64,000 nucleotides of DNA from Sphingomonas sp. LC-1. GTDB lineage: Bacteria > Pseudomonadota > Alphaproteobacteria > Sphingomonadales > Sphingomonadaceae. The notes beneath the pieces were generated by a model that ran no database searches, was not told the DNA's origin, and saw nothing but the letters and a program-made list of their open reading frames with translations. Location: positions 248,001 through 312,000 of the forward strand of contig NZ_JANZXB010000003.1 of the NCBI RefSeq assembly GCF_025371035.1. Reading direction: 5' to 3'. Position numbers and translations under genes: made by a program. This document shows, in pieces, positions 1 through 64,000 of the stretch. Numbering within the stretch: position 1 is the stretch's first letter; each line of letters opens with the position of its first letter.

Positions 1-282
1 GCGACCGAATTGGAAGCGGCGCGGGCGCTGCTCTATCTCGCCGCCGCCAAGGTCACGGCGGGTGCGCCCGACAAGACGCGCTTCGCCGCCATGGCCAAGC
101 GGCTGGCGACCGATACCGGATCCTCGGTGGTCGACCGGGCGCTGCAACTCCATGGCGGTTACGGCTATCTGATGGATTACCCGATTGAACGCTTCTGGCG
201 CGACCTGCGCGTGCATTCGATCCTGGAAGGGACCAACCAGGTGATGCGGATGATCGTCGGGCGGGATTTGTTGAAGGACTGA
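1..282 (+). CDS. Acyl-CoA dehydrogenase, C-terminal part (5' end outside window)
   Basis: The reading frame is open from the first base and ends with TGA at 280-282, so only the last 93 residues are present. They match the C-terminal helical domain of acyl-CoA dehydrogenases: the LHGGYGY segment, a conserved RDLRVHSILEGTNQVMR-type stretch that contacts FAD and substrate, and a short tail after IVGRDLL. These enzymes are cytoplasmic flavoproteins that oxidise acyl-CoA to 2-enoyl-CoA. The following genes encode the later steps of valine breakdown, so isobutyryl-CoA dehydrogenase is the likely role; this is inference from context because the catalytic region is outside the window. Confidence 0.9.
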   Translation, partial: ATELEAARALLYLAAAKVTAGAPDKTRFAAMAKRLATDTGSSVVDRALQLHGGYGYLMDYPIERFWRDLRVHSILEGTNQVMRMIVGRDLLKD

Positions 283-299
283 TCCGCCCGCCTGGCACC

Positions 300-388
300 A
301 CCCCGGCAGAGGCCGGGGTCCAGTTGCCATCCGGCCGGTGGCGCGCCACGTGATACGCGGCATCTGGGCCCCGACCTTCGCCGGGGTC
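300..388. repeat. Paired GC-rich intergenic hairpins
   Basis: Between the acyl-CoA dehydrogenase and the next gene lie two hairpins: a 7-bp perfect stem (CCCCGGC at 301-307 with GCCGGGG at 312-318) and a second CCCCG/CGGGG stem around 369-386. The flanks GGGGTCCAG and CTGGGCCCC are also complementary, so the unit could fold as one cruciform. It resembles an extragenic palindromic element. It could also modulate transcript stability inside the valine operon. Confidence 0.45.
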
Positions 389-412
389 TAAGAAGAGGAT
401 AGAAGGACGGGT

Positions 413-1462
413 ATGACCCAGGATCTGATCGTCACCCGCGAAGGCCCGGTCGGGCGGCTGCGGCTCAACCGGCCGAGGGCGATCCACGCACTGACCCGCG
501 AGATGTGCGAGGGCGTGCTGGCCGCACTGGAGGACTGGCGCGGTGACTTAGGCGTCGAGGCGATCATCATCGACCATGCCGAAGGGCGTGGCTTTTGCGC
601 GGGCGGGGACATCCGGTTGCTCGCCGAAAGCGGGGCGGGCGATGGCGAGGCAGCGCGTGGCTTCTTCCATGCCGAATATCGGATGAACCACCGGCTGTTC
701 GCCTATGCCAAGCCGATCTTCGCCGTCATGGACGGGATCACCATGGGTGGCGGTGTCGGCATTTCCGCGCCAGCGCGCTTTCGGGTCGCGACCGAAAATA
801 CCCGGTTCGCCATGCCGGAGACGGGCATCGGCCTGTTCCCCGATGTCGGCGGCGGCTGGTATCTCTCGCGCTTGCCCGGGCGGATGGGGGTGTTCCTGGC
901 GCTGACCGGGCATCGGCTGGACGGAGCGGAGGCCCATGCCTTGGGTCTTGCCACCCATTATCTGTCCTCATCGGCTGTGGAGGAGGCCAAGGCCGCCATC
1001 GTCGCCATGCCGCAGGACATCGCCGCAACGCTCGACCGCCTGTCCACTCCCGCGCCCGAGGCGAAGATCATGGAGCGGGCGGGGGACATTGATCGGCTTT
1101 TCGCCGCCGATACGCTGGAGGACATACTCGCAGCCTTGGAAGCCGATGGCGGCGAATGGGCGGCGCAGCAATTGGCCATACTCCGCACCAAATCCCCGCA
1201 GGCCTGCAAGGTCTCTCTGCGTCTGCTCCACGAGGGCGGACTGACCACCGAGTTCGCCGACGAGATGCGCCGCGAATATGCCGTCGCGTCCCATGTCGTG
1301 CAGCGGCCCGACTTCATCGAGGGCGTCCGCGCGCTGATCGTGGACAAGGACAATGCCCCGCGCTGGAACCCGGCGACCCCGGAAGGCGTCACCGATACGA
1401 TGATCGACCATATCTTCGCACCGCTGCCGGATGCGCAGGCCTGGACCCCCGACGATCGCTGA
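413..1462 (+). CDS. 3-hydroxyisobutyryl-CoA hydrolase (enoyl-CoA hydratase/isomerase family)
   Basis: A 349-residue member of the crotonase superfamily of the ECH_2 / HIBYL-CoA hydrolase type. The oxyanion-hole segment [11 protein letters not shown] (about residues 61-71) and the second glycine-rich segment MGGGVGIS with the downstream [14 protein letters not shown] motif are diagnostic for this subgroup. The length is longer than classical hydratases (about 260), as expected for the hydrolase. It releases 3-hydroxyisobutyrate from its CoA thioester in valine degradation. The next gene starts 11 bases downstream and the operon continues to the 3-hydroxyisobutyrate dehydrogenase gene. Confidence 0.88.
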
Positions 1463-1473
1463 AGAGGACGAGC

Positions 1474-2250
1474 ATGACCGATTACAACACCCTGATCGTC
1501 GAGCGCCGCGAAGCGGTGACCCTGGTGACGCTCAACCGGCCGCAGGCGCTCAACGCGCTCAATGCCGAATTGCTGACCGAATTGCTGGACGTGATGCGCG
1601 CCTATGACGCCGATCCCGATCAGCGCTGCGCCGTCATCACCGGCAGCCCCAAGGCGTTCGCGGCGGGGGCGGACATCAAGGAGATGCAGGAGATGGACTT
1701 CGCCGCCATGTATGGCGGCAACCATTTCTCCGGCTGGGACGACTTCACCCGTACCCGCAAGCCGATCATCGCGGCGGTCGCGGGCTACGCGCTGGGCGGC
1801 GGATGCGAGTTGGCGATGATGTGCGACTTCATCCTGGCCGCCGACACCGCCAAGTTCGGTCAGCCCGAGATCAAGCTGGGCGTGACGCCCGGCATGGGCG
1901 GGTCGCAGCGACTGGCGCATGCGGTCGGCAAGGCCAAGGCGATGGAGATGTGCCTGACCGGCCGGATGATGGACGCCGAGGAAGCCGAGCGTGCCGGACT
2001 CGTCGCGCGCATCGTGCCCGCCGCCGATCTGGTCGAGGATGCGATGAAGACCGCCGCGACGATCGCCGGAATGGCCCCGATCGCGGTGCGCGCCAACAAG
2101 GAGATGGTCAACGCCGCCTTCGACATGGGGCTGGCGCAAGGCGTGCAGTTCGAGCGGCGGCTGTTCCATGGCCTGTTCGGCTCGGCCGACCAGAAGGAAG
2201 GCATGGCGGCATTCGTGGAAAAGCGCACGCCCAACTGGACCGGGAAATAA
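1474..2250 (+). CDS. Enoyl-CoA hydratase
   Basis: The 258-residue protein starts at the ATG at 1474, preceded by GAAGAGGA as ribosome binding site; the same frame is open further upstream but that part overlaps the preceding gene and has no family similarity. It shows the crotonase pattern: [11 protein letters not shown] near the N terminus, [11 protein letters not shown] oxyanion hole, and both catalytic glutamates in [11 protein letters not shown] and FGQPEIKLG. It hydrates 2-enoyl-CoA to 3-hydroxyacyl-CoA. In this operon methacrylyl-CoA from valine is the probable substrate, although short-chain fatty acids are possible. Confidence 0.9.
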
Positions 2251-2286
2251 CCCGGCCTCGCAGTCGACGACATTAGGAGAGCATCT

Positions 2287-3162
2287 ATGGCGCGGATCGC
2301 CTTTATCGGCCTTGGCAATATGGGCGGCGGGATGGCCGCCAATCTGGCGAAGGCGGGGCATGACGTCCGCGCCTTCGACCTGTCGGCGGATGCGCTGGCG
2401 GCGGCGAAGGCGGCTGGGTGCCTGCCCGTGGACAGCGCGGTCGCGGCCATGGAAGGCGTCGAGGCGGTGGTGACGATGCTGCCCGCCGGAACCCATGTCG
2501 AGCGCGTCTATGCCGACGCCGTGTTCGCCGCCGCACCGCCCTCCGCCATCCTGATCGACTGCTCCACCATCGACGTCGCCACCGCGCGGAGGGTTGCCGA
2601 GGCCGCGCAGGCCAAGGGCATGATGGCGGTCGATGCCCCCGTATCGGGCGGGATCGCGGCGGCCAGGGCGGGGACGCTGACCTTCATGGTCGGTGGCGCG
2701 CAGAAAGCCTTTGAACGGGCCGAACCGTTCCTGTCGGCGATGGGACAGGCGGTGATCCATGCCGGCGGCAACGGTGCCGGGCAGGCGGCCAAGATCTGCA
2801 ACAACATGCTGCTCGGCGCGACGATGATCGCGACATGCGAGGCGTTCGTGCTGGCCGAGAAGCTGGGGCTGGACGCGCAGACTTTCTATGATATCGCCTC
2901 GGTTTCGTCAGGGCAGAGCTGGTCGATGACCAAATATTGCCCGGTGCCCGGCGTCGGGCCGGAGACACCCGCCGATCATGACTATCAGGGCGGCTTCGCA
3001 GCGGCGTTGATGCTCAAGGATCTGAAGCTGGCGATGGCGGCCGCCCACGACGCGGGCGCGACCACGCCGATGGGTGAGCGCGCGGCCGAACTCTACGCCG
3101 CATTCGTCGGCGAGGAACAGCCGCCGGTAGATTTTTCCGGGATCATCCGCATTCTGCGATAA
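2287..3162 (+). CDS. mmsB: 3-hydroxyisobutyrate dehydrogenase
   Basis: A 291-residue beta-hydroxyacid dehydrogenase. The N terminus carries the Rossmann motif GLGNMGGGMA, followed by the substrate-binding signature DAPVSGG (from residue 116) and the catalytic lysine in GAGQAAKICNN (Lys169). It oxidises 3-hydroxyisobutyrate to methylmalonate semialdehyde with NAD+. It is the last gene of the valine operon seen here, and a good ribosome binding site (AGGAG) precedes the ATG. The semialdehyde dehydrogenase MmsA is not in the window and probably lies upstream. Confidence 0.93.
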   Translation: MARIAFIGLGNMGGGMAANLAKAGHDVRAFDLSADALAAAKAAGCLPVDSAVAAMEGVEAVVTMLPAGTHVERVYADAVFAAAPPSAILIDCSTIDVATARRVAEAAQAKGMMAVDAPVSGGIAAARAGTLTFMVGGAQKAFERAEPFLSAMGQAVIHAGGNGAGQAAKICNNMLLGATMIATCEAFVLAEKLGLDAQTFYDIASVSSGQSWSMTKYCPVPGVGPETPADHDYQGGFAAALMLKDLKLAMAAAHDAGATTPMGERAAELYAAFVGEEQPPVDFSGIIRILR

Positions 3163-3181
3163 CGCCCCTGATCCTACGCGA

Positions 3182-3275
3182 GTTCAGCCTGGGCGAAGCC
3201 GAAGGCCAAGGGAATCCCCCGCCACGGGCTTATGGCGAGGACTTGGCGCGGCCTTCGACTTCGCTCCGGCTGAAC
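3182..3275. repeat. Inverted repeat with 26-base arms
   Basis: GTTCAGCC at 3182 begins an arm to 3207; its complement runs 3250-3275, with only three mismatches and a 42-base spacer. Half-copies carrying the core CTGAGCGA(A/C)GTCGAAAGCC lie near 10970-10991 and 32824-32843, so this is a dispersed element of this genome. It separates mmsB from alr and may act as a transcription barrier. Confidence 0.6.
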
Positions 3276-3350
3276 GGATGATGGGATGGGCCTGGAAAAA
3301 CCGAACCCGCCTTTTCCCACCCGGCAATGCGGCCTAAAGCCCGGTGGGTG

Positions 3351-4379
3351 ATGGATATAGCCGCTCCCCTCCGCCTGCATGTCGACCGCGATGCGCTTGT
3401 GTCCAACTGGCAGGCGCTCGACCGATTGAGCGGTGCGGCGGCGTGCGGCGCCGCGGTGAAGGCCAATGGCTATGGCCTGGGCGCGTCGCTGGTCGCGAAG
3501 ACGCTGGCCGGGGCGGGGTGCCGCGACTTCTTCGTCGCCAATTGGGCGGAGGCGCTGGCGCTGGCGCCGCTGGGGCTGAGCGTGTCGGTGCTCCACGGGC
3601 TGCGCGCCGAGGATGTCGAGGCGGCACGCGCCGGTGTCGCGCGCCCCGTCCTCAACAGCCCCGAACAGATCGCCCGCTGGCGCGAGAGCGGCGGGGGGCG
3701 TTGCGACGTGATGGTCGATACCGGCATCAACCGGCTGGGCGTCTCGGTCCGGGCGGTGGGCGAAGGCCTGCTCGACGGGCTGGAGATCGAGACGCTGCTC
3801 AGCCACCTCGCCTGCGCCGACGAGGATGTGCCGATGAACGCGGATCAGCGGGCAGCCTTTGCCGGCTTGAAAGGGCGGACCGGCGCACGGCGGATGAGCC
3901 TCGCCAATTCGGCGGGAATCGGTCTGGGCGACGACTATCATTTCGATCTGACCCGACCCGGGCTCGCCCTCTATGGCGGCGTGCCGCGCCCCGAAATGGC
4001 GGAACATCTGCGGCAGGTCGCCTGTCCGGAGGCACAGATCCTGCAACGCCGCACCGTGCGCGCCGGGGAGTCGGTCGGCTATAACGCGACCTGGACGGCC
4101 CCGGCCGATACCGAGGTCGCAATCCTGAATCTGGGCTATGCCGATGGGTATCGGCGTGCGCTGTCGGGGCGGGGGATGGCGCTGGCCGAGGGTGTCAGCC
4201 TGCCCCTATTGGGCCGCGTGTCGATGGACCTGCTCGCGATCGACGTCACCGCGCGGCCCGAGCTGGCGGAGGGCGACTGGTTGCGCATGGACTATGACCT
4301 GGCCGTCGCTTCGGCCCTGTCCGGCGTGTCGCAATATGAGCTGCTGACCGGCCTGGCCCAGCGTTTCGCGCGGGCATAA
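3351..4379 (+). CDS. alr: Alanine racemase
   Basis: A PLP-dependent enzyme that makes D-alanine for peptidoglycan. The PLP lysine lies in AVKANGYGLG (Lys37) and the catalytic tyrosine in SVGYNATW (Tyr244), with the PGLALYGG segment between them; both acid/base residues are therefore present. The ATG at 3351 is chosen because MDIAAPLRLHVDRDAL matches the usual family start; an in-frame ATG at 3327 would add eight residues and neither has a strong ribosome binding site. It is 342 residues, slightly short of the typical 360-370. The gene stands alone and converges on a TonB receptor gene. Confidence 0.93.
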   Translation: MDIAAPLRLHVDRDALVSNWQALDRLSGAAACGAAVKANGYGLGASLVAKTLAGAGCRDFFVANWAEALALAPLGLSVSVLHGLRAEDVEAARAGVARPVLNSPEQIARWRESGGGRCDVMVDTGINRLGVSVRAVGEGLLDGLEIETLLSHLACADEDVPMNADQRAAFAGLKGRTGARRMSLANSAGIGLGDDYHFDLTRPGLALYGGVPRPEMAEHLRQVACPEAQILQRRTVRAGESVGYNATWTAPADTEVAILNLGYADGYRRALSGRGMALAEGVSLPLLGRVSMDLLAIDVTARPELAEGDWLRMDYDLAVASALSGVSQYELLTGLAQRFARA

Positions 4380-4408
4380 AAAAAGGGCCGCCTCTTTCGA
4401 GGCGACCC
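4378..4408 (-). terminator. Intrinsic terminator of the TonB receptor gene
   Basis: Read on the minus strand, a stem of about ten pairs (arms 4385-4394 and 4399-4408, one mismatch, loop GAAA) is followed by seven T residues complementary to A4378-4384. It lies just after the receptor stop codon and overlaps the end of alr, so it probably separates the two convergent transcripts. Confidence 0.8.
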
Positions 4409-4434
4409 CCCAAGGCTGTGGGTAACCGTCAGTC

Positions 4435-7400
4435 TTAGAAGCGCGCTTCCACGCCAGCGTACAGGAAGCGACCGATATTCGGATAGATCGCGTCATTGCC
4501 CGTGCCCGTCAGGTCATAGGGCGGCAGCTGGTTGGTGATGTTGTCCACGCCCATATAGAGGCGGAACTTGTCGGTCGCATTCACCCCGATCCGGGCGTCG
4601 TGATAGACGATTGGGCTGTAATAGACGAACGGCCGCGCATCCGGATTGAGCGCCGGACGCCCTTGCGAGGCGAAGAACGTCTCATAGGACAGGCCCGAGA
4701 CGATCTGGCGACCGATATAGCGGGCGGTATAGCCGAAATCGACCAAGCCGACCTTGCCGTTCAGGTTGAAACGGCCCTGCCAATTGGGATCGCCCAGCGT
4801 GCTGTCGAACCGGTCGTAGCGATCCGGCTCCGCGATATAGGAATAGCTCAGGCGATTGATGACATAGCTGACCGTCAGATTGGCGTTCAGCGATGCGTTC
4901 TCGCTGAAACGCTTGGCATATTGGACGTCGAAGTCGATGCCCTTGGTCTTCAGCGCCGCAAAATTATACGGCTGGTTGATGAAGCTGATGCCGTTGCCCG
5001 CCTGCGAGAAGGAGAACTGCGTCTGGTCGATCGTGCGCCCGGTCTGGCCCAGGAAGGTGCCGTTCTGAACGGGATCGGCCGACTGACGACGGAACACCGC
5101 TGCGCAGAAGGGATTGTCGATACCGCTGGCGTCGTCATAGCAGCGGTTGATGATCTGCTGGCCGGTCAGGCCCGAGATCACGTTCGACACGCGGATGTTA
5201 TAATAATCCACCTTGAAGACCAAGCCGCGAACCTGCTGCGGCTGATACAGCAGACCCAGGGTAAAGCTGTTCCCGACCTCGGGGGTCAGGTTCAGATTGC
5301 CCTGGTTGACGCCCGGCAGGGTCGATGGCGACTGGTTGGTCCAAGGACGCACCAACTGTGCACCGGTCGTCGGATCGGTGAAGGTGATCGTCGTCGGGAT
5401 GCCCGCCGCCGCGCAGTTGCGGACGCGGTTCGGATTCGAGGTGATGTTGTTGTTGGCGTTGTTGCCGCCGGGCTGGTCGCAAGGATCGGCGACCGAGACG
5501 AAGGTCGTCGATTGCGTGGCGTAGAGGTTGCTCAGGTTCGGCGCACGGACCGAACGCGAATAGGTGCCACGGAAGCGCAAGTCGCGCACCGGCGCCCAGA
5601 TCAGGCCCGCATTCCACGCCCAGACCGATCCCGTCTGGCCGCCATAGTCGGAGACGCGACCCGCGCCTTCGACCGTCAGTTCCTGAATGAACGGGATATT
5701 GGCCAACAGCGGCAGCCGAAGTTCGCCATACGCTTCCTTGATGTTGACCGCGGGCGGATCGAACGTCGCCGCCGGATTCAGGAAGGTCAGGCCTGCCGCC
5801 GTGATCGCATCCTGGCCGGAGAAGGCGTCCTCCCGGCGATATTCCCCGCCGAACGAGAAACCGACTGGACCGCCGGGCAGGTTGAAGAACGAACCCGTAT
5901 TGCCCGAGATGAACGCGGTCGCATCGATTTGCTCCGCCCACTGGTTACGGGTGGAGGTATGCATGATGTAGTTGACCGCGCGCGGATCGGCCGCATTCTG
6001 GCCGAACAGGTTCAACGGCACGCAGTTGGGGGCGTCGTCCGCCGTGCTGGCATTGGCATTGACCGCGCAGACCACGCGCTGGCCTTGCGAGTTCAGGACG
6101 AAGTTGGAGCCCGCATAGTTGCCGGGTGCCACGACCGCGTTGACCGCATTGCGATAATTGGCGAGCAGCACGTTGCCGCCGGTGCGATAGAAATTCTCGG
6201 TACGGCCGTAATTGCCCGCAACCTCGTAATAGAGATCGCCCGTTGGGGTCAGGTCGCCGCGCACGCCGACGACACCGCGATAGGTGCGACGGGTATGGAA
6301 CTCGGCGCGGGTGCCCAGATCGTTGTTGAAGCGGTTGAGCGTGAACGAGGTGGCGCCCGGTGCCAGGATCGTTCCCAGCGTCGCGCGCGCCGCTGGCGTC
6401 AGGAACGGATTGTTGACGCTGAACGTGCTGGTCAGCGTGCCGCCGGTGAAGGTGGGCTGGGTCGACTGCTGCGTCGCCTTGACGTTGGCGAAGCTGAACT
6501 CGACGAACGGCTTGAACGCGGGCGAGATGTCGCCGTTGAGCAGGATGTTCGCCAGGAAACGGTCGAGACCCGGCATCAGCATCGCGCCTTCGACGCCGGT
6601 CGCGGTGCCGCCGCCCAGGACGCCGCCGCCAATTGCACGGTTGTCGACCAGGCCGGTCGTGGACGGCGAATCGCGCAACAGCGAGCCGTCCGGCTGGAAC
6701 AGATAATTATAGGCGATCGGGCTGCCGGTGGGTGAGTTTTGCCCGGTGCAGATGGCCGCGCGCTGGGCCGCATTGGCGGCGGTGGCCGTCGTCGGGCAGG
6801 CGGTCACGACCGTACCGCCGATCGAGCGGTTGCCGAACACGATGCCGCGCGGCACGTATCCGGTATTGGGGATGCCGTCGAAATTGCGGTTCGGTGCGTT
6901 CGTGATCTGCGTCGTGATGAAGCCCGGCGTGCCGCCATAAGCACCGAGATAGTCACGCTGGTCGTAGAAGACCGGGTTGCTCTTCGAATATTCGGCCGAG
7001 ACGGTCAGGTTGAAACGACCCTCGGCGAAGTTCGCGCCGGTGATCCCGCTGACCAGATAGGTGCCGCGATCGCCATAGCTGGTCACGCCGCTCTGGGCGC
7101 GCAAACGCGTGCCCTCGAAATCGCGCTTCAGACGGAAGTTGACGACACCCGCGATCGCGTCCGATCCATAGACTGCCGACTGGCCCCCGGTGATGATGTC
7201 GACACCGTCGAGAAGGTCGAACGGAATGGTGTTCACGTCCGGCGTGTAGGCGCCCGGCACCGCCGTCACGACACGGCGACCATTGACCAGCGTCAGCGTT
7301 CGCGCCGTGCCCAGGCCGCGCAGATCGAGCAGGTTGATACCGGCCGTGCCGATCGAGCCGGTCGAGTTCGCCTGGGTGAAGGTGCTGCGGAGCTGCGGCA

Positions 7401-7707
7401 ACTGGCTGATCGCGTCGCCCAGCGAAACGTCGCCGCGCGTGCCCAGCAGTTCGGCGGCGTTGACCGTCTCGACCGGGATGGCCGCGTCGAACTTGTTGGT
7501 CAGGCGGATACGCGAGCCGGTGACGATGACATCGCCGCCGCCAGCGCGATTGCCGGGCGTCGCCGCGTCCGACGTCGTGTCCGCATCCTCTTCCTGGACC
7601 TCCGGCGCGGTGGTCGAGGTGGTGCTGGTTTGCGCAAAAGCGGCAACCGGCAAAAGCGTCAGAGTGCTGGCGAGCGCCGACGCTCCCAGCAGGGTACGCA
7701 TCTTCAT
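4435..7707 (-). CDS. TonB-dependent outer membrane receptor
   Basis: A 1090-residue outer membrane protein. The N terminus is a signal peptide ending AAFAQ (about residue 26). The plug domain follows, with DVIVTGSRI, the LDLRGLGTARTLTLVNGRR segment and the GSDAIAGVVNFRLKR motif. The rest is a long beta-barrel with aromatic-rich strands ending in EARF, where the final phenylalanine suits Bam recognition. AAGGGGG lies nine bases before the ATG. Receptors with this plug type are numerous in Sphingomonas and import siderophores, glycans or other nutrients; no neighbouring gene reveals the substrate. The coding region is bounded by a terminator and an AT-rich promoter region. Confidence 0.92.
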   Translation of the reverse strand: MKMRTLLGASALASTLTLLPVAAFAQTSTTSTTAPEVQEEDADTTSDAATPGNRAGGGDVIVTGSRIRLTNKFDAAIPVETVNAAELLGTRGDVSLGDAISQLPQLRSTFTQANSTGSIGTAGINLLDLRGLGTARTLTLVNGRRVVTAVPGAYTPDVNTIPFDLLDGVDIITGGQSAVYGSDAIAGVVNFRLKRDFEGTRLRAQSGVTSYGDRGTYLVSGITGANFAEGRFNLTVSAEYSKSNPVFYDQRDYLGAYGGTPGFITTQITNAPNRNFDGIPNTGYVPRGIVFGNRSIGGTVVTACPTTATAANAAQRAAICTGQNSPTGSPIAYNYLFQPDGSLLRDSPSTTGLVDNRAIGGGVLGGGTATGVEGAMLMPGLDRFLANILLNGDISPAFKPFVEFSFANVKATQQSTQPTFTGGTLTSTFSVNNPFLTPAARATLGTILAPGATSFTLNRFNNDLGTRAEFHTRRTYRGVVGVRGDLTPTGDLYYEVAGNYGRTENFYRTGGNVLLANYRNAVNAVVAPGNYAGSNFVLNSQGQRVVCAVNANASTADDAPNCVPLNLFGQNAADPRAVNYIMHTSTRNQWAEQIDATAFISGNTGSFFNLPGGPVGFSFGGEYRREDAFSGQDAITAAGLTFLNPAATFDPPAVNIKEAYGELRLPLLANIPFIQELTVEGAGRVSDYGGQTGSVWAWNAGLIWAPVRDLRFRGTYSRSVRAPNLSNLYATQSTTFVSVADPCDQPGGNNANNNITSNPNRVRNCAAAGIPTTITFTDPTTGAQLVRPWTNQSPSTLPGVNQGNLNLTPEVGNSFTLGLLYQPQQVRGLVFKVDYYNIRVSNVISGLTGQQIINRCYDDASGIDNPFCAAVFRRQSADPVQNGTFLGQTGRTIDQTQFSFSQAGNGISFINQPYNFAALKTKGIDFDVQYAKRFSENASLNANLTVSYVINRLSYSYIAEPDRYDRFDSTLGDPNWQGRFNLNGKVGLVDFGYTARYIGRQIVSGLSYETFFASQGRPALNPDARPFVYYSPIVYHDARIGVNATDKFRLYMGVDNITNQLPPYDLTGTGNDAIYPNIGRFLYAGVEARF

Positions 7708-8046
7708 TCTATTTTACCCCCTTGTACGCGGATCATTGCGTCCGCTGCGCCAAGGGAAAGAAATTATTCGATCAAAAACAAGGTGATACCGAACGGAAGC
7801 CGTAATTTGTGACGAAGATGTGGCAGGTTGGTGACAGGTTTGTCACTAAACTGCATCTTTGCGCTAAGTTGCGCAATTTTAAGAAACTTTTGTTGGCGAC
7901 GCGAGAACGTCACGGAATTCGGCAAACGCCCCAGATTCACATTCGCAATATTATTGTATTATTACAGCAATACGCTTTGAGGCTATTTGCGGATTGTCGT
8001 CGACACCCGGCGCGAAGGCTTCCGAAAGCCTGCTGCCCAATATAAT
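7708..8046. other. AT-rich intergenic region without a convincing gene
   Basis: This stretch between the receptor gene and the thiolase terminator is visibly richer in A and T than anything else nearby, especially 7750-7985. It should hold the receptor promoter on the minus strand, but I could not choose a -35/-10 pair with confidence. Short open frames here have no recognisable family and no good ribosome binding site. A small RNA or a bound regulator is possible but not shown. Confidence 0.5.
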
Positions 8047-8078
8047 GCGGGGGTACGACGCACCCGTCATACCCCCGC
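8047..8078 (-). terminator. Hairpin after the thiolase gene
   Basis: GCGGGGGTA at 8047-8055 pairs perfectly with TACCCCCGC at 8070-8078, with three further inner pairs after one mismatch and a six-base loop. On the minus strand it is followed by ATTATATT, a weak U-rich tract. It lies 33 bases after the thiolase stop and is the likely transcription end. Confidence 0.6.
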
Positions 8079-8110
8079 AAGTCCGATCGGATTGGGTCGA
8101 GGCGAAAGCC

Positions 8111-9283
8111 TCAGCGTTCAACGCACATCGCGATTCCCATGCCGCCGCCGATGCACAGCGTGGCCAAGCCCTTTTTCGCGTCGCGCTTCTGCATTTCATA
8201 GATCAGCGTCGTGAGCACGCGCGCGCCGCTGGCGCCGATCGGGTGACCCAGCGCGATCGCGCCGCCATTGACGTTGACCTTGTCGGGATCAAAGCCGAGT
8301 TCCTTGCCGACCGAGAGCGCCTGGGCGGCAAAGGCTTCGTTGGCCTCGATCAGATCGAGGTCGCCGACGCTCCAGCCCGCCTTTTCCAGCGCGCGCTTGG
8401 TGGCCGGGACGGGGCCGATGCCCATCACCGACGGGTCGACGCCCGCCGAGGCCCAGCTCTTGATCGTCGCCAGCACCGGCGTGCCGCGCTTCTCGGCCTC
8501 CTCGCGGCTCATCAGGACGAGCGCGGCGGCTCCATCGTTCAGGCCCGAGGCATTGGCGGCGGTCACGGTGCCGTCCTTCTTAAAGGCAGGGCGGACGCCC
8601 GAGACGCTCTCGATGGTGGCGCCGGCGCGGATATATTCGTCGTCGGCCACCACCGTCTCACCCTTGCGGGTCTTGATGGTGACGGGCGCGATCTCATCCT
8701 TGAACCGGCCTTCGCCCCGCGCCTTTTCGGCCAGATTCTGAGAGCGGACCGCGAACTGGTCCTGATCGTCGCGCGTCACCTGATATTGTTCGGCCAGATT
8801 TTCGGCGGTGATGCCCATGTGATAGCCGGCAAAGGCATCGGTCAGGCCGTCATGCACCATGGTGTCGACCATGGTCAGCGGGCCCATCTTGGTGCCGCCG
8901 CGCATCGTCTGGGCGTGGGGCGAGAGCGACATGGATTCCTGGCCGCCCGCAACGACGATCGTCGCATCGCCGTTGGCGATCGCCTGAAGCCCCAGCGCGA
9001 CCGCGCGGAGGCCCGAGCCGCAGACCTGGTTCACGCCATAAGCCGGCACTTCCTTGGGAATGCCCGCCGCCATCGACGCCTGGCGCGCGGGGTTCTGGCC
9101 CTGCGCGGCGGTCAGCACCTGGCCCAGGATGACCTCGGACACATCCTCGCCCTTGATGCCCGCCTGTTCGAGCGCGGCGGTGATCGCCACCCGGCCCAGT
9201 TCATGCGCGGGCGTGGCGGCGAAGGCGCCCAGGAAGCTGCCCACGGGGGTACGCTTGGCGGCGGTAATGACGATCTCGGTCAT
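8111..9283 (-). CDS. phaA: Acetyl-CoA acetyltransferase (thiolase)
   Basis: A 390-residue thiolase with all catalytic residues: nucleophilic cysteine in NQVCGSG (Cys88), the histidine in [10 protein letters not shown] (His347) and the second cysteine in LCIGGGMG (Cys377). It condenses two acetyl-CoA to acetoacetyl-CoA, or does the reverse. The downstream position relative to a PhaC-like gene and phaR suggests a role in polyhydroxybutyrate synthesis, hence the symbol; atoB-type catabolic use cannot be excluded. A 23-base gap separates it from the PhaC-like gene, so the two are probably cotranscribed. Confidence 0.9.
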
Positions 9284-9306
9284 GAAGGCTCCTCTCTACT
9301 TACACT

Positions 9307-10353
9307 CTATCTGGGGGCAGGCAGGCCCGCGATCCAGTCGGCCAGCGGTTGCCAAAGCTGTTGTTCCGCACGACCGCCGACGACCATGCCGACATGGCCC
9401 GTGCCACCCGCTCGCCGGTCGGACAGTTCAATGGCTGTGGCGGCGGGAACGATCCGGTCGGCGGTGGCGACGAACTCGACGCTAGGGGCGTCGCATTGCG
9501 ATGGTGTGACGATCGCGCCGCCGACACGCCATTGTCCCTGACCGGGACGATCTTCGGCGATCAGGTGCTCGAACAGCTCCAGGCCGAAGGCATGGGGCAG
9601 GGGGGCGCCTTGGTTGGCCCAGTCCTCCAGCCGGATGAAGCGGCGCGCGGCGTCGCTACGCGGATCGAGGTCGGCGAAGGCGGCATATTTGGCGATGGTG
9701 CGTGCCGGATCGAGCCGCCAGAACCCCGCCTGCAACGCCTCCATCGGCACCAGGCCCAGCGTCTCGGACATCGGCTTGATCACGGCCCATTGCGCGGCCA
9801 TGGCGGCCCGCGCCTCGTCGCCATAGCCGCTGAAATGCCAGGGTGCTGCGATGGCGGCGAGCCCGGCTACCTTGCTCCGCGCCGCCGCCGCCATCGCGAG
9901 GGTCCCCCCCAGGCAATAGCCGACCAGCACCGGCGGCTCGGGGAATGTCGCGATCAGGGGAAGCAGGAATCGCTCGACATGGCCCGCCACATCCACGTCG
10001 CGATCCTTCGCGCCCGGCGTCCCCCAGTCGATCAGCCAGGGATGGAAGCCTTGCCCGCGCAACCAGCGGATCAGCGAGCGGTCACGCGACAGATCGAGGA
10101 TCGATGGCGGGTTGATAAGCGAGGGGATGAACAGCACCGGCCGTCCTTCGCCTCCTGCATCGCGCAACCGCACCCGTCCGCGCCGCCGCCGGACGGGCAG
10201 CGCGCGCATCGGCCGTTCGCGTTTCGCCACCTGGAACCGCCGCAATCCATCCATGGCGCGCTGCACCAGATCGGGATTTTCCGCGGCCTCGCTGCGCAAC
10301 ATCGCCAGGAACAGCGGCAAGGGGCGCGGACCGTGTTGCGATGCGAAATCCAT
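9307..10353 (-). CDS. PhaC-like polyhydroxyalkanoate synthase / alpha-beta hydrolase
   Basis: A 348-residue alpha/beta-hydrolase with the PHA-synthase type nucleophile box GYCLGG (Cys147) instead of the serine lipase box. The expected aspartate (ATADRIVP, Asp299) and histidine (GTGHVG, His320) complete a Cys-Asp-His triad, and LFIPSLINPPSILDL is the oxyanion-side motif of this family. Class I synthases have about 590 residues; this one lacks their long N-terminal domain and is near the size of class III PhaC, but no PhaE partner is visible. It sits divergently from phaR and before the thiolase gene. PHA synthase is likely; a PHA-related thioesterase is the alternative. Confidence 0.78.
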   Translation of the reverse strand: MDFASQHGPRPLPLFLAMLRSEAAENPDLVQRAMDGLRRFQVAKRERPMRALPVRRRRGRVRLRDAGGEGRPVLFIPSLINPPSILDLSRDRSLIRWLRGQGFHPWLIDWGTPGAKDRDVDVAGHVERFLLPLIATFPEPPVLVGYCLGGTLAMAAAARSKVAGLAAIAAPWHFSGYGDEARAAMAAQWAVIKPMSETLGLVPMEALQAGFWRLDPARTIAKYAAFADLDPRSDAARRFIRLEDWANQGAPLPHAFGLELFEHLIAEDRPGQGQWRVGGAIVTPSQCDAPSVEFVATADRIVPAATAIELSDRRAGGTGHVGMVVGGRAEQQLWQPLADWIAGLPAPR

Positions 10354-10392
10354 GGCGTTAGGCTACACCAAAATCATGAAAGGCGGGGATCG

Positions 10393-10953
10393 ATGAAGAA
10401 GCAGGCAGCGGACGGCGTCGTGATCGTCAAGAAATATGCGAACCGGCGGCTCTACAATACCGAAACCTCCTCCTACATCACGCTCGATCATCTGGCGGCG
10501 ATGATCCGCGCGGGCCGTGACTTCAAGGTCGTCGACGCCAAGACCGACGAGGACATCACCCATAATGTCCTGACCCAGATCATCATGGAAGAGGAAAGCC
10601 GGGGCGAGACGATGCTGCCGGTCAATTTCCTGCGCCAGTTGATCTCCATGTACGGCGACTCGATGCAGGCGATGGTGCCCGGCTATCTGGAGGCGTCGAT
10701 GGACAGCTTCCGCCGCAACCAGGAACAGTTCAAGTCGGCGGTCGAGGGCGCCTTCGCCAACACGCCCTTCGCCGACCTCGCCAAGCGCAACCTGGCGATG
10801 TTCGAGGCTGCCACGCAGGGGTTCAAGCCGGGTGCGGTCTCGCCCGCACCGACCCCGACGCCCGCGCCGGCGGCCGGCAAGGATGACGAGATGGCCGCGC
10901 TCAAGGCCGAACTCGCCGCCCTGAAGGACAAGATCGAGAAGCTGGGCGAGTAG
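10393..10953 (+). CDS. phaR: PhaR polyhydroxyalkanoate synthesis repressor
   Basis: A 186-residue protein starting at the ATG at 10393 after AGGCGGGG. The N-terminal PHB/PHA accumulation regulator domain is obvious: VIVKKYANRRLYNTETSSYI at residues 10-29 followed by the KVVDAKTDEDITHNVLTQII segment. The second PHB_acc domain covers roughly residues 65-120, then comes a proline/alanine linker and a C-terminal coiled coil (DEMAALKAELAALKDKIEKL). In known cases PhaR binds PHB and represses phasin genes and itself. Only 39 bases separate it from the divergent PhaC-like gene, so it probably controls that shared promoter. Confidence 0.93.
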   Translation: MKKQAADGVVIVKKYANRRLYNTETSSYITLDHLAAMIRAGRDFKVVDAKTDEDITHNVLTQIIMEEESRGETMLPVNFLRQLISMYGDSMQAMVPGYLEASMDSFRRNQEQFKSAVEGAFANTPFADLAKRNLAMFEAATQGFKPGAVSPAPTPTPAPAAGKDDEMAALKAELAALKDKIEKLGE

Positions 10954-11004
10954 CTCCCGACATCCATTCAGCCTGAGCGAAGTCGAAAGCCGCGCAGTCT
11001 CATT

Positions 11005-11136
11005 CCTTCCCTGCAAGGGGAGGGGGACCAGCGAAGCTGGTGGAGGGGTGTCGCTGGTCGCGAGACGGTCCAACCTCTCCATGGGCGACACCCCTCCGTC
11101 AGGCCTTCGGCCTGCCACCTCCCCTTGCAGGGGAGG
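11005..11136. repeat. Intergenic palindromic element, copy 1
   Basis: Occupies much of the 414-base gap between phaR and hslV. The outer ends are CTGCAAGGGGAGG and CCTCCCCTTGCAGGGGAGG, and inside lie GGTGGAGGGGTGTCG and CGACACCCCTCCGTC, which are complementary to each other. Similar elements occur at 39566-39703 and 51443-51558, with partial ones at 16982-17040 and 32634-32739. A half-copy of the 3182-3275 repeat core lies next to it at 10970-10991. I see no gene in the rest of this gap. Confidence 0.75.
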
Positions 11137-11367
11137 AAAATGAGCCCAGCCTCGCCGGTTGGGCATAGCCTTCAACTTCGCCTAGGCAAAAAGGGGGGTG
11201 AGTACGTCGGGCGGTGGGAACTGCCGGCCCCCACAACGCGATCCGGGTTTCCCCGTCCTACGGCTGGCAGATTCACCGTGTCACGCGCGACGCGGATCAA
11301 GGATTAGCGGCGTGCGCCATACCGGGCAATATTGAACCCGCGCCCGCTCGCATCCATATCGCCGCGC

Positions 11368-11931
11368 ATGAGCGGGAATGAACACGCCATGCCCACCTGG
11401 CATGGCACGACGATTTGCTCGGTGCGCCGTGGCGGCCGGGTGGTGGTGGCCGGGGACGGTCAGGTTTCGATGGGCCAGACGGTCATGAAGCCCAACGCGC
11501 GCAAGGTCCGGCGGCTGGGCGACGGCTCGGTCATCGGCGGCTTTGCGGGGGCGACGGCGGATGCCTTTACCCTGTTCGAGCGGCTGGAGGCGAAGCTGGA
11601 GCGTCATAACGGCCAGTTGCTGCGCGCGGCGGTCGAGCTCGCTAAGGACTGGCGGACCGACAAGTTCCTGCGCAACCTGGAGGCGATGATGATCGTCGCC
11701 GACAAGGACGTGACGCTGATCCTGACCGGCAATGGCGACGTGCTGGAGCCCGAGAACGGCATTTGCGCGATCGGCTCGGGCGGCAATTACGCGCTCGCCG
11801 CGGCGCGGGCGCTCGTCGATTACGAACAGGATGCCGAGACGATCGCGCGCAAGGCGATGGCGATCGCCGCCGAAGTCTGTGTCTACACCAATGACCGCGT
11901 CACGCTCGAAGCCATCGACGGCGCGCAGTAA
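11368..11931 (+). CDS. hslV: ATP-dependent protease subunit HslV
   Basis: The proteolytic subunit of the HslVU (ClpQY) protease. The N-terminal threonine nucleophile after processing is in WHGTTI, followed by the conserved [17 protein letters not shown] and [22 protein letters not shown]. The ATG at 11368 gives 187 residues with a short propeptide as in relatives; an ATG at 11389 would give 180, and neither has a strong ribosome binding site. It forms dodecamers capped by HslU hexamers and degrades regulatory and misfolded proteins. hslU begins 12 bases downstream. Confidence 0.95.
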
Positions 11932-11943
11932 TTTAGGGTTCCC

Positions 11944-13242
11944 ATGAACGACCAGTTGACCCCCAAGGCGATCGTCGCCGCGCTCGACGCGCATATCATC
12001 GGCCAGGCCGACGCCAAGCGCGCCGTTGCCGTCGCCATGCGCAACCGCTGGCGTCGCCAGCGGCTGGGCGCGGACCTGCGCGACGAGGTGACGCCCAAGA
12101 ACATCCTGATGATCGGCCCGACCGGGTGCGGCAAGACCGAGATCAGCCGCCGTCTGGCCAAGCTGGCCGATGCGCCCTTCGTCAAGGTCGAGGCGACCAA
12201 GTTCACCGAGGTCGGCTATGTCGGCCGCGACGTCGAGCAGATCGCGCGCGACCTGGTCGAGGAAGCCATCCGGCTGGAAAAGGAACGCCGTCGGGTCGCG
12301 GTGAAGGACAAGGCGGAAGAGGCGGCGATGAACCGCCTGCTCGACGCTTTGGTTGGCAAGGATTCGAGCCAGGCAACGCGCGAGGCGTTCCGCCAGCGCT
12401 TCCGCGACGGCCATCTCGACCAGACCGAGATCGAGATCGAACTGGAACAGGCCCCGGCCATGCCGTTCGAGATTCCGGGCGCCGCGCCGCAGATGATCAA
12501 CCTGTCGGAGATGATGGGCAAGGCGTTCGGCGGTGGCCAGCCGCTCAAGCGCCGCAAGCTGACGGTCGGCGCGGCCTGGACCAAGCTGGTCGAGGAAGAG
12601 GCGGACAAGCGGCTCGACCAAGATGAGGTCAGCCGCGCCGCGCTCGCGGATGCCGAGGCGAACGGGATCGTCTTCCTGGACGAGATCGACAAGATCGCGG
12701 TCAGCGACGTGCGCGGCGGCTCGGTCAGCCGCGAGGGCGTGCAGCGCGACCTGCTGCCGCTGATCGAGGGCACGACCATCTCGACCAAATATGGCCCGAT
12801 GAAGACGGACCATATCCTGTTCATCGCGAGCGGAGCCTTCCATGTCGCCAAGCCGTCCGACCTCTTGCCCGAGCTTCAGGGCCGATTGCCGATCCGGGTC
12901 GAGCTGAAGGCGCTGACCGAGAGCGATTTCGTCGCGATCCTGTCGGACACCAAAGCGTCGTTGCCCGCCCAGTACAAGGCGCTGATCGGCACCGAGGGGG
13001 TGGAAATTTCCTTTACCGAGGATGGTATCGCGGCGATTGCGCGGATCGCGGCGGAGGTGAACGGCCAAGTCGAGAATATCGGCGCGCGGCGGTTGCAGAC
13101 GGTGATGGAGAAGCTGCTGGAGGAGGTAAGCTTCGAGGCGGAGGATCGGCAGGGCACGGTTCTGACCGTCGACGCAGCCTATGTCGACAAGCAACTGGCG
13201 GCGGTGGCGCGGAACACCGACCTTAGCCGCTTCGTCCTGTGA
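11944..13242 (+). CDS. hslU: ATP-dependent protease ATPase subunit HslU
   Basis: A 432-residue AAA+ unfoldase partner of HslV. Visible are [17 protein letters not shown] at the start, Walker [10 protein letters not shown] near residue 60, the pore motif [12 protein letters not shown], the intermediate I domain (about residues 110-230) that recruits substrates, Walker B IVFLDEID, and the C-terminal tail that inserts into HslV pockets. It couples ATP hydrolysis to unfolding. The hslVU pair is an operon; regulation by a heat-shock sigma factor is usual for the family but no clear promoter was identified here. Confidence 0.97.
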
Positions 13243-13247
13243 CCATC

Positions 13248-13274
13248 GGGGGGCGCGGTCATGCGCCGCCCCCC
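13248..13274. terminator. G/C-rich hairpin between convergent genes
   Basis: GGGGGGCG (13248-13255) pairs perfectly with CGCCCCCC (13267-13274) around an 11-base loop. It lies between the hslU stop and the end of the opposing gene at 13288. There is no T tract on either side, so termination would be weak or factor-assisted. Confidence 0.35.
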
Positions 13275-13287
13275 CCCATTTGCCGCC

Positions 13288-13659
13288 TTATTTCGTGGCC
13301 TTGTCGTAAGGTACGAACCCGTCGAAGAAGCAATATTGCGACGGGATCGACATGCCCTGCTGCAACACCCGGAACCGGTCGTTGCGGCAAATCTGCGAGC
13401 CCCAGCGCTCGACGATCAGCGTATTGAACGGCCGGAGCCCCGGACACTGACCGCGCACCTTGGCCTTCCACATGCGTTTTCCGCCGCCGTTGATGACGAT
13501 CACATTGTCGTCGTAGATCGACGGGCCCGACATGGCCACGCTGCTATCGACGCACCGCGCAGGCGGTCCGGCGACGCGCCCGACCAGGGGATCGGATTTG
13601 GCCGCCGTCAGGGTAAGCACCAGCGTCAGAGCGGTGACGGTCGCGACATGGCGGCGCAT
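13288..13659 (-). CDS. Secreted protein of unknown function, paralogue of the upstream gene
   Basis: A 123-residue product with an N-terminal signal peptide (MRRHVATVTALTLVLTLTAA). The mature part has paired cysteines and ends YCFFDGFVPYDKATK. The upstream product ends similarly (SCSFGEFVPYRKER), and both share a central GPSIYD / GPTIVYTI segment, so the two are diverged tandem duplicates. The start at 13659 is chosen because its ATG overlaps the upstream stop (TGATG), indicating translational coupling; a longer frame upstream has no signal peptide. Function is unknown. Confidence 0.65.
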   Translation of the reverse strand: MRRHVATVTALTLVLTLTAAKSDPLVGRVAGPPARCVDSSVAMSGPSIYDDNVIVINGGGKRMWKAKVRGQCPGLRPFNTLIVERWGSQICRNDRFRVLQQGMSIPSQYCFFDGFVPYDKATK

Positions 13660-14087
13660 CACCGTTCCTTTCGATAGGGGACGAACTCCCCGAAGCTGCA
13701 ACTGCCGGTGAAGAAGCCCGAACTACGGTCGACCGTCTGCGCGATGTCGCCCGAGCAGAGCTGGCCTGTGGTCGTCCGCGTGACCAGTATGTCGCCGCGC
13801 GAACGCTGCCCGATCCCCTCGCACCCGCCCGCCGTCTGGCTGACGAATTTCAGGCGTGGGCTGATCGTATAGACGATGGTCGGGCCATAGGCGTTCACTT
13901 GGCGCGTCGTATATTGGCCGATGCACTGGGTCGGCTTGCCCGGGGTCAGGCCGCGCAAGGTGGTGGCGAGATCGGCCTGGTTGGTCGCGGCGACCTGCGC
14001 AATCCGCGCGCGTTCGGCGGGGGTGGGGGTGCACCCGGCGATCGCCACGGCGATGGTCGTCAGGGGAAGCAAAGTCAGGATACGCAT
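13659..14087 (-). CDS. Small lipoprotein of unknown function
   Basis: A 142-residue protein with a lipoprotein signal: hydrophobic stretch then IAGC (Cys at residue 18). The mature region begins TPTPAERARIAQVAATNQAD and contains further cysteines that could form disulfides (PTQCIG, GGCEGIG, GQLCSGD, GSCSFGE). It is coupled to the downstream paralogue by a TGATG overlap. It is probably anchored in the outer or inner membrane. I do not recognise the family. Confidence 0.65.
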   Translation of the reverse strand: MRILTLLPLTTIAVAIAGCTPTPAERARIAQVAATNQADLATTLRGLTPGKPTQCIGQYTTRQVNAYGPTIVYTISPRLKFVSQTAGGCEGIGQRSRGDILVTRTTTGQLCSGDIAQTVDRSSGFFTGSCSFGEFVPYRKER

Positions 14088-14127
14088 TTTTCAGCCTCCA
14101 TCACGAAATTCCCCTGTAGCATTACCC

Positions 14128-14844
14128 TCAACCCTTGAACGCGTCCTTGGCTGCACGCCGCTCCGCCAGCTCGGCCGGATCGACCGACCGGAGGAAGGGG
14201 TTGGTCGCCCGCTCCAGCGCGATGGTCGTCGGAATGGTCGGCTCGCCCTGTTCTCGCATCGCGGTCACCTCGACCAGCCGTTCGGCGATGGCGGCATTGT
14301 CGGGCTCTGCCACCGCTGCGAAACGGGCATTCGACAGCGTATATTCGTGCCCGCAATAGACGCGCGTGTCGCCGGGAAGTGCGGCGAAGCGGCGCATATT
14401 GCCGTGCATCTGCTCCGCCGTTCCTTCGAACAGCCGACCACATCCCATGGCGAACAGGGTGTCGCCGGTGAAGATCACCGCGCGGTCCTCGAAATGGAAG
14501 GCGATATGCCCCGCCGTATGTCCCGGGACCGACCAGATGGTGGCGCTCGCGCCGCCGATGGTGATCCGGTCACCCTCCGCCAGCCGCGTGTCGAGCCCCG
14601 CGATCTTGTCCGCTTCCGCCGCCGGGCCTGCGACCGTGGCGCCATGGGCGCGCAACGCCTCCGCGCCGCCGACATGATCGGGGTGCCAATGGGTCAGCCA
14701 GATCTGCCCGATGGTCCAGCCGCGCGCCGTCGCAGCGGCGGCGACCGGCGCGGCCTCGCCCGGATCAAGCGCGACGGTGTGGCCCGCATGGTGGAGCAGC
14801 CAGGCGTAATTGTCGCTGAGGACGGGGACTCGGACGATTTCCAT
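14128..14844 (-). CDS. gloB: Hydroxyacylglutathione hydrolase (glyoxalase II)
   Basis: A 238-residue metallo-beta-lactamase fold enzyme. The metal-binding signature THWHPDH lies at residues 51-57, with later ligands in VPGHTAGH, FTGDTLF and YCGHEYT; the glyoxalase II C-terminal domain follows (ERATNPFLRS). It hydrolyses S-lactoylglutathione to D-lactate and glutathione, completing methylglyoxal detoxification. The gloA gene ends only nine bases upstream on the same strand, so the two glyoxalases form an operon. Confidence 0.95.
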   Translation of the reverse strand: MEIVRVPVLSDNYAWLLHHAGHTVALDPGEAAPVAAAATARGWTIGQIWLTHWHPDHVGGAEALRAHGATVAGPAAEADKIAGLDTRLAEGDRITIGGASATIWSVPGHTAGHIAFHFEDRAVIFTGDTLFAMGCGRLFEGTAEQMHGNMRRFAALPGDTRVYCGHEYTLSNARFAAVAEPDNAAIAERLVEVTAMREQGEPTIPTTIALERATNPFLRSVDPAELAERRAAKDAFKG

Positions 14845-14853
14845 GGACGCCTC

Positions 14854-15270
14854 TTACCAGCTTCCGACGTTCGGCATCGAGACCCAAGGTTCGGCCGGAG
14901 GCAGCGCACCGTCCTGTAGCAGTTCGATCGAGATGCCGTCGGGCGTCTTGACGAAGGCCATATGCCCGTCGCGCGGCGGGCGGTTGATCGTCACCCCGGC
15001 ATCCATCAAACGCTGGCACGTCTCGTAGATGTCGTCGACGCGATAGGCGAGATGGCCGAAATTGCGTCCGCCGGTATAGATTTCGGGATCCCAATTATGC
15101 GTCAGCTCGACCTCGGCGCGCCCTTCGTCGCCGGGCGCGGCCAGGAAGATCAGCGAGAAGCGTCCGGCCTCATTGTCGATGCGGCGAACCTCCTTCAGTC
15201 CCAAAAGGTCGAAGAAGCGGATGCTCGCATCGAGGTCGCTGACGCGGATCATGGTGTGAAGATAGCGCAT
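14854..15270 (-). CDS. gloA: Lactoylglutathione lyase (glyoxalase I)
   Basis: A 138-residue VOC-fold enzyme. The four metal ligands can be matched: His5 in RYLHTMIRV, Glu in AEVELTHNW, His in NFGHLAYRV and Glu in GISIELLQ. The start at 15270 gives the typical MRYLHTMIRVSDLD N terminus; an upstream in-frame extension is proline- and arginine-rich and not family-like. It converts the methylglyoxal-glutathione hemithioacetal to S-lactoylglutathione, which GloB from the next gene hydrolyses. Confidence 0.94.
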   Translation of the reverse strand: MRYLHTMIRVSDLDASIRFFDLLGLKEVRRIDNEAGRFSLIFLAAPGDEGRAEVELTHNWDPEIYTGGRNFGHLAYRVDDIYETCQRLMDAGVTINRPPRDGHMAFVKTPDGISIELLQDGALPPAEPWVSMPNVGSW

Positions 15271-15387
15271 GAAAGCTCCTGGCTGTGGCGCGGGGGGCGG
15301 ATCGGCGGGCACGGACCTCGATGATCGCCCCTGATTGATCGTCATCCTAGCCCGCATGACTCCGGGCGGCCTTGACCTGCGATAAGG

Positions 15388-16185
15388 TCAACGCGACGGG
15401 AATTGCGCCAGCGCCTTGGCGGTTTCGGCGCGGATCGGACTGTCGGGCGGGGCGAGCCGGGCGGCTTCGCTCCACGCCTTTCGCGCGCCTGCCTCGTCCC
15501 CGGCGGTGGCGGCGATATTGCCCGCCTCCAACTGGACGCTGGGGTCGTCGGCGGAGCGGGCCAGCGCCTGGACGATGTCCTTTTGCGCGCGGGGCAAATC
15601 CTTCATCCGCCGCGCCAGCGTTGCCGACAACAGCCAGGCGAGCGGATCGGCCGGGGCGCTGACCAGCGCGGCGTCCAGATCGACCCGCGCCGCCGCGGGA
15701 TTGCCCGCCGCAACCAGCGCACGGGCGCGGTCGAGTTGCGCCTCGCCGCGCGCAAAGCCGGTCAGGTTGCCCGAGGCCAGGGCCGCATCCAGCGCCGCGC
15801 GCGCCTTGGTCGCGTCGCCCGCCGCCAGAAAGGCATTGCCCGCCTGCGCCCAGTAATTGGCGGCGCGGACGTCATGTGCGATTTCGGCGGCGCGGGCCGC
15901 CTGTTCGAACGCATTCGCCGCCGCCGGCCATTGCCGCTCGGTGGTATAGGCCAGTCCCAGGCATTGCTGCGCGAAATAGCCGCCGCCGGCCAGCGTCCAG
16001 CTTCCCGCCTCCAACCGCGCGGCGGCGGGGCTGCGCTCGGCCATGGCGACGCAGCGCTGATAGCGGGCCTCGCGCGGATCGTCGGGCAATGAAGCGGCTG
16101 GGGCGGTCGGTTTGGGCAGCGGTCTGGTGCTGGCTTTGGGGGCCGTCTGGACGGCGGCGGCGAGCGCGAGGGGGAACAGGATCAT
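15388..16185 (-). CDS. Tetratricopeptide-repeat periplasmic protein
   Basis: A 265-residue alanine-rich protein with a hydrophobic signal-like N terminus (MILFPLALAAAVQ). From about residue 75 onward it is built of helical TPR-like units, e.g. QWPAAANAFEQAARAAE, DATKARAALDAALASGN and NPAAARVDLDAALVSAP. TPR proteins are scaffolds for protein contacts; no catalytic motif is seen. Its ATG overlaps the stop of the upstream hydrolase gene (ATGA), so the two are translationally coupled. Confidence 0.7.
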   Translation of the reverse strand: MILFPLALAAAVQTAPKASTRPLPKPTAPAASLPDDPREARYQRCVAMAERSPAAARLEAGSWTLAGGGYFAQQCLGLAYTTERQWPAAANAFEQAARAAEIAHDVRAANYWAQAGNAFLAAGDATKARAALDAALASGNLTGFARGEAQLDRARALVAAGNPAAARVDLDAALVSAPADPLAWLLSATLARRMKDLPRAQKDIVQALARSADDPSVQLEAGNIAATAGDEAGARKAWSEAARLAPPDSPIRAETAKALAQFPSR

Positions 16186-16913
16186 AGGCGGCTCGACACT
16201 TCCTCCACGGCGCGGATCAACAGCGCGATGTCGCCATCACGCGACAGGCGGTGATCGCCGTCCTTGATCAACAGAGTCTGCACATCGGCTGAACGGAAAA
16301 GCTGCGCCAGATGGGTGGTGCGGTGCCATGGCACATCGCTGTCCTGCATGCCCTGCAACAGCCGGACCGGCCCGTCGAACGCGATCGGTCCGAAGGTCAG
16401 GCGGTTGGCCTCCCCCGACGACCAGAAGCGGCGGGTATAGACGGTGGGAGCGGGGCCGTAGGGATTGGGGCGCTCCAGCCAACCGGCCTGGAGGATCGCC
16501 ATCTTCTCCTCGGTCGAAAAACCCCAGTCGGTGAAATCGGGCGCGGGCGCGATGCCGACCAGAGCCTTGACCTGTTCGGGCCGCGCACGCGCGGCGAGCA
16601 GCATCAGCCAGCCGCCCATCGACGATCCGACCAGTACCGCCGGACCCTTCACCACATCGTCGAGCATCGCCAGCACATCATCGCGCCAGTCGGCCAGCGC
16701 CTGATCCTCGAACGCCCCCTCCGACTGGCCGCAGCCGCCATAGTCGAAGCGCAGGAACGCACGGCCCTCGGCACGCGCCCAAGCCTCCAGCGCCAGTGCC
16801 TTCGATCCCTGCATGTCGGAGGCATAGCCGGGCAGGAAGACGATCGCGGGGCCGGTGCCCTCGGTCCAGTGATAGGCGAGATTGGGGCGGGGCGCTGGGG
16901 TGTCGGTCATCAC
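16182..16913 (-). CDS. Alpha/beta-hydrolase
   Basis: A 243-residue protein with the alpha/beta-hydrolase features: VFLPGYASDMQGSKA oxyanion strand, LRFDYGGCGQSEG turn, nucleophile elbow GSSMGGW, and a C-terminal histidine in KDGDHRLSR. The pattern resembles the palmitoyl-thioesterase ABHD10-like group of bacterial hydrolases. An ester or thioester substrate is probable. It is coupled to the downstream TPR gene by a four-base overlap. Confidence 0.82.
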   Translation of the reverse strand: MMTDTPAPRPNLAYHWTEGTGPAIVFLPGYASDMQGSKALALEAWARAEGRAFLRFDYGGCGQSEGAFEDQALADWRDDVLAMLDDVVKGPAVLVGSSMGGWLMLLAARARPEQVKALVGIAPAPDFTDWGFSTEEKMAILQAGWLERPNPYGPAPTVYTRRFWSSGEANRLTFGPIAFDGPVRLLQGMQDSDVPWHRTTHLAQLFRSADVQTLLIKDGDHRLSRDGDIALLIRAVEEVSSRL

Positions 16914-16981
16914 GGGGATTTAGGGATCGGCGAGGGTGATGGGAACCCGAGGCCCAATTCCTATCCCCGTTCGGCCTGCAA

Positions 16982-17040
16982 TCCTCCCCAGACTCGCTTG
17001 GGGAGGGGGTACCGCCGGGCGCGGCCCGGTGGTGGAGGGG
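16982..17040. repeat. Partial copy of the intergenic palindromic element
   Basis: CCTCCCC (16983-16989) and GGGGAGG (17000-17006) form a hairpin, followed by GGCCCGGTGGTGGAGGGG, which matches the GGTGGAGGGG core of the elements at 11005 and 39566. The other half of the palindrome is missing. It occupies the gap between the hydrolase gene and the small gene at 17052. Confidence 0.55.
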
Positions 17041-17051
17041 CAAATCCCCCC

Positions 17052-17306
17052 TCAGATCACATATTCGATGGTCTTCATCTGCGCCTGCGCAGCCTGGACC
17101 TTGCGCCGCTTGGCGACCATCTCGGCATATAGCCGGGCGATCGTGTCGCTGCCGGTCGTGGTGCACAGCCCCGGCACCACCGCATGGACCAGCGCGCCCA
17201 GCCCGCCCAACATCATGATCCCGCCAAAGCGCGCCGCGACGCCGAAATGCTGGACATAGCTTTCACCCACGCTGTCGGGATGATCGAGAAACAGGCGACG
17301 GAACAT
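17052..17306 (-). CDS. DUF6356-type small membrane-associated protein
   Basis: An 84-residue protein starting MFRRLFLDHPDSVGESYVQH, a start typical of a small family common in Sphingomonads. A hydrophobic glycine-rich segment (GGIMMLGGLGALVHAVVPGL, about residues 28-47) could span or lie in the membrane, and the C-terminal part is a basic helix. The ATG at 17306 follows AGGGAG and is preferred over a longer frame. Function is unknown. Confidence 0.65.
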   Translation of the reverse strand: MFRRLFLDHPDSVGESYVQHFGVAARFGGIMMLGGLGALVHAVVPGLCTTTGSDTIARLYAEMVAKRRKVQAAQAQMKTIEYVI

Positions 17307-17450
17307 GGATCGGAACTCCCTATGGCCGTTCGGGGCGATCCTATCATGGTGATCGGAATTGACCAAATGACGCCTTTGTCAATTGTCTCGACCGGCTCGA
17401 CGGTGCGAGGCTTGGTCCGGTAGATGACGATTGCCGATAGGGGCTGAACC

Positions 17451-17960
17451 ATGCGGCGCACAACGGTCGGTTTCCTAGGGCTGGCGCTGATCTTGCTCGG
17501 TGCGGGAGCGGCCGCGGCGGCGAATGAGGCGCATGAACCGACCGACCTCGCCATTCGTCGCCAACTCGGCCTCCCGCCCGAAAGCGCTCGCGGACAGATC
17601 GAGATTCTCGATGTCGGGCATGATCCGATGGACACGATGTTGAGTATCGTCGCGCGGCGTAGCGGCGGGGGCTGGCGCGTCTCCTATGCCTGCGCTCCGT
17701 CGCCCGCCTGCGGCGAACATCCCGTCCGGGACTATGCCCTGTCGTCGCAGGCAAGTGGGCAGGTCGATGCGCTCCTGGACCGGTTGCGCCGGGGTCAGGA
17801 ACCCGATGGGCTGTCGCCTTCCTCCCATATGCTCGGAGGATATCTGAAGGTGACGGTCGACGACAGGGGGTTCCGGCATGGCTATGATCGGGTCGGGCAG
17901 TGGGGGAAGATGCTGGGGGAACTACGCCAACTCCTGTCGCCGCCCGAACAGGCCCACTGA
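17451..17960 (+). CDS. Secreted protein of unknown function
   Basis: A 169-residue product with a clear signal peptide (MRRTTVGFLGLALILLGAGA, cleavage near AAAA-NEA). The mature protein has one cysteine pair (YACAPSPACGEH) that may form a disulfide. No enzymatic motif was recognised. It ends eight bases before the tail of the oppositely oriented HTH pseudogene. Confidence 0.6.
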   Translation: MRRTTVGFLGLALILLGAGAAAAANEAHEPTDLAIRRQLGLPPESARGQIEILDVGHDPMDTMLSIVARRSGGGWRVSYACAPSPACGEHPVRDYALSSQASGQVDALLDRLRRGQEPDGLSPSSHMLGGYLKVTVDDRGFRHGYDRVGQWGKMLGELRQLLSPPEQAH

Positions 17961-17967
17961 AAAGCGA

Positions 17968-18169
17968 TCAACCCTTGGACGGGCCGACGAAAATCTCCTC
18001 GATCGCCAGTCCGAACAGTTGGGCGATCCTGAAGGTCGGGGGGGAGCGAGGGGGCGTGGCGCCCCGTCTCGATCGCATTGACGCTCTGACCGCCGATCTC
18101 CAGCCGCTCCGCCGGTTCCTGCGGGCTCCAGCCGCGCTCGGCCCGAAGCGTGCGGAGATGATTGTTCAT
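17968..18169 (-). pseudogene. XRE-family HTH regulator, frameshifted
   Basis: The frame from 18169 reads MNNHLRTLRAERGWSPQEPA and then a recognisable helix-turn-helix of the small XRE type (GGQSVNAIETGRHAPSLPP), but runs out of family similarity at a run of seven G at 18038-18044. Removing one base restores TFRIAQLFGLAIEEIFVGP and a stop at 17968, the normal end of this family of about 66 residues. The total length is 3n+1. This is either a real single-base frameshift or a homopolymer sequencing error. QEPAERLE also departs from the usual QxDLAERLG. Relatives are cotranscribed with a small membrane protein, which is also the case here. Confidence 0.75.
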
Positions 18170-18321
18170 TCCACACGACCTTCGAAGACCCGGTTGACGC
18201 ACGCCCCCAGGCCGAGCCCGCCGAACCAGCAGATATACTACCGGAAACAGCCGCGCGACATGGAGATGGCGAGGATGATGACCCAATGCTGATAACGGCA
18301 TCCGGCGGAGAGTGGAGGCAT
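18166..18321 (-). pseudogene. Small membrane protein upstream of the HTH gene, with in-frame amber stop
   Basis: Read from the ATG at 18321 the frame gives a hydrophobic segment (QHWVIILAISM), a TAG at 18240-18238, and then YICWFGGLGLGACVNRVFEG to a stop that overlaps the HTH start codon (ATGA). The two halves together fit a small two-helix membrane protein of the kind usually found in front of such HTH genes. The single stop codon suggests decay of the whole pair; alternatively translation is from an internal start. Too short and damaged for firm assignment. Confidence 0.4.
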
Positions 18322-18367
18322 GACGAACCCCCTTCGAGTGTGAAGGAGGCCTTACGTCAAGCGTCCT

Positions 18368-19759
18368 TTACCTGGCGGCCAGCGTCTCGACCATTTCCTG
18401 CGCCAGCAGGCTGAGCGTATCGTCCCGCGCACCCATCACGATGATGCGGTCGCCGGAGCGCGCCTCCGCGACCAGCGCATCCGCCGCCGCCGTCCGGTCG
18501 GCGATATGACGCGCATCGGCCCCGCGCTCCCGCAGATCGGCGACGATGTGGGCGCTGGTCACCTCGCGCGCGACGGTGCCGCCGAAATAGGCGGGGTCGG
18601 GCATTGCGAGCACGTCGCCGGGCCTCATCCGAGTGGCGATGCTGTCGACCAGCTCATGCCGCATGACCTTGAGCGGGCCATAGCCATGCGGCTGGAACAG
18701 CATCAGCAAGCGGCCCGGAAAGGCGTGGAGCGTATCGAGCGTCGCGGCGATCTTGTCGGGGTTGTGGCCGAAATCGTCGATCACGGTCACGCCCTTCGCC
18801 TCGCCGACCTTCTCGAACCGGCGTTTGAGCCCGGTGAAGCGCTCGACCGTGCGGATCGCGTCGATCAGGGGGACGCCCGCCGCCACGCTTGCCCCGATCG
18901 CGGCCAGCGCGTTGGAGACATTGTGGCGGCCCGGCACCGACAGCCGCACATGATAGCCCGCACCGCCGGTCACCAGGTCGAAGCCGATGGCGAAGGGTTC
19001 GGGCTTCAGTGCCTCTGCCACCAGGTCGGCCGCGCCCTCGACCGCGAAGGTCGTGAGGTTGGGCAGGTCGGCCAGCAGCGCCGCCGTCTCCGCATCCCCC
19101 GCATTGGCGACGACATGGCGCGCACGCGACGCGAACCCGCCGAACAGGGCCCGCAATTCCTCCAGCGACTTATGGTCGAGGCTGACATTGTTCAGCACCG
19201 CGATCGCCGGGTCGTAGAGTGCGATTGAGCCGTCGCTTTCGTCCACCTCGCTGACGAACGCCTCGCCGCCGCCGACCAGGGCGCTGGCAAAGGGGCTGTC
19301 GGGCGAAACGAAATCCTTCATCACCGCGCCGTTCATCGCGGTCGGATCGCGGCCCGTCTCGTGCAGGATGAAGGCGATCATGCCGGTGACGGTCGATTTG
19401 CCGCTGGTCCCCGCCACGCCGATGGGCAGGCGGCTTTCGTTGAACAGGCTCGCCAGCATCCGGGCGCGGCTGGCGCGCGGACAGCCCAGCCGGTTGGCGG
19501 CGACGATGTCGGGCACCGTCTCCTCGACCGCGGCGGAGGCGATGACGAGTTGATCGGCGGAGGTCACGCCCGATCCGTCCTGGGGGTAGAGCGCGATCCC
19601 GGCGGCGCGCAGCGCATCGAACTTGGCCGCGACCCGCCCCTGGTCCAGCCCACGGTCGGAGCCCGCGACCGTCCAGCCCCGTGCGCGCAAGATCATGGCA
19701 AGCGGCATCATCCCCGATCCGCCGATGCCCACCAGAAAACAGGAATTGCCGTTGTCCAT
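18368..19759 (-). CDS. Mur ligase, MurC/Mpl-like
   Basis: A 463-residue three-domain Mur ligase. The N-terminal Rossmann motif is [14 protein letters not shown], the P loop is [14 protein letters not shown], and DESDGSI and [13 protein letters not shown] match the metal and carbamoyl-lysine regions of the MurC/Mpl branch. [10 protein letters not shown] lies in the third domain. It joins L-alanine (MurC) or recycled muropeptide (Mpl) to UDP-MurNAc. It is not in a division and cell wall cluster but divergent from an LD-carboxypeptidase gene, which favours a recycling (Mpl-type) role; sequence alone does not decide. The ATG at 19759 is chosen; a GTG lies two codons upstream. Confidence 0.8.
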
Positions 19760-19833
19760 CGGCACACGCTATCGGGAAATATGCCGTGCAGGGCAATGCC
19801 CGGCCGGGTGACCGATCGGAGGAATGCGCGCAC

Positions 19834-20649
19834 ATGAAGATCGGAATCCTGGCGCCCGCCAGCATCGGCAACCCCGCCGCCGAAGCGCCGGTCAGCGCGT
19901 TCGCCGCGATCGCCTATCCCGACGTCGACCTGGTCTTTCACCCGCAATGCTATGAACAGGACGGGCATTTCGCCGGCAGTGACGAGCGCCGCGCCTCGGC
20001 CTTTCTGGAATTCGCCAATGATCCCGGGATCGACGCGATCTGGTTCCTGCGCGGCGGCTATGGATCGAACCGCATCCTGTCGCGGGTCATGCCGAACCTG
20101 AACGCGGCGGCGGGGCACAAGACCTATATCGGCTACTCGGATCTCGGCTTCGTGCTGGCGGCGCTGTACGCGCGGCGGATCGGGCGGCCGGTGCACGGGC
20201 CGATGGCGAGCGACATCAGGCGCAAAGGCGGCGACGTGACGGTGGCGCGCTCGCTCGGCTGGCTGACCGGCGGCGACCGGCAGGGGCTGGAGCCCGGCCT
20301 CGATGAACGCCCGGCGGCGGCGTTCAACCTGTCGATCCTCCATGCGCTGATCGGCACGCCCTGGCTACCCGACCTGACCGACCATGTCCTGATCATCGAG
20401 GAAGTGTCCGAGCATATGTATGCGGTGGACCGGATGCTGTTCACCATGGCCAATGCCACCCAGTTGAAGGGCGTCGCGGGCGTGCGTCTGGGCGCGGTCA
20501 GCAACGTACAGGACAACGACCCGGAATGGGGCGAGACTCTGGAGTTCATGATCCAGCGCTGGTGCGGCGAGATGGGCGTGCCCTATCTGGGGCGGGCTCG
20601 GGTCGGGCATATCCAGGACAATCATCTGGTCCCGTTCGGGATCGTGTGA
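19834..20649 (+). CDS. LD-carboxypeptidase (peptidase family S66)
   Basis: A 271-residue protein with the S66 pattern: DAIWFLRGGYGSNRIL near residue 68, nucleophile serine in IGYSDLG (Ser102), glutamate in LIIEEVSE (about 189-190) and histidine in RVGHIQDN (His259). The ATG at 19834 follows GGAGGAATG. Family members trim the terminal D-alanine from tetrapeptides in the cytoplasm during murein recycling. It is slightly shorter than E. coli LdcA (304). It is divergent from the Mur ligase gene with only 74 bases between start codons, so the two probably share control. Confidence 0.85.
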   Translation: MKIGILAPASIGNPAAEAPVSAFAAIAYPDVDLVFHPQCYEQDGHFAGSDERRASAFLEFANDPGIDAIWFLRGGYGSNRILSRVMPNLNAAAGHKTYIGYSDLGFVLAALYARRIGRPVHGPMASDIRRKGGDVTVARSLGWLTGGDRQGLEPGLDERPAAAFNLSILHALIGTPWLPDLTDHVLIIEEVSEHMYAVDRMLFTMANATQLKGVAGVRLGAVSNVQDNDPEWGETLEFMIQRWCGEMGVPYLGRARVGHIQDNHLVPFGIV

Positions 20650-20659
20650 GGGGAAGGCC

Positions 20660-21436
20660 ATGAGAACGTCGTTGTTCGCCGGATTGCTGGGCCTGTCGGC
20701 GACGAGCGCACTGGCGCAGACGCAAGCACTTCCGCCGCGCCAGATTCTGGTGTCAGCCTTGGGTACGGCGCGTACGCCGCCCGACCGGGTGACGGTCGGC
20801 TATATGGTGCGCGGCGAGGGGGTGACCTCCGACGAGGCGACCGCCAAACTGCGGGATCAGGCACAGGCCATTCGTGCCGGGGTTCAAGGCCTGCTGCGCG
20901 GTGCGGTCGAGTTTCGGGCGTCGCAATTCGACATCGCGCCGGTCCGCTCGCGGGAATGCAATGCCAGTTCCTATGGTCCGCCACAGCTCTCGACCGGGCC
21001 ATGTGCGATCCTGGGCTATGTCGCGACGATGCCGGTGTCGGTCGTCACGCCGCGCGTTGCCGATGCGGGCACGCTGGTTGGCCTCATCGGACGTCTGGGC
21101 GGATTGCAGGCGAGCATTGCGCGGTTCTGGCTGGGCAACGATGCCACCGCACGGCAACAGGCGATGCGTGCCGCGCTGGCCAATGCCAGGACGCAGGCGA
21201 CGCTGATCGCCGAGGGGTCGGGCAGCAAGTTGGGGCCGCTGATCCGCGTGCAGGATAGCGAGTACCGTGAAGTCATGATCGAGATGCTCCCACCGGAAGC
21301 CGTAACGGGTTATCCCTCGGCGCCACCGGCACCACCGGCACCACCTGCGCCTCCTGCCCCGATCCGGGTCGACTTGGCGCCGCAACCGATCGAGACGAAT
21401 GTCCGGTTGATGGCGGCTTACGCAATCGATCAGTGA
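20660..21436 (+). CDS. SIMPL (DUF541) domain secreted protein with proline-rich tail
   Basis: A 258-residue exported protein (signal peptide to SALAQ). The SIMPL domain covers about residues 28-220, with ALGTARTPPDRVTVGYMVRG at its start and the helix ARQQAMRAALANARTQATLI. A stretch of four APP repeats lies near residue 228 and would form a rigid polyproline segment before the short C terminus. SIMPL proteins are periplasmic or surface proteins of poorly known role linked to stress. Two cysteines (SRECNAS and GPCAILG) may pair. It begins ten bases after the carboxypeptidase gene. A second SIMPL gene lies at 46100-46840. Confidence 0.82.
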   Translation: MRTSLFAGLLGLSATSALAQTQALPPRQILVSALGTARTPPDRVTVGYMVRGEGVTSDEATAKLRDQAQAIRAGVQGLLRGAVEFRASQFDIAPVRSRECNASSYGPPQLSTGPCAILGYVATMPVSVVTPRVADAGTLVGLIGRLGGLQASIARFWLGNDATARQQAMRAALANARTQATLIAEGSGSKLGPLIRVQDSEYREVMIEMLPPEAVTGYPSAPPAPPAPPAPPAPIRVDLAPQPIETNVRLMAAYAIDQ

Positions 21437-21616
21437 TCCCATCCTCGCTTGCATGAGGTCGGCCAATGGTCGTCCCATATTTGTGATGTAGCGGTGCGTT
21501 CTTGTCTTCGGACGATAATGATATGGGTAAAGCGGTGCATCCATGCTGCCGCTTCGGTCCATAAATCAGATTATGATCCATCGGTTATGCAGAATATTAT
21601 TATTGACGCAATTTTA

Positions 21617-21642
21617 GAAACTTGAGGTCCTGTCGCTTCGTC
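21617..21642 (+). promoter_or_regulatory. Candidate EcfG-type general stress promoter
   Basis: GAAAC, 17 bases, CGTC, followed by TTTCC. This differs by one base in each box from the alphaproteobacterial EcfG consensus GGAAC-N16/17-CGTT. It lies 32 bases before the start of a KGG stress protein gene. The better copy at 45631-45656 has the same spacing and the same CGTCTTTCC -10 region, which supports this one. Confidence 0.5.
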
Positions 21643-21674
21643 TTTCCGCCCGGGGGCGCAGTAGGAGAGATAAA

Positions 21675-21863
21675 GTGGCAGACAGCAATGGCGGCGGCGG
21701 CCGCGAGAATAATCCGGGCAATTTTGCCAATGATCGCGAAAAGGCCTCCGAAGCCGGGCGCAAGGGCGGTCAGGAAAGCGGCGGCAACTTCAAGAACGAC
21801 CCCGAGCGCGCGGCGGAAGCCGGCTCCAAGGGCGGGCAGGCCAGTCATAGCGGCGGGCGCTGA
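21675..21863 (+). CDS. KGG-repeat stress protein (GsiB / con-10 type)
   Basis: A 62-residue very hydrophilic protein with two copies of a FxNDxxxAxEAGxKGG unit (GNFANDREKASEAGRKGG and GNFKNDPERAAEAGSKGG). Proteins of this type accumulate in general stress or desiccation in bacteria and fungi; they are intrinsically disordered. The start is GTG at 21675 after AGGAGAG. A candidate EcfG promoter precedes it and a strong terminator follows, so it is a single-gene unit. Confidence 0.9.
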   Translation: MADSNGGGGRENNPGNFANDREKASEAGRKGGQESGGNFKNDPERAAEAGSKGGQASHSGGR

Positions 21864-21870
21864 CCGGCTG

Positions 21871-21910
21871 GGGCGGCGTCGGTGACGGGCCGGCGCCGCC
21901 CTTTTCTTTT
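21871..21910 (+). terminator. Intrinsic terminator after the KGG gene
   Basis: GGGCGGCG (21871-21878) pairs perfectly with CGCCGCCC (21894-21901) and is followed by TTTTCTTTT. Strong rho-independent terminator. Confidence 0.9.
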
Positions 21911-21920
21911 GCCAGGGGGA

Positions 21921-22706
21921 ATGGCGTTAACCATTGGGTTCTATGATAACCGAATGGAAATGCGCAAAATATGCAGCGGATGCCGCGACGGTGTCGATTT
22001 CGAGATCCCGTTCGCGATGGCGTTCCAGCCGATCGTCGATACGACGACCGGCCGCCCCTTCGCCTATGAAGCGCTGATCCGGGGCACCGATGGCGCAAGC
22101 GCCTATAGCATCTTGTCGCAGGTGAACGAGGCCAATCGCTACTCGTTCGACCAGGCATGCCGGGTCAAGGCGATCGAAACGGCGATGGCCGCGGGGATCA
22201 TGGCGGCTGATGCGAAACTGTCGATCAACTTCCTGCCCAATGCCGTCTATTCGCCGATGGCCTGTATCCAGTTGACGCTGCGTACTGCCCAGGCCGAAGG
22301 TTTGCCGATCGATCGCCTGATCTTCGAATTCACCGAAAACGAGGAAATGGGCTCGCCCGATCACGTCGCCTCGATCATCGACACCTATAAGCAGATCGGC
22401 TTTTCGGTCGCGATCGACGATTTCGGGTCGGGGCATTCGGGGCTCGACCGGTTCGTCCGCTTCGCCCCGGACGAGGTGAAGCTGGACATGGCCCTGGTGC
22501 GCGACATTGACAGCGACGCGCGGCGGCGCGCGATCGTCCGGTCGATCGTCGGCATGTGCCGCGAACTCGACACGTTGCTGATCGCCGAAGGGATCGAAAC
22601 CGAGGCCGAGGCCGCCGCGCTGGTCGAACTGGGTGTGCGCTATCACCAGGGCTTTTGGTATGCCCGGCCGGCGCTGGAAATGCTGCCCGCCGTCCGCGTG
22701 CAATAG
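21921..22706 (+). CDS. EAL-domain cyclic-di-GMP phosphodiesterase
   Basis: A 261-residue protein consisting almost only of an EAL domain. All catalytic and metal residues can be matched: YEALIR (Glu50), the asparagine of SINFLPNAV, FEFTENE, AIDDFGSG with both aspartates, the lysine of VKLDMALV, IAEGIETEAE and the glutamine of HQGFWYARP. It should hydrolyse c-di-GMP to pGpG. The N terminus carries a CSGC pair (Cys18, Cys21) before the domain, a possible redox or metal site. No GGDEF, PAS or membrane segment is attached. The ATG at 21921 sits directly after AGGGGGA; an ATG at 21954 is an alternative start just before the CxxC. Confidence 0.88.
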   Translation: MALTIGFYDNRMEMRKICSGCRDGVDFEIPFAMAFQPIVDTTTGRPFAYEALIRGTDGASAYSILSQVNEANRYSFDQACRVKAIETAMAAGIMAADAKLSINFLPNAVYSPMACIQLTLRTAQAEGLPIDRLIFEFTENEEMGSPDHVASIIDTYKQIGFSVAIDDFGSGHSGLDRFVRFAPDEVKLDMALVRDIDSDARRRAIVRSIVGMCRELDTLLIAEGIETEAEAAALVELGVRYHQGFWYARPALEMLPAVRVQ

Positions 22707-22808
22707 GCGCTCAGCCACCCCATATACCTCGCGGCCATTCTCCCCTATAGAGCGCCCCCGCGCCGGGCTCCGCCGGTGCGTCACCTATCCTTATCGAAGA
22801 GAGTATCC

Positions 22809-24812
22809 ATGTCCGCGATGTTCCGTATCACGCTGCCCGACGGTTCCGTCCGTGAGGTCGCGCCCGGAACTACTCCCGCGGACATTGCCGCCGCGATCGG
22901 ACCGGGTCTGGCCAAGGCGGCGATCGCCGCGCGCGTCGATGGTGAGCTGCGCGACATCATGCGCCCGTTCGAGGGCGACTCCGCGCTGGCGCTGGTGACT
23001 GCGAAGGACGAAGCCGACGCGCTCGAACTCGCGCGCCACGATTATGCGCATGTGCTGGCCGAGGCGGTGCAGGCGCTGTTCCCCGGAACGCAGATCACCT
23101 TCGGTCCGGCGACCGACGATGGCTTCTATTACGACTTCGCCCCCAAGGATCGCCCCTTCACCGAGGAGGACCTGCCCGCGATCGAAGCCGAGATGCGCAA
23201 GATTATCGCCAAGGACGAGCCGCTGATCCGCGAGGTCTGGACCCGCGAGCAGCTGATCGAGCGCTGGACCGCGCAGGGCGAGAGCTTCAAGGCCGAATGG
23301 GCCGCCGAACTACCCGACACCGAGGAACTGACCGTCTATCGCGCCGGCAAGGGCGAGGATGCCTGGCTCGACATGTGCCGGGGGCCGCATCTGGCTTCGA
23401 CCGGCAAGCTCGATCCCAACGCCTTCAAGCTGACCCGCGTGTCGGGCGCCTATTGGCGCGGCGACCAGAAGAACGCGATGCTGAGCCGCATCTACGGCAC
23501 CGGCTGGCTCAACAAAAAGCAGCTGGCCGAGCATCTGACGCGTCTGGAAGAGGCCGCCAAGCGTGACCATCGCAAGCTGGGCAACGAGATGGACCTGTTC
23601 CACCTCCAGCAGGAGGCGCATGGCTCGGTCTTCTGGCATCCCAAGGGCTATCGCATCTGGCGCGAGCTGGAGGCCTATATGCGTCGCGCGATCGACTCGA
23701 CCGGCTACCGCGAGGTCAAGACGCCGCAGGTGATGGACGCGCGCCAGTGGGAGCAGTCGGGCCATTGGGGCAAGTATCGCGAAAATATGTTCGTCATCCC
23801 CGACGAAGTGCCCAACACCGAGGACGAGGGCCCGCTGGTGTCGGACGATGCGCAGTGGATGGCGCTGAAGCCGATGAACTGCCCGGCGCACGTCCTGATC
23901 TTCCGCCAGGGGATCAAGTCGTATCGCGACCTGCCGCTGCGCCTTTATGAGAATGGCTGCTGCCACCGCAACGAGCCGCACGGCGCGCTGCACGGCCTGA
24001 TGCGCGTGCGCCAGTTCACCCAGGACGACGCGCATATCTTCTGCCGCGAGGACCAGATCGTCGAGGAAGTCCGCGCCTTTTGCGAACTGGCGGACCGGAT
24101 CTACAAGGATTTCGGCTTCACCTATTCGATCAAGCTGGCGCTGCGCCCCGAAAAGCGTTTCGGCACCGAGGAGATGTGGGACCAGGCCGAAGAGGAACTG
24201 CGCAATGCGGTCGTCGCGGCGGGGCTCGCGACCGAGCAATATGGCTGGGAAGAACTGCCGGGCGAGGGCGCCTTCTATGCGCCTAAGCTGGAATGGCATC
24301 TGACCGACGCGATCGGCCGGACCTGGCAGGTCGGCACCATCCAGTCGGACCGGGTTCTCCCTGAGCGACTCGACGCGTCCTATATCGGCGAGGATGGCGA
24401 GCGGCACCGTCCGATCATGCTCCACCGCGCGATCTTCGGCTCCTATGAGCGGTTCATCGGCATCCTGATCGAGCATTATGCGGGCCGCTTCCCCGTCTGG
24501 CTCGCGCCCGTCCAGGCGGTGGTCGCGACCATCGTGTCGGATGCCGACGGATACGCGGAAGAGGCGGCGGCCAAGCTGGCGGCGGCGGGCATCCGTGTCG
24601 AGACCGATCTGCGCAACGAGAAGATCAACTACAAGGTGCGCGAACACTCGGTCGCCAAGGTCCCCGTGCTGCTGGTCGTCGGCAAGCGCGAGGCCGAGGA
24701 GGGCAAGGTCGCCGTCCGCCGTCTGGGCAGCCAGGCGCAGGAGGTGATGACGCTGGACGAGGCCATCGCCATGCTGCGGGCCGAGGCGACTCCGCCCGAT
24801 CTGCGCGGCTGA
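22809..24812 (+). CDS. thrS: Threonyl-tRNA synthetase
   Basis: A 667-residue class II synthetase. The TGS domain (residues 1-65) is followed by the editing domain with the HDYAH motif, then the catalytic core with Zn ligands in [22 protein letters not shown] and DDAHIFC, and the C-terminal anticodon domain (PVWLAPVQ onward). It charges tRNA-Thr and edits Ser-tRNA-Thr. The ATG at 22809 gives the typical [13 protein letters not shown] start. infC follows on the same strand, the common thrS-infC arrangement. Confidence 0.98.
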
Positions 24813-24830
24813 ATCCTCATAAGCTAAAGG

Positions 24831-24862
24831 AAAGGGCGGGACGTTTGTCTCGCCCTTTCAAA
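24831..24862 (+). terminator. Hairpin between thrS and infC
   Basis: An 11-bp stem (24831-24841 with 24848-24858, one G-U pair, six-base loop CGTTTG) follows the thrS stop by 19 bases. The trailing CAAATTT is a weak U tract. It may be a partial terminator or processing site in the thrS-infC leader. Confidence 0.5.
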
Positions 24863-24914
24863 TTTGTGCCCGATCGCTTATATTGAAATCGTAATTGCCA
24901 CAGGAGAAATACCC

Positions 24915-25460
24915 ATACGTCCTCCCATGATGCGCCGTCCGATGCAGGCGCCGCCGATGAACGGTCCTCGGTTCAACGAGTGGATTCAAAGCCCCAAGGT
25001 TCGCGTGATCGACCATGAGGGCGAGAACCTTGGCGTGATGTACACGCGCGAGGCGATGGCGCAGGCCCAGGAGCTCGGCCTCGACCTGGTCGAAGTGTCG
25101 CCCAACGCCGATCCGCCCGTCGCCAAGTTCCTCGACGTCGGCAAATATAAGTACGAGGCGCAGAAGAAGGCGAATCTCGCCCGCAAGTCGCAGAAGACGC
25201 AGGAGATCAAGGAGATCAAGATGCGTCCGAACATCGACGACCATGATTACGACACCAAGATGAAGAAGGTGGTCGAATTCATCGGCGAGGGCGACAAGGT
25301 GAAGGTCACCATGCGCTTCCGTGGCCGCGAGCTGAGCCATGGCCAGCTCGGCATGAACGTGCTCCAGCGCGTCGCCGAGCAGGTGGCCGAGGTTGCCAAG
25401 GTCGAAGCCTATCCGCGCATGGAAGGCCGCCAGATGCTGATGGTGCTCGCGCCCAAGTGA
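24915..25460 (+). CDS. infC: Translation initiation factor IF-3 (non-AUG start)
   Basis: The N and C domains of IF-3 are both present: [20 protein letters not shown] at the start, the linker [20 protein letters not shown], and the C-domain ending [14 protein letters not shown]. The best ribosome binding site AGGAGA (24902-24907) is seven bases before ATA at 24915, while the first ATG at 24927 is 19 bases away. The residues IRPPMMRRP agree with relatives, whose infC also begins at a rare codon. E. coli infC uses AUU, by which IF-3 controls its own synthesis; AUA here would do the same. With ATG the protein would be 177 rather than 181 residues. Confidence 0.9.
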
Positions 25461-25510
25461 TCGGATGCGACTCGGGGCATCGATGCTCCGGGCGTGATGA
25501 TAGTGATGGA

Positions 25511-25547
25511 AAACCCCGGTGCCTTGGTCGCGCCGGGGTTTTTCTTT
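25511..25547 (+). terminator. Intrinsic terminator of infC
   Basis: AAACCCCGG (25511-25519) pairs perfectly with CCGGGGTTT (25533-25541), followed by TTTCTTTG. It lies 50 bases after the infC stop and closes the thrS-infC unit. The remaining DNA up to proA at 25663 shows no gene. Confidence 0.9.
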
Positions 25548-25662
25548 GTGGCGCGCGCTGACCCCGGCGAGGGGGCGTGCGTGCGGGCCGGGCATCTGTG
25601 CTTGCAGCCCGCCAAGAATCTTGTTTTGGCGCGCCCGCCCCGACCGTGATAGCGAACCCGTC

Positions 25663-26925
25663 ATGGCCGACCATCACGACATAGCCGCCCTGATCGCCGA
25701 TATGGGACGCCGCGCACGTTCCGCCGCCGGAACGCTGGCGCAGATGCCGACCGCCGCCAAGGCCGCTGCGCTGCGCAGCGGGGCAGAGGCGATCCGGGCG
25801 GCGACCGCGACCATCCTTCAGGCGAATGCACGCGACATGGCGGCCGGTGCGGCCAACGGCCTCTCCCCCGCCATGCTAGATCGGCTGAAGCTGGACGAGG
25901 CGCGGATTGCGGGCGTGGTGTCCGGTGTCGAGGCTGTCGCGGCGCTGCCCGATCCGGTGGGCGAGCGGATCGATGAGCGGACCCGGCCCAACGGACTCAA
26001 CCTGTCCCGCGTCCGCGTGCCGGTCGGGGTGATCGGTATCGTCTATGAGAGCCGCCCCAATGTCACCATCGATGCCGCCGCGCTGTGCGCGATGGCGGGC
26101 AATGCCGCGATCCTGCGTGGCGGCTCGGAAGCGGTGCATAGCAATCGGGCGCTTCATGCCGCCTTTGTCGAGGGCTGGACGGCGGCGGGCGGTCCGGCAG
26201 ATGCGGTGCAACTGGTCCCGACCACCGACCGTGCGGCGGTGGGCGCGATGCTGGCGGCGGATGGGCTGATCGACCTGCTGATCCCGCGCGGTGGCAAGAG
26301 CCTGGTCGCGCGGGTACAGGCCGAGGCGAAGGTGCCGGTGCTCGCGCATCTCGACGGGATCAACCATGTCTATGTCGATGGATCCGCCGATCATGCGATG
26401 GCGACGCGTATCGTGCGCGATGCCAAGATGCGCCGTACCGGCATTTGCGGGGCGATGGAGACGTTGCTGATCGACCGCGCTTATTGCCACCCCGCCGAAC
26501 TGGTCGCGGCCCTGGTCGATGCCGGTTGCACGGTGCGCGCCGACGACGATGTGCGCGAGATCGTTCCGGGTCTGGAGGCTGCCACGCCCGAGGATTGGGA
26601 CACCGAATATCTCGACGCGATCGCCAGCGTCGCGCTGGTCGATGGGCTGGACGGTGCGATGGCGCATATTGCCGCGCACGGATCGCACCACACCGACGCG
26701 ATCGTTGCGGAGGACGAGGCCCTGGCCGAGCGCTTCCTGGCCGAGGTCGACAGCGCCATCGTGCTGTGGAACGCCTCGACCCAGTTCGCGGACGGGAGCG
26801 AATTCGGACTGGGCGCGGAGATCGGCATCGCCACCGGGCGGCTCCATGCGCGTGGGCCGGTCGCCCTTGAGGGGCTGACGACCTATAAATGGATCGGGCG
26901 AGGGCGGGGCCAGATCCGAGGATGA
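25663..26925 (+). CDS. proA: Gamma-glutamyl phosphate reductase
   Basis: A 420-residue aldehyde dehydrogenase-fold enzyme of proline synthesis that reduces gamma-glutamyl phosphate to the semialdehyde. Signatures are VGVIGIVYESRPNVT, GNAAILRGGSEA, and the catalytic cysteine in RRTGICGAMETLL (Cys262), with the C-terminal GLTTYKW end. The ATG at 25663 gives the family length. Its TGA overlaps the nadD start (ATGA), so proA heads an operon with nadD, rsfS and rlmH, an arrangement seen in many alphaproteobacteria. Confidence 0.97.
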   Translation: MADHHDIAALIADMGRRARSAAGTLAQMPTAAKAAALRSGAEAIRAATATILQANARDMAAGAANGLSPAMLDRLKLDEARIAGVVSGVEAVAALPDPVGERIDERTRPNGLNLSRVRVPVGVIGIVYESRPNVTIDAAALCAMAGNAAILRGGSEAVHSNRALHAAFVEGWTAAGGPADAVQLVPTTDRAAVGAMLAADGLIDLLIPRGGKSLVARVQAEAKVPVLAHLDGINHVYVDGSADHAMATRIVRDAKMRRTGICGAMETLLIDRAYCHPAELVAALVDAGCTVRADDDVREIVPGLEAATPEDWDTEYLDAIASVALVDGLDGAMAHIAAHGSHHTDAIVAEDEALAERFLAEVDSAIVLWNASTQFADGSEFGLGAEIGIATGRLHARGPVALEGLTTYKWIGRGRGQIRG

Positions 26926-27521
26926 AAATCGGCCTGCTCGGCGGGTCGTTCAATCCCGCGCATGGTGGCCATCGCCGCATCACGCTGGACGCGATGCGCG
27001 CGCTCGACCTCGACGAAGTGTGGTGGCTGGTCTCCCCCGGCAATCCGTTGAAGGATGGGGCGGGGGACATGGCGCCCTTTGCCGCGCGGCTGGCATCGGC
27101 CCGGCGGATGGCTCGGCGCGCGCCGATCCGGGCCAGCGCGATCGAGCAGGAACTGCACACCCGCTATACGTTGGACACGGTGCGCGCGATCACCCGCCGC
27201 TACCCCGGCCATCGCTTCATCTGGTTGATGGGCGAGGATAATCTGGAACAATTTCACCGCTGGCTCGGATGGCGATCGATTGCGCGCGCGATCCCGATTG
27301 CGGTTATCGGCCGTCCGGGGTACAATGCCGCCGCTCACGCGACACCCGCGCTGGGCTGGTTCAGGCGTTTCCAGAGGCGTCCGGACCAGGCGAAGAACTG
27401 GACGATGTGGAGTTTGCCGGCCTTCGTGCTGTTGCGCTTCCGCCCCGACCCGACTTCCGCCACGGGCCTTCGGGCCCGCGATCCGGACTGGTTTCGGCAT
27501 ATGGGCCGAAACGTCCCCTGA
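26922..27521 (+). CDS. nadD: Nicotinate-nucleotide adenylyltransferase
   Basis: A 199-residue nucleotidyltransferase. The ATP-binding motif GGSFNPAHGGH follows the start, and RYTLDTVRAITRRYPGHRF and WLMGEDN are typical for NadD. It adenylates nicotinate mononucleotide to deamido-NAD, an essential step of NAD synthesis. The start overlaps the proA stop by four bases. The usual ISSTxIR motif near the C terminus is degenerate here (TSATGLRARDP), which is common in alphaproteobacteria. Confidence 0.94.
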   Translation: MKIGLLGGSFNPAHGGHRRITLDAMRALDLDEVWWLVSPGNPLKDGAGDMAPFAARLASARRMARRAPIRASAIEQELHTRYTLDTVRAITRRYPGHRFIWLMGEDNLEQFHRWLGWRSIARAIPIAVIGRPGYNAAAHATPALGWFRRFQRRPDQAKNWTMWSLPAFVLLRFRPDPTSATGLRARDPDWFRHMGRNVP

Positions 27522-27533
27522 ACAGGAGCTCAC

Positions 27534-27962
27534 TTGGCCACTTCCCCGCAATCGCCGCGTCCGTCCGATCCTGCTGAGGTGGAGGCGCTGCACCGCCTCA
27601 TTCTCGCCTCGCTCGACGACGACCAGGCGGTGGAGACGATTTCGATCCCGCTCGCGGGCAAGTCGTCGATCGCAGACTTTATGGTGATCGCCAGCGGTCG
27701 TTCGACCCGGCAGGTCGCCTCGATGGCGATGAAGCTCGCCGAGAAGATCAAGGCGGAGTTCGGCCGTTCGGTGCGGATCGAAGGTCTGCCGACCGCCGAC
27801 TGGGTGCTGATCGACGCGAACGACGTGATCGTCCACCTGTTCCGGCCCGAGGTCCGCACCTTCTACAATCTGGAACGTATGTGGGCGTTCGGCGACGCGC
27901 CGACTCCGCCAACCGGCGGAGCCGGCAACCCGATGCCGAGTCCCGCCGACCGCCAGCTCTGA
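27534..27962 (+). CDS. rsfS: Ribosome silencing factor RsfS
   Basis: A 142-residue protein of the RsfS/Iojap family: KSSIADFMVIASGRSTRQV and the C-terminal DWVLIDANDVIVHLFRPEVR are diagnostic. It binds ribosomal protein uL14 and blocks subunit joining during nutrient limitation. The start is TTG at 27534 with AGGAG seven bases upstream. The proline-rich tail after residue 120 is not conserved. It lies between nadD and rlmH in one operon. Confidence 0.95.
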   Translation: MATSPQSPRPSDPAEVEALHRLILASLDDDQAVETISIPLAGKSSIADFMVIASGRSTRQVASMAMKLAEKIKAEFGRSVRIEGLPTADWVLIDANDVIVHLFRPEVRTFYNLERMWAFGDAPTPPTGGAGNPMPSPADRQL

Positions 27963-27979
27963 CGCTTTAGAGACCGCCC

Positions 27980-28402
27980 GTGCTGCTGCATATCGTCGCG
28001 CGTGGGCGGATCGGCCGTTCGCCCGAGGCCGAGCTGGTCGATCGCTATCTCAAGCGAATCGGCTGGCCGACCAAGATCACCGAACTGCCCGACACCGGCG
28101 GCAAGGTTCCACCGCTGGAGGGGCAGGTGCGTCTCGTCCTGATGGACGAAAAGGGCGAGAATCTGTCCTCGATGGATTTTGCCAAGCGACTCGAGCGCTG
28201 GCGTGACGATGGCGTACGCGAATGCCGCTTCATGATCGGCGCGGCGGACGGGTTCGATGATGCCGACCGGGCGCGTGCCGACCTGCTCATTTCCTATGGT
28301 CGCGCGACCTGGCCGCACATGATGGCGCGCGCGATGCTCGCCGAGCAGTTGTTCCGCGCGACCAGCATCCTGGCCAACCACCCCTACCACCGCGAGGGGT
28401 GA
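27980..28402 (+). CDS. rlmH: 23S rRNA pseudouridine-1915 N3-methyltransferase RlmH
   Basis: A 140-residue SPOUT methyltransferase that modifies 23S rRNA helix 69. FMIGAADGF and the C-terminal knot region (RATWPHMMARAMLAEQLFRA and the YHREG end) identify it. The start codon is GTG. It is 17 bases after rsfS and followed three bases later by the EnvC-like gene. Confidence 0.96.
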   Translation: MLLHIVARGRIGRSPEAELVDRYLKRIGWPTKITELPDTGGKVPPLEGQVRLVLMDEKGENLSSMDFAKRLERWRDDGVRECRFMIGAADGFDDADRARADLLISYGRATWPHMMARAMLAEQLFRATSILANHPYHREG

Positions 28403-28404
28403 GC

Positions 28405-29568
28405 ATGGCGGGGGGCTGGCGTAGCGGAATGGCGCTGGCGGCTCTGCTGCTGCTCGGCGCGACCGATATTGCCGGCGATCAGCGACGGCTGGCCGATGCC
28501 CGCACCGGCGCGGCGGCGGCGCGCGCGCGTGCGCAGGCGCTGGAGCGACAGGCGGGCGCGGAGCGCGATGCTGCCGCAATCGCCCAGGCCAAGGAGCGCG
28601 CCATGGCCGCCCGAGTCGTGGCGGCGGAAGCGGACGTGACGGCGGCGCGCGCGCGGGTCGATCTCGTCGCCGGACTGCTGGCGCAGCAACGGGCGCGACT
28701 GGCGGAGGCGCAGGCCCCGCTCGCGCATCTCTTGGCGGCGATGCAGAGCATGGCGGCGCGTCCTCCGGTCGCGGCGGTGGCGCAGCCCGGTTCGATCGCC
28801 GATCTGGCCCATGTCCGGGCGATCTTCGGAACCATTTCTCCGGTCATCGCTGCGCGGTCGGCGGCAGTGCGGGCCGAACTGGCCGCGACCCGGCGCGTGC
28901 GGGCCCAGGCCGCACTGGCCGCCCGCGCGCTGGCGGCGACCACGACCAAGCTGGAGGGCGAACGTCAGGCATTGGCGCGGCTGGAGGCCGGTCATCGCGG
29001 GCGCGCCGATGCGCTGGGGCAGGTGGCGGTGGACGAGTCGAACCGCGCCCTGGCATTGGGCGAGGCGGCGCGCGACATCGTCGACCGCATGGCCGAACGC
29101 GGCGAAGCCCGTGCGACCGAAAGCGAATTGCGCGCCCTGGCGGGGCCGATGGCTCGGCCGCTCGCGCCCGGTGTCGCGGGCCCGGCGATCGCGGCAGGCA
29201 CCTATCGCCTGCCGGTCGCAGGACAGGTTGCGGGCGGCTTTGGCGAGATTTCGGATTCGGGTGTGCGGGCGCGGGGCATCACCCTGACCACCGTTCCCCA
29301 TGCATCCGTGGTCGCTCCGGCCGCTGGCGAGGTCCGCTATGCCGCGCCGTTCCGGGGCTATGGCGGAATCGTCATCCTCAATCACGGTGCGGGCTGGACA
29401 AGCCTGGTCACCGGCTTGGGCGGCATCGCGGTCCGGGCAGGCCAGCGGGTCGAGGCGGGTGCGGTGCTGGGCCGAGCCGGACGTGGACGGGGCGGGGTCG
29501 ATCCGCGTGTGACCGTCGAACTGCGGCGGGATGGGCGACCGATGGATATTGCCGCCATTCTGGGGTGA
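28405..29568 (+). CDS. EnvC-like murein hydrolase activator (degenerate M23 domain)
   Basis: A 387-residue protein: an N-terminal signal or anchor helix, a long alanine-rich coiled coil (about residues 30-250, with AQALERQAGAERDAAA and many heptad-like stretches), and a C-terminal LytM/M23 domain from about 270. The zinc ligands of active M23 enzymes are missing: RARGIT stands in place of the HxGxD motif and TVELRRDG replaces the HxH motif. This is the pattern of EnvC, which activates amidases at the septum and is not itself a hydrolase. The gene is directly followed by ctpA, as in many alphaproteobacteria. A GTG six bases upstream could also serve as start. Confidence 0.85.
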   Translation: MAGGWRSGMALAALLLLGATDIAGDQRRLADARTGAAAARARAQALERQAGAERDAAAIAQAKERAMAARVVAAEADVTAARARVDLVAGLLAQQRARLAEAQAPLAHLLAAMQSMAARPPVAAVAQPGSIADLAHVRAIFGTISPVIAARSAAVRAELAATRRVRAQAALAARALAATTTKLEGERQALARLEAGHRGRADALGQVAVDESNRALALGEAARDIVDRMAERGEARATESELRALAGPMARPLAPGVAGPAIAAGTYRLPVAGQVAGGFGEISDSGVRARGITLTTVPHASVVAPAAGEVRYAAPFRGYGGIVILNHGAGWTSLVTGLGGIAVRAGQRVEAGAVLGRAGRGRGGVDPRVTVELRRDGRPMDIAAILG

Positions 29569-29739
29569 GGGCGGGGCGTGTGCCTCGACTTGGCCCAGCG
29601 TGGACGGCTGTTGGGCTGGCGGGCCGTGCCGCCCGCCTTTTCCCGTCCGCCGTTCGGCCCCCGTTCAGCACGGTTGCGCTTTGATTGCGGTCGGCTTCCC
29701 GCTACACAGGCGGACCGCTTTTCTGGTCCAGGACCCTCG

Positions 29740-31089
29740 ATGCCCCGTACGCTTCCGAAACGTCCGCTTCTGACTGCTACTGCCATCGTCGGCGCGCTTG
29801 CCATGGTGCCGATCACCACCTCCGCGATGGCGGCGGTCGACAGTTCTACCGTCCGCCAGTTCGACCGGTTTCTCGACGTCTACAACCGGATCAAGGCCGA
29901 TTATGTCGACAAGGTCGATGACGACACGCTGATCAAGGGCGCGATCCAGGGGATGCTGGCCGCGCTCGATCCGCATAGCAGCTATGTCGATGCGCTCGAT
30001 TTCGACAATCTGAAGATCCAGACCGAGGGCAATTATGGCGGGCTGGGCCTGACCGTGTCGATGGAGGACGGCGCGATCAAGGTCATCGCGCCGCAGGAGG
30101 ATACCCCGGCGGGTCGCGCGGGCGTGAAGTCGGGCGACTATATCACCCATATCGACGGCAAGCTGATCTATGGCCAGTCGCTGGACGAGGCGATCGGCCA
30201 GATGCGGGGCAAGCCCGGCACCAAGATCAAGCTGACCATCGTCCGCCCCGGTCGCGACAAGCCGATCGAGCTGACCTTGACGCGCGAAGTCATCGTCCAG
30301 CGCCCGGTGAAGTGGGAAGTGAAGGGCGATGTCGGTTATATCAACATCAACACCTTCTCCGAGAACACGGGCGCCGACACGCGCGCGGCGATCATGGCGA
30401 TCGACAAGGCGCTGGGCCATCGGCCGCTCGGCTATGTCGTCGATCTGCGCGACAATGGCGGCGGTCTGCTGACCCAGGCGATCGCGGTCAGCGACGCCTT
30501 CCTCGATCATGGCGAGATCGTGTCGCAGCGGGGCCGCGAGAAGTCGGACATCGAACGCTATTATGCCAAGCCCGGCGACGACGCGCATGGCCTGCCGGTG
30601 ATCGTCCTGACCAACTCGGGCACCGCCTCGGCCTCCGAGATCGTCGCGGGTGCGCTCCAGGATCATCACCGCGCGCTGGTGATGGGCGAGCGCAGCTTCG
30701 GCAAGGGATCGGTGCAGACGCTGCTACCGCTGGGGCCGGAGACGGCACTGCGCCTGACCACCGCGCGCTATTACACCCCGTCGGGCCGGTCGGTGCAGGA
30801 GGGCGGGATCGAGCCCGATATCAAGGTGCCGCAGATTTCCGACCCCGATTACAAGACGCGCCCCGTCTTCCGCGAGGCCGATCTGCGCCGCCACCTGATC
30901 AACGAGGTGAAGGCGGATAACGCGATCCTGGAAGAGGATACCAAGGACGATCCGCGTTTCGCGATGACGCCCGAGGCGCTGAAGAAGCAGGGTGTCGAGG
31001 ACTTCCAGCTTTACTATGCGCTCAAGACCATCGCGCGGCTGGGCGGACCCACCCAGGTCGCCGCCGCCACCAAGCCGCCGGTGAAGTGA
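29740..31089 (+). CDS. ctpA: C-terminal processing peptidase (S41 family)
   Basis: A 449-residue periplasmic protease. A signal peptide ends near SAMA, followed by the PDZ domain (GGLGLTVSMEDGAIKVI, about residues 85-180), and the S41 domain with catalytic Ser297 in GTASASEI and Lys322 in FGKGSVQ, spaced 25 residues as in other CtpA enzymes. It trims C termini of envelope proteins. The ATG at 29740 is preferred because the signal peptide begins there; a longer upstream frame is arginine-rich. A 171-base gap separates it from the EnvC-like gene and shows no other gene. Confidence 0.95.
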   Translation: MPRTLPKRPLLTATAIVGALAMVPITTSAMAAVDSSTVRQFDRFLDVYNRIKADYVDKVDDDTLIKGAIQGMLAALDPHSSYVDALDFDNLKIQTEGNYGGLGLTVSMEDGAIKVIAPQEDTPAGRAGVKSGDYITHIDGKLIYGQSLDEAIGQMRGKPGTKIKLTIVRPGRDKPIELTLTREVIVQRPVKWEVKGDVGYININTFSENTGADTRAAIMAIDKALGHRPLGYVVDLRDNGGGLLTQAIAVSDAFLDHGEIVSQRGREKSDIERYYAKPGDDAHGLPVIVLTNSGTASASEIVAGALQDHHRALVMGERSFGKGSVQTLLPLGPETALRLTTARYYTPSGRSVQEGGIEPDIKVPQISDPDYKTRPVFREADLRRHLINEVKADNAILEEDTKDDPRFAMTPEALKKQGVEDFQLYYALKTIARLGGPTQVAAATKPPVK

Positions 31090-31091
31090 CC

Positions 31092-31586
31092 ATGGCCGTG
31101 CCCCGTACCCGCGCCGAGAGGCTAGCCAACCTCATCGCCTTCTTCCTCCCGCTCGCGCTGCTGGCCGGCGCCTGGAGCAGCCAGTTGTTCGGCGGCCTCT
31201 ATCCATGCGAGATGTGCCATTGGCAGCGCTGGCCGCATTATGCCGCGCTGCTGCCCGCCTTCGCCGCCTTCTTCGTCGGCCAGCGCAGCATCCGGGGATC
31301 GCTTGTCATCCTCGCCGCGTTGTTGATCGCAGTGTCGGGAGTGATCGGTGTCGCCCATGCCGGAGTCGAATATGGCTGGTGGCAGGGTTTCACCGCCTGC
31401 ACTTCGACGGTGGATTTCACGGGTGGCTCCGCGGCCGACCGGCTGAACGCGATTCTGAAGGCGCCGGTCATCCGTTGCGACGTGGCGCAATGGACCCTGG
31501 GCGGGATTTCGCTGGCCGGGTTCAATGCGATCTTCTCGCTGGGCGGGGCGGCGGCGATCCTGGTGTTGATGAGGAAGGCACGATGA
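31092..31586 (+). CDS. Disulfide bond formation protein B (DsbB family)
   Basis: A 164-residue membrane protein with four hydrophobic segments and the quinone-linked cysteine pair in LYPCEMCHWQRW (Cys39 and Cys42). A second cysteine pair lies in the periplasmic loop (FTACTSTVD and PVIRCDVAQ). It reoxidises a DsbA-type oxidase and passes electrons to quinone. GTG at 31086 is an alternative start. Its stop overlaps the coq7 start (ATGA), joining it to the ubiquinone gene. Confidence 0.9.
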   Translation: MAVPRTRAERLANLIAFFLPLALLAGAWSSQLFGGLYPCEMCHWQRWPHYAALLPAFAAFFVGQRSIRGSLVILAALLIAVSGVIGVAHAGVEYGWWQGFTACTSTVDFTGGSAADRLNAILKAPVIRCDVAQWTLGGISLAGFNAIFSLGGAAAILVLMRKAR

Positions 31587-32125
31587 GCCAGCTGCGCTGG
31601 ATGCCGGGCGACCGGCGCGAACCGATGAAGGCGATGGTCCGGGTGGACCAGGCCGGGGAATATGGCGCGACCCGCATCTACGCCGGGCAATTGGCCGTGT
31701 TGGGCGACCGCCACCCCTTTGCGCGCGCCATCCATCACATGGCCGAGCAGGAGGAGCGGCACCGCGCCTTTTTCGACCGGATGATCGCCGAACGCCGGGT
31801 CCGCCCGACCCTGTTCCAGCCCTTCTGGGACAAGGCGGGCTTTGCGCTGGGCGCGATCACGGCGGCGATCAGCCCCAAGGCGGCGATGGCCTGCACCGCG
31901 GCGGTCGAGACCGAGATCGACAAACATTATCAGGCGCAGCTCGACGAACTGGGCGATAGCGACCCCGAATTGTCGAACGCGATCGCCGATTTCCAGGCCG
32001 AAGAACTGGAGCATCGCGACCACGCGCTGGGCGCGGGTGCGGAAGAGGCGATAGCCTATCCGGTGATGTATGGTTTGATCCGGGCAGGCTGCAAGGTCGC
32101 GATCGCCGCGGCCAAGCGGATCTGA
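31583..32125 (+). CDS. coq7: Demethoxyubiquinone hydroxylase Coq7
   Basis: A 180-residue non-heme diiron monooxygenase of ubiquinone synthesis. The ligand set can be traced: Glu in QAGEYGATRIY, EQEERH, ETEIDKHY and EELEHRD. It hydroxylates 5-demethoxyubiquinol at C6 and acts at the membrane. It replaces the flavin enzyme UbiF in alphaproteobacteria. It is coupled to dsbB by a four-base overlap. Confidence 0.95.
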   Translation: MSQLRWMPGDRREPMKAMVRVDQAGEYGATRIYAGQLAVLGDRHPFARAIHHMAEQEERHRAFFDRMIAERRVRPTLFQPFWDKAGFALGAITAAISPKAAMACTAAVETEIDKHYQAQLDELGDSDPELSNAIADFQAEELEHRDHALGAGAEEAIAYPVMYGLIRAGCKVAIAAAKRI

Positions 32126-32149
32126 CACCGGACGAGCGGGAGAGAGAGG

Positions 32150-32623
32150 ATGTTCCACCGTTCATGGCGCCTCGTGGCGCTGGCGGGTTTCGGCATGATC
32201 GCGGCGGGCGAACCCGCTTTGGCGCAACAGGTCGCCGCGCCCGGTGCGATCAAGGCCCGGCCGATCGAGGGGCCGGGGGAAGTGTCGCGCAATGCACCGG
32301 TCAACGGCGTGCTGACCCTGTTCGGCAATGAACGTTGCCCGACCGACAATAACGGCAATGAGATCGTGGTCTGCGTTCGCCGTAGCGCCGAGGAGCAGTT
32401 CCGCGTTCCCAAGGAGCTGCGCGAGCTTCAGGTGACGCCCGAGAATGAAAGCTGGGCGGCGCGCGCGACGGGCACACTGAACGAGGGAACCGGCGTCAAC
32501 AGCATTGGCAGTTGCTCGGCGGTGGGCGCGGGCGGCGCGACGGGGTGCTTCGTCCAGCGCGCCCGTGAGAACCGCGCGATCAATGCCCAGCGCAAGCGGG
32601 ACGAAGAACCGCGGAATCCGTGA
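32150..32623 (+). CDS. Secreted protein of unknown function
   Basis: A 157-residue exported protein (signal peptide to ALAQQ). The mature protein has a GNERCPTDNNGNEIVVCVRR segment, a Cys-acidic-EIVVC-Arg pattern common in hypothetical proteins of Sphingomonads, and a second cysteine pair near GSCSAVGAGGATGCF. Function is unknown. It starts 24 bases after coq7 and may be cotranscribed. Confidence 0.65.
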   Translation: MFHRSWRLVALAGFGMIAAGEPALAQQVAAPGAIKARPIEGPGEVSRNAPVNGVLTLFGNERCPTDNNGNEIVVCVRRSAEEQFRVPKELRELQVTPENESWAARATGTLNEGTGVNSIGSCSAVGAGGATGCFVQRARENRAINAQRKRDEEPRNP

Positions 32624-32633
32624 TGGTTGAAGC

Positions 32634-32845
32634 CCCCTCTCCCCCCATATGGAGAGGTGGTCGGCCACAAGTCTGACAGAGGGGGGACGCTTCCGATAGG
32701 AGGGCATCCCTGCACTATCTCCCCTTGCAGGGGCGGAATGGGTGTCGTTCATGGGGCGGAACGTGCGCTGCGACGTCGCTCGGGGTGAACGGAGGTCAGG
32801 CGTCTATCCTACCCTCCGTCCGGCCTGAGCGACGTCGAAAGCCAA
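32634..32845. repeat. Mosaic of intergenic palindromic elements
   Basis: This gene-free stretch contains a diverged copy of the CCTCCCC...GAGGGG element (32638-32739, with CTCCCCTTGCAGGGG near its end) and then an inverted pair with GACGTCGCTC (near 32772) and GAGCGACGTC (near 32827), which belongs to the 3182-3275 repeat family. No gene is seen here. Confidence 0.5.
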
Positions 32846-32853
32846 AGGGCCGC

Positions 32854-33921
32854 TTAAGCCGCCTGCGCCTGCACCCGTGGGCCGCGCGCCATGCGATCCT
32901 GCGCGATGGCGCGGGCCGCGTGATGCGGGGTCAATCCGGCGCTGGCGGCATGGGCCAGCGTATCACCCATCCGCATGCCGATGGCCAGGACACGTCGGCG
33001 AACCTCGGCCTTGCGCCAGCCCAGATATTCGCCCGCGACATTGACGATGCCACCCGCATTGACGAGGAAATCGGGCGCGTAGAGTATGTCCCGCTCGGCC
33101 AGCCGTTCGGCCATGGCGTCGTCGGCCAGCTGGTTATTGGCCGCGCCGCATACGACGCTGGCCTTCAGATCGGCGACGCTCTGCGCGTTCAGCACGCCGC
33201 CCAGTGCGCAAGGGGCGAACACATCGGCGCGGGCCGACAGCAAGGCGCGGCTGCTCATCACCATCGCGCCGAACCGGTCGGCGGCGCGCGCGGCGACCTC
33301 ACTGCGCGGCTCGGCGACGATCAGCGTCGCACCCGCTTCGTGCAGCAATTCGCACAGGGCAAAGCCGACATGGCCGAGCCCCTGCACCGCCACCGTCATG
33401 TCCGAAAGCTCCGCGCCCAGACGGTGCCGAACGGCGGCACGCATCGCCTGCAACACACCCAGCGCGGTCCAGGGCGACGGATCGCCGCCCGGCTGCGCCC
33501 CCTTGGGTGGCAAACCCGCGACATGGTGCGTCTGGGTCGCAACCTCGCTCATGTCCGCAACGCTGGTCCCGACATCCTCGGCGGTGACATAGCGGCCCTT
33601 GAGCGAAGCGACCTCCCGGCCGAAGGCGCGGAACAGCGCCGCACGGTCGAAGGGGCCATCGGGCAGGCAGATCACCGCCTTGCCGCCGCCAAAGGGAAGC
33701 TCGGCCAGCGCATTCTTCAGTGCCATGCCCTCGGCCAGTCGCAGTGCGTCCAGCGTGGCCGCCTGATGATCGGCATAGCGCCACAGCCGGCATCCGCCCG
33801 CCGCCGGCCCCAGGGCGGTCGAGTGCAGCGCGATGATCCCCCGCGCACCACTTTCCCGGTCGTAGAAAGTCACCACTTCTTCGGGTGGCAGATCCTGACG
33901 GTGATGGGTGGTGAGCGACAT
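32854..33921 (-). CDS. Leucine dehydrogenase-like amino acid dehydrogenase
   Basis: A 355-residue Glu/Leu/Phe/Val dehydrogenase family protein. The catalytic and substrate lysines are Lys69 (EGMALKNALAE) and Lys81 (PFGGGKAV), almost the same positions as in leucine dehydrogenase, and GLGHVG is the NAD motif in the second domain. The start at 33921 gives the usual N terminus. It deaminates branched-chain amino acids reversibly. A divergent Lrp-type regulator gene is 130 bases away and is the likely controller. Confidence 0.88.
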   Translation of the reverse strand: MSLTTHHRQDLPPEEVVTFYDRESGARGIIALHSTALGPAAGGCRLWRYADHQAATLDALRLAEGMALKNALAELPFGGGKAVICLPDGPFDRAALFRAFGREVASLKGRYVTAEDVGTSVADMSEVATQTHHVAGLPPKGAQPGGDPSPWTALGVLQAMRAAVRHRLGAELSDMTVAVQGLGHVGFALCELLHEAGATLIVAEPRSEVAARAADRFGAMVMSSRALLSARADVFAPCALGGVLNAQSVADLKASVVCGAANNQLADDAMAERLAERDILYAPDFLVNAGGIVNVAGEYLGWRKAEVRRRVLAIGMRMGDTLAHAASAGLTPHHAARAIAQDRMARGPRVQAQAA

Positions 33922-34051
33922 GGTGTGATCCCTGAATGGTCTGGCAATAGAGTGAATAGCGCATGACACCGGGCGAAACTGGCCGCATTTGATGGTCGCA
34001 AGTAGGAAATCCGGTTGAAATGACCCAGATTCTTCATTTATCGGAAAGAAC

Positions 34052-34525
34052 ATGCCGCACGACCTCGATATTTGGGAACGGCGAATCCTCGCCCTGCTTC
34101 AGGAGGATGCCAGCCTGTCCACCGCCGCCATCGCCGAGGCGGTCGGCCTGTCCGCCTCCCCATGCTGGCGGCGGATCGATCGGCTGGAGCGGGATGGCAT
34201 CATCAAGCGGCGCGTGGCGCTGGTCGATCGGGCGAAGGTCGGGCTGAAGGCGCAGATCTTCGCGCAGGTGAAGCTGAATGCGCATGGCCGCGCGAATCTG
34301 GACCAGTTCGCCGCCGCGATCCGCGAGATCCCCGAGGTGATGGAATGCCATGTCCTGATGGGCTCGGTCGACTTCATGCTGCGTATCGTCGCGGCGGACA
34401 TCGAATCCTATGAACGGTTGTTCTTCGAGCGCCTGTCGAACCTGCCGGGGGTGCAGGAAATCAATTCGACCGTGGCGCTGTCGGAGATCAAATCGACCAG
34501 CGCGCTGCCCATCGCGCAAGCCTGA
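34052..34525 (+). CDS. Lrp/AsnC-family transcriptional regulator
   Basis: A 157-residue protein with N-terminal winged helix-turn-helix (LDIWERRILALLQEDASLS and GLSASPCWRRIDRLERDGII) and a C-terminal RAM ligand-binding domain (VMECHVLMGSVDFMLRIV). Such proteins sense amino acids as octamers. Its divergent position to the leucine-dehydrogenase-like gene strongly suggests that it controls that gene. The exact effector is not determined. Confidence 0.93.
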   Translation: MPHDLDIWERRILALLQEDASLSTAAIAEAVGLSASPCWRRIDRLERDGIIKRRVALVDRAKVGLKAQIFAQVKLNAHGRANLDQFAAAIREIPEVMECHVLMGSVDFMLRIVAADIESYERLFFERLSNLPGVQEINSTVALSEIKSTSALPIAQA

Positions 34526-34608
34526 CGCCCCTCCATTGATGGCATGGCTTGCCTTGCATCGCGGCAGCCAGCCGGATAGCGCGCGGCGGCAAGGCGAGGG
34601 GGTTGGCG

Positions 34609-36024
34609 ATGAGCAGGTGGCAGGGCTTGAGCGGCATTCGGATCGGCCTGTTCCTGCTGATCTGGTTCTCCGCCAGCTGGTTCGGATCGTGGGAGCTTAA
34701 CCCCAACAACGCCACGCGCCTGTTCGCCGCGATCCGCATGGTCGAGAATGGCACGGCGACGATCGACCCCATGGCACCGCTGACCATCGACAAGGCGCAG
34801 TTCGGCGACCATGCCTATCTCGACAAGGCGCCGGGCATGACCCTGATGGCGCTGCCCGCCGTCGCACTGGTCGATGGCATCACCGGCGACCGGGCCGATC
34901 ATCATGCGATGACGGCGGGGGACGAGGGTTTCGTTCGCTATCTGCGGTTGCGGACGCGTGTCGCCGCCGCGCTGGGATCGGCGCTGCTGACCGCGATCGC
35001 GTCGGTGCTGTTGTTCGACCTGGCGTGGCGCGTGACCGGGCAAAGCGTCGCGGCGCTGTTCGCCGCCCTGGGCTATGCGCTTGGAACCCCGATCTGGGGC
35101 TATTCGACCACATTGATGGGCCATGCCGGCGTCGCGGCGCTGTTCGTCATCGCGCTGGCCGCCGTCGAACGAGGGGGAGGCCGGTGGCTGGCGGTGGCGG
35201 GGCTCGCGCTGGGCTGGGCCGTGGTGGTCGAGTATCAGGCGGTGCTTGCCGGGTCGCTGATCGGCTTATGGGCGGTCTGGCGGCATCGCCGTCGGCCTGC
35301 CGCGCTGTGGCCGATGATCGCCGGTGGCGTGATCGGACTGTTGCCGCTGCTGGGCTATAATATCTTCGCCTTCGGGACGCCGTTCCGCATCGGCTATTCG
35401 GGTGTGGTGGGGTTCGAGGGGATGAATCAGGGACTGTTCGGCCTGACCCTGCCCGATCCGGGGGTGCTATGGGCGATATTGGCCGGGCCGACACGCGGGC
35501 TGATCTGGGTCGCGCCGATCTTGCTTCTGGCGCCCATGGGCTTGTGGCGACTGGCGGAGGAGCGGGAAACGCGTGGCCTCGCGCTGACGGCGGGCGGGGT
35601 GGCGGTGGTCGCGCTGCTGATCAACGCGGCCTATGTCTATTGGGACGGCGGCAACGCGACCGGGCCGCGTCATGCCATGCCGCTGGCCGGGGTGGCGGCG
35701 CTCGGGCTAGCCCCCTTCTGGGCGGCGACGCGCTCGGTTGGGTTGCGGGGGCTGAACGCCGCGATCCTGCTGGTGTCGATCGGGATCAACATGACCATCG
35801 CGGCGGCGGAAATCTTCGCGCCATCGGCATTCCGCTGGGTCTGGTGGGACGCGGTGATCCAGCAGCATTTCCGCTATGGCGACCTTCGCACCGTGGCGTC
35901 CGAATGGTGGGGCTGGAGAACGTGGGACGGCCTGGCCCTGTGGGCTGTGGTGGCCATCCCGCTGGCCCTTTGGCTGGTTCAGTCCTGCGCGCGCTTGAGC
36001 CCGCGCACGCGGTGCCAGACGTAG
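34609..36024 (+). CDS. Polytopic membrane protein, glycosyltransferase-39-like
   Basis: A 471-residue integral membrane protein with about ten hydrophobic segments. The N-terminal loop LNPNNATRLFAAIRMVENGT carries the pattern of lipid-linked mannosyl/arabinosyl transferases (an Asn-rich loop after TM1), and later loops contain YWDGGNATGPRHAMPL. This suggests a GT39/ArnT-like transferase using polyprenyl-phosphate sugars at the periplasmic face, but key residues were not verified. The ATG at 34609 follows GGCGAGGGGG. Its last 46 bases overlap the opposing dedA-type gene. Confidence 0.65.
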   Translation: MSRWQGLSGIRIGLFLLIWFSASWFGSWELNPNNATRLFAAIRMVENGTATIDPMAPLTIDKAQFGDHAYLDKAPGMTLMALPAVALVDGITGDRADHHAMTAGDEGFVRYLRLRTRVAAALGSALLTAIASVLLFDLAWRVTGQSVAALFAALGYALGTPIWGYSTTLMGHAGVAALFVIALAAVERGGGRWLAVAGLALGWAVVVEYQAVLAGSLIGLWAVWRHRRRPAALWPMIAGGVIGLLPLLGYNIFAFGTPFRIGYSGVVGFEGMNQGLFGLTLPDPGVLWAILAGPTRGLIWVAPILLLAPMGLWRLAEERETRGLALTAGGVAVVALLINAAYVYWDGGNATGPRHAMPLAGVAALGLAPFWAATRSVGLRGLNAAILLVSIGINMTIAAAEIFAPSAFRWVWWDAVIQQHFRYGDLRTVASEWWGWRTWDGLALWAVVAIPLALWLVQSCARLSPRTRCQT

Positions 36025-36614
36025 AGGCCGATCAGCACCACCAGCACGATCCCGATGGCCAGGTCGGCGCGGTGGAAGAACGCCTTTACGCGCGGGTCCG
36101 AATCCCATTTCTCGCCCAGTTCGCGCCCGACGATCGCCAGCACCAGACAAAAGGGCCAGCTGCCCAGAAAGGTGTAGAGGTGGAAGGGCACGAGCTTCAT
36201 CCGCGCCACGCCCGCCGGAAAGGCGATGAAGGTGCGGATGACCGGCAATAGCCGCCCGATCAGCACCGCGATCGAGCCATATCGCGCGAAGAAGCGATCC
36301 GCGGCGTCGAGCTCGCCCGGACCGATCAACAGATATTTGCCCCAGCGCTCCGCAACCGGACGCCCGCCGCGCTTGCCGATCTCATAGGCGACGATCGAGC
36401 CCAGATTGCAACCCAGCGCCCCCGCCGTCGCGGCGAGGTAGAGGTTGAACTGCCCGGTCGACACCAGATAGCCCGCGAAGGGCATGATGATCTCGGACGG
36501 CAGCGGGATGCACGCGCTCTCGATCGCCATCAGCAGCATGATGCCCAGATAGCCGCCGGTGGAAATCACCCAGATGGCAAAGCCCGCCAGCGCGGAAAGA
36601 ATTTGTTCGACCAT
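35979..36614 (-). CDS. DedA-family membrane protein
   Basis: A 211-residue protein of the DedA/VTT family. IESACIPLPSEIIMPFAGYL near residue 30 and the GRLLPVIRTFIAFPAGVARM motif near residue 115 are the family signatures, with the reentrant helices and several membrane spans. DedA proteins flip undecaprenyl phosphate or phospholipids and support envelope stress tolerance. The start at 36614 gives MVEQILSALAGF. The gene converges with the membrane glycosyltransferase-like gene. Confidence 0.92.
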   Translation of the reverse strand: MVEQILSALAGFAIWVISTGGYLGIMLLMAIESACIPLPSEIIMPFAGYLVSTGQFNLYLAATAGALGCNLGSIVAYEIGKRGGRPVAERWGKYLLIGPGELDAADRFFARYGSIAVLIGRLLPVIRTFIAFPAGVARMKLVPFHLYTFLGSWPFCLVLAIVGRELGEKWDSDPRVKAFFHRADLAIGIVLVVLIGLYVWHRVRGLKRAQD

Positions 36615-36689
36615 GGGGCCAGCGACTTGCGCGATCCGGCCGCAGTGGTCAATCGGAACCGGGGCGCAAGCCGGTCGGTTTGGGACGGC

Positions 36690-37487
36690 ATGACGATGCT
36701 GACCCTGAATGACGGCCGCGCCATGCCCCGACTGGGCCTTGGTACCTATCAGATCCCGGACTCGCAGGTCGCGCTGGTCGTGCGGCGCGGATGGGATACC
36801 GGCTATCGGCTGATCGATACCGCCGCCCTTTATGGCAATGAGCGCGGCGTAGGTGAGGGGTTGCGCGATACCGACGCCTTTCTGACCACAAAGCTGTGGA
36901 ACGACCGCCACCGCGACGCCGGGGCGGCGCTGGACGAAAGCCTGGCGCTGTTGGGAGTCGACGCGGTCGACCTGTATCTCATCCACTGGCCGGTTCCGGC
37001 CGAGGACGATTATGTCGAGGCCTGGCAAAGCCTGATCGCATTGCGTGAGGCGGGCAAGGCCAGGTCGATCGGCGTGTCGAACTTCCTGCCCGAACATCTC
37101 GACCGGATCATCGAGGCGACGGGTGTGGTGCCCGCCGTCAATCAGATCGAGCTGCATCCCCGGTTCCAGCAGCGCGAGGCGCGCGAATATCATGCGGCGA
37201 AGGGCATCGTGACCCAGAGCTGGAGCCCGCTGGGCCAGGGCGGCGAACTGCTGAAGGCGCCTGCGATCGCTGCGATCGCGGACAAGCATGGTCGCTCGGC
37301 GGCGCAGGTCGTGCTGGCCTGGCATCTGGCGCATGGCCTGTCGGTCATCCCCAAGGCGGCGGATGCGGCGCATATGGCGGACAATTTCGCCGCGATCGGA
37401 CTGACGCTGGACGCCGAGGATATGGCGGCGATCGATGCGCTGGACGATGAGGACGGCCGGATCGGGCCGGACCCGAGGACGATGTGA
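36690..37487 (+). CDS. Aldo/keto reductase
   Basis: A 265-residue AKR of the 2,5-diketo-gluconate reductase type. The catalytic tetrad is complete: Asp43 and Tyr48 in IDTAALYG, Lys68 in TTKLW and His99 in LIHWP; the NADPH-binding end IPKAADAAH is also present. It reduces carbonyls to alcohols with NADPH. It is transcribed divergently from the dedA-type gene. Confidence 0.92.
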   Translation: MTMLTLNDGRAMPRLGLGTYQIPDSQVALVVRRGWDTGYRLIDTAALYGNERGVGEGLRDTDAFLTTKLWNDRHRDAGAALDESLALLGVDAVDLYLIHWPVPAEDDYVEAWQSLIALREAGKARSIGVSNFLPEHLDRIIEATGVVPAVNQIELHPRFQQREAREYHAAKGIVTQSWSPLGQGGELLKAPAIAAIADKHGRSAAQVVLAWHLAHGLSVIPKAADAAHMADNFAAIGLTLDAEDMAAIDALDDEDGRIGPDPRTM

Positions 37488-37537
37488 CGGACGGCGCCGC
37501 AATCTGCCCACTCAGGCGCCCCGCATCGGAATGTTGA

Positions 37538-37579
37538 TTGACATCAACTTTCATATGAACATATTAGAACGCGTTCATA
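37538..37579 (+). promoter_or_regulatory. Sigma-70 promoter with overlapping SmtB-type 12-2-12 operator
   Basis: A consensus -35 TTGACA (37538-37543) is followed after 16 bases by CATATT (37560-37565) as a -10. An imperfect 12-2-12 inverted repeat lies on top of it: TATGAACATATT (37554-37565), AG, AACGCGTTCATA (37568-37579), with nine of twelve positions complementary. This is the geometry of ArsR/SmtB-family operators. The perfect nine-base arms CATATGAAC (37552-37560) and GTTCATATG (37573-37581) extend the symmetry. A bound repressor would cover the -10 region and block transcription of the following smtB-smtA pair. Confidence 0.85.
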
Positions 37580-37592
37580 TGTTGATATTTGC

Positions 37593-37895
37593 ATGACACC
37601 GGATGAAGGGGCGTTGCTCGCCGATGTGTTTCGTCTTCTCGGCGAACCCAATCGGCTGAGGCTTGTGGTCGCGTGTCTGGACGGGCCGCGTACCGTGAGC
37701 GAGCTGACGCAGGAGGTAGGCGTGAGCCAGAGCCTGGTTTCGCAGCATCTGCGATTGCTGCGCGCCGGGCGTCTGCTCAAGCAGAGCCGGCAGGGACGCA
37801 ACGTCCTTTACGAGCTGCCCGACTGCCATATCCGCACCATGCTGACCAACATGATGGACCATGTGCTCGAACCTGAATCCGTAGATGAGGAGTGA
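37593..37895 (+). CDS. smtB: ArsR/SmtB-family metal sensor repressor, alpha-5 zinc site
   Basis: A 100-residue winged helix repressor. The DNA-recognition helix is VSQSLVSQHLRLLRAGRL. The C-terminal helix has Asp77, His79, His90 and Glu93, i.e. DxH-x10-HxxE, the alpha-5 site of SmtB and CzrA that binds Zn or Co across the dimer. The alpha-3 cysteine site of SmtB (ELCVCD) is absent. Metal binding would release the repressor from the operator just upstream. It is followed after five bases by a metallothionein gene, which fixes the assignment. No clear ribosome binding site precedes the ATG, so translation may be nearly leaderless. Confidence 0.93.
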   Translation: MTPDEGALLADVFRLLGEPNRLRLVVACLDGPRTVSELTQEVGVSQSLVSQHLRLLRAGRLLKQSRQGRNVLYELPDCHIRTMLTNMMDHVLEPESVDEE

Positions 37896-37900
37896 TTCCA

Positions 37901-38071
37901 ATGGCCGTCACCGTCGATCAAGTGAAGTGTGCGTGCGCCGACTGCGTCTGCATCGTCAGCGTCAACAATGCCATCGAGGCCGAGGGCCGCAGCTTCTGCA
38001 GCGATGCCTGCGCCCAGCATCATGAGGGCGGCAATGGCTGCGACCACGCCGGTTGCACCTGCCACGGCTGA
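37901..38071 (+). CDS. smtA: Bacterial metallothionein SmtA
   Basis: A 56-residue protein too short for routine calling. Nine cysteines (10, 12, 15, 17, 33, 37, 47, 52, 54) and several histidines (40, 41, 49, 55) lie in the order of cyanobacterial SmtA: KCACADCVC, then FCSDAC, then CDHAGCTCHG. Length, cysteine spacing and the C-terminal CxCHG agree with Synechococcus SmtA. It should bind about four zinc ions in a buried cluster and protects against Zn and Cd. GAGGAG lies ten bases before the ATG, and it shares an operon with smtB. Confidence 0.95.
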   Translation: MAVTVDQVKCACADCVCIVSVNNAIEAEGRSFCSDACAQHHEGGNGCDHAGCTCHG

Positions 38072-38084
38072 TTGTTCGACGGGA

Positions 38085-38105
38085 CCGGGTGTCTCTGGCA
38101 CCCGG
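38085..38105 (+). terminator. Hairpin after smtA
   Basis: CCGGGTG (38085-38091) pairs with CACCCGG (38099-38105), loop TCTCTGG, 14 bases after the smtA stop. The following CCTCTGTC is only a poor U tract, so termination efficiency is uncertain. Confidence 0.5.
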
Positions 38106-38154
38106 CCTCTGTCGTGAAAAGTGGTTGCGGTACCACTCAACAATGTACCCCGCG

Positions 38155-39552
38155 CTACGGAAGCGCTGACGCCGCCAGCTTCAAGTCCTCCACGAACCGC
38201 GCATATTCGACTTTCTTCGCCTCCGGATCGGGCAGGCGGAGCAGGAAGCTGGGGTGCACCGTGATGAACGCGGTGCCGCCATCGGGCAGGGTCAGCGCCC
38301 TGCCTCGCTCCCGCCCGATCGTCATCACCTTGCCGAACAGCGATCGCGCCGCCGTCGCCCCCAGCGCGACCGTCACCTGTGGCTGGATCAGCAGGCGTTC
38401 CTGCTCCACCCACCAGCGACAGGCCTGGATTTCGCCCGCATTGGGCGAGCTATGGATACGACGCTTGCCGCGCGGTTCGAATTTGAAATGCTTGACGGCG
38501 TTGGTGACATAAGCCCTCGCACGATCGATTCCGGCTTCCGCCACCGCGCGGTCGAAGACCTGTCCGGCCGGGCCGACAAAGGGATAGCCCGCCAGATCCT
38601 CCTGGTCGCCCGGCTGCTCGCCGACGAACATCAGCGCGGCGTCCACCGGGCCTTCGCCGAACACCGTCTGCGTTGCGGGCGCATAGAGCGGGCAGCGGGT
38701 GCAGCCCATCGCCTCGTCGCGGAGGGCCGCCCAAGCCGCTTGCGCATTGCCGCCGCGCCCCGAACGGACATCCACCTTGGCCGTGTCGATCATGCCCGTC
38801 TCCCGTGCCTGCGCGCCTGCGATCAGTTGCGGGACCAACGCGGTTTCCGGCATGTTTTTCCAGTATTTGCGCGGCATCTCCTTCAACATCGCGCCGATCT
38901 TCACGCGCGCGGGGTTGAAGATGCTGGCATAATAGGTCTTCCACACCGCCTCGGTCGGATCGCCCTCGGGCGCGTCGGCCTTGCTGGCACCCGGTCCTTC
39001 GGCAAGTGTCTTGCCGTCCCAATGGAGCGACACCTCGGGTGTCAGGATCGACCAGCGCATCGTGGTGAAGCGGTTGACGAAGAACGCCGCATTGGCCCGG
39101 ACGATATGATGCTCCGGTTCGAACCAGGCGACATAGCGCGGGCCGTCGTCATCCTCGGTCTCGCGGAAGCGCAGGAACGCCCGCATCTTGTGAATGTCGC
39201 GGCGCACCGCCTTGGCTAGTCGGTCGAGACGACGGACCAGCGGATCGGCCTGATCCTCGATCAGCCGAGGCTGCCGCCGCAGTCGGTCGAGCGCGGTGTG
39301 AAGCAGCGCGAAACGTTCCTGGTCGTTGGACAGGATCACGCTGCGCGCAAGGTCGAGAAAACCGCGCGAGACGGTGAAGCGCGGGGCGGGGGTGGTCGGA
39401 CTGTCGTCGGCCACCGAGCCGAACAGATCGGCAGGTTGATCGCCGACCTGCCATACGACCTGATCGGGCGGCACGCTGTCGGCGATCAGCCCGCGTGCCG
39501 CTTCACGCCAGGCGTCGAAGTCATCGGGCGCGGGCAGGGTTATGATGCGCAT
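38155..39552 (-). CDS. udgX: UdgX-type uracil-DNA glycosylase fused to a DUF4130-type domain
   Basis: A 465-residue two-domain protein. Residues 1 to about 255 are a DUF4130/TIGR03915-type domain that is often linked with repair radical SAM proteins. Residues 270-465 are an iron-sulfur UDG: CTRC (284-287), GEQPGDQED (311-319), the UdgX R loop KRRIHSSP with His367, and HPS (433-435). In UdgX the R-loop histidine forms a covalent bond with the abasic sugar, so the enzyme seals rather than just excises uracil lesions. The start at 39552 gives MRIITLPAPDDFDAW. The radical SAM partner gene lies upstream, beyond a hemerythrin gene. Confidence 0.9.
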   Translation of the reverse strand: MRIITLPAPDDFDAWREAARGLIADSVPPDQVVWQVGDQPADLFGSVADDSPTTPAPRFTVSRGFLDLARSVILSNDQERFALLHTALDRLRRQPRLIEDQADPLVRRLDRLAKAVRRDIHKMRAFLRFRETEDDDGPRYVAWFEPEHHIVRANAAFFVNRFTTMRWSILTPEVSLHWDGKTLAEGPGASKADAPEGDPTEAVWKTYYASIFNPARVKIGAMLKEMPRKYWKNMPETALVPQLIAGAQARETGMIDTAKVDVRSGRGGNAQAAWAALRDEAMGCTRCPLYAPATQTVFGEGPVDAALMFVGEQPGDQEDLAGYPFVGPAGQVFDRAVAEAGIDRARAYVTNAVKHFKFEPRGKRRIHSSPNAGEIQACRWWVEQERLLIQPQVTVALGATAARSLFGKVMTIGRERGRALTLPDGGTAFITVHPSFLLRLPDPEAKKVEYARFVEDLKLAASALP

Positions 39553-39565
39553 GGAAAGATCCCTA

Positions 39566-39703
39566 TTCCTCCCCCGTAAGGGGAGGGGAACCATGCGCAG
39601 CATGGTGGAAGGGTGTTACCGCTTGAAAAGGTACGCTTTGCTCGCGACCCGGAACACCCCTCCGTCTGACCTGCGGCCTGCCACCTCCCCTTGCAGGGGA
39701 GGA
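39566..39703. repeat. Intergenic palindromic element, copy 2
   Basis: Ends CCTCCCCCGTAAGGGGAGGGG and CCTCCCCTTGCAGGGGAGG; inside, GGTGGAAGGGTGTT and AACACCCCTCCGTC are complementary. It resembles the copy at 11005-11136. It lies between the UdgX gene and the hemerythrin gene and would split or attenuate their cotranscription. Confidence 0.75.
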
Positions 39704-39721
39704 ATTCAATGGCATCCGGTA

Positions 39722-40207
39722 TCAATCGCGTTCGTCTCCGCCGGGCGGGTTGGCCTTGGCCTCCTTCGCCTCGATGGGTTTGCGGGTTTCATAAATCTCC
39801 GCCAGTTTCTGCTCGGTCGCGTCGTCGAGCTCCTTCTCGGCGGCAGGGAACATCTCTTCCTCTTCCTCGTCGATATGATGTTCATAGCGATGACGCATGT
39901 GGAAGAATTTGGATTCCCATTCGTCCGAGGCGAAGTCGAGGTCCATCATCTCGCCGAGCAGATCGTCGATCTCCTTATGCTCGGACACCGAATGGCGGGC
40001 ATCGTCGCGCAGTTCGGGTTCGCCCAGCATGGTGGCGTAGAGCGATTCCTCCTCAGCGGCCGCGTGGCTCTGAATCTCGATACGAAAGGTCTCGAACAGC
40101 TTCTTGCGCTTGGCCCCGTCGCCCTTCAGCTCGGCCAGTTCCTTGAGCATTTCGCGCTGTTTGTCGTGATCGCGCTTCAGATCGGCATAGATGTCTGCGG
40201 TCGCCAT
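39722..40207 (-). CDS. Hemerythrin-like domain protein
   Basis: A 161-residue four-helix bundle protein. Metal ligands of the hemerythrin HHE type can be placed: His14 (KRDHDKQ), His48 and a Glu (SHAAAEEESLY), His77 (SEHKEIDD), His in the HMRHRYEHHIDEEEEEMF stretch. It would bind a diiron centre and O2, NO or peroxide. The acidic tail is unusual. The start at 40207 is preferred over a seven-residue extension. It sits between radical SAM and UdgX genes, which are normally neighbours. Confidence 0.88.
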   Translation of the reverse strand: MATADIYADLKRDHDKQREMLKELAELKGDGAKRKKLFETFRIEIQSHAAAEEESLYATMLGEPELRDDARHSVSEHKEIDDLLGEMMDLDFASDEWESKFFHMRHRYEHHIDEEEEEMFPAAEKELDDATEQKLAEIYETRKPIEAKEAKANPPGGDERD

Positions 40208-40274
40208 GATCCTGTCTCCTTCGCGCATCCAACACCGAAGCGCGGCGGTCGTTTCACCCGCGAATCACTCTCAC

Positions 40275-41519
40275 TCAGCCGAAAAGTTCGAGCTGTTTGA
40301 CCTGCGGCTTGACCAGCGGCCGGAGGTCCGCCTGCTCGGCCAGCGCGACGGGCCACCAGTCCTCCGCGATCAGGAAAGGCCGCAATTTGGCGATCGACAC
40401 GGTCAGCCGCGCGATATCCTCCAGCCGCAATCGCCGCCATTTGCGGCTGGCGATGATCCGGTCCACCGCCTTCACCCCGAGACCCGGCACGCGGAGCAGC
40501 ATTTCGCGCGGCGCGCGGTTCACATCGACCGGGAAATGCTGACGGAATTTGAGCGCCCAAGCGAGCTTGGGATCGATGTCGAGCGGCAGCATTCCCGTCG
40601 CCTCATCGGCGGCGGCGGCCACTTCGCGCGGCTGATAGTCGTAGAAGCGCATGAGCCAGTCGGACTGGTAAAGCCGGTGCTCGCGCATCAGGGGCGGCCG
40701 TTGCAGCGGCAATACGGCCGACGCATCGGGGATCGGACTGAACGCCGAATAATAGACGCGACGCAGGCGGAAACGGTCATAGAGCGTCGCCGCGCGCCCG
40801 ACGATGTCGCGGTCGGTCGCGGCGTCCGCACCAACGATCATCTGGGTGGACTGGCCGGCGGGGGCGAAGCCGGGGGCGGACTTGTACTTCTTCGCCGCAT
40901 CCTGCCGATCGTCGATCGCGGTCTTCACCTCCGCCATCGCGCCTTCGATCCGGGCGGCGTCCTTTTCGGGCGCGAGCCGCTTCAGCCCGCCGACCGTGGG
41001 CAATTCGACATTGATCGACACGCGATCGGCATGAACGCCCGCCAGCCGCACCAATTCGGGATCGGCATCGGGGATCGTCTTCAGATGGATATAGCCACGA
41101 AAGCCATGATCCTCCCGCAGGGCCCGCGCGACCTCGACGATCTGCTCCATCGTATAGTTGGACGATTTGATGATGCCCGAGGAGAGGAACAGCCCCTCGA
41201 TATAATTGCGCCGGTAAAAGGCGAGGGTGAGGTTCACCACCTCCTGCGCGGTGAAGCGCGCGCGGCGGACGTTGGACGACTTGCGATTGATGCAATAATG
41301 GCAGTCGAAGATGCAGCTATTGGTCAGCAGGATCTTCAACAGCGAGATGCATCGGCCATCGGGCGCATAGGCGTGGCAAATGCCCATCCCTTCGGTCGAG
41401 CCGATCCCCTTGCCGTCGCGGCTGTCGCGCTTGGACGTGCCCGAAGACGCGCAGGAGGCGTCATATTTTGCGGCGTCCGCCAGGATCGCCAGCTTCTCAC
41501 GAGTGTCGAGTTGCGCCAT
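40275..41519 (-). CDS. Putative DNA modification/repair radical SAM protein
   Basis: A 414-residue protein of the repair-linked radical SAM family (TIGR03916-type). The iron-sulfur motif CIFDCHYC has cysteines 69, 73 and 76, and the protein begins MAQLDTREKLAILADAAKYD with further cysteines at 23, 48 and 57. The C-terminal part has a helix-hairpin-helix element (LLRVPGLGVKAVDRIIASR) suited to DNA binding. Its family is regularly found next to UdgX/DUF4130 proteins. A LexA-type box ends two bases before the chosen ATG; a second in-frame ATG at 41543 would place the box inside the gene, which makes it less likely. Its chemical reaction is unknown. Confidence 0.88.
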   Translation of the reverse strand: MAQLDTREKLAILADAAKYDASCASSGTSKRDSRDGKGIGSTEGMGICHAYAPDGRCISLLKILLTNSCIFDCHYCINRKSSNVRRARFTAQEVVNLTLAFYRRNYIEGLFLSSGIIKSSNYTMEQIVEVARALREDHGFRGYIHLKTIPDADPELVRLAGVHADRVSINVELPTVGGLKRLAPEKDAARIEGAMAEVKTAIDDRQDAAKKYKSAPGFAPAGQSTQMIVGADAATDRDIVGRAATLYDRFRLRRVYYSAFSPIPDASAVLPLQRPPLMREHRLYQSDWLMRFYDYQPREVAAAADEATGMLPLDIDPKLAWALKFRQHFPVDVNRAPREMLLRVPGLGVKAVDRIIASRKWRRLRLEDIARLTVSIAKLRPFLIAEDWWPVALAEQADLRPLVKPQVKQLELFG

Positions 41520-41521
41520 TT

Positions 41522-41536
41522 GTTCGATATACGTTC
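41522..41536 (-). promoter_or_regulatory. Alphaproteobacterial LexA (SOS) box
   Basis: GTTC-N7-GTTC on the plus strand (GTTC 41522-41525 and 41533-41536), i.e. GAAC-N7-GAAC in the direction of the radical SAM gene. This direct-repeat is the LexA target of Rhizobiales, Caulobacter and relatives. It is placed immediately before the start codon of the DNA-repair radical SAM gene. A looser GAAC-N5-GAAC follows at 41549-41561. Confidence 0.75.
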
Positions 41537-41626
41537 TTGGCATGTCGTGAACAAGACGAACGCGGCCGGTCATCGTCCGTACAGCCCGACTGGTCCAGAC
41601 ATATTCGCTCCGGGAGGAGATGGGCG

Positions 41627-42340
41627 ATGCACAAGGTAATGATCGGGCTGGCGTTATGCGGAATGACGGCCCCGCTGGCCGCGCAGACGGTGGCGAGCCA
41701 CGCCAAGACGGCGGATTATGAATTCGCCTATCGTTACCCCGCCGCCGTCGCGCGCATCCCCGCCTTGAAGCGCACGCTCGATGGCGAAGCGGCCAATCTC
41801 CGACGGAAAACGGCGCACGACGCCGCATCGGATCGGCGCGAGGCCAAGGCTTCCGGCTTTCCGTTCCGGCCCTATTCCTATGAAAAGACGTGGAAGGTCG
41901 TGACCGACACGCCGCGTTTCCTCAGCCTGTCGAGCGACAGCTATGACTATACGGGCGGGGCGCATGGGCAGCCTGCTTCGTCGGCGCTGCTCTGGGACAA
42001 GGCGGCGGGGCGGCGGTTGGACACCAAGGCGGTTTTCGTCTCGCTCGCCGCGCTGCAAAGCGCGACGCGGATCGATTATTGCGCGCGTCTTCGGATCGAA
42101 CAGCGGCGGCGCAATCAGGGCGAGGGCTCTTCGATGAATGTCTGTCCGCCGGTCAAGGATCTGACCATATTGCTGGGATCGACCAACGGCCGCGCGATCG
42201 ACCGCATCGGATTGCTTGCCGACCCTTATGTCGCGGGCTCCTATGCCGAGGGCAGCTATGAGGTGACGTTGCCGGTCACGCGGGCGATCGCCGGGGCGGT
42301 GAAGCCCGCCTATCGCGCAGCCTTCGCCCTGGGGCGTTAA
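41627..42340 (+). CDS. DUF3298/DUF4163 secreted protein
   Basis: A 237-residue exported protein (signal peptide to LAAQT). The DUF4163-like N-terminal part (about residues 20-130) precedes a DUF3298 domain with the signature SYDYTGGAHGQP. Related domains occur in RsiV and PdaC-like proteins of envelope or cell-wall function. The ATG at 41627 follows GGGAGGAG. It diverges from the radical SAM gene. Confidence 0.8.
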   Translation: MHKVMIGLALCGMTAPLAAQTVASHAKTADYEFAYRYPAAVARIPALKRTLDGEAANLRRKTAHDAASDRREAKASGFPFRPYSYEKTWKVVTDTPRFLSLSSDSYDYTGGAHGQPASSALLWDKAAGRRLDTKAVFVSLAALQSATRIDYCARLRIEQRRRNQGEGSSMNVCPPVKDLTILLGSTNGRAIDRIGLLADPYVAGSYAEGSYEVTLPVTRAIAGAVKPAYRAAFALGR

Positions 42341-42434
42341 CGGGAAAGCCAGGTCGCGGCGCGCAAGAGGGGTGCATCGGACCGCCTTCTCTCTATTATC
42401 TCGTCCCGACGCCATGAGGGGAGACGAAGTCGTG

Positions 42435-42869
42435 ATGGCTGAGGAGCGGAAGGATCGCTGGGCCGGACAATGCCATTGCGGTGCGGTCCGTTTCGAGGCG
42501 ACGCTCAGCGACGGCCTCAATAGCGTGCGGCGCTGCAATTGCTCCTATTGCCGGATGCGGGGTGCCGTGGTCGTCTCCGCCGAAATGGGCGGCATCACGA
42601 TCCTAGGCGGGGAGGATCGCCTGACGCGCTATCGGTTCAATACGGGCGTGGCCGAACATTTCTTCTGTTCGATCTGCGGCATCTACACCCATCATCAAAG
42701 GCGATCCAATCGCGATCAATATGGCGTCAACGTCGCCTGTCTGGACGGCCTGTCCCCCTTTGATTTCGCCGAAGTGCCGGTCAATGACGGCATCAATCAC
42801 CCCAGCGACACCCATGCGCCGGCAAGGCTGACCGGGGTGCTTCGCTTCGTTCCTGCCGAGCAGCCATAG
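42435..42869 (+). CDS. GFA-family (CENP-V/GFA) zinc-binding protein
   Basis: A 144-residue protein with the GFA zinc pattern: GQCHCGAV, CNCSYC and CSICG, supplying the ligands of two zinc ions. The family includes glutathione-dependent formaldehyde-activating enzymes, but many members have unknown roles. The start at 42435 gives MAEERKDRW. No glutathione-dependent dehydrogenase is adjacent, so formaldehyde function is not implied. Confidence 0.88.
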   Translation: MAEERKDRWAGQCHCGAVRFEATLSDGLNSVRRCNCSYCRMRGAVVVSAEMGGITILGGEDRLTRYRFNTGVAEHFFCSICGIYTHHQRRSNRDQYGVNVACLDGLSPFDFAEVPVNDGINHPSDTHAPARLTGVLRFVPAEQP

Positions 42870-42930
42870 GGATCGGGCTTGGCAAGAGATGGAACGGGAG
42901 TAGGATTTGGCCGACAGCGAAGGGGGAATG

Positions 42931-43389
42931 ATGGAAATACGGCAGGACGATCCGAGCGCGCCTTATGTCGCGGACCTGCTCGCGCTGCACCTGCGCGAGT
43001 TGCGAGGGGAAATGGCCGAATATTCCTTCGCGCTCGACGCGTCGGGCTTGTCGGCGCCAGACGTGACCTTCTGGACGGTGTGGGAAGGGGAAACCCTGAT
43101 GGGCTTCGGCGCCCTGAAGCAGCTAGCGCCGGATCATGGCGAGGTGAAGTCGATGCGGGCCGCGCCGGCGGCACGGCGCAGGGGCGTGGGACGACGGGTG
43201 CTGACGCATATCATTGAACAGGCACGGCAACGCGGCTATGCGCGCCTGAGCCTCGAAACCGGGACGGCGCCGTTTTATGCGCCCGCCATCGCGCTGTACG
43301 GCAGCGCGGGGTTCGTGGCATGCGAAGCGTTTGCGGACTATTCGCCCAGCCCGCATAACCAGTTCTTCCGTCTCGACCTGGCGGCTTAG
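42931..43389 (+). CDS. GNAT-family N-acetyltransferase
   Basis: A 152-residue acetyltransferase. The acetyl-CoA pyrophosphate loop RRRGVGRRVLTHII (Q/RxxGxG/A) near residue 86 and the beta-4 to beta-5 ending with YGSAGFVAC are typical. The ATG at 42931 follows AGGGGG; a TTG at 42907 with GGAGTAGG upstream would extend it by eight residues. The substrate is unknown. It converges with the UVR-motif gene with a four-base overlap. Confidence 0.88.
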   Translation: MEIRQDDPSAPYVADLLALHLRELRGEMAEYSFALDASGLSAPDVTFWTVWEGETLMGFGALKQLAPDHGEVKSMRAAPAARRRGVGRRVLTHIIEQARQRGYARLSLETGTAPFYAPAIALYGSAGFVACEAFADYSPSPHNQFFRLDLAA

Positions 43390-43664
43390 GATCGACCCTG
43401 TCGCCGCCCGCGACCCTTGGTCATCGGGTCGGGCTTTTTCGGGGGCACCCAGCCATCGGGGCGCTCGGGGCGGGACTGGCTGGTGCCCAGGCCCATGGCG
43501 CCCGGCTGTTGCCGGGTGAGGCCGCTGGTGTCGACGCTCATATCCTCCGCCCCGCCGCGCAACAGGTTGATGCGGTCGCGCAAGGCCCGCGCCTCCTCGA
43601 AATCGAGGCGTTCGGCGGCCGCCTCCATCTGGTGGCGCAGGTCTTCGATGGTGGGGCCGGTCAT
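43386..43664 (-). CDS. UvrB/UvrC-motif small protein
   Basis: A 92-residue protein with an N-terminal UVR motif (IEDLRHQMEAAAERLDFEEA, then RALRDRINLLR) that forms a helical hairpin for protein contact. The C-terminal half is basic and disordered (GRGRRQGRS). Such proteins often follow mnmA in alphaproteobacteria; the two are 15 bases apart here. Function is unknown. Confidence 0.85.
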   Translation of the reverse strand: MTGPTIEDLRHQMEAAAERLDFEEARALRDRINLLRGGAEDMSVDTSGLTRQQPGAMGLGTSQSRPERPDGWVPPKKPDPMTKGRGRRQGRS

Positions 43665-43679
43665 GCCGGGATCAACGCG

Positions 43680-44786
43680 TCAGGCGGCGATCCGTGCCGC
43701 CTCGGTCTGCGCGATCCAGCCGCCGCCGAGCACCCGGTCGCCGTCATAGAGCACCGCCGCCTGCCCCGGCGACACGCCATATTCGGGTGTGTCGAAGACC
43801 AGGCGGTCGCCGACCATCCGCGCCGGAACAGGCTTGGCCATGGAGCGGACCTTGGCGAGGAGCGGACCGTCGAGCGGGCCCAGCACGTTCATGCCCGTCA
43901 GCCGGGCCGCCTCGACCGCCAGCGCACTGCGCGGGCCGACGACGACGCGCCTGGTGTCGGGCTCCAGCCGGACGACATATAGCGGTTCGGGGCTGCCGCC
44001 GATTTCCAGCCCGCGCCGCTGGCCGACCGTATAGTGGATCAGGCCGCGATGCTCGCCCAGCTTCGCGCCCGCCAGATCGACGATGTCGCCGCGCGTATCC
44101 GATTCCGGACGCAATTTCTTCACCAGCCCCGCATAGTCGCCATCGGGGACGAAGCAGATGTCCTGGCTATCGGGCTTGGCCGCGACGCCAAGACCCAGTT
44201 CGGCGGCGATTTCCCGCACGCGGGACTTGGGCAGCGCCCCCAGCGGGAAGCGTAGAAAGTCGAGCTGGCCTTGCGTCGTCGCGAACAGGAAATAGCTCTG
44301 GTCGCGTGCCGGATCGGCCCCGCGATGCAGCTCTGCACCGTTCACCCCCGCGACGCGCCGGACATAATGGCCCGTCGCCAGGCAATCCGCGCCCAGATCG
44401 CGCGCCAGCTTCAGCAGATCGGTGAATTTCGGCCCCATATTGCACTGGACGCACGGGATCGGCGTCCGCCCGGCCAGATACTCGTCGGCGAAGCGATCGA
44501 CGACCTGGGTGCGGAAACTGTCCTCATGGTCGAAGACATAGTGTGCGATGCCCAGCCTGTCGCAGACCGCGCGCGCGTCGCGAATGTCGCGGCCGGCGCA
44601 GCAGGCACCCGCGCGGCCGACCGCCTCACCATGGTCATAGAGTTGCAGGGTCACGCCGATGGTTTCGGCCCCCGTCGCATGGGCCAGCGCGGCGACGACC
44701 GAGCTGTCCACGCCGCCCGACATCGCCACCACGATCCGACGGGCCCGGGGATCGCCCCCAAGCTGAAAATCCACCATCTGCTCCAT
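43680..44786 (-). CDS. mnmA: tRNA-specific 2-thiouridylase MnmA
   Basis: A 368-residue enzyme that thiolates U34 of Glu, Gln and Lys tRNAs. The PP-loop SGGVDSS (23-29), the catalytic cysteine pair in PCVQCNM and DICFVPDG, and the C-terminal OB-like domain are all present. The start at 44786 gives [11 protein letters not shown]; an upstream frame extension is not family-like. It receives sulfur from IscS and TusA-type relay. The UVR gene follows it. Confidence 0.97.
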
Positions 44787-44954
44787 GCACGCCCCATACG
44801 CTTTTCCCGCCACGGTTGCAAAGCAGGCGCCTCTGTTCAGGGGCATGCGGATCGGGTCGGGGCCCAAGAAAAGTGCGAAAACCCCAGCACCCTTTACCCG
44901 GCTTTCATATCCGTCCGATAACAGGGCGGTTCACGATCGGGATGGATTGCGCTT

Positions 44955-45185
44955 TTGGACCTGAGCTTCAACCGCTTTGACCGGGATGCCGAACTGACGG
45001 TGCTGCCGCCCGATCTGGCGGTGCTGATGGTCGGTGCGACGGCTCGGCAGGCTGCCAGCCGCACGGCGGCGGTGCAGGCGGGCTTCGTCCGTGCCGCCCC
45101 CGATCCGGCGCTGTTCGCGCCGCTCGATGGCGCGTTCAACGGCCCGATGGCGCGATATCTGGCCCGGTGGGGAAAGAATGAATAA
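44955..45185 (+). CDS. Conserved small protein of unknown function
   Basis: A 76-residue frame starting with TTG at 44955 (MDLSFNRFDRDAELTVLPPD). It has an aliphatic-rich middle (LAVLMVGATARQAASRTAAV) but no recognised domain. Its start is weakly supported by GGGATGGA upstream. It lies just before sciP and could share its transcript. Confidence 0.5.
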   Translation: MDLSFNRFDRDAELTVLPPDLAVLMVGATARQAASRTAAVQAGFVRAAPDPALFAPLDGAFNGPMARYLARWGKNE

Positions 45186-45278
45186 ACCGTTAACCTTTCG
45201 GATTTAAGAGATGTTGAAGGGCCTGCGTCAGGACGTCCCTTACAGACGACATGGGGTAGGGAGCCCCAAAGAGGTTGT

Positions 45279-45581
45279 ATGATGATCGAGAATCAGAAGA
45301 TTCGGCCTGCCAAGGTAATCGGGCCGCTCGGCGAACCGCTGACACTCGAATCGCTTCCCCCGCCCAGCACGACCCGCTGGGTGGTCCGTCGCAAGGCGGA
45401 GGTGGTCGCGGCGGTGAATGGCGGACTGCTCTCGGTCGACGAGGTTTGCGAACGCTATGGCCTGACGGTCGAGGAATTCGCCGGGTGGCAGCGCGCCATC
45501 GATCGGTCGGGCATGCCCGGCCTGCGGGTGACCCGCATCCAGCATTATCGCTCGCTCTACGAACGCCAGCAGAAATATTGA
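45279..45581 (+). CDS. sciP: SciP-type cell-cycle regulator (DUF1153)
   Basis: A 100-residue protein. The C-terminal part TTRWVVRRKAEVVAAVNGGL followed by LTVEEFAGWQRAIDRSGMPG is the DUF1153 helix-turn-helix of SciP. In Caulobacter SciP binds and inhibits CtrA-dependent transcription of flagellar and cell-cycle genes. The ATG is preceded by GAGG. TTAA half-sites lie upstream at 45190-45193 and 45204-45207 but their spacing is not that of a CtrA box. Confidence 0.93.
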   Translation: MMIENQKIRPAKVIGPLGEPLTLESLPPPSTTRWVVRRKAEVVAAVNGGLLSVDEVCERYGLTVEEFAGWQRAIDRSGMPGLRVTRIQHYRSLYERQQKY

Positions 45582-45630
45582 CATCCAAATCGTTTGCGAA
45601 ATCAGTTCATCGAATTGACGGTACGGGGAC

Positions 45631-45656
45631 GGAACAATAACCGCCATTCGCACGTC
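45631..45656 (+). promoter_or_regulatory. EcfG-type general stress promoter
   Basis: GGAAC (45631-45635), 17 bases, CGTC (45653-45656), followed by TTTCC. This matches the EcfG consensus GGAAC-N16/17-CGTT at all but one base. It lies 43 bases before the start of a GlsB/YeaQ stress membrane protein. Its -10 region is identical to that of the candidate at 21617-21642. Confidence 0.75.
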
Positions 45657-45699
45657 TTTCCCCCGTGTCCCGCTCGCGGGCCCAACGGAGGGAAAGACA

Positions 45700-45957
45700 A
45701 TGGGTATTATCCTGTGGCTTATCATCGGTGGTGTCATCGGCTGGCTGGCCAGCATCATCATGCGTACTGACGCCCAGCAGGGCATCTTCCTGAACATCGT
45801 CGTCGGCATCATCGGCGCGTTCATCGGCGGCCTGATCTTTGCCGGTGGCTCGATCAACAACGCTGGTCTGTCGCTCTATTCGTTCCTCGTTTCGCTGCTG
45901 GGCGCCGTCGTCCTGCTGGCGATCGTGAACCTCGTTCGTCGCGGTCGGGTGCGCTAA
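45700..45957 (+). CDS. GlsB/YeaQ/YmgE-family stress membrane protein
   Basis: An 85-residue membrane protein with three hydrophobic segments and the family pattern ILWLIIGGVIGWLASIIM, VGIIGAFIGGLIF, and LVSLLGAVVLLAIVNLVRR. Members (transglycosylase-associated protein) are induced by general stress. An EcfG-type promoter precedes it and a strong terminator follows, so it forms a one-gene unit. Confidence 0.93.
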   Translation: MGIILWLIIGGVIGWLASIIMRTDAQQGIFLNIVVGIIGAFIGGLIFAGGSINNAGLSLYSFLVSLLGAVVLLAIVNLVRRGRVR

Positions 45958-45982
45958 GCACTCATACGCTCCGAGCGGAAAC

Positions 45983-46017
45983 AAAGAGGCCGTCCGGGAT
46001 GCCGGGCGGCCTCTTTT
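45983..46017. terminator. Bidirectional intrinsic terminator
   Basis: AAAGAGGCC (45983-45991) pairs perfectly with GGCCTCTTT (46008-46016), followed by T on the plus strand; the reverse strand has CTCTTTGTTTCC. It serves the GlsB gene and probably also the opposing SIMPL gene, whose stop lies at 46100. Confidence 0.85.
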
Positions 46018-46099
46018 GTATGTCGGGTATGGCGAATGTCCGGGCCCGACCAGGGGCGGGCGTCGCCCCCCCCCGCCGTTGGGCGAAGGGGGCGCGCGA

Positions 46100-46840
46100 T
46101 CAGTTCAGCAGGAAGCGGACCGAGACATTGACCGTCACGTCCCGCTCGCCCGGTGCGATGCTGGTCTTGGCCGAGGCGTCGGCGGCCATCGCACGCGCCA
46201 TCATCATCGGCCGCTCCGGACCACCTGCATCCGCGCCGTTTTCGGTGATCGACACGATCCGGGCGACGCGCATTCCCGCCGCCTTGGCATAAAGCTCGGC
46301 CCGGGCGCGCGCCTTGGCGACGGCATCGGTCCGCGCCTCGTCCACCGCCGCATCGGGCTTGTCGATCGACAGGTTGGGGCCGTCAATCTGGTTCGCGCCC
46401 TGCGCCACCAGCGCATCCAGCACCGTGCCGGACTTTGCGACATCGCGGAACCGGATGCTCAGCGTGTTGGTCGCCTGGTATCCGGTGATGGTCGGCGGGA
46501 CATTCTCGCCATAGCGATATTGCGGCTGGAGCTGGACGGTCGCGGTCTGGATGTCGCGGTCGGCGACGCCCGCCCGCCTCACCGCCGCCAGCACGCGCGC
46601 CATGCGCTGGGCATTGTCGGTCAGCGCGGCGGCCGCCGTCGCACCCTGGCTGACCACGCCCGCGCGGATCGTCGCCAGGTCGGGCACGCGCGTCGTGCGC
46701 CCCTCCGCCGAGACGTCGAGCACGGTGCCGGCCGCCGGAACCAGCGGCTCGACCGTGGTCGGCGCGGGTAGCGATTGGGCGGCGACGCCCGACGCGACCG
46801 CGATCGGGGCCAGTGCGGCGGTGAACAGGAAAAATTTCAT
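46100..46840 (-). CDS. SIMPL (DUF541) domain secreted protein
   Basis: A 246-residue exported protein (signal peptide to GVAAQ). The SIMPL domain starts near VLDVSAEGRTTRVPDLATIR and includes GYQATNTLSIRFRDV, EARTDAVAKARARAELYAKA. It is closer to the typical YggE-like SIMPL protein than the one at 20660. YggE-type proteins reduce oxidative stress in some bacteria; mechanism unknown. The start is 46840 (GGAG upstream), with an overlapping ATG at 46843. It diverges from the RND adaptor gene. Confidence 0.88.
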   Translation of the reverse strand: MKFFLFTAALAPIAVASGVAAQSLPAPTTVEPLVPAAGTVLDVSAEGRTTRVPDLATIRAGVVSQGATAAAALTDNAQRMARVLAAVRRAGVADRDIQTATVQLQPQYRYGENVPPTITGYQATNTLSIRFRDVAKSGTVLDALVAQGANQIDGPNLSIDKPDAAVDEARTDAVAKARARAELYAKAAGMRVARIVSITENGADAGGPERPMMMARAMAADASAKTSIAPGERDVTVNVSVRFLLN

Positions 46841-46950
46841 CATCAACTCCCTTTGATGCTGCCGAGCCTTTGGCCGACCACGCCGAAACGTGCGATGAAC
46901 GCGCCCGCCGCATCTTAGAGCCGCCTTAATCTTCCAATAGGCAAAGTCCC

Positions 46951-46977
46951 TTGAGCATGGTGATGTATTTCTATAAT
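46951..46977 (+). promoter_or_regulatory. Candidate sigma-70 promoter of the RND operon
   Basis: TTGAGC (46951-46956), 15 bases, and a consensus TATAAT (46972-46977). The -10 box is perfect but the spacing is short; CTTGAG would give 16. It is 63 bases before the adaptor gene start and near the divergent SIMPL gene. Confidence 0.5.
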
Positions 46978-47040
46978 ACAGCCGTGAATTGGGCGCATCT
47001 GCGGCGTGGGCCACGACATTAGGATGCGGATCGGGGATCG

Positions 47041-48225
47041 ATGACGAACATGAATTACGAAACGGGGGCGATCGGCGGCGGCAGCCACATGGCACTGGAA
47101 GGCCCCGCACCCGCGCGGCGCCGTTGGATTCCGGTCGTGGTGGTGCTGGTCCTCGTGGCGCTGCTGGGTTGGTATCTGCTGGCCGGCAAGAAGCATGATT
47201 CGCCGGCGGGCGCGTCCGCGAGCACGCAGATTCCCAACATCACCGTCGTCGTCCCCGGACAGCAGACGGTCAGCCGCGTCGTCTCCGCGACCGGGACGCT
47301 GGCCGCGCGGCGGGAAATGCCGGTCGGCGTCGCAGGCGAGGGGGGCATGATCACCCGCGTCCTGGTCGAACCGGGCCAGTGGGTTCGCGCGGGACAGGTG
47401 CTGGCGACGGTCGATCGCTCGGTGCAGACCCAGACCGCGTCGGCGCTCAATGCCCAGGTCGCGGTGGCGCAGTCGGATCAGCAGATCGCGCAGGCCGAGC
47501 TCGACCGCGCGCAGCAACTGGTCGATCGCGGCTTCATCTCCAAGGCCGATCTTCAGCGCCGGGCTGCGACCCGCGATGCCGCCGCCGCCCGCGTCCGCGC
47601 GGCGCAGGCGACGTATAAGGAAGCGCAGGCGCGCAACGGCCGCCTCGACATTCGCGCTCCCGCCGAGGGACTGATCCTGACCCGCGCCGCCGAACCGGGG
47701 CAGATCGTCAGCTCGGGCTCGGGCGTGTTGTTCCGCATGGCGATGGGTGGCCAGATGGAGTTGCGGGCGCAACTTGCCGAATCGGACTTGGTCGGCCTGA
47801 ATGTCGGCGCGCCCGCCACCGTCACCCCGGTTGGCGGCGACAAGAGCTTCAACGGCGAGGTGTGGCAGGTGTCGCCGGTCATCGACCCGCAGACGCGTCA
47901 GGGCGTTGCGCGCATCGCGCTGGCCTATAGTCCCGAACTGCGTCCGGGCGGCTTCGCCTCCGCCACGATCCGCGGCGGCGCGGGGCGTGCGCCGGTGCTG
48001 CCGGACTCGGCGATCCAGAGCGACGACAAGGGCAGTTTCGTGTATATCGTCGGCTCCGACAACAAGGTCGCGCGCCGCAACATCAAGATCGGGCAGGTAT
48101 CGGACGATGGCGTGACCATCGCATCGGGCCTGAACGGCGACGAGCGGGTGGTGCGTTCGGCGGGTGGCTTCCTGGCGGCTGGCCAGCTGGTCCGTCCGAT
48201 TCTCGCAGGCCGGGAGGCCAAGTGA
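47041..48225 (+). CDS. RND efflux periplasmic adaptor (membrane fusion protein)
   Basis: A 394-residue adaptor. An N-terminal membrane anchor (RRRWIPVVVVLVLVALLGWY) is followed by the lipoyl half (VSATGTLAARREMPVGVAGE), an alpha-helical hairpin (about residues 135-200), the second lipoyl half with LDIRAPAEGLIL, and a beta-barrel domain. It links the inner membrane pump to an outer membrane channel. The pump gene starts one base after the stop. No outer membrane factor is in this operon; the OMF at 56749 belongs to another set. Confidence 0.93.
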   Translation: MTNMNYETGAIGGGSHMALEGPAPARRRWIPVVVVLVLVALLGWYLLAGKKHDSPAGASASTQIPNITVVVPGQQTVSRVVSATGTLAARREMPVGVAGEGGMITRVLVEPGQWVRAGQVLATVDRSVQTQTASALNAQVAVAQSDQQIAQAELDRAQQLVDRGFISKADLQRRAATRDAAAARVRAAQATYKEAQARNGRLDIRAPAEGLILTRAAEPGQIVSSGSGVLFRMAMGGQMELRAQLAESDLVGLNVGAPATVTPVGGDKSFNGEVWQVSPVIDPQTRQGVARIALAYSPELRPGGFASATIRGGAGRAPVLPDSAIQSDDKGSFVYIVGSDNKVARRNIKIGQVSDDGVTIASGLNGDERVVRSAGGFLAAGQLVRPILAGREAK

Positions 48226-48226
48226 C

Positions 48227-51200
48227 ATGAGTTTCCGCAACATCTCCGCCTGGGCGATCCGGAACCCGGTTCCGCCGATCGTCCTGTTCGTCGCGCTGAC
48301 GCTGGCGGGGATCGTCAGCTTCATGCGGATGGACGTGAACAACGATCCCGACATCGATTTCCCGATCGTCGTGGTCGTCGTGAACCAGCCGGGTGCGGCA
48401 CCGACCGAACTGGAGACGCAGGTCACCCAGCGGGTCGAGGCGGCGTTGCGGAACCTGCAGGGCGTCGACCAGATCACCTCGACCGTGACCGAGGGCACGT
48501 CGCAGACCCTGGTCCAGCTCGACATCGGCACGCCGATTGATCGCGCGGTCAGCGATGCGCGCGACGCGATCACCCAGATCCGCTCGATGCTGCCCGACGG
48601 CATTCTCGAGCCGCAGGTGATCCGCGTCGATTCGACCGACAACGATCTAGCCAGCTATTCGGCGGTGGCGTCCAACATGACGCCCGAACAGCTCAGCTGG
48701 TATATCGACAACAACGTCACCAAAGAGCTGCTGTCGGTCCCCGGCCTTTCCAAGGTCATCCGCAACGGCGGCGTGACTCGCGAAATCCGCGTCATCCTCG
48801 ACCCTCTGAAGTTGCAGGCACAGGGCCTGACCGCCAGCGAGGTCAATGCGCAGCTTCGCATGACCAACCTGAACGCCGCCGGTGGCCGGGCCGAGATTGC
48901 GGGCACCGAGCAGGCGGTCCGCGTGCTGGGCAATGCGCGCAACGCCTATGACCTGGGCCAGACCCAGATCAACGTGCGCGGCGGACGCACGGTGCGGCTG
49001 GCCGATATCGCCACGGTCCGCGATCTCTATGCCGAGCAGCGTTCGCAGGCGGCGGTCGACGGGCGGCAGGTCATCAGCTTCGACTTTCAGCGCGCCAAGG
49101 GCGCCTCGGACGTCAGCGTCTATAACGGGGCAGTCGAGAAGCTGAAGGGACTGGAAAAGCGCAATCCGGAGGTGAAGTTCGTCCTCCGCTCGAACAGCGT
49201 CAAATATACCGAACAGCAATATGAAAGCGCCATCCATGCGATGATCGAGGGCGCGGTGCTGGCGGTGATCGTCGTCTTCCTGTTCCTGCGCGACTGGCGC
49301 GCGACGGTGATCTCGGCGCTGGCCATTCCGCTGTCGGCGATCCCGACCTTCTGGGTCATGGACCTGATGAACTTCACGCTCAACCAGATGACGCTGCTGG
49401 CGCTCAGCCTGGTGGCGGGCGTGCTGGTCGATGACGCGATCGTGGAGATCGAGAATATCGTGCGCCACATGCGCATGGGCAAATCCGCCTATCAGGCGTC
49501 GATCGACGCGGCGGACGAGATCGGCCTTGCCGTGCTGGGCACCACCATGGCGATCGTCGCGGTGTTCCTGCCCGTGTCGATCATGCCGGGCGTGCCGGGC
49601 CAGTATTTCAAGAATTTCGGCCTGACCGTCGTCGTTTCGGTGCTGATGAGCCTGGCGGTGGCGCGCATGATCACGCCGATGATCGCCGCCTATTTCCTGA
49701 AATCCGCCGGCCATGCCAGCCATGGCGAAGGTCGGCTGATGGACGCCTATATGGCGACGCTTCGCTGGTCGCTGCGCTATGATCGGCCCACGGATGGGGT
49801 GCGGCGTGGGGTCTTCCGACGGTTCTTCGGGCGGTTCCGCGACCATCGCCTGTGGGTGATCGGCATCGGCGTGCTCGCCTTCGTGCTGACCGTCGCGATG
49901 TTCGCGATCATCCCCAAGACGTTCCAGCCGCCGCAGGACAATGACCAGGCGGTCGCCAAAATCGAGATGGTGCCCGGCACGACGCTGGCCCAGACCGATC
50001 AGGTGGTGAAGCGGGTCGCGCAATTCCTGCGCAAGCAGCCCGATGTCGAATCGGTCTATTCGCGCACCGGCGTCGGCAATGGCCGGGTGGTCGCGACGTT
50101 GAAGGAGGATCGCTCGATGAAGAGCACCGACTTCGAACGCTCGCTCGCTCCCGAACTGGCGGCGATCCCCGATGCGCGCGTGTCGTTCCAGTCGCAATTC
50201 GGCTGGGGATCGAGCGGCCGCGACCTGACCATCACCCTGGGCGGCGACGACCCCGCCGTGCTGCGCGATACCGCCAACAAGATCGTCGAGCAGATGGGGA
50301 CCGTGCCCGGCCTGGTCGCGCCGCGTATCGTCGGCAATCTCGACCGGCCGGAGATCGTCATCCGCCCGCGCCTCGACCTCGCGGCCAATCTGGGCGTGAC
50401 GACGCAGGCGCTGTCGAGCGCGATCCGCATCGCGACGCTGGGCGACATCGACCAGAATTCGGCCCGCTTCTCGCTGTCGGATCGTCAGGTGCCGATCCGC
50501 GTCGCGCTGGACCAGAATGCCCGCGCGCGGCTTTCGACCATCCAGAACCTGCCGGTGCAGACCCAGACCGGCGGCTCGGTGCCCCTGAGCGTGGTCGCCG
50601 ACATCGGACTGGGCGCGGGGCCGACCCAGATCGACCGCGTGAACCAGCGGCGTCAGGTGACGGTGGGCGCCGACCTGGCCAAGGGGGTCATCAGCGGCGA
50701 CGCGATGAAGAAGGTCCATGACCTGCCGATCATGAAGAATCTGCCGATGGGGGTCAGCGAAATGGTGCTGGGCCAGGCCAAGATGCAGAACGAGATGATG
50801 ACCAACTTCTTCACGGCGATCATCTCGGCGATCTTCATGGTCTTCGCGGTGCTGGTCCTGCTCTATCGCCGCTTCCTGCCGCCCTTCGTCAACATGGCCT
50901 CGCTGCTGCTCGCGCCGCTGGGCGGGTTGCTGGCGCTGTACTTCACCGGCAATCCGCTCTCGCTGCCGGTCTATATCGGCCTGTTGATGCTGTTGGGCAT
51001 CGTCGCCAAGAACTCGATCCTGCTGATCGACTTCGCGCTGGAGGAGATCGCCAAGGGCGTGCCGGTGCGCGACGCGGTGCTGGATGCGGGCCACAAGCGC
51101 GCGCAGCCGATCGTGATGACCACGGTCGCGATGGTCGCAGGCATGATCCCCACCGCTTTGTCGCTGGGTGGCGACGGATCCTGGCGCAGCCCGATGGGCG

Positions 51201-51433
51201 TGACGGTGATCGGCGGTCTGGCGCTGTCGACCATCCTGACCCTGCTGATCGTACCTGCGGCATTCAGCCTGGCAGTGGGAGTCGAGCGCTGGATCGGTCC
51301 GCGCCTCGGCAAGCGCCTGCTGACCTACAAGCCCGGCGACGAACTGGGCGGCGGGCCGGTGATCGAGGGACCGGCTGGCGGCCCCGCATTGCCGCCTGCG
51401 ACGGGCAAGCTGGGCTACGGCCCGGCCGAGTGA
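48227..51433 (+). CDS. RND multidrug efflux permease (AcrB/HAE1 type)
   Basis: A 1068-residue inner membrane pump with the 12-TM RND plan. The first helix is NPVPPIVLFVALTLAGIVSF; the proton relay aspartates lie in GVLVDDAIVEIEN; AARMITPM-like and LLGIVAKNSILLIDF segments mark later helices. The periplasmic porter loops follow TM1 and TM7. The start at 48227 (MSFRNISAWAIRNP) is chosen. A basic loop before TM7 (TDGVRRGVFRRFFGRFRDHR) is a little longer than usual. Substrates are unknown. Confidence 0.95.
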   Translation: MSFRNISAWAIRNPVPPIVLFVALTLAGIVSFMRMDVNNDPDIDFPIVVVVVNQPGAAPTELETQVTQRVEAALRNLQGVDQITSTVTEGTSQTLVQLDIGTPIDRAVSDARDAITQIRSMLPDGILEPQVIRVDSTDNDLASYSAVASNMTPEQLSWYIDNNVTKELLSVPGLSKVIRNGGVTREIRVILDPLKLQAQGLTASEVNAQLRMTNLNAAGGRAEIAGTEQAVRVLGNARNAYDLGQTQINVRGGRTVRLADIATVRDLYAEQRSQAAVDGRQVISFDFQRAKGASDVSVYNGAVEKLKGLEKRNPEVKFVLRSNSVKYTEQQYESAIHAMIEGAVLAVIVVFLFLRDWRATVISALAIPLSAIPTFWVMDLMNFTLNQMTLLALSLVAGVLVDDAIVEIENIVRHMRMGKSAYQASIDAADEIGLAVLGTTMAIVAVFLPVSIMPGVPGQYFKNFGLTVVVSVLMSLAVARMITPMIAAYFLKSAGHASHGEGRLMDAYMATLRWSLRYDRPTDGVRRGVFRRFFGRFRDHRLWVIGIGVLAFVLTVAMFAIIPKTFQPPQDNDQAVAKIEMVPGTTLAQTDQVVKRVAQFLRKQPDVESVYSRTGVGNGRVVATLKEDRSMKSTDFERSLAPELAAIPDARVSFQSQFGWGSSGRDLTITLGGDDPAVLRDTANKIVEQMGTVPGLVAPRIVGNLDRPEIVIRPRLDLAANLGVTTQALSSAIRIATLGDIDQNSARFSLSDRQVPIRVALDQNARARLSTIQNLPVQTQTGGSVPLSVVADIGLGAGPTQIDRVNQRRQVTVGADLAKGVISGDAMKKVHDLPIMKNLPMGVSEMVLGQAKMQNEMMTNFFTAIISAIFMVFAVLVLLYRRFLPPFVNMASLLLAPLGGLLALYFTGNPLSLPVYIGLLMLLGIVAKNSILLIDFALEEIAKGVPVRDAVLDAGHKRAQPIVMTTVAMVAGMIPTALSLGGDGSWRSPMGVTVIGGLALSTILTLLIVPAAFSLAVGVERWIGPRLGKRLLTYKPGDELGGGPVIEGPAGGPALPPATGKLGYGPAE

Positions 51434-51442
51434 CGGGCGCTT

Positions 51443-51558
51443 TCCTCCCCTAGAAGGGGAGGTGGCACGCCGCAGGCCCGGCGGAGGGGTGTCGCGTTGT
51501 CGAGGGGGGAACACCCCTCAGGCGCGCAACGCGCGCCACCTCTCCTCGCAGGGAAGGA
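51443..51558. repeat. Intergenic palindromic element, copy 3
   Basis: CCTCCCCTAGAAGGGGAGG at one end and CCTCTCCTCGCAGGGAAGG at the other, with GGCGGAGGGGTGTCG and AACACCCCTCAGGCG complementary inside. It is the third clear copy of this family (11005, 39566). It separates the RND operon from the DUF445 gene. Confidence 0.75.
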
Positions 51559-51649
51559 ATGGAGAGCGGCCCCGTTTCGTTACGCCTAGGAAAGATTCCC
51601 CTTGAACAAACCCGCCGCTCGCGGATTGTTCTGATTGATGGAAGTCGCG

Positions 51650-52900
51650 ATGCGATCGGGGGGTAGCCAGACCGTTCCACCCGCCCTGCGGAAGATGCGG
51701 GTCGTGGCCACCGGGCTGCTCGTCGCTATGGCGGCGCTCTATCTGGTATCGCGGGCGATGCAGCCGATGCATCCGGCCTGGGGTTTCGTCCGCGCCTTTG
51801 CCGAGGCGGCGATGGTCGGTGGACTGGCCGACTGGTTCGCCGTCACCGCGCTGTTCCGCCATCCGCTGGGGCTGCCCATCCCGCATACGGCGATCGTGCC
51901 GCGCAACAAGGATCGTATCGGTGACACGCTCGCCAATTTCCTGCGCACCAATTTCCTGATCCCCCGCGTCGTCGCGCGGCGCATGAACCGGCTGGACGTG
52001 GCGGGCGCGGCGGGGCGCTGGCTGGCGCAGCCGCCGCAGGAGGGCGGGCGCATCCGGCGCGGCGCGTCGCGGCTATTCGCCGAAATGTTGACCGCCTTCG
52101 ATCCCCAAAGGCTGGGCGGCATGGTCAAGGCGGGGATCGGTTCCCGGCTCCGTGCGACCGAGGTGTCGCCGATCCTGGGACAGTTGCTCAAGGCCACCAT
52201 CGCCGAGGGGCGGCATCTGCCGCTGCTCGACTCGGTGCTGCGCTGGGCAGCGAGCGCGCTGGAGGCGAATGAGCCGATCGTCCGGGCGATGGTGCATGAA
52301 CGCGCCGGGGCGATCCTGCGCTGGACCGGGCTGGACGAGACGCTGGCCGACAAGCTGATCGACGGACTGCACAAGCTGCTCCACGATGTCGCCGAGGACC
52401 GCGAGCATCCGCTGCGCCTGAAGATCGAGGAAGGTCTCGATCGGCTCGCCTGGGACCTGCAATATGATCCGGACACGCGCGCGCGGGTGGAGTCGATGAA
52501 GAACGACCTGATCGCGAATCCGGCGATGCAGCGATGGCTTGACGGACTATGGGAACAGGCGCGCGAGGCGCTGCTCCGCATGGCACGCGATCCGCAGGCG
52601 GTGACCGCCGGGCGGCTGGGCGATACGCTGCGCCAACTGGGACAGACGCTTCAGGGCGACCCGCGACTGGCGGCGACGATCAACCGTTTCGTGCGCCGCG
52701 CGGTGGTGGGCGTCGCGGCCGATTATGGCGACGGCATCGTCCGGCTGGTGTCGGAGACGGTGCGCGGATGGGATGCGGACACGGTCACCTCGCGGTTGGA
52801 GAATGCGGTGGGCCGCGACCTGCAATATATCCGGATCAACGGGACGCTGGTCGGCGGCAGCGTCGGCCTGGTCCTTCACGCCGTGGACAGGTTGCTTTGA
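51650..52900 (+). CDS. DUF445 (YjiN-like) membrane protein
   Basis: A 416-residue protein. One or two N-terminal membrane helices are followed by the DUF445 signature GLADWFAVTALFRHPLGLPI and IPHTAIVPRNKDRIGDTLAN, then a long helical region. The ATG at 51650 has GGAAG five bases upstream; in-frame starts at 51635 and 51638 also exist. Members such as YjiN are inner membrane proteins without known function. It precedes the Mla-type operon by 97 bases. Confidence 0.88.
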   Translation: MRSGGSQTVPPALRKMRVVATGLLVAMAALYLVSRAMQPMHPAWGFVRAFAEAAMVGGLADWFAVTALFRHPLGLPIPHTAIVPRNKDRIGDTLANFLRTNFLIPRVVARRMNRLDVAGAAGRWLAQPPQEGGRIRRGASRLFAEMLTAFDPQRLGGMVKAGIGSRLRATEVSPILGQLLKATIAEGRHLPLLDSVLRWAASALEANEPIVRAMVHERAGAILRWTGLDETLADKLIDGLHKLLHDVAEDREHPLRLKIEEGLDRLAWDLQYDPDTRARVESMKNDLIANPAMQRWLDGLWEQAREALLRMARDPQAVTAGRLGDTLRQLGQTLQGDPRLAATINRFVRRAVVGVAADYGDGIVRLVSETVRGWDADTVTSRLENAVGRDLQYIRINGTLVGGSVGLVLHAVDRLL

Positions 52901-52997
52901 AAACGTCACGCAAACGTCTAATTACCGGTCGAGGTCGATTCGTCGTTCCCACGAAGCGCCTTGTCGATACCTTCGCTTTCGCTCAAAGAGGCAGGTG

Positions 52998-54104
52998 ATG
53001 AACGCCAAGGCCGATTATCAGCTGGATCCGGCGAACGGTGGCGCGATGCGCTTTACCGGCAGCCTATCGCTGGCGACGCTGGGCGACCTGCCGGAACGGC
53101 TCGACCGCGAGAAGGCACCCGTCCAGCGGCTCGACCTGTCGCAGGTCGAGCGGATCGACACGGTCGGCGCCTGGCTGGTCCACCGCTTCGCCGCGCGCAA
53201 CAATGCGCGGATCGACGGGCTGGATGAGGATCAGCGCCATCTGCTCGACAAGGTGGTCGAGGCGGATCAACCCGTGGCGATGCGGCCCCATGCGATCAGC
53301 CCCTTTACCCGCGTGGCGGGGGAGGTGGGCGACGCGGTCGTCGCCGCGTTCAAGACGTTGTACGGCCTGCTCGGCTTCATGGGGGCGACGGTGCTGGCCG
53401 CGCTGGCCGTGATCCGCCATCCGCGTCGTTTCCGCTTCAATGCGGTGGTGCATGAATTCGAGACAGTCGGCGTCACCGCGCTGGCGATCGTCGGGTTGAT
53501 GAGCTTCCTGATCGGGATCGTCATCGCGCAACAGGGCGCGGTACAGCTTCGCCAATTCGGCGCGGAGGTGTTCACGATCAATCTGGTCGGTCGCCTGACG
53601 CTTCGCGAACTGGGCGTGCTGATGACCGCGATCATGGTCGCGGGCCGCTCCGGCTCGGCCTTTGCGGCGCAACTCGGCACGATGAAGCTGACCGAGGAAA
53701 TCGACGCGATGCGCGTCATCGGCGTGTCGCCGATGGAGGCCTTGGTGCTGCCGCGCACGCTGGCGGCGGTCACGTTGATGCCACTGCTCGGTTTCTATTC
53801 GTCGCTGATCGCGATGATCGGCGGATGCTTTCTGGCGGCGGTGTCGCTGGGTATTCCCCCGATCACCTTCATCGCCCGCATTCGCGAGGTGGTGCCGATC
53901 ACCGACCTGTATGTGGGATTGATCAAGGCGCCGGTTTTCGGCGCGATCATCGCGATCGCGGGCTGTTTCCAGGGGATGCAGGTCAAGTCCGACGCCGAGC
54001 AGGTCGGCCTGCGCACCACGGCGGCGGTGGTGCAGGCGATCTTCCTGGTGATCGTGCTCGACGCGTTCTTCGCGGTGTTTTTCACCTGGATCGGATGGGA
54101 TTGA
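52998..54104 (+). CDS. mlaE: Mla-type ABC permease with N-terminal STAS domain
   Basis: A 368-residue protein: an N-terminal STAS-like domain (residues 1-90, with LDLSQVERIDTVGAWLVHRF) fused to the MlaE/YrbE permease domain with VVHEFETVGVTALAIVGLMS and MTAIMVAGRSGSAFAAQLGTM. The fusion replaces a separate MlaB. It is the inner membrane part of a retrograde phospholipid transport system. mlaF begins with its ATG overlapping the stop (TGATG). Confidence 0.93.
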   Translation: MNAKADYQLDPANGGAMRFTGSLSLATLGDLPERLDREKAPVQRLDLSQVERIDTVGAWLVHRFAARNNARIDGLDEDQRHLLDKVVEADQPVAMRPHAISPFTRVAGEVGDAVVAAFKTLYGLLGFMGATVLAALAVIRHPRRFRFNAVVHEFETVGVTALAIVGLMSFLIGIVIAQQGAVQLRQFGAEVFTINLVGRLTLRELGVLMTAIMVAGRSGSAFAAQLGTMKLTEEIDAMRVIGVSPMEALVLPRTLAAVTLMPLLGFYSSLIAMIGGCFLAAVSLGIPPITFIARIREVVPITDLYVGLIKAPVFGAIIAIAGCFQGMQVKSDAEQVGLRTTAAVVQAIFLVIVLDAFFAVFFTWIGWD

Positions 54105-55021
54105 TGGCCGAACAGGACGAACATCTGATCAGGGTCCGGGGCCTGCGCAACAGCTTTGGCGAGCAGGTGATTCACGACGGGCTCGACCTGGACGTGCGCA
54201 AGGGCGAGATTCTGGGCGTGGTCGGCGGATCGGGCACCGGCAAGTCGGTGCTGATGCGCACGATCATCGGCCTCCAGACCCCCGATGCGGGCGACATCAC
54301 CGTGTTCGGCGAGCCGACCATCGGGCGCGAAGCGACCGAGGCGGTCGATGTGCGCAAGCGCTGGGGCGTGTTGTTCCAGGGCGGCGCTTTGTTCTCGACG
54401 CTGACCGTGGCAGAGAATGTCGCGGTGCCGTTGCGCGAATTCTACCGCGACCTGCCCCAGGCGCTGATGGATGAGATCGCGTCCTACAAGGTCGTGATGA
54501 CCGGCCTTCCGGCCGATGCCGGGCCCAAATATCCGGCCGAACTGTCGGGCGGCATGAAGAAGCGCGCCGGTCTGGCGCGGGCGCTGGCGCTCGATCCCGA
54601 ACTGCTCTTCCTCGACGAGCCGACCGCGGGGCTCGACCCGATCGGCGCGGCAGCGTTCGACCAGTTGATCGCGTCGCTCCAGAAGACGCTGGGGCTGACC
54701 GTCTTCCTCATCACCCATGACCTCGATACGCTCTATGCGATCTGCGACCGGGTGGCGGTGCTGGCGGACAAGAAGGTGATCGCGGTCGGGACGATCGACG
54801 AGCTGATCGCGCTCGACCATCCGTGGATCGAGGAATATTTCAAGGGGCCCCGCGGGCGTGCCGCGATCGCCGCCAAGGATGAAGTGGCCGACATCCGGCC
54901 CCGTTCGGCGGACACCGACGCCGCGCGCCATCCGACCGAAGTCGAAGCCCATATCACCGGCCAGCATTCGCAGGGGAGTGAGGCCGATGCCCATGCGAGA
55001 GGCGAACCAGGGACACGCTGA
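54104..55021 (+). CDS. mlaF: Mla-type ABC ATPase
   Basis: A 305-residue ATPase: Walker A GGSGTGKS, signature LSGGM, Walker B ELLFLDEPTAGLD and the switch histidine in LITHD. It is longer than E. coli MlaF (269) owing to a hydrophilic C-terminal tail after FKGPRGRAAIAAK with several histidines (RHPTEVEAHITGQHSQG). It powers lipid transfer together with MlaE and MlaD. The mlaD start overlaps the stop. Confidence 0.93.
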   Translation: MAEQDEHLIRVRGLRNSFGEQVIHDGLDLDVRKGEILGVVGGSGTGKSVLMRTIIGLQTPDAGDITVFGEPTIGREATEAVDVRKRWGVLFQGGALFSTLTVAENVAVPLREFYRDLPQALMDEIASYKVVMTGLPADAGPKYPAELSGGMKKRAGLARALALDPELLFLDEPTAGLDPIGAAAFDQLIASLQKTLGLTVFLITHDLDTLYAICDRVAVLADKKVIAVGTIDELIALDHPWIEEYFKGPRGRAAIAAKDEVADIRPRSADTDAARHPTEVEAHITGQHSQGSEADAHARGEPGTR

Positions 55022-55983
55022 TGGAAACTCGTTCGAACCACGTCCTTGTCGGCTCCGTCGTGCTGATCCTGCTCGTCGTGCTGGCGCTTTTCACCGTCTG
55101 GATCGCCCGGCTGGGCGGTACGTCGGAGAAGGAATATGACATCTTCTTCCGACAGTCGGTCGATGGCTTGGCCAAGGGATCGGCGGTCACCTATTCGGGT
55201 GTGCCCTCGGGCCAGGTGAAGGAGATCGCGCTGTGGCGTCCCGATCCGCAATTCGTGCGGGTTCGCGTCGCGGTCAACGAGCAGACGCCGATCCTCCAGG
55301 GTACCACCGCCTCGATCTCGGCCAGCTTCACGGGCACCAGCACCATCTCGCTCGATGGCGCGCGCAAGGGGGCGCCGCCGATCACCTGCCCGACGCCCGA
55401 GAACCGGACCGTCTGCCCCTATGACGTGCCGGTCATCCCGACCAAGCAGGGCGGCATCGGCGCGATCCTGAACTCCGCGCCGCAGTTGCTGGAGCGGCTG
55501 TCGACGCTGACCGAGCGGCTGACCGGCCTCTTGTCGGATCGTAACCAGGCGTCGATCGCGGGTATCCTCGACAATACCAACCGCCTGACCGATGCATTGG
55601 CCGATCGCGGGCCGGAGATCGCGGCGACGCTGGCGCAAACCCGCGTGGCGATCCAGCAGGCGGGCGATGCGGCGCAGTCAATCGGCCAGCTGGCGGCGAC
55701 GACCAACGGCCTGCTCGCCGAAGACGTCAAGCCGACCATGGTCAATCTGAACAAGGCGATCGCTTCGGCCCAGAAGAGCGCCGACACGCTGAATTCGGCG
55801 ATCGGCGATGCGCGGCCGGGCCTGCAGACCTTCTCGAAGCAGACGGTGCCCGAGGTGGATCGTCTGGTGAAGGACCTGCGCGTCATGACCCAGTCGCTGT
55901 CGGCGGTGGCCGAAAAGGTCGACCAGCAGGGCGCGGGGTCGCTGATCGGGCAGCAGAAGCTGCCGGACTATAAGGGCAAGTGA
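55021..55983 (+). CDS. mlaD: MlaD-type MCE lipid-binding protein
   Basis: A 320-residue protein with an N-terminal membrane anchor (VLVGSVVLILLVVLALFTVW) and an MCE domain beginning YDIFFRQSVDGLAKGSAVTY and GVPSGQVKEI. A long helical C-terminal region (about residues 130-310) follows. MCE proteins form hexameric rings that carry lipids across the periplasm. It is part of the mlaE-mlaF-mlaD-lipoprotein operon. Confidence 0.93.
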   Translation: METRSNHVLVGSVVLILLVVLALFTVWIARLGGTSEKEYDIFFRQSVDGLAKGSAVTYSGVPSGQVKEIALWRPDPQFVRVRVAVNEQTPILQGTTASISASFTGTSTISLDGARKGAPPITCPTPENRTVCPYDVPVIPTKQGGIGAILNSAPQLLERLSTLTERLTGLLSDRNQASIAGILDNTNRLTDALADRGPEIAATLAQTRVAIQQAGDAAQSIGQLAATTNGLLAEDVKPTMVNLNKAIASAQKSADTLNSAIGDARPGLQTFSKQTVPEVDRLVKDLRVMTQSLSAVAEKVDQQGAGSLIGQQKLPDYKGK

Positions 55984-55991
55984 GGAAGCCG

Positions 55992-56588
55992 ATGAGGACC
56001 GTCATGAAGACTCCGCTGATCGTTCTGATGGCTTCGCTTCCGCTGGCGGGCTGCATCAGCTTCGGCGCCAAGCCGCCGCCCTCGCTGCTGACGCTTCAGG
56101 CGCAGTCGGCCCCCGTGGTGGGGCAGACGCAGGATTCGGGGCGCGGCAAGTCGATCACCGTCCAGGTGCCCAGCGCGCCGCAGGAACTCGCCACCGCGCG
56201 CGTGCCGGTGCAGGAGGATGCGACCAGCATCGCCTATGTCAAGGACGCGCAATGGGCCGAGCCGCCGACGCGGCTGTTCGCGCGGCTGATGGCGGACACG
56301 CTGACCGCGCGGGCGGGCCGGGTGGTGCTGTCGACGCGCGATTCGATCGGCGATCCGGGCGATCGGCTGGGCGGCGAATTGCGCCAGTTCGGCATGGACG
56401 CGACCCGGCGCGAGGCGGTGGTGATGTTTGACGCCGCCCTGCAGCGCGACGGCCAGACGAGCATCGAGAAGCGTCGCTTCGAAGCACGCGTGCCGGTCGG
56501 CAAGATCGACGCCGAAAGCGTCGGCCCCGCGCTGAACCAGGCGGCGAACCAGGTGGCGCAGCAGGTGTCTGACTGGGTGGGGCGGTAA
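55992..56588 (+). CDS. ABC-type transport auxiliary lipoprotein (PqiC-like)
   Basis: A 198-residue lipoprotein with lipobox LAGC and the auxiliary domain pattern ITVQVPSAPQELATARVPVQ and AQWAEPPTRLFARLMADTLT. Such lipoproteins of MCE systems sit in the outer membrane and complete the periplasmic bridge. The ATG at 55992 follows TGAGGAAG; a second ATG four codons later is also possible. It is the last gene of the operon, closed by a terminator. Confidence 0.9.
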   Translation: MRTVMKTPLIVLMASLPLAGCISFGAKPPPSLLTLQAQSAPVVGQTQDSGRGKSITVQVPSAPQELATARVPVQEDATSIAYVKDAQWAEPPTRLFARLMADTLTARAGRVVLSTRDSIGDPGDRLGGELRQFGMDATRREAVVMFDAALQRDGQTSIEKRRFEARVPVGKIDAESVGPALNQAANQVAQQVSDWVGR

Positions 56589-56597
56589 CCCGATACT

Positions 56598-56623
56598 CCT
56601 CCCCCGTGCGGGGGAGGATTTTG
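56598..56623 (+). terminator. Intrinsic terminator of the Mla-type operon
   Basis: CCTCCCCC (56598-56605) pairs with GGGGGAGG (56610-56617), loop GTGC, followed by ATTTTG. Ten bases after the lipoprotein stop. Confidence 0.8.
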
Positions 56624-56748
56624 TTCGGCCCCGGACCTAATCTCTGGAAAAATATACGCCACCTCATGACGGCGATTTCCACCATCCGTCACATTTTGCG
56701 ACATAAACGCACTGGACGGGCCCGTAACGGCGGGGCAGGTTCGCCGCC

Positions 56749-58224
56749 ATGAAGCCTCGCGCCCGCGTCCTTCTCCTGGCCACAGCCGCCTTGTCCGGTT
56801 GTACGGTCGGCCCCGATTACCGTCCCGCCGCTCCCCAAGAGCTGGGGGTGCCCGCCAATTGGTCGGTACCCGCAGCTAACGCGCAGGCACAGGACCTTGG
56901 CCGGTGGTGGCGGTCGTTCAACGACCCGTTGCTGGCCGAGTTGGTCGAGCAGGCGGTGATCGCCAATACGGATGTCGTGCAAGCCATCGCCCGATTGCGG
57001 CAGGCGCGCGAAAGCCTGATCCAGAGCCGCGCCTCGCTGCTGCCCACCGTGTCCGGTTCGACCGGCTATCAGCGGAACGAGAATCTGCGCGGCGGCGGGC
57101 GCAGCTTCACGCTGCCCGATGGCACGGTGGTCGATACCGGCGGGGGCGGCAGCAACAGCTTCACTGTCGGCCTGTCCGCCAGCTATCAGGTCGGCCTGTT
57201 CGGCGAATTGCGCCGCACCGTGGAGGCGACGCGCGCGACCTATGAGGGCGCGGGCTTCACCTATGCCGCGACGCTGCTGACCGTCGAGAGCGAGCTGGCG
57301 CGCAACTATGTGCTCGCGCGGACCTATCAGGCGCAGCTTGCCAATGCGCGGGCCAGCCTGGCGCTGCAGGACGACAATCTGGAGATTGCGGGCTTCCGGG
57401 TGCGGGCGGGACTGGTGTCCTCGCTCGACGCCGAGCAGGCGCGGGGACAGCGGGCGCAGACCGCCGCGACCATCCCGACGCTGGAGCAGCAATATAATAC
57501 CGCCGTCTCGCGCCTGGGCGTGCTGACCGCGCAGGCGCCCGGTGCGCTCAAGGCGCGGCTGGAGGCGGTGCGGCCGATCCCCAGCGGACCGGCAGTGATC
57601 GGCGTCGGCATCCCGGCCGACATATTGCGCCGCCGCCCGGATGTCCGCGCGGCCGAGCGCAACCTGGCCGCCGCCACGGCGCGGATCGGCGTGGCGCAGG
57701 CGGCGCTCTATCCCGCGCTCGCCATCTCCGGCAATATCAACGCCGCGGCGACCAGCATCGGCTCGCTGGGCGATGCGATCACCGGCAGCCTGTTCGCCGG
57801 GCTGACCCAGGCGATCTTCAACGGCGGCCGCCTGCGCAGCCAGGTCCGCAACGCCCAGGCGCTCGCCGATCAGAGCTATGCCGCCTATCAGGGCACCGTC
57901 CTGCTGGCGCTGGAGGATGTCGAGAACGCCATCGTCGCACTCAACACCGCGCGCGAGCGGGAGCGGCTGTTCGCGATCCAGCTCGACGCGGCGCGCAACT
58001 CGGCGATCCTGGCGCGCAGCCAGTATCGCACGGGCCTGACCGATTTCACCACCCTGTCGCAGCAGGAGGCGTCGTTGCTGAGCGCCCAGAACGGGCTGGT
58101 CCAGGCGCGCTCGGACGCCGCCACCGCGCAGGTCGCGCTGTTCGCCGCGCTGGGCGGCGGATGGGACGACAGCACCACCCCCGAAGCGCCGCCGCGCGCG
58201 ACGCAAACCCCGGACAACCGCTGA
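56749..58224 (+). CDS. Outer membrane efflux channel (NodT-type OMF lipoprotein)
   Basis: A 491-residue protein with lipobox LSGC and the NodT-type start CTVGPDYRPAAP. Two repeat halves each carry the OEP pattern, e.g. RLRQARESLIQSRASLLPTV and PADILRRRPDVRAAERNLAA. It forms a trimeric TolC-like channel. Its ATG follows 160 bases after the Mla operon, and its stop overlaps the next start (TGATG), so it belongs with the MacAB-like genes. Confidence 0.95.
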   Translation: MKPRARVLLLATAALSGCTVGPDYRPAAPQELGVPANWSVPAANAQAQDLGRWWRSFNDPLLAELVEQAVIANTDVVQAIARLRQARESLIQSRASLLPTVSGSTGYQRNENLRGGGRSFTLPDGTVVDTGGGGSNSFTVGLSASYQVGLFGELRRTVEATRATYEGAGFTYAATLLTVESELARNYVLARTYQAQLANARASLALQDDNLEIAGFRVRAGLVSSLDAEQARGQRAQTAATIPTLEQQYNTAVSRLGVLTAQAPGALKARLEAVRPIPSGPAVIGVGIPADILRRRPDVRAAERNLAAATARIGVAQAALYPALAISGNINAAATSIGSLGDAITGSLFAGLTQAIFNGGRLRSQVRNAQALADQSYAAYQGTVLLALEDVENAIVALNTARERERLFAIQLDAARNSAILARSQYRTGLTDFTTLSQQEASLLSAQNGLVQARSDAATAQVALFAALGGGWDDSTTPEAPPRATQTPDNR

Positions 58225-59592
58225 TGGCCGATCAGACTCTCGACGATTTCCTGGGCGTGAAGCCGCAACCGCGCTGGCGCAAATGGGTGCAGTGGGGCGT
58301 CGTGATCCTGGGCGTCGTGCTGCTCGCGGTGCTGCTGAAAAGCTGTTTCGGCGGGTCGGACCAGGCGGGCTATGCCACCGCCCCCGTCTCGCGCGGCAAC
58401 CTGACCGTGACCGTCTCGGCCACCGGCAAGCTCGCCCCGACCAACCAGGTGACGGTCGGCTCGCAGCTGTCGGGTCTGGTGACGAAGGTCGTGGTCGATG
58501 TGAACGACCGGGTGAAGGCGGGCGAGGCGCTGGCGCTGATCGATCCCGAACAGATTGACGACCAGATCCGGGCGGCGCAGGCGACGCTGTCCGCCAACCA
58601 GGCGCAGGTGGCGCAGGCGCGCGCGACCGTGGCCGAATCGCAGGCGCAGCTGCGGCGGCTGGAGGAAGTTTACAAGCTGTCCAACGGCCGCGTGCCCTCC
58701 GGCACCGAACTCCAGGCCGGGCGCGCCGATGCCCAGCGGGCGGTCGCCGCGCTCCGCGTCGCGGAAGCCAATGTCGCCGCCGCGCGTGCGCAGCTCGCCC
58801 AGTCGCAGACCCAGCGGCAGCGTGCGATCATCCGCTCGCCCGTGTCGGGCGTGGTGCTGGCGCGGCAGGTCGATCCCGGCCAGACGGTCGCGGCGTCGTT
58901 CAACACGCCGACCCTGTTCGTCATCGCCGAAGACCTGACCCAGATGAAGCTGGAGGTCGCGATCGACGAGGCCGATGTCGGCGAGGTGAAGGTCGGGCAA
59001 AAGGCCAATTTCACCGTCGACGCCTTTCCGGGCCGGACCTTTCCCGCGACGATCACCCGCGTCGATCTGGGATCGAACCTGACGGTCAGCGCGGCGACCT
59101 CGTCCACCTCCTCGACTGCCAGCAGCACGTCGACCACGGGACAGGTGGTCAGCTATGCCGCCGATCTGACCGTCGCCAATCCCGACCTGCAACTCCGCCC
59201 CGGTATGACCGCGACGGCCGATATCGTGACCTCGGACAAGCGCGGCGTCATGCTGATCCCCAATGCCGCATTGCGCTTCCAGCCGTCCGATAGGGCGAGC
59301 CAGGGTGGCGGCGGCATTGCGGGCTCGCTGACCTTCCGTCCGCGCCGCGACCGGGCGGCGCGCACCGCCACCGTCCAGCGCGGCGCGACCCAGACCGTCT
59401 ATGTCCGAGGTACGGACGGCAAGCCGCAGCCGGTGCAGATCGTCACCGGCGACACCAACGGATCGATGACCGAAGTATTGTCGGGCGGCCTGAAGCCGGG
59501 GATGCAGGTCATCACCGGCCAGCTTGCGGCGGGCCAGAGCGCGCCGGCGGCGGGTGGTCAGCGTCGTCAGGGGCAGCGCGGGGGCGGCGGTG

Positions 59593-59600
<8 letters not shown>
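58224..59600 (+). CDS. macA: MacA-like periplasmic adaptor
   Basis: A 458-residue adaptor with a membrane anchor (KWVQWGVVILGVVLLAVLL), a first lipoyl half (VSATGKLAPTNQVTVGSQL), alpha-hairpin (about residues 115-195) and second half (IIRSPVSGVVLARQVDPGQT). A low-complexity serine/threonine insert (SSTSSTASSTSTTG) lies before the barrel domain. The C terminus is rich in glutamine and glycine (RRQGQRGGGGGG). It partners the ABC proteins encoded next. Confidence 0.9.
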
Positions 59601-60335
<735 letters not shown>

Positions 60336-60336
<1 letters not shown>

Positions 60337-61541
60337 TGTTCGGCACCACGCTTCTCCTCGCGATCCGCTCGATCCGGCGGCATATGCTGCGGTCGTTCCT
60401 GACGACGCTGGGCATCATCATCGGCGTCGGCGCGGTCGTGACGATGGTGACGCTGGGCAAGGCGACCACGGCCGCGGTACAGCAGTCCATATCGTCGCTG
60501 GGCACCAACATCCTTCAGGTCCGGCCCGGCCAGGGCTTCGGGCGCGGCGGCGGCGGCCCGCGTCCGCCCGACTTCAAGCCCGAGGATGTCGAGGCGATCG
60601 CCGACCAGATCGCGGGCGTGACGGCGGTCGCGCCCCAGGCCCAGACGACCGCGACCGCGATTTATGAAGGCGCGAACTGGTCGACCACGGTGACCGGTAC
60701 GACGCTCGCCTATTTCACGGTGCAGCCCTGGCCGCTGGCATCGGGGCGGCTCTGGACTCCGGCGGAGGAAGCGTCGGGCAAGGCGGTGTGCATCATCGGC
60801 AATACGGTCCGCAAGAACCTGTTCCCCAGCACCGAGGCGGTCGGCAAGCGCTTCCGCATCGGCGCGATCAGTTGCGATGTGGTCGGCGTGCTGACGACGC
60901 GCGGGCAGGGCGGGTTCGGCGATCAGGACGATGTGGTGCTCATGCCGATCAAGGCGGTGCAGCGCCGCTTCACCGGCAGCCGCGACATCCGCCTGATGCT
61001 GGTCGGCATCGATCAGGCCTATCAGACGAACGCGGTACAGGCCTCGCTAACCGACCTGCTGCGCGAACGGCGCAACATCACCGGCGGCAAGGAAGATGAT
61101 TTCAACATCTTCGACACCAAGCAGATCAGCGACACGCTGACCAGCACGACGACGATGCTGACCCGGATCGTCGCGGCGGTGGCGGCGATCAGCCTGGTGG
61201 TCGGCGGCATCGGCATCATGAACATCATGCTGGTGTCGGTGACCGAGCGGACGCGCGAGATCGGCATTCGCCTGGCCATCGGTGCGGTCGCGCGCGAAGT
61301 GCTGATGCAGTTCCTGGTCGAGGCGGTGGTGCTGTCCTGCCTGGGCGGGATCATCGGCCTGATCCTGGCGCAGGCGATTATCGCCGCACTGGTGCCGTTG
61401 ATGCAGGTGCCGTGGACCTTCGATCCGCAGATCAACGTCATCGCCTTTGCGATTTCGGCGGTGATCGGGGTGGTGTTCGGCTATTTCCCCGCACGACGCG
61501 CGGCGGCGCTCAATCCGATCGATGCTCTACGGCACGAGTGA
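60336..61541 (+). CDS. MacB-type ABC permease (separate subunit)
   Basis: A 401-residue FtsX-like permease: TM1 in [20 protein letters not shown], the periplasmic MacB_PCD domain (about residues 55-245), and the three C-terminal helices ([20 protein letters not shown] onward) with the conserved end [17 protein letters not shown]. With MacA and an OMF it would export macrolides or peptides, or another substrate. The last 32 bases overlap the opposing nucleotidyltransferase gene. Confidence 0.95.
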
Positions 61542-62130
61542 TCCGCTCGGGCGCGTGGACGAGCTGGCGTAGCCGTTCCAGATCCTCGGGCGTGTCGATG
61601 TCGATCAACTCGGCGGGGGCGGTCACGACATGCCGTCCACCGGCGACCAGCTTGCGGCCGCCCTCATCACCCTCCAGTTCGAGCAGCGCCTCGAACTGGC
61701 CCGCGCCGAAGACGCCGGGCGGGGTGGGATGCTCGCCATTGCTCGACACCACGACCGCGTCGGGTCCATCAAAGGCGTCGAACAGGCGATAGATATGCGC
61801 CGCCGTCACGCGCGGCATATCGGCCAGTGCGATCAGGATCGCCTTGGGGCCGGACTTGATCGCCTCCTGCACGCCCAGATGCAGCGAGAAGGACATGCCT
61901 TTGGCGATGTCGTCATTGTGGATCACGCGGTAGCCGCGCGAGGCGAAGTCGAGCTGGCATCCGTCGGTGACGACGATCCGGTCGGCGAAGGGGATGCTCT
62001 CCAGCGCGGTGGTGACGTGGAAACCCACCGGCTTGCCGAGAAATTCCGCCTCCAGCTTGTTCTCCATCCCGAAGCGGCTCGACTGACCCGCCGCCAGCAG
62101 GACCAGCACCACATCTTCAGCGTCGATCAT
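61510..62130 (-). CDS. MocA/MobA-like nucleotidyltransferase
   Basis: A 206-residue NTP transferase starting with [20 protein letters not shown], the loop that binds CTP or [18 protein letters not shown] is the metal-binding signature. In the molybdenum hydroxylase operon it would make molybdopterin cytosine dinucleotide, as MocA does for PaoABC. Its start overlaps the end of the XdhC gene by 14 bases. Confidence 0.85.
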
Positions 62131-63040
62131 GAAAGGCTCCTATCATCGCCGCCGCGATCGACAGAGCGATCTCCGACGGGCCGATCGCACCGATGTCCAG
62201 CCCGACCGGGCCATCGATCCGGTCGATCGCCTCGGGGGAAACGCCCATCGCCGCCAGACGCTCCCGCCGCGCCGCATGGCTGCGCCGACTGCCCAAGGCA
62301 CCGACATAGGCGGTGTCCGCGGCAAGCGCCGCGACCAGCGCGGGGTCGTCGATCTTGGTGTCGTGGCTGAGCGTCACCACGGCGGTCGCCGGACCGGGCG
62401 CATAGGCCGCCACCGCCTCGTCGGGCCAGCGATCGTCGAGCGTGACGCCGGGGAAACGCTCTTCGGTCAGGAAGCGCGCGCGCGGGTCGATGACGGTGGT
62501 GGCGATGCCCAGCGTCTGCGCCAGCTGCGCCAGACTCTGTGCGATCTGCACCGCCCCGACGATCAGCAAGCGGCGCGGCGGGTCGTAGCGGTTGGCGAAG
62601 ACCTCGCCCGTCTCGACCGGCCGCAGGTCGGAATGACCGGTGGCGAGGTCGGTGATGACGGTGAGCGCGCGGCCCTGCTCGCGGGCTTCGCCGATCCGGT
62701 CGAATAATTCGGGGTCGAAGCCGTCCGCTGACACGGGCTGCACCATCACCGCGATCTCGCCGCCGCAGGGCAGGCCGACCTCCCAGGCGGAGGCATCCGC
62801 CACGCCGTAGCGCTTCACCTGAAACGGGGCGCCCGCGATCACCTCCGCGGCGGTGTGGAGGATATCGTTCTCGACGCAGCCACCCGACACCGATCCCTCG
62901 AACCGGCCATCGGCATGGACCAGCATATGGCTGCCACGCGGACGCGGTGCCGACCCCCAGGTCGACACCACCGTCGCGATCGCCATCGGCTCGCCCCGCC
63001 ATTCCCTGGCGGCGGCGAGGACACTGTCATGGTCGCTCAT
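62117..63040 (-). CDS. XdhC/PaoD-type molybdenum cofactor chaperone
   Basis: A 307-residue XdhC-family protein: VVSTWGSAPRPRGSHMLVH and GSVSGGCVENDI in the N domain, VGLPCGGEIAV, and a Rossmann C domain (LLIVGAVQIAQSLAQLA). It stabilises and inserts sulfurated Mo cofactor into the hydroxylase. The ATG at 63040 overlaps the stop of the molybdopterin subunit gene (TGATG). Confidence 0.9.
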   Translation of the reverse strand: MSDHDSVLAAAREWRGEPMAIATVVSTWGSAPRPRGSHMLVHADGRFEGSVSGGCVENDILHTAAEVIAGAPFQVKRYGVADASAWEVGLPCGGEIAVMVQPVSADGFDPELFDRIGEAREQGRALTVITDLATGHSDLRPVETGEVFANRYDPPRRLLIVGAVQIAQSLAQLAQTLGIATTVIDPRARFLTEERFPGVTLDDRWPDEAVAAYAPGPATAVVTLSHDTKIDDPALVAALAADTAYVGALGSRRSHAARRERLAAMGVSPEAIDRIDGPVGLDIGAIGPSEIALSIAAAMIGAFHDRR

Positions 63041-64000
63041 CAAAGCGCCGGGAGATGATCGAGCAGCTTGTCGAGCGTCACCGGCATCTCGCGCACCCGA
63101 ACGCCCGTGGCGTTGTAGATGGCGTTGACCACCGCCGGCGCCGCGCCGGAAATGCCCAGCTCGCCAATCCCCTTGGCGTGGATCGGGTTGGCATGGATGT
63201 CCCGCTCGTCGAGGAAATGCACCTCCAACTGGGGCACGTCGGCGTTCACCGGCACATGATATTCCGCGAGGTCATGGTTGACCAGCTTGCCGGTGCGCGG
63301 GTCGTGGATGAGTTCCTCGGTCAGCGCGGTGCCGATGCCGAAGGTCATGCCGCCCAGGCATTGCGAGCGCGCGGTCTTGGCGTTGAGCACGCGCCCCGCC
63401 GCAAACACGCCCAGCATCCGCCGCACGCGCACTTCGCCCGTGACGACGTTGACGCCGACCTCGGCGAAATGCGCGCCATAGCTGGCCTGCTGGAACTGCT
63501 TTTCCTGCTTCCCCGGCTTGATCTCGCCAATCGCGGACAGGCCGTCCTTGCCGACCAGTTCGCTCAGCGGGACCGAGCGATTGTCTCCGATCGCCATGCC
63601 GTCCTTGAGCGTGAGATCATCGGCCTTCACGCCCATCGCCTTGGCCAGTTTCTCGCGCACCCGCTCGGCGGCGAGATAGACCGCCGACCCGGCGGAAGCC
63701 GCGCCCCAGGATCCGCCCGACCCGGCGGCAGGGGGATCGTTGGTATCGCCCAGCGCCATCGTCACACGCTCGACCGGCAAGCCGAGGATTTCGGCGGCGA
63801 TCTGCGCCATGATGGTATAGCTGCCCGTGCCAATATCGGTCATCGCCGACGAGACCGTCGCGCTGCCGTCCGGATGGAGTTCGACCTTGGCGGCGGACAA
63901 CTGCAACTGATTGGAGCGGCAGGCGGACGCCACGCCCATGCCGATCAGCCAATCGCCCTCGCGCCGCTGGCCGGCCGCCTGACGCTGGTCCCAGCCGAAA
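63040..64000 (-). CDS. Molybdopterin-binding subunit of a PaoC/xanthine-dehydrogenase-type enzyme (5' end outside window)
   Basis: The frame is open to the window edge and covers the last 319 residues. It has the GREGDWLIGMG-like start of this part (as REGDWLIGMGVA), MTDIGTGSYTIMAQIAAEIL, GSGGSWGAASAGSAVYLAAE, and the catalytic glutamate in GIGELGISGAA near the C terminus. YagR/PaoC-type aldehyde oxidoreductases match this best. The enzyme would oxidise aldehydes or N-heterocycles, with small FeS and FAD subunits expected beyond the window. The XdhC and MocA-like genes downstream complete the maturation set. Confidence 0.9.
   Translation of the reverse strand, partial: FGWDQRQAAGQRREGDWLIGMGVASACRSNQLQLSAAKVELHPDGSATVSSAMTDIGTGSYTIMAQIAAEILGLPVERVTMALGDTNDPPAAGSGGSWGAASAGSAVYLAAERVREKLAKAMGVKADDLTLKDGMAIGDNRSVPLSELVGKDGLSAIGEIKPGKQEKQFQQASYGAHFAEVGVNVVTGEVRVRRMLGVFAAGRVLNAKTARSQCLGGMTFGIGTALTEELIHDPRTGKLVNHDLAEYHVPVNADVPQLEVHFLDERDIHANPIHAKGIGELGISGAAPAVVNAIYNATGVRVREMPVTLDKLLDHLPAL

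Follow-up and report, generated by a model that had tools for sequence, protein, structure and literature searches.

The locus considered here very probably belongs to a kind of repair system that has been described before, and of which we take COG4277 and COG1573 to represent the radical SAM and the UDG families, respectively. SOS control of this radical SAM-UDG gene pair has already been reported: the passages of PMC8565304 that deal with the UDG-based repair system describe it for Verrucomicrobia and Alphaproteobacteria (with reference to Erill 2016 for the Verrucomicrobia and to da Rocha 2008 for Caulobacter), infer it for Bacteroidetes, and give GTTC-N7-GTTC as the alphaproteobacterial LexA motif. 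The COG1573-COG4277 operon of those passages has the same gene pair and the same kind of control as our locus, which differs from it by an apparent hemerythrin insert and by a layout not found in those passages, with an operator that lies on the -10 element in combination with a predicted leaderless start. In its treatment of DUF4130, an analysis of 2013 (PMC3765255) noted the association of the domain with SplB-like radical SAM proteins and UDGs, i.e. the same domain association as found here, and spoke of a 'predicted mutagenesis-related enzyme'. The UdgX of Mycobacterium smegmatis (PDB 6ail and others; PMC10359453, in its account of that protein) differs from ours in context, our protein being a fusion with DUF4130 in front and encoded in an operon with a LexA box. 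Against SOS control, a 2025 paper on the Caulobacter SOS response (PMC12700426) has neither 'radical SAM' nor 'uracil' in its main text, and the sections of PMC10776899 (on UdgX) and PMC9578287 (on SOS) closest to the subject hold nothing on control of the radical SAM gene. Searches of the openly readable literature yielded no paper on UdgX together with radical SAM or on rSAM_link_UDG, nothing of apparent relevance on LexA together with Sphingomonas and GTTC or with leaderless promoters in Alphaproteobacteria, and no account of the leaderless layout (a scope that does not extend to da Rocha 2008 and Erill 2016).

We analysed a stretch of 64,000 nucleotides (the window) from Sphingomonas sp. 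LC-1, in which a radical SAM gene, a hemerythrin gene and a DUF4130-UdgX fusion follow each other on one strand (Table 1). In our reading, to which we assign a probability of roughly 0.9, the sequence points to a LexA-controlled (SOS) DNA repair operon of the known kind, made up of the radical SAM gene and the fusion. What the present work adds is the promoter layout and a corrected reading of the hemerythrin gene.

Table 1. Features of the repair locus, with positions in the window
Feature	Position	Strand	Basis and remarks
LexA operator (putative), exact GAAC-N7-GAAC	41522..41536	-	conservation in relatives; followed by AA, then ATG at 41519
-35 element TTGTTC	41549..41554	-	17 bp upstream of -10; alignment of 120 boxes
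-10 element TATATC	41526..41531	-	within operator; alignment of 120 boxes
Radical SAM gene, TIGR03916 (rSAM_link_UDG)	40275..41519	-	556.5 bits vs cut-off 343.5
EcfG-like motif GAAAC-N16-TGTT, off consensus at both ends	40231..40255	-	motif search before hemerythrin
Hemerythrin HHE gene, between the two repair genes	39722..40207	-	PF01814, 61.8 bits vs cut-off 25.3
REP-like palindrome pair, hemerythrin/UdgX intergenic	39568..39702	-	RNA folding
DUF4130 (TIGR03915) - UdgX (TIGR03914) fusion	38155..39552	-	profile scores; motifs GEQPG, KRRIH, HPSFLLR

The LexA box and its conservation

An initial annotation of this DNA had placed a direct-repeat box two bases before the start of a radical SAM repair gene, followed by a hemerythrin gene and a UdgX-DUF4130 fusion, and box, spacing and gene order are all borne out: the sequence GAACGTATATCGAAC ends two bases before the TIGR03916 gene. 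The motif by itself proves nothing, since its count in the window is no rarer than chance (two exact copies against 1.37 expected, a number reached in 42 of 100 shuffles). At the scale of the source genome, 129 copies of GAAC-N7-GAAC stand against 58 of the reversed control pattern, and a box followed after 1-3 nt by ATG occurs ten times against none for the control, six of the ten cases leading to ORFs of at most 50 aa; a box with ATG at G000:C21:9417 was set aside, as it leads to short ORFs only. Two overlapping boxes lie just upstream of lexA (recognised by its family match) and others precede recA, dinB and rmuC (named from their translations), the genes behind the boxes having been inspected for the first 30 of the 129 copies. 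The presence of the same motif upstream of lexA and recA is one mark of a LexA regulon, and in view of the boxes before these four genes it is very likely that the LexA of the source genome reads GAAC-N7-GAAC.

Some TIGR03916 match was found in 133 of 199 genomes sampled from the family; six below the cut-off were dropped (five short and weak, one a partial gene), and all of the 127 above it, the source genome included, were used. An exact GAAC-N7-GAAC stands directly before the radical SAM gene at 120 of these 127 loci, the nearest in-frame start codon lying 2 nt past the box at 105 of the 127 and 1, 3, 4, 10, 13, 14 or 17 nt past it at the remaining 15 boxed loci. Five divergent members have GTTC-N7-GTTC instead, which takes one change on the tree (counted without the two one-mismatch rows, on a FastTree tree that omits the radical SAM proteins L142 and L159, both outside the length limits), and at two loci the box has one mismatch, as judged by eye. 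Taken in either orientation, the box is present at 125 of the 127 loci, against a mean of 0.69 and a maximum of 3 in 100 shuffles. Named relatives, which overlap in part with the family loci, carry the box at 77 of 80 loci, mostly from sphingomonads and also from Brevundimonas, Mesorhizobium and Rhizobium; the three misses are two one-mismatch boxes and a Luteibacter MAG. A sample of 398 genomes from the phylum held 84 with the radical SAM gene at E 1e-60, 73 additional ones of which were analysed, and the alphaproteobacterial box was found within 200 nt in all three further genomes of the genus and in each of the 41 genomes that represent the class beyond the family. A comparison of the box in relatives had been proposed as a check in the initial annotation, and its outcome, i.e. 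conservation in family and class, is the opposite of the loss that was to speak against the idea.

Beyond the class, the box gives way to another motif. CTGT-N8-ACAG or, in a shorter form, CTG-N10-CAG is the LexA motif of beta- and gammaproteobacteria. Among 29 genomes from the phylum's other classes, the alphaproteobacterial box was found in none (shuffle maximum 2), CTGT-N8-ACAG in 17 (shuffle maximum 1) and CTG-N10-CAG in 22 (shuffle maximum 6), with neither LexA motif in seven. Caballeronia has the same other-class pattern, with CTGTATAAACATACAG beginning 29 nt before the ATG; none of the LexA motifs tried gave a fit for the Luteibacter MAG, the divergent Gemmatirosa gene or two plasmid loci of Bacteroidota. 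Similar LexA boxes are given for E. coli and Pseudomonas in the pertinent section of PMC9578287. That one gene carries different LexA motifs from class to class is hard to explain other than by selection for SOS control, and SOS control of the radical SAM promoter, as originally suggested, is in this way strongly supported at the sequence level. As the LexA site is kept in the sampled alphaproteobacteria and the other motif occurs in most of the other-class genomes, the radical SAM gene very likely encodes a core DNA-damage enzyme, which opens a radical SAM repair activity of unsolved chemistry to direct testing. That the box would be a chance match or the site of another regulator, an idea to which the unremarkable frequency of the bare motif in the window lends itself, is extremely improbable in the face of its conservation at one place across family and class and of the other LexA motif found in other classes.

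Promoter layout and a predicted leaderless transcript

Alignment of the 120 boxes yields the pattern CTTGxC, 17 bp, TATA, with no conservation upstream of the -35 element (consensus in percent: C65 T89 T45 G87 x C61 for the -35 element and T97 A98 T75 A82 for the -10 element), and the TATA falls within the box. The start codon begins, with its A, at base 7 past the -10 element, i.e. at the expected transcription start, from which a leaderless radical SAM mRNA, blocked by LexA, is predicted. In a Shine-Dalgarno comparison, an SD-like tetramer was found at 28 of 105 radical SAM starts, where the box itself can provide AGGA, versus 39 of 181 UdgX starts. In the mechanism that we propose, LexA would occupy the operator and, because this takes in the -10 element and stops two bases short of the start codon, would block RNA polymerase directly; upon damage, cleavage of LexA would allow leaderless transcription from the radical SAM start codon, and the DUF4130-UdgX fusion would be co-transcribed behind it. 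An operator placed on the -10 element, with the start codon as the predicted transcription start, would represent a compact design for damage-inducible expression.

The repair proteins and the intergenic palindromes

The CX3CX2C triad of the radical SAM protein consists of C69, C73 and C76, and three extra cysteines (C23, C48 and C57) are likewise invariant in the 70 aligned rows, which brings the invariant cysteines to six. Caballeronia and two Bacteroidota retain the extra ones, whereas the Gemmatirosa relative has lost them, and our guess is that they hold a second Fe-S cluster. The predicted model of the protein (pLDDT 87, with the C23-C48 stretch poorly modelled) has lipoyl synthase and HydE, with tied scores, as its closest folds among the matches listed, and SplB / spore photoproduct lyase is absent among the best 50 matches listed in each of two fold comparisons. 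A search for solved relatives by sequence gave none that was convincing; weak, non-significant ComEA/RuvA matches in the C-terminal part (E 0.04-0.8) would fit a helix-hairpin-helix. We agree with the initial annotation that the chemistry of this protein is not known. Together, the radical SAM protein and DUF4130 look like the constant core of the system. It is conceivable, although we hold the idea only tentatively, that this core constitutes an independent DNA-damage enzyme with a further Fe-S cluster at C23/C48/C57 (cf. the lipoyl-synthase-like enzymes) and radical chemistry directed at damaged DNA or a DNA-protein cross-link; in this view it would have come under LexA independently in several classes, and UdgX would have joined it as a module for targeting or capping. 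Within the proposed operon, the UdgX domain would excise uracil and link itself covalently to the abasic site, leaving the lesion or cross-link to be processed by radical chemistry of the radical SAM protein and DUF4130.

The fusion of UdgX to DUF4130 downstream of the hemerythrin gene is confirmed by the profile scores, both for UdgX (TIGR03914, 318.8 bits vs a cut-off of 189.95) and for DUF4130 (TIGR03915, 214.8 bits vs 112.25; PF13566, 133.5 vs 27). The UdgX motifs GEQPG, the KRRIH loop and HPS, at 311, 363 and 433, align to 6ajo, the cross-linking histidine is kept in 171 of 173 aligned fusions, and in a fold comparison aimed at DUF4130 the matches listed were filled by UDG entries. The automatic ORF starts at 39603, within the repeat element, and we prefer the ATG at 39552 on the basis of the domain match and of relatives. 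Folded as RNA, the region 39550-39725 reaches -90 kcal/mol (z -6.15); the REP-like pair may weaken read-through into UdgX and could in this manner separate UdgX from the SOS transcript in the source genome. In the five family genomes that lack the fusion within 4.5 kb downstream of the radical SAM gene, no exact box precedes the fusion itself; the repair genes lie more than 200 bp apart at 43 loci, and a single one of these has a box in the 400 nt upstream of UdgX. As separated UdgX genes are nearly all without their own box, we assign the SOS site to the radical SAM promoter. In the phylum sample, the search for UdgX spanned about 3 kb downstream, some contigs ending sooner.

The hemerythrin gene: insertion or partner

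The hemerythrin gene looks like a later insertion that falls outside the repair unit, restricted to a lineage and probably equipped with its own general-stress promoter, which EcfG would use. The slot between the repair genes holds a hemerythrin gene at 10 of the 127 family loci and is without one at the other 117; unrelated genes or little DNA were found there instead. Homologues scoring above 145 bits are present in 86 of the 199 family genomes, in 10 of them no more than 1.3 kb from the radical SAM gene and in 60 at least 72 kb from it or on another contig, the other 16 being genomes without a radical SAM gene. Upstream regions were taken from the best-scoring 30 of the 86 genomes: the LexA box occurs in none of these 30, and a relaxed GGAAC-N16/17-CGTT-like motif, the form of which was picked after viewing the sequences, in 17 (shuffle mean 0.39, maximum 3; 1 for the reversed and 3 for the complement control), the strict EcfG motif being present in six (shuffle maximum 1). 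Promoters of this kind are of the EcfG type in Sphingomonas and Sphingopyxis according to the promoter descriptions in PMC6599016 and PMC7083833, whose main texts do not contain the word 'hemerythrin', and the openly readable literature yielded no link between hemerythrin, EcfG and the general stress response.

The initial annotation had cast the hemerythrin as a guard or sensor, i.e. as a working part that would buffer O2 or NO, or sense them, on behalf of the Fe-S enzymes and share their SOS induction. This role finds no support in the rare occupation of the slot, the lack of LexA boxes and the frequent general-stress motif in the regions compared, and we consider it improbable. It would fit that the gene lies on the same strand, and close to UdgX in several relatives, that the ten occupied slots are confined to a single 29-row section of the tree, and that, within the genus, a hemerythrin gene lies nearby in four of the six genomes that possess the radical SAM gene (among them L120, L322 and L323, the last two with other DNA in between); a further case, L361, is the one genome among the 41 of the class outside the family that has one after UdgX. 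Yet L144 and L324, from the same genus, have none there, at least five gains or losses are needed on the tree (FastTree), and in 60 of the 70 genomes with both genes these are at least 72 kb apart or on different contigs. Hemerythrin does co-occur with the radical SAM gene (70 of 127 genomes with it vs 16 of 72 without; Fisher p 7e-6, ancestry ignored), and a weak functional tie to the repair genes is conceivable. The case warns against inferring function from an inserted neighbour.

If the gene came with a promoter, the group might have two inputs, LexA acting on the whole and an EcfG promoter before hemerythrin also driving UdgX, so that UdgX would answer general stress as well as DNA damage. 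This is possible, albeit doubtful: the relaxed motif stands before 6 of the 10 slot hemerythrin genes, UdgX lies closely behind hemerythrin in several relatives and the source genome has a match to NepR, part of the EcfG system (36.9 bits), but the window's own motif deviates from GGAAC and CGTT, and the REP-like pair precedes UdgX in the source genome. As to the protein itself, an assignment to the PA2171 ribosome-binding persister protein (NF053874) was rejected at 54 bits against a curated cut-off of 190; the hemerythrin is the sole PF01814 match in the source genome.

Hemerythrin context and promoter motif

Among the family genomes, hemerythrin and the radical SAM gene lie about 72-110 kb apart in 26 of the 52 cases in which both are found on the same contig, a spacing that looks as if it were an old arrangement. 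The contents of the gap between the radical SAM gene and UdgX, be it DNA or genes, vary by relative (e.g. in loci L109, L079, L104, L124 and L146). A relaxed EcfG-type promoter motif, its form chosen after inspection of the sequences, is present upstream of the hemerythrin subfamily genes in 17 of the 30 best-scoring loci (L251-L280). Judged by this motif, the subfamily may represent an unnoticed general-stress gene of sphingomonads.

Additional cysteines of the radical SAM protein

Beyond the radical SAM triad, the protein encoded at 40275-41519 has three invariant cysteines (C23, C48 and C57), which are also retained in two Bacteroidota and which could possibly ligate a second Fe-S cluster.

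Repeats and flanking genes

REP-like palindromes of the form CCTCCCCT-N4-GGGGAGG occur in the window as pairs with a start-to-start spacing of 95-116 bp; allowing at most 2 mismatches, the palindrome is found at 7 places (14 matches with both strands counted), versus 0.33 expected. The gene with the PdaC domain and the LexA box have a common intergenic region.

Palindrome pairs in the window and genes flanking the repair group
Feature	Position	Remark
REP-like palindrome pair	11005-11136	
REP-like palindrome pair	39568-39702	
REP-like palindrome pair	51444-51557	
Aldo/keto reductase	36693-37487	opposite side from PdaC-domain gene
ArsR-type regulator	37593-37895	opposite side from PdaC-domain gene
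PdaC-domain gene	41627-42340	64.4 bits; divergent
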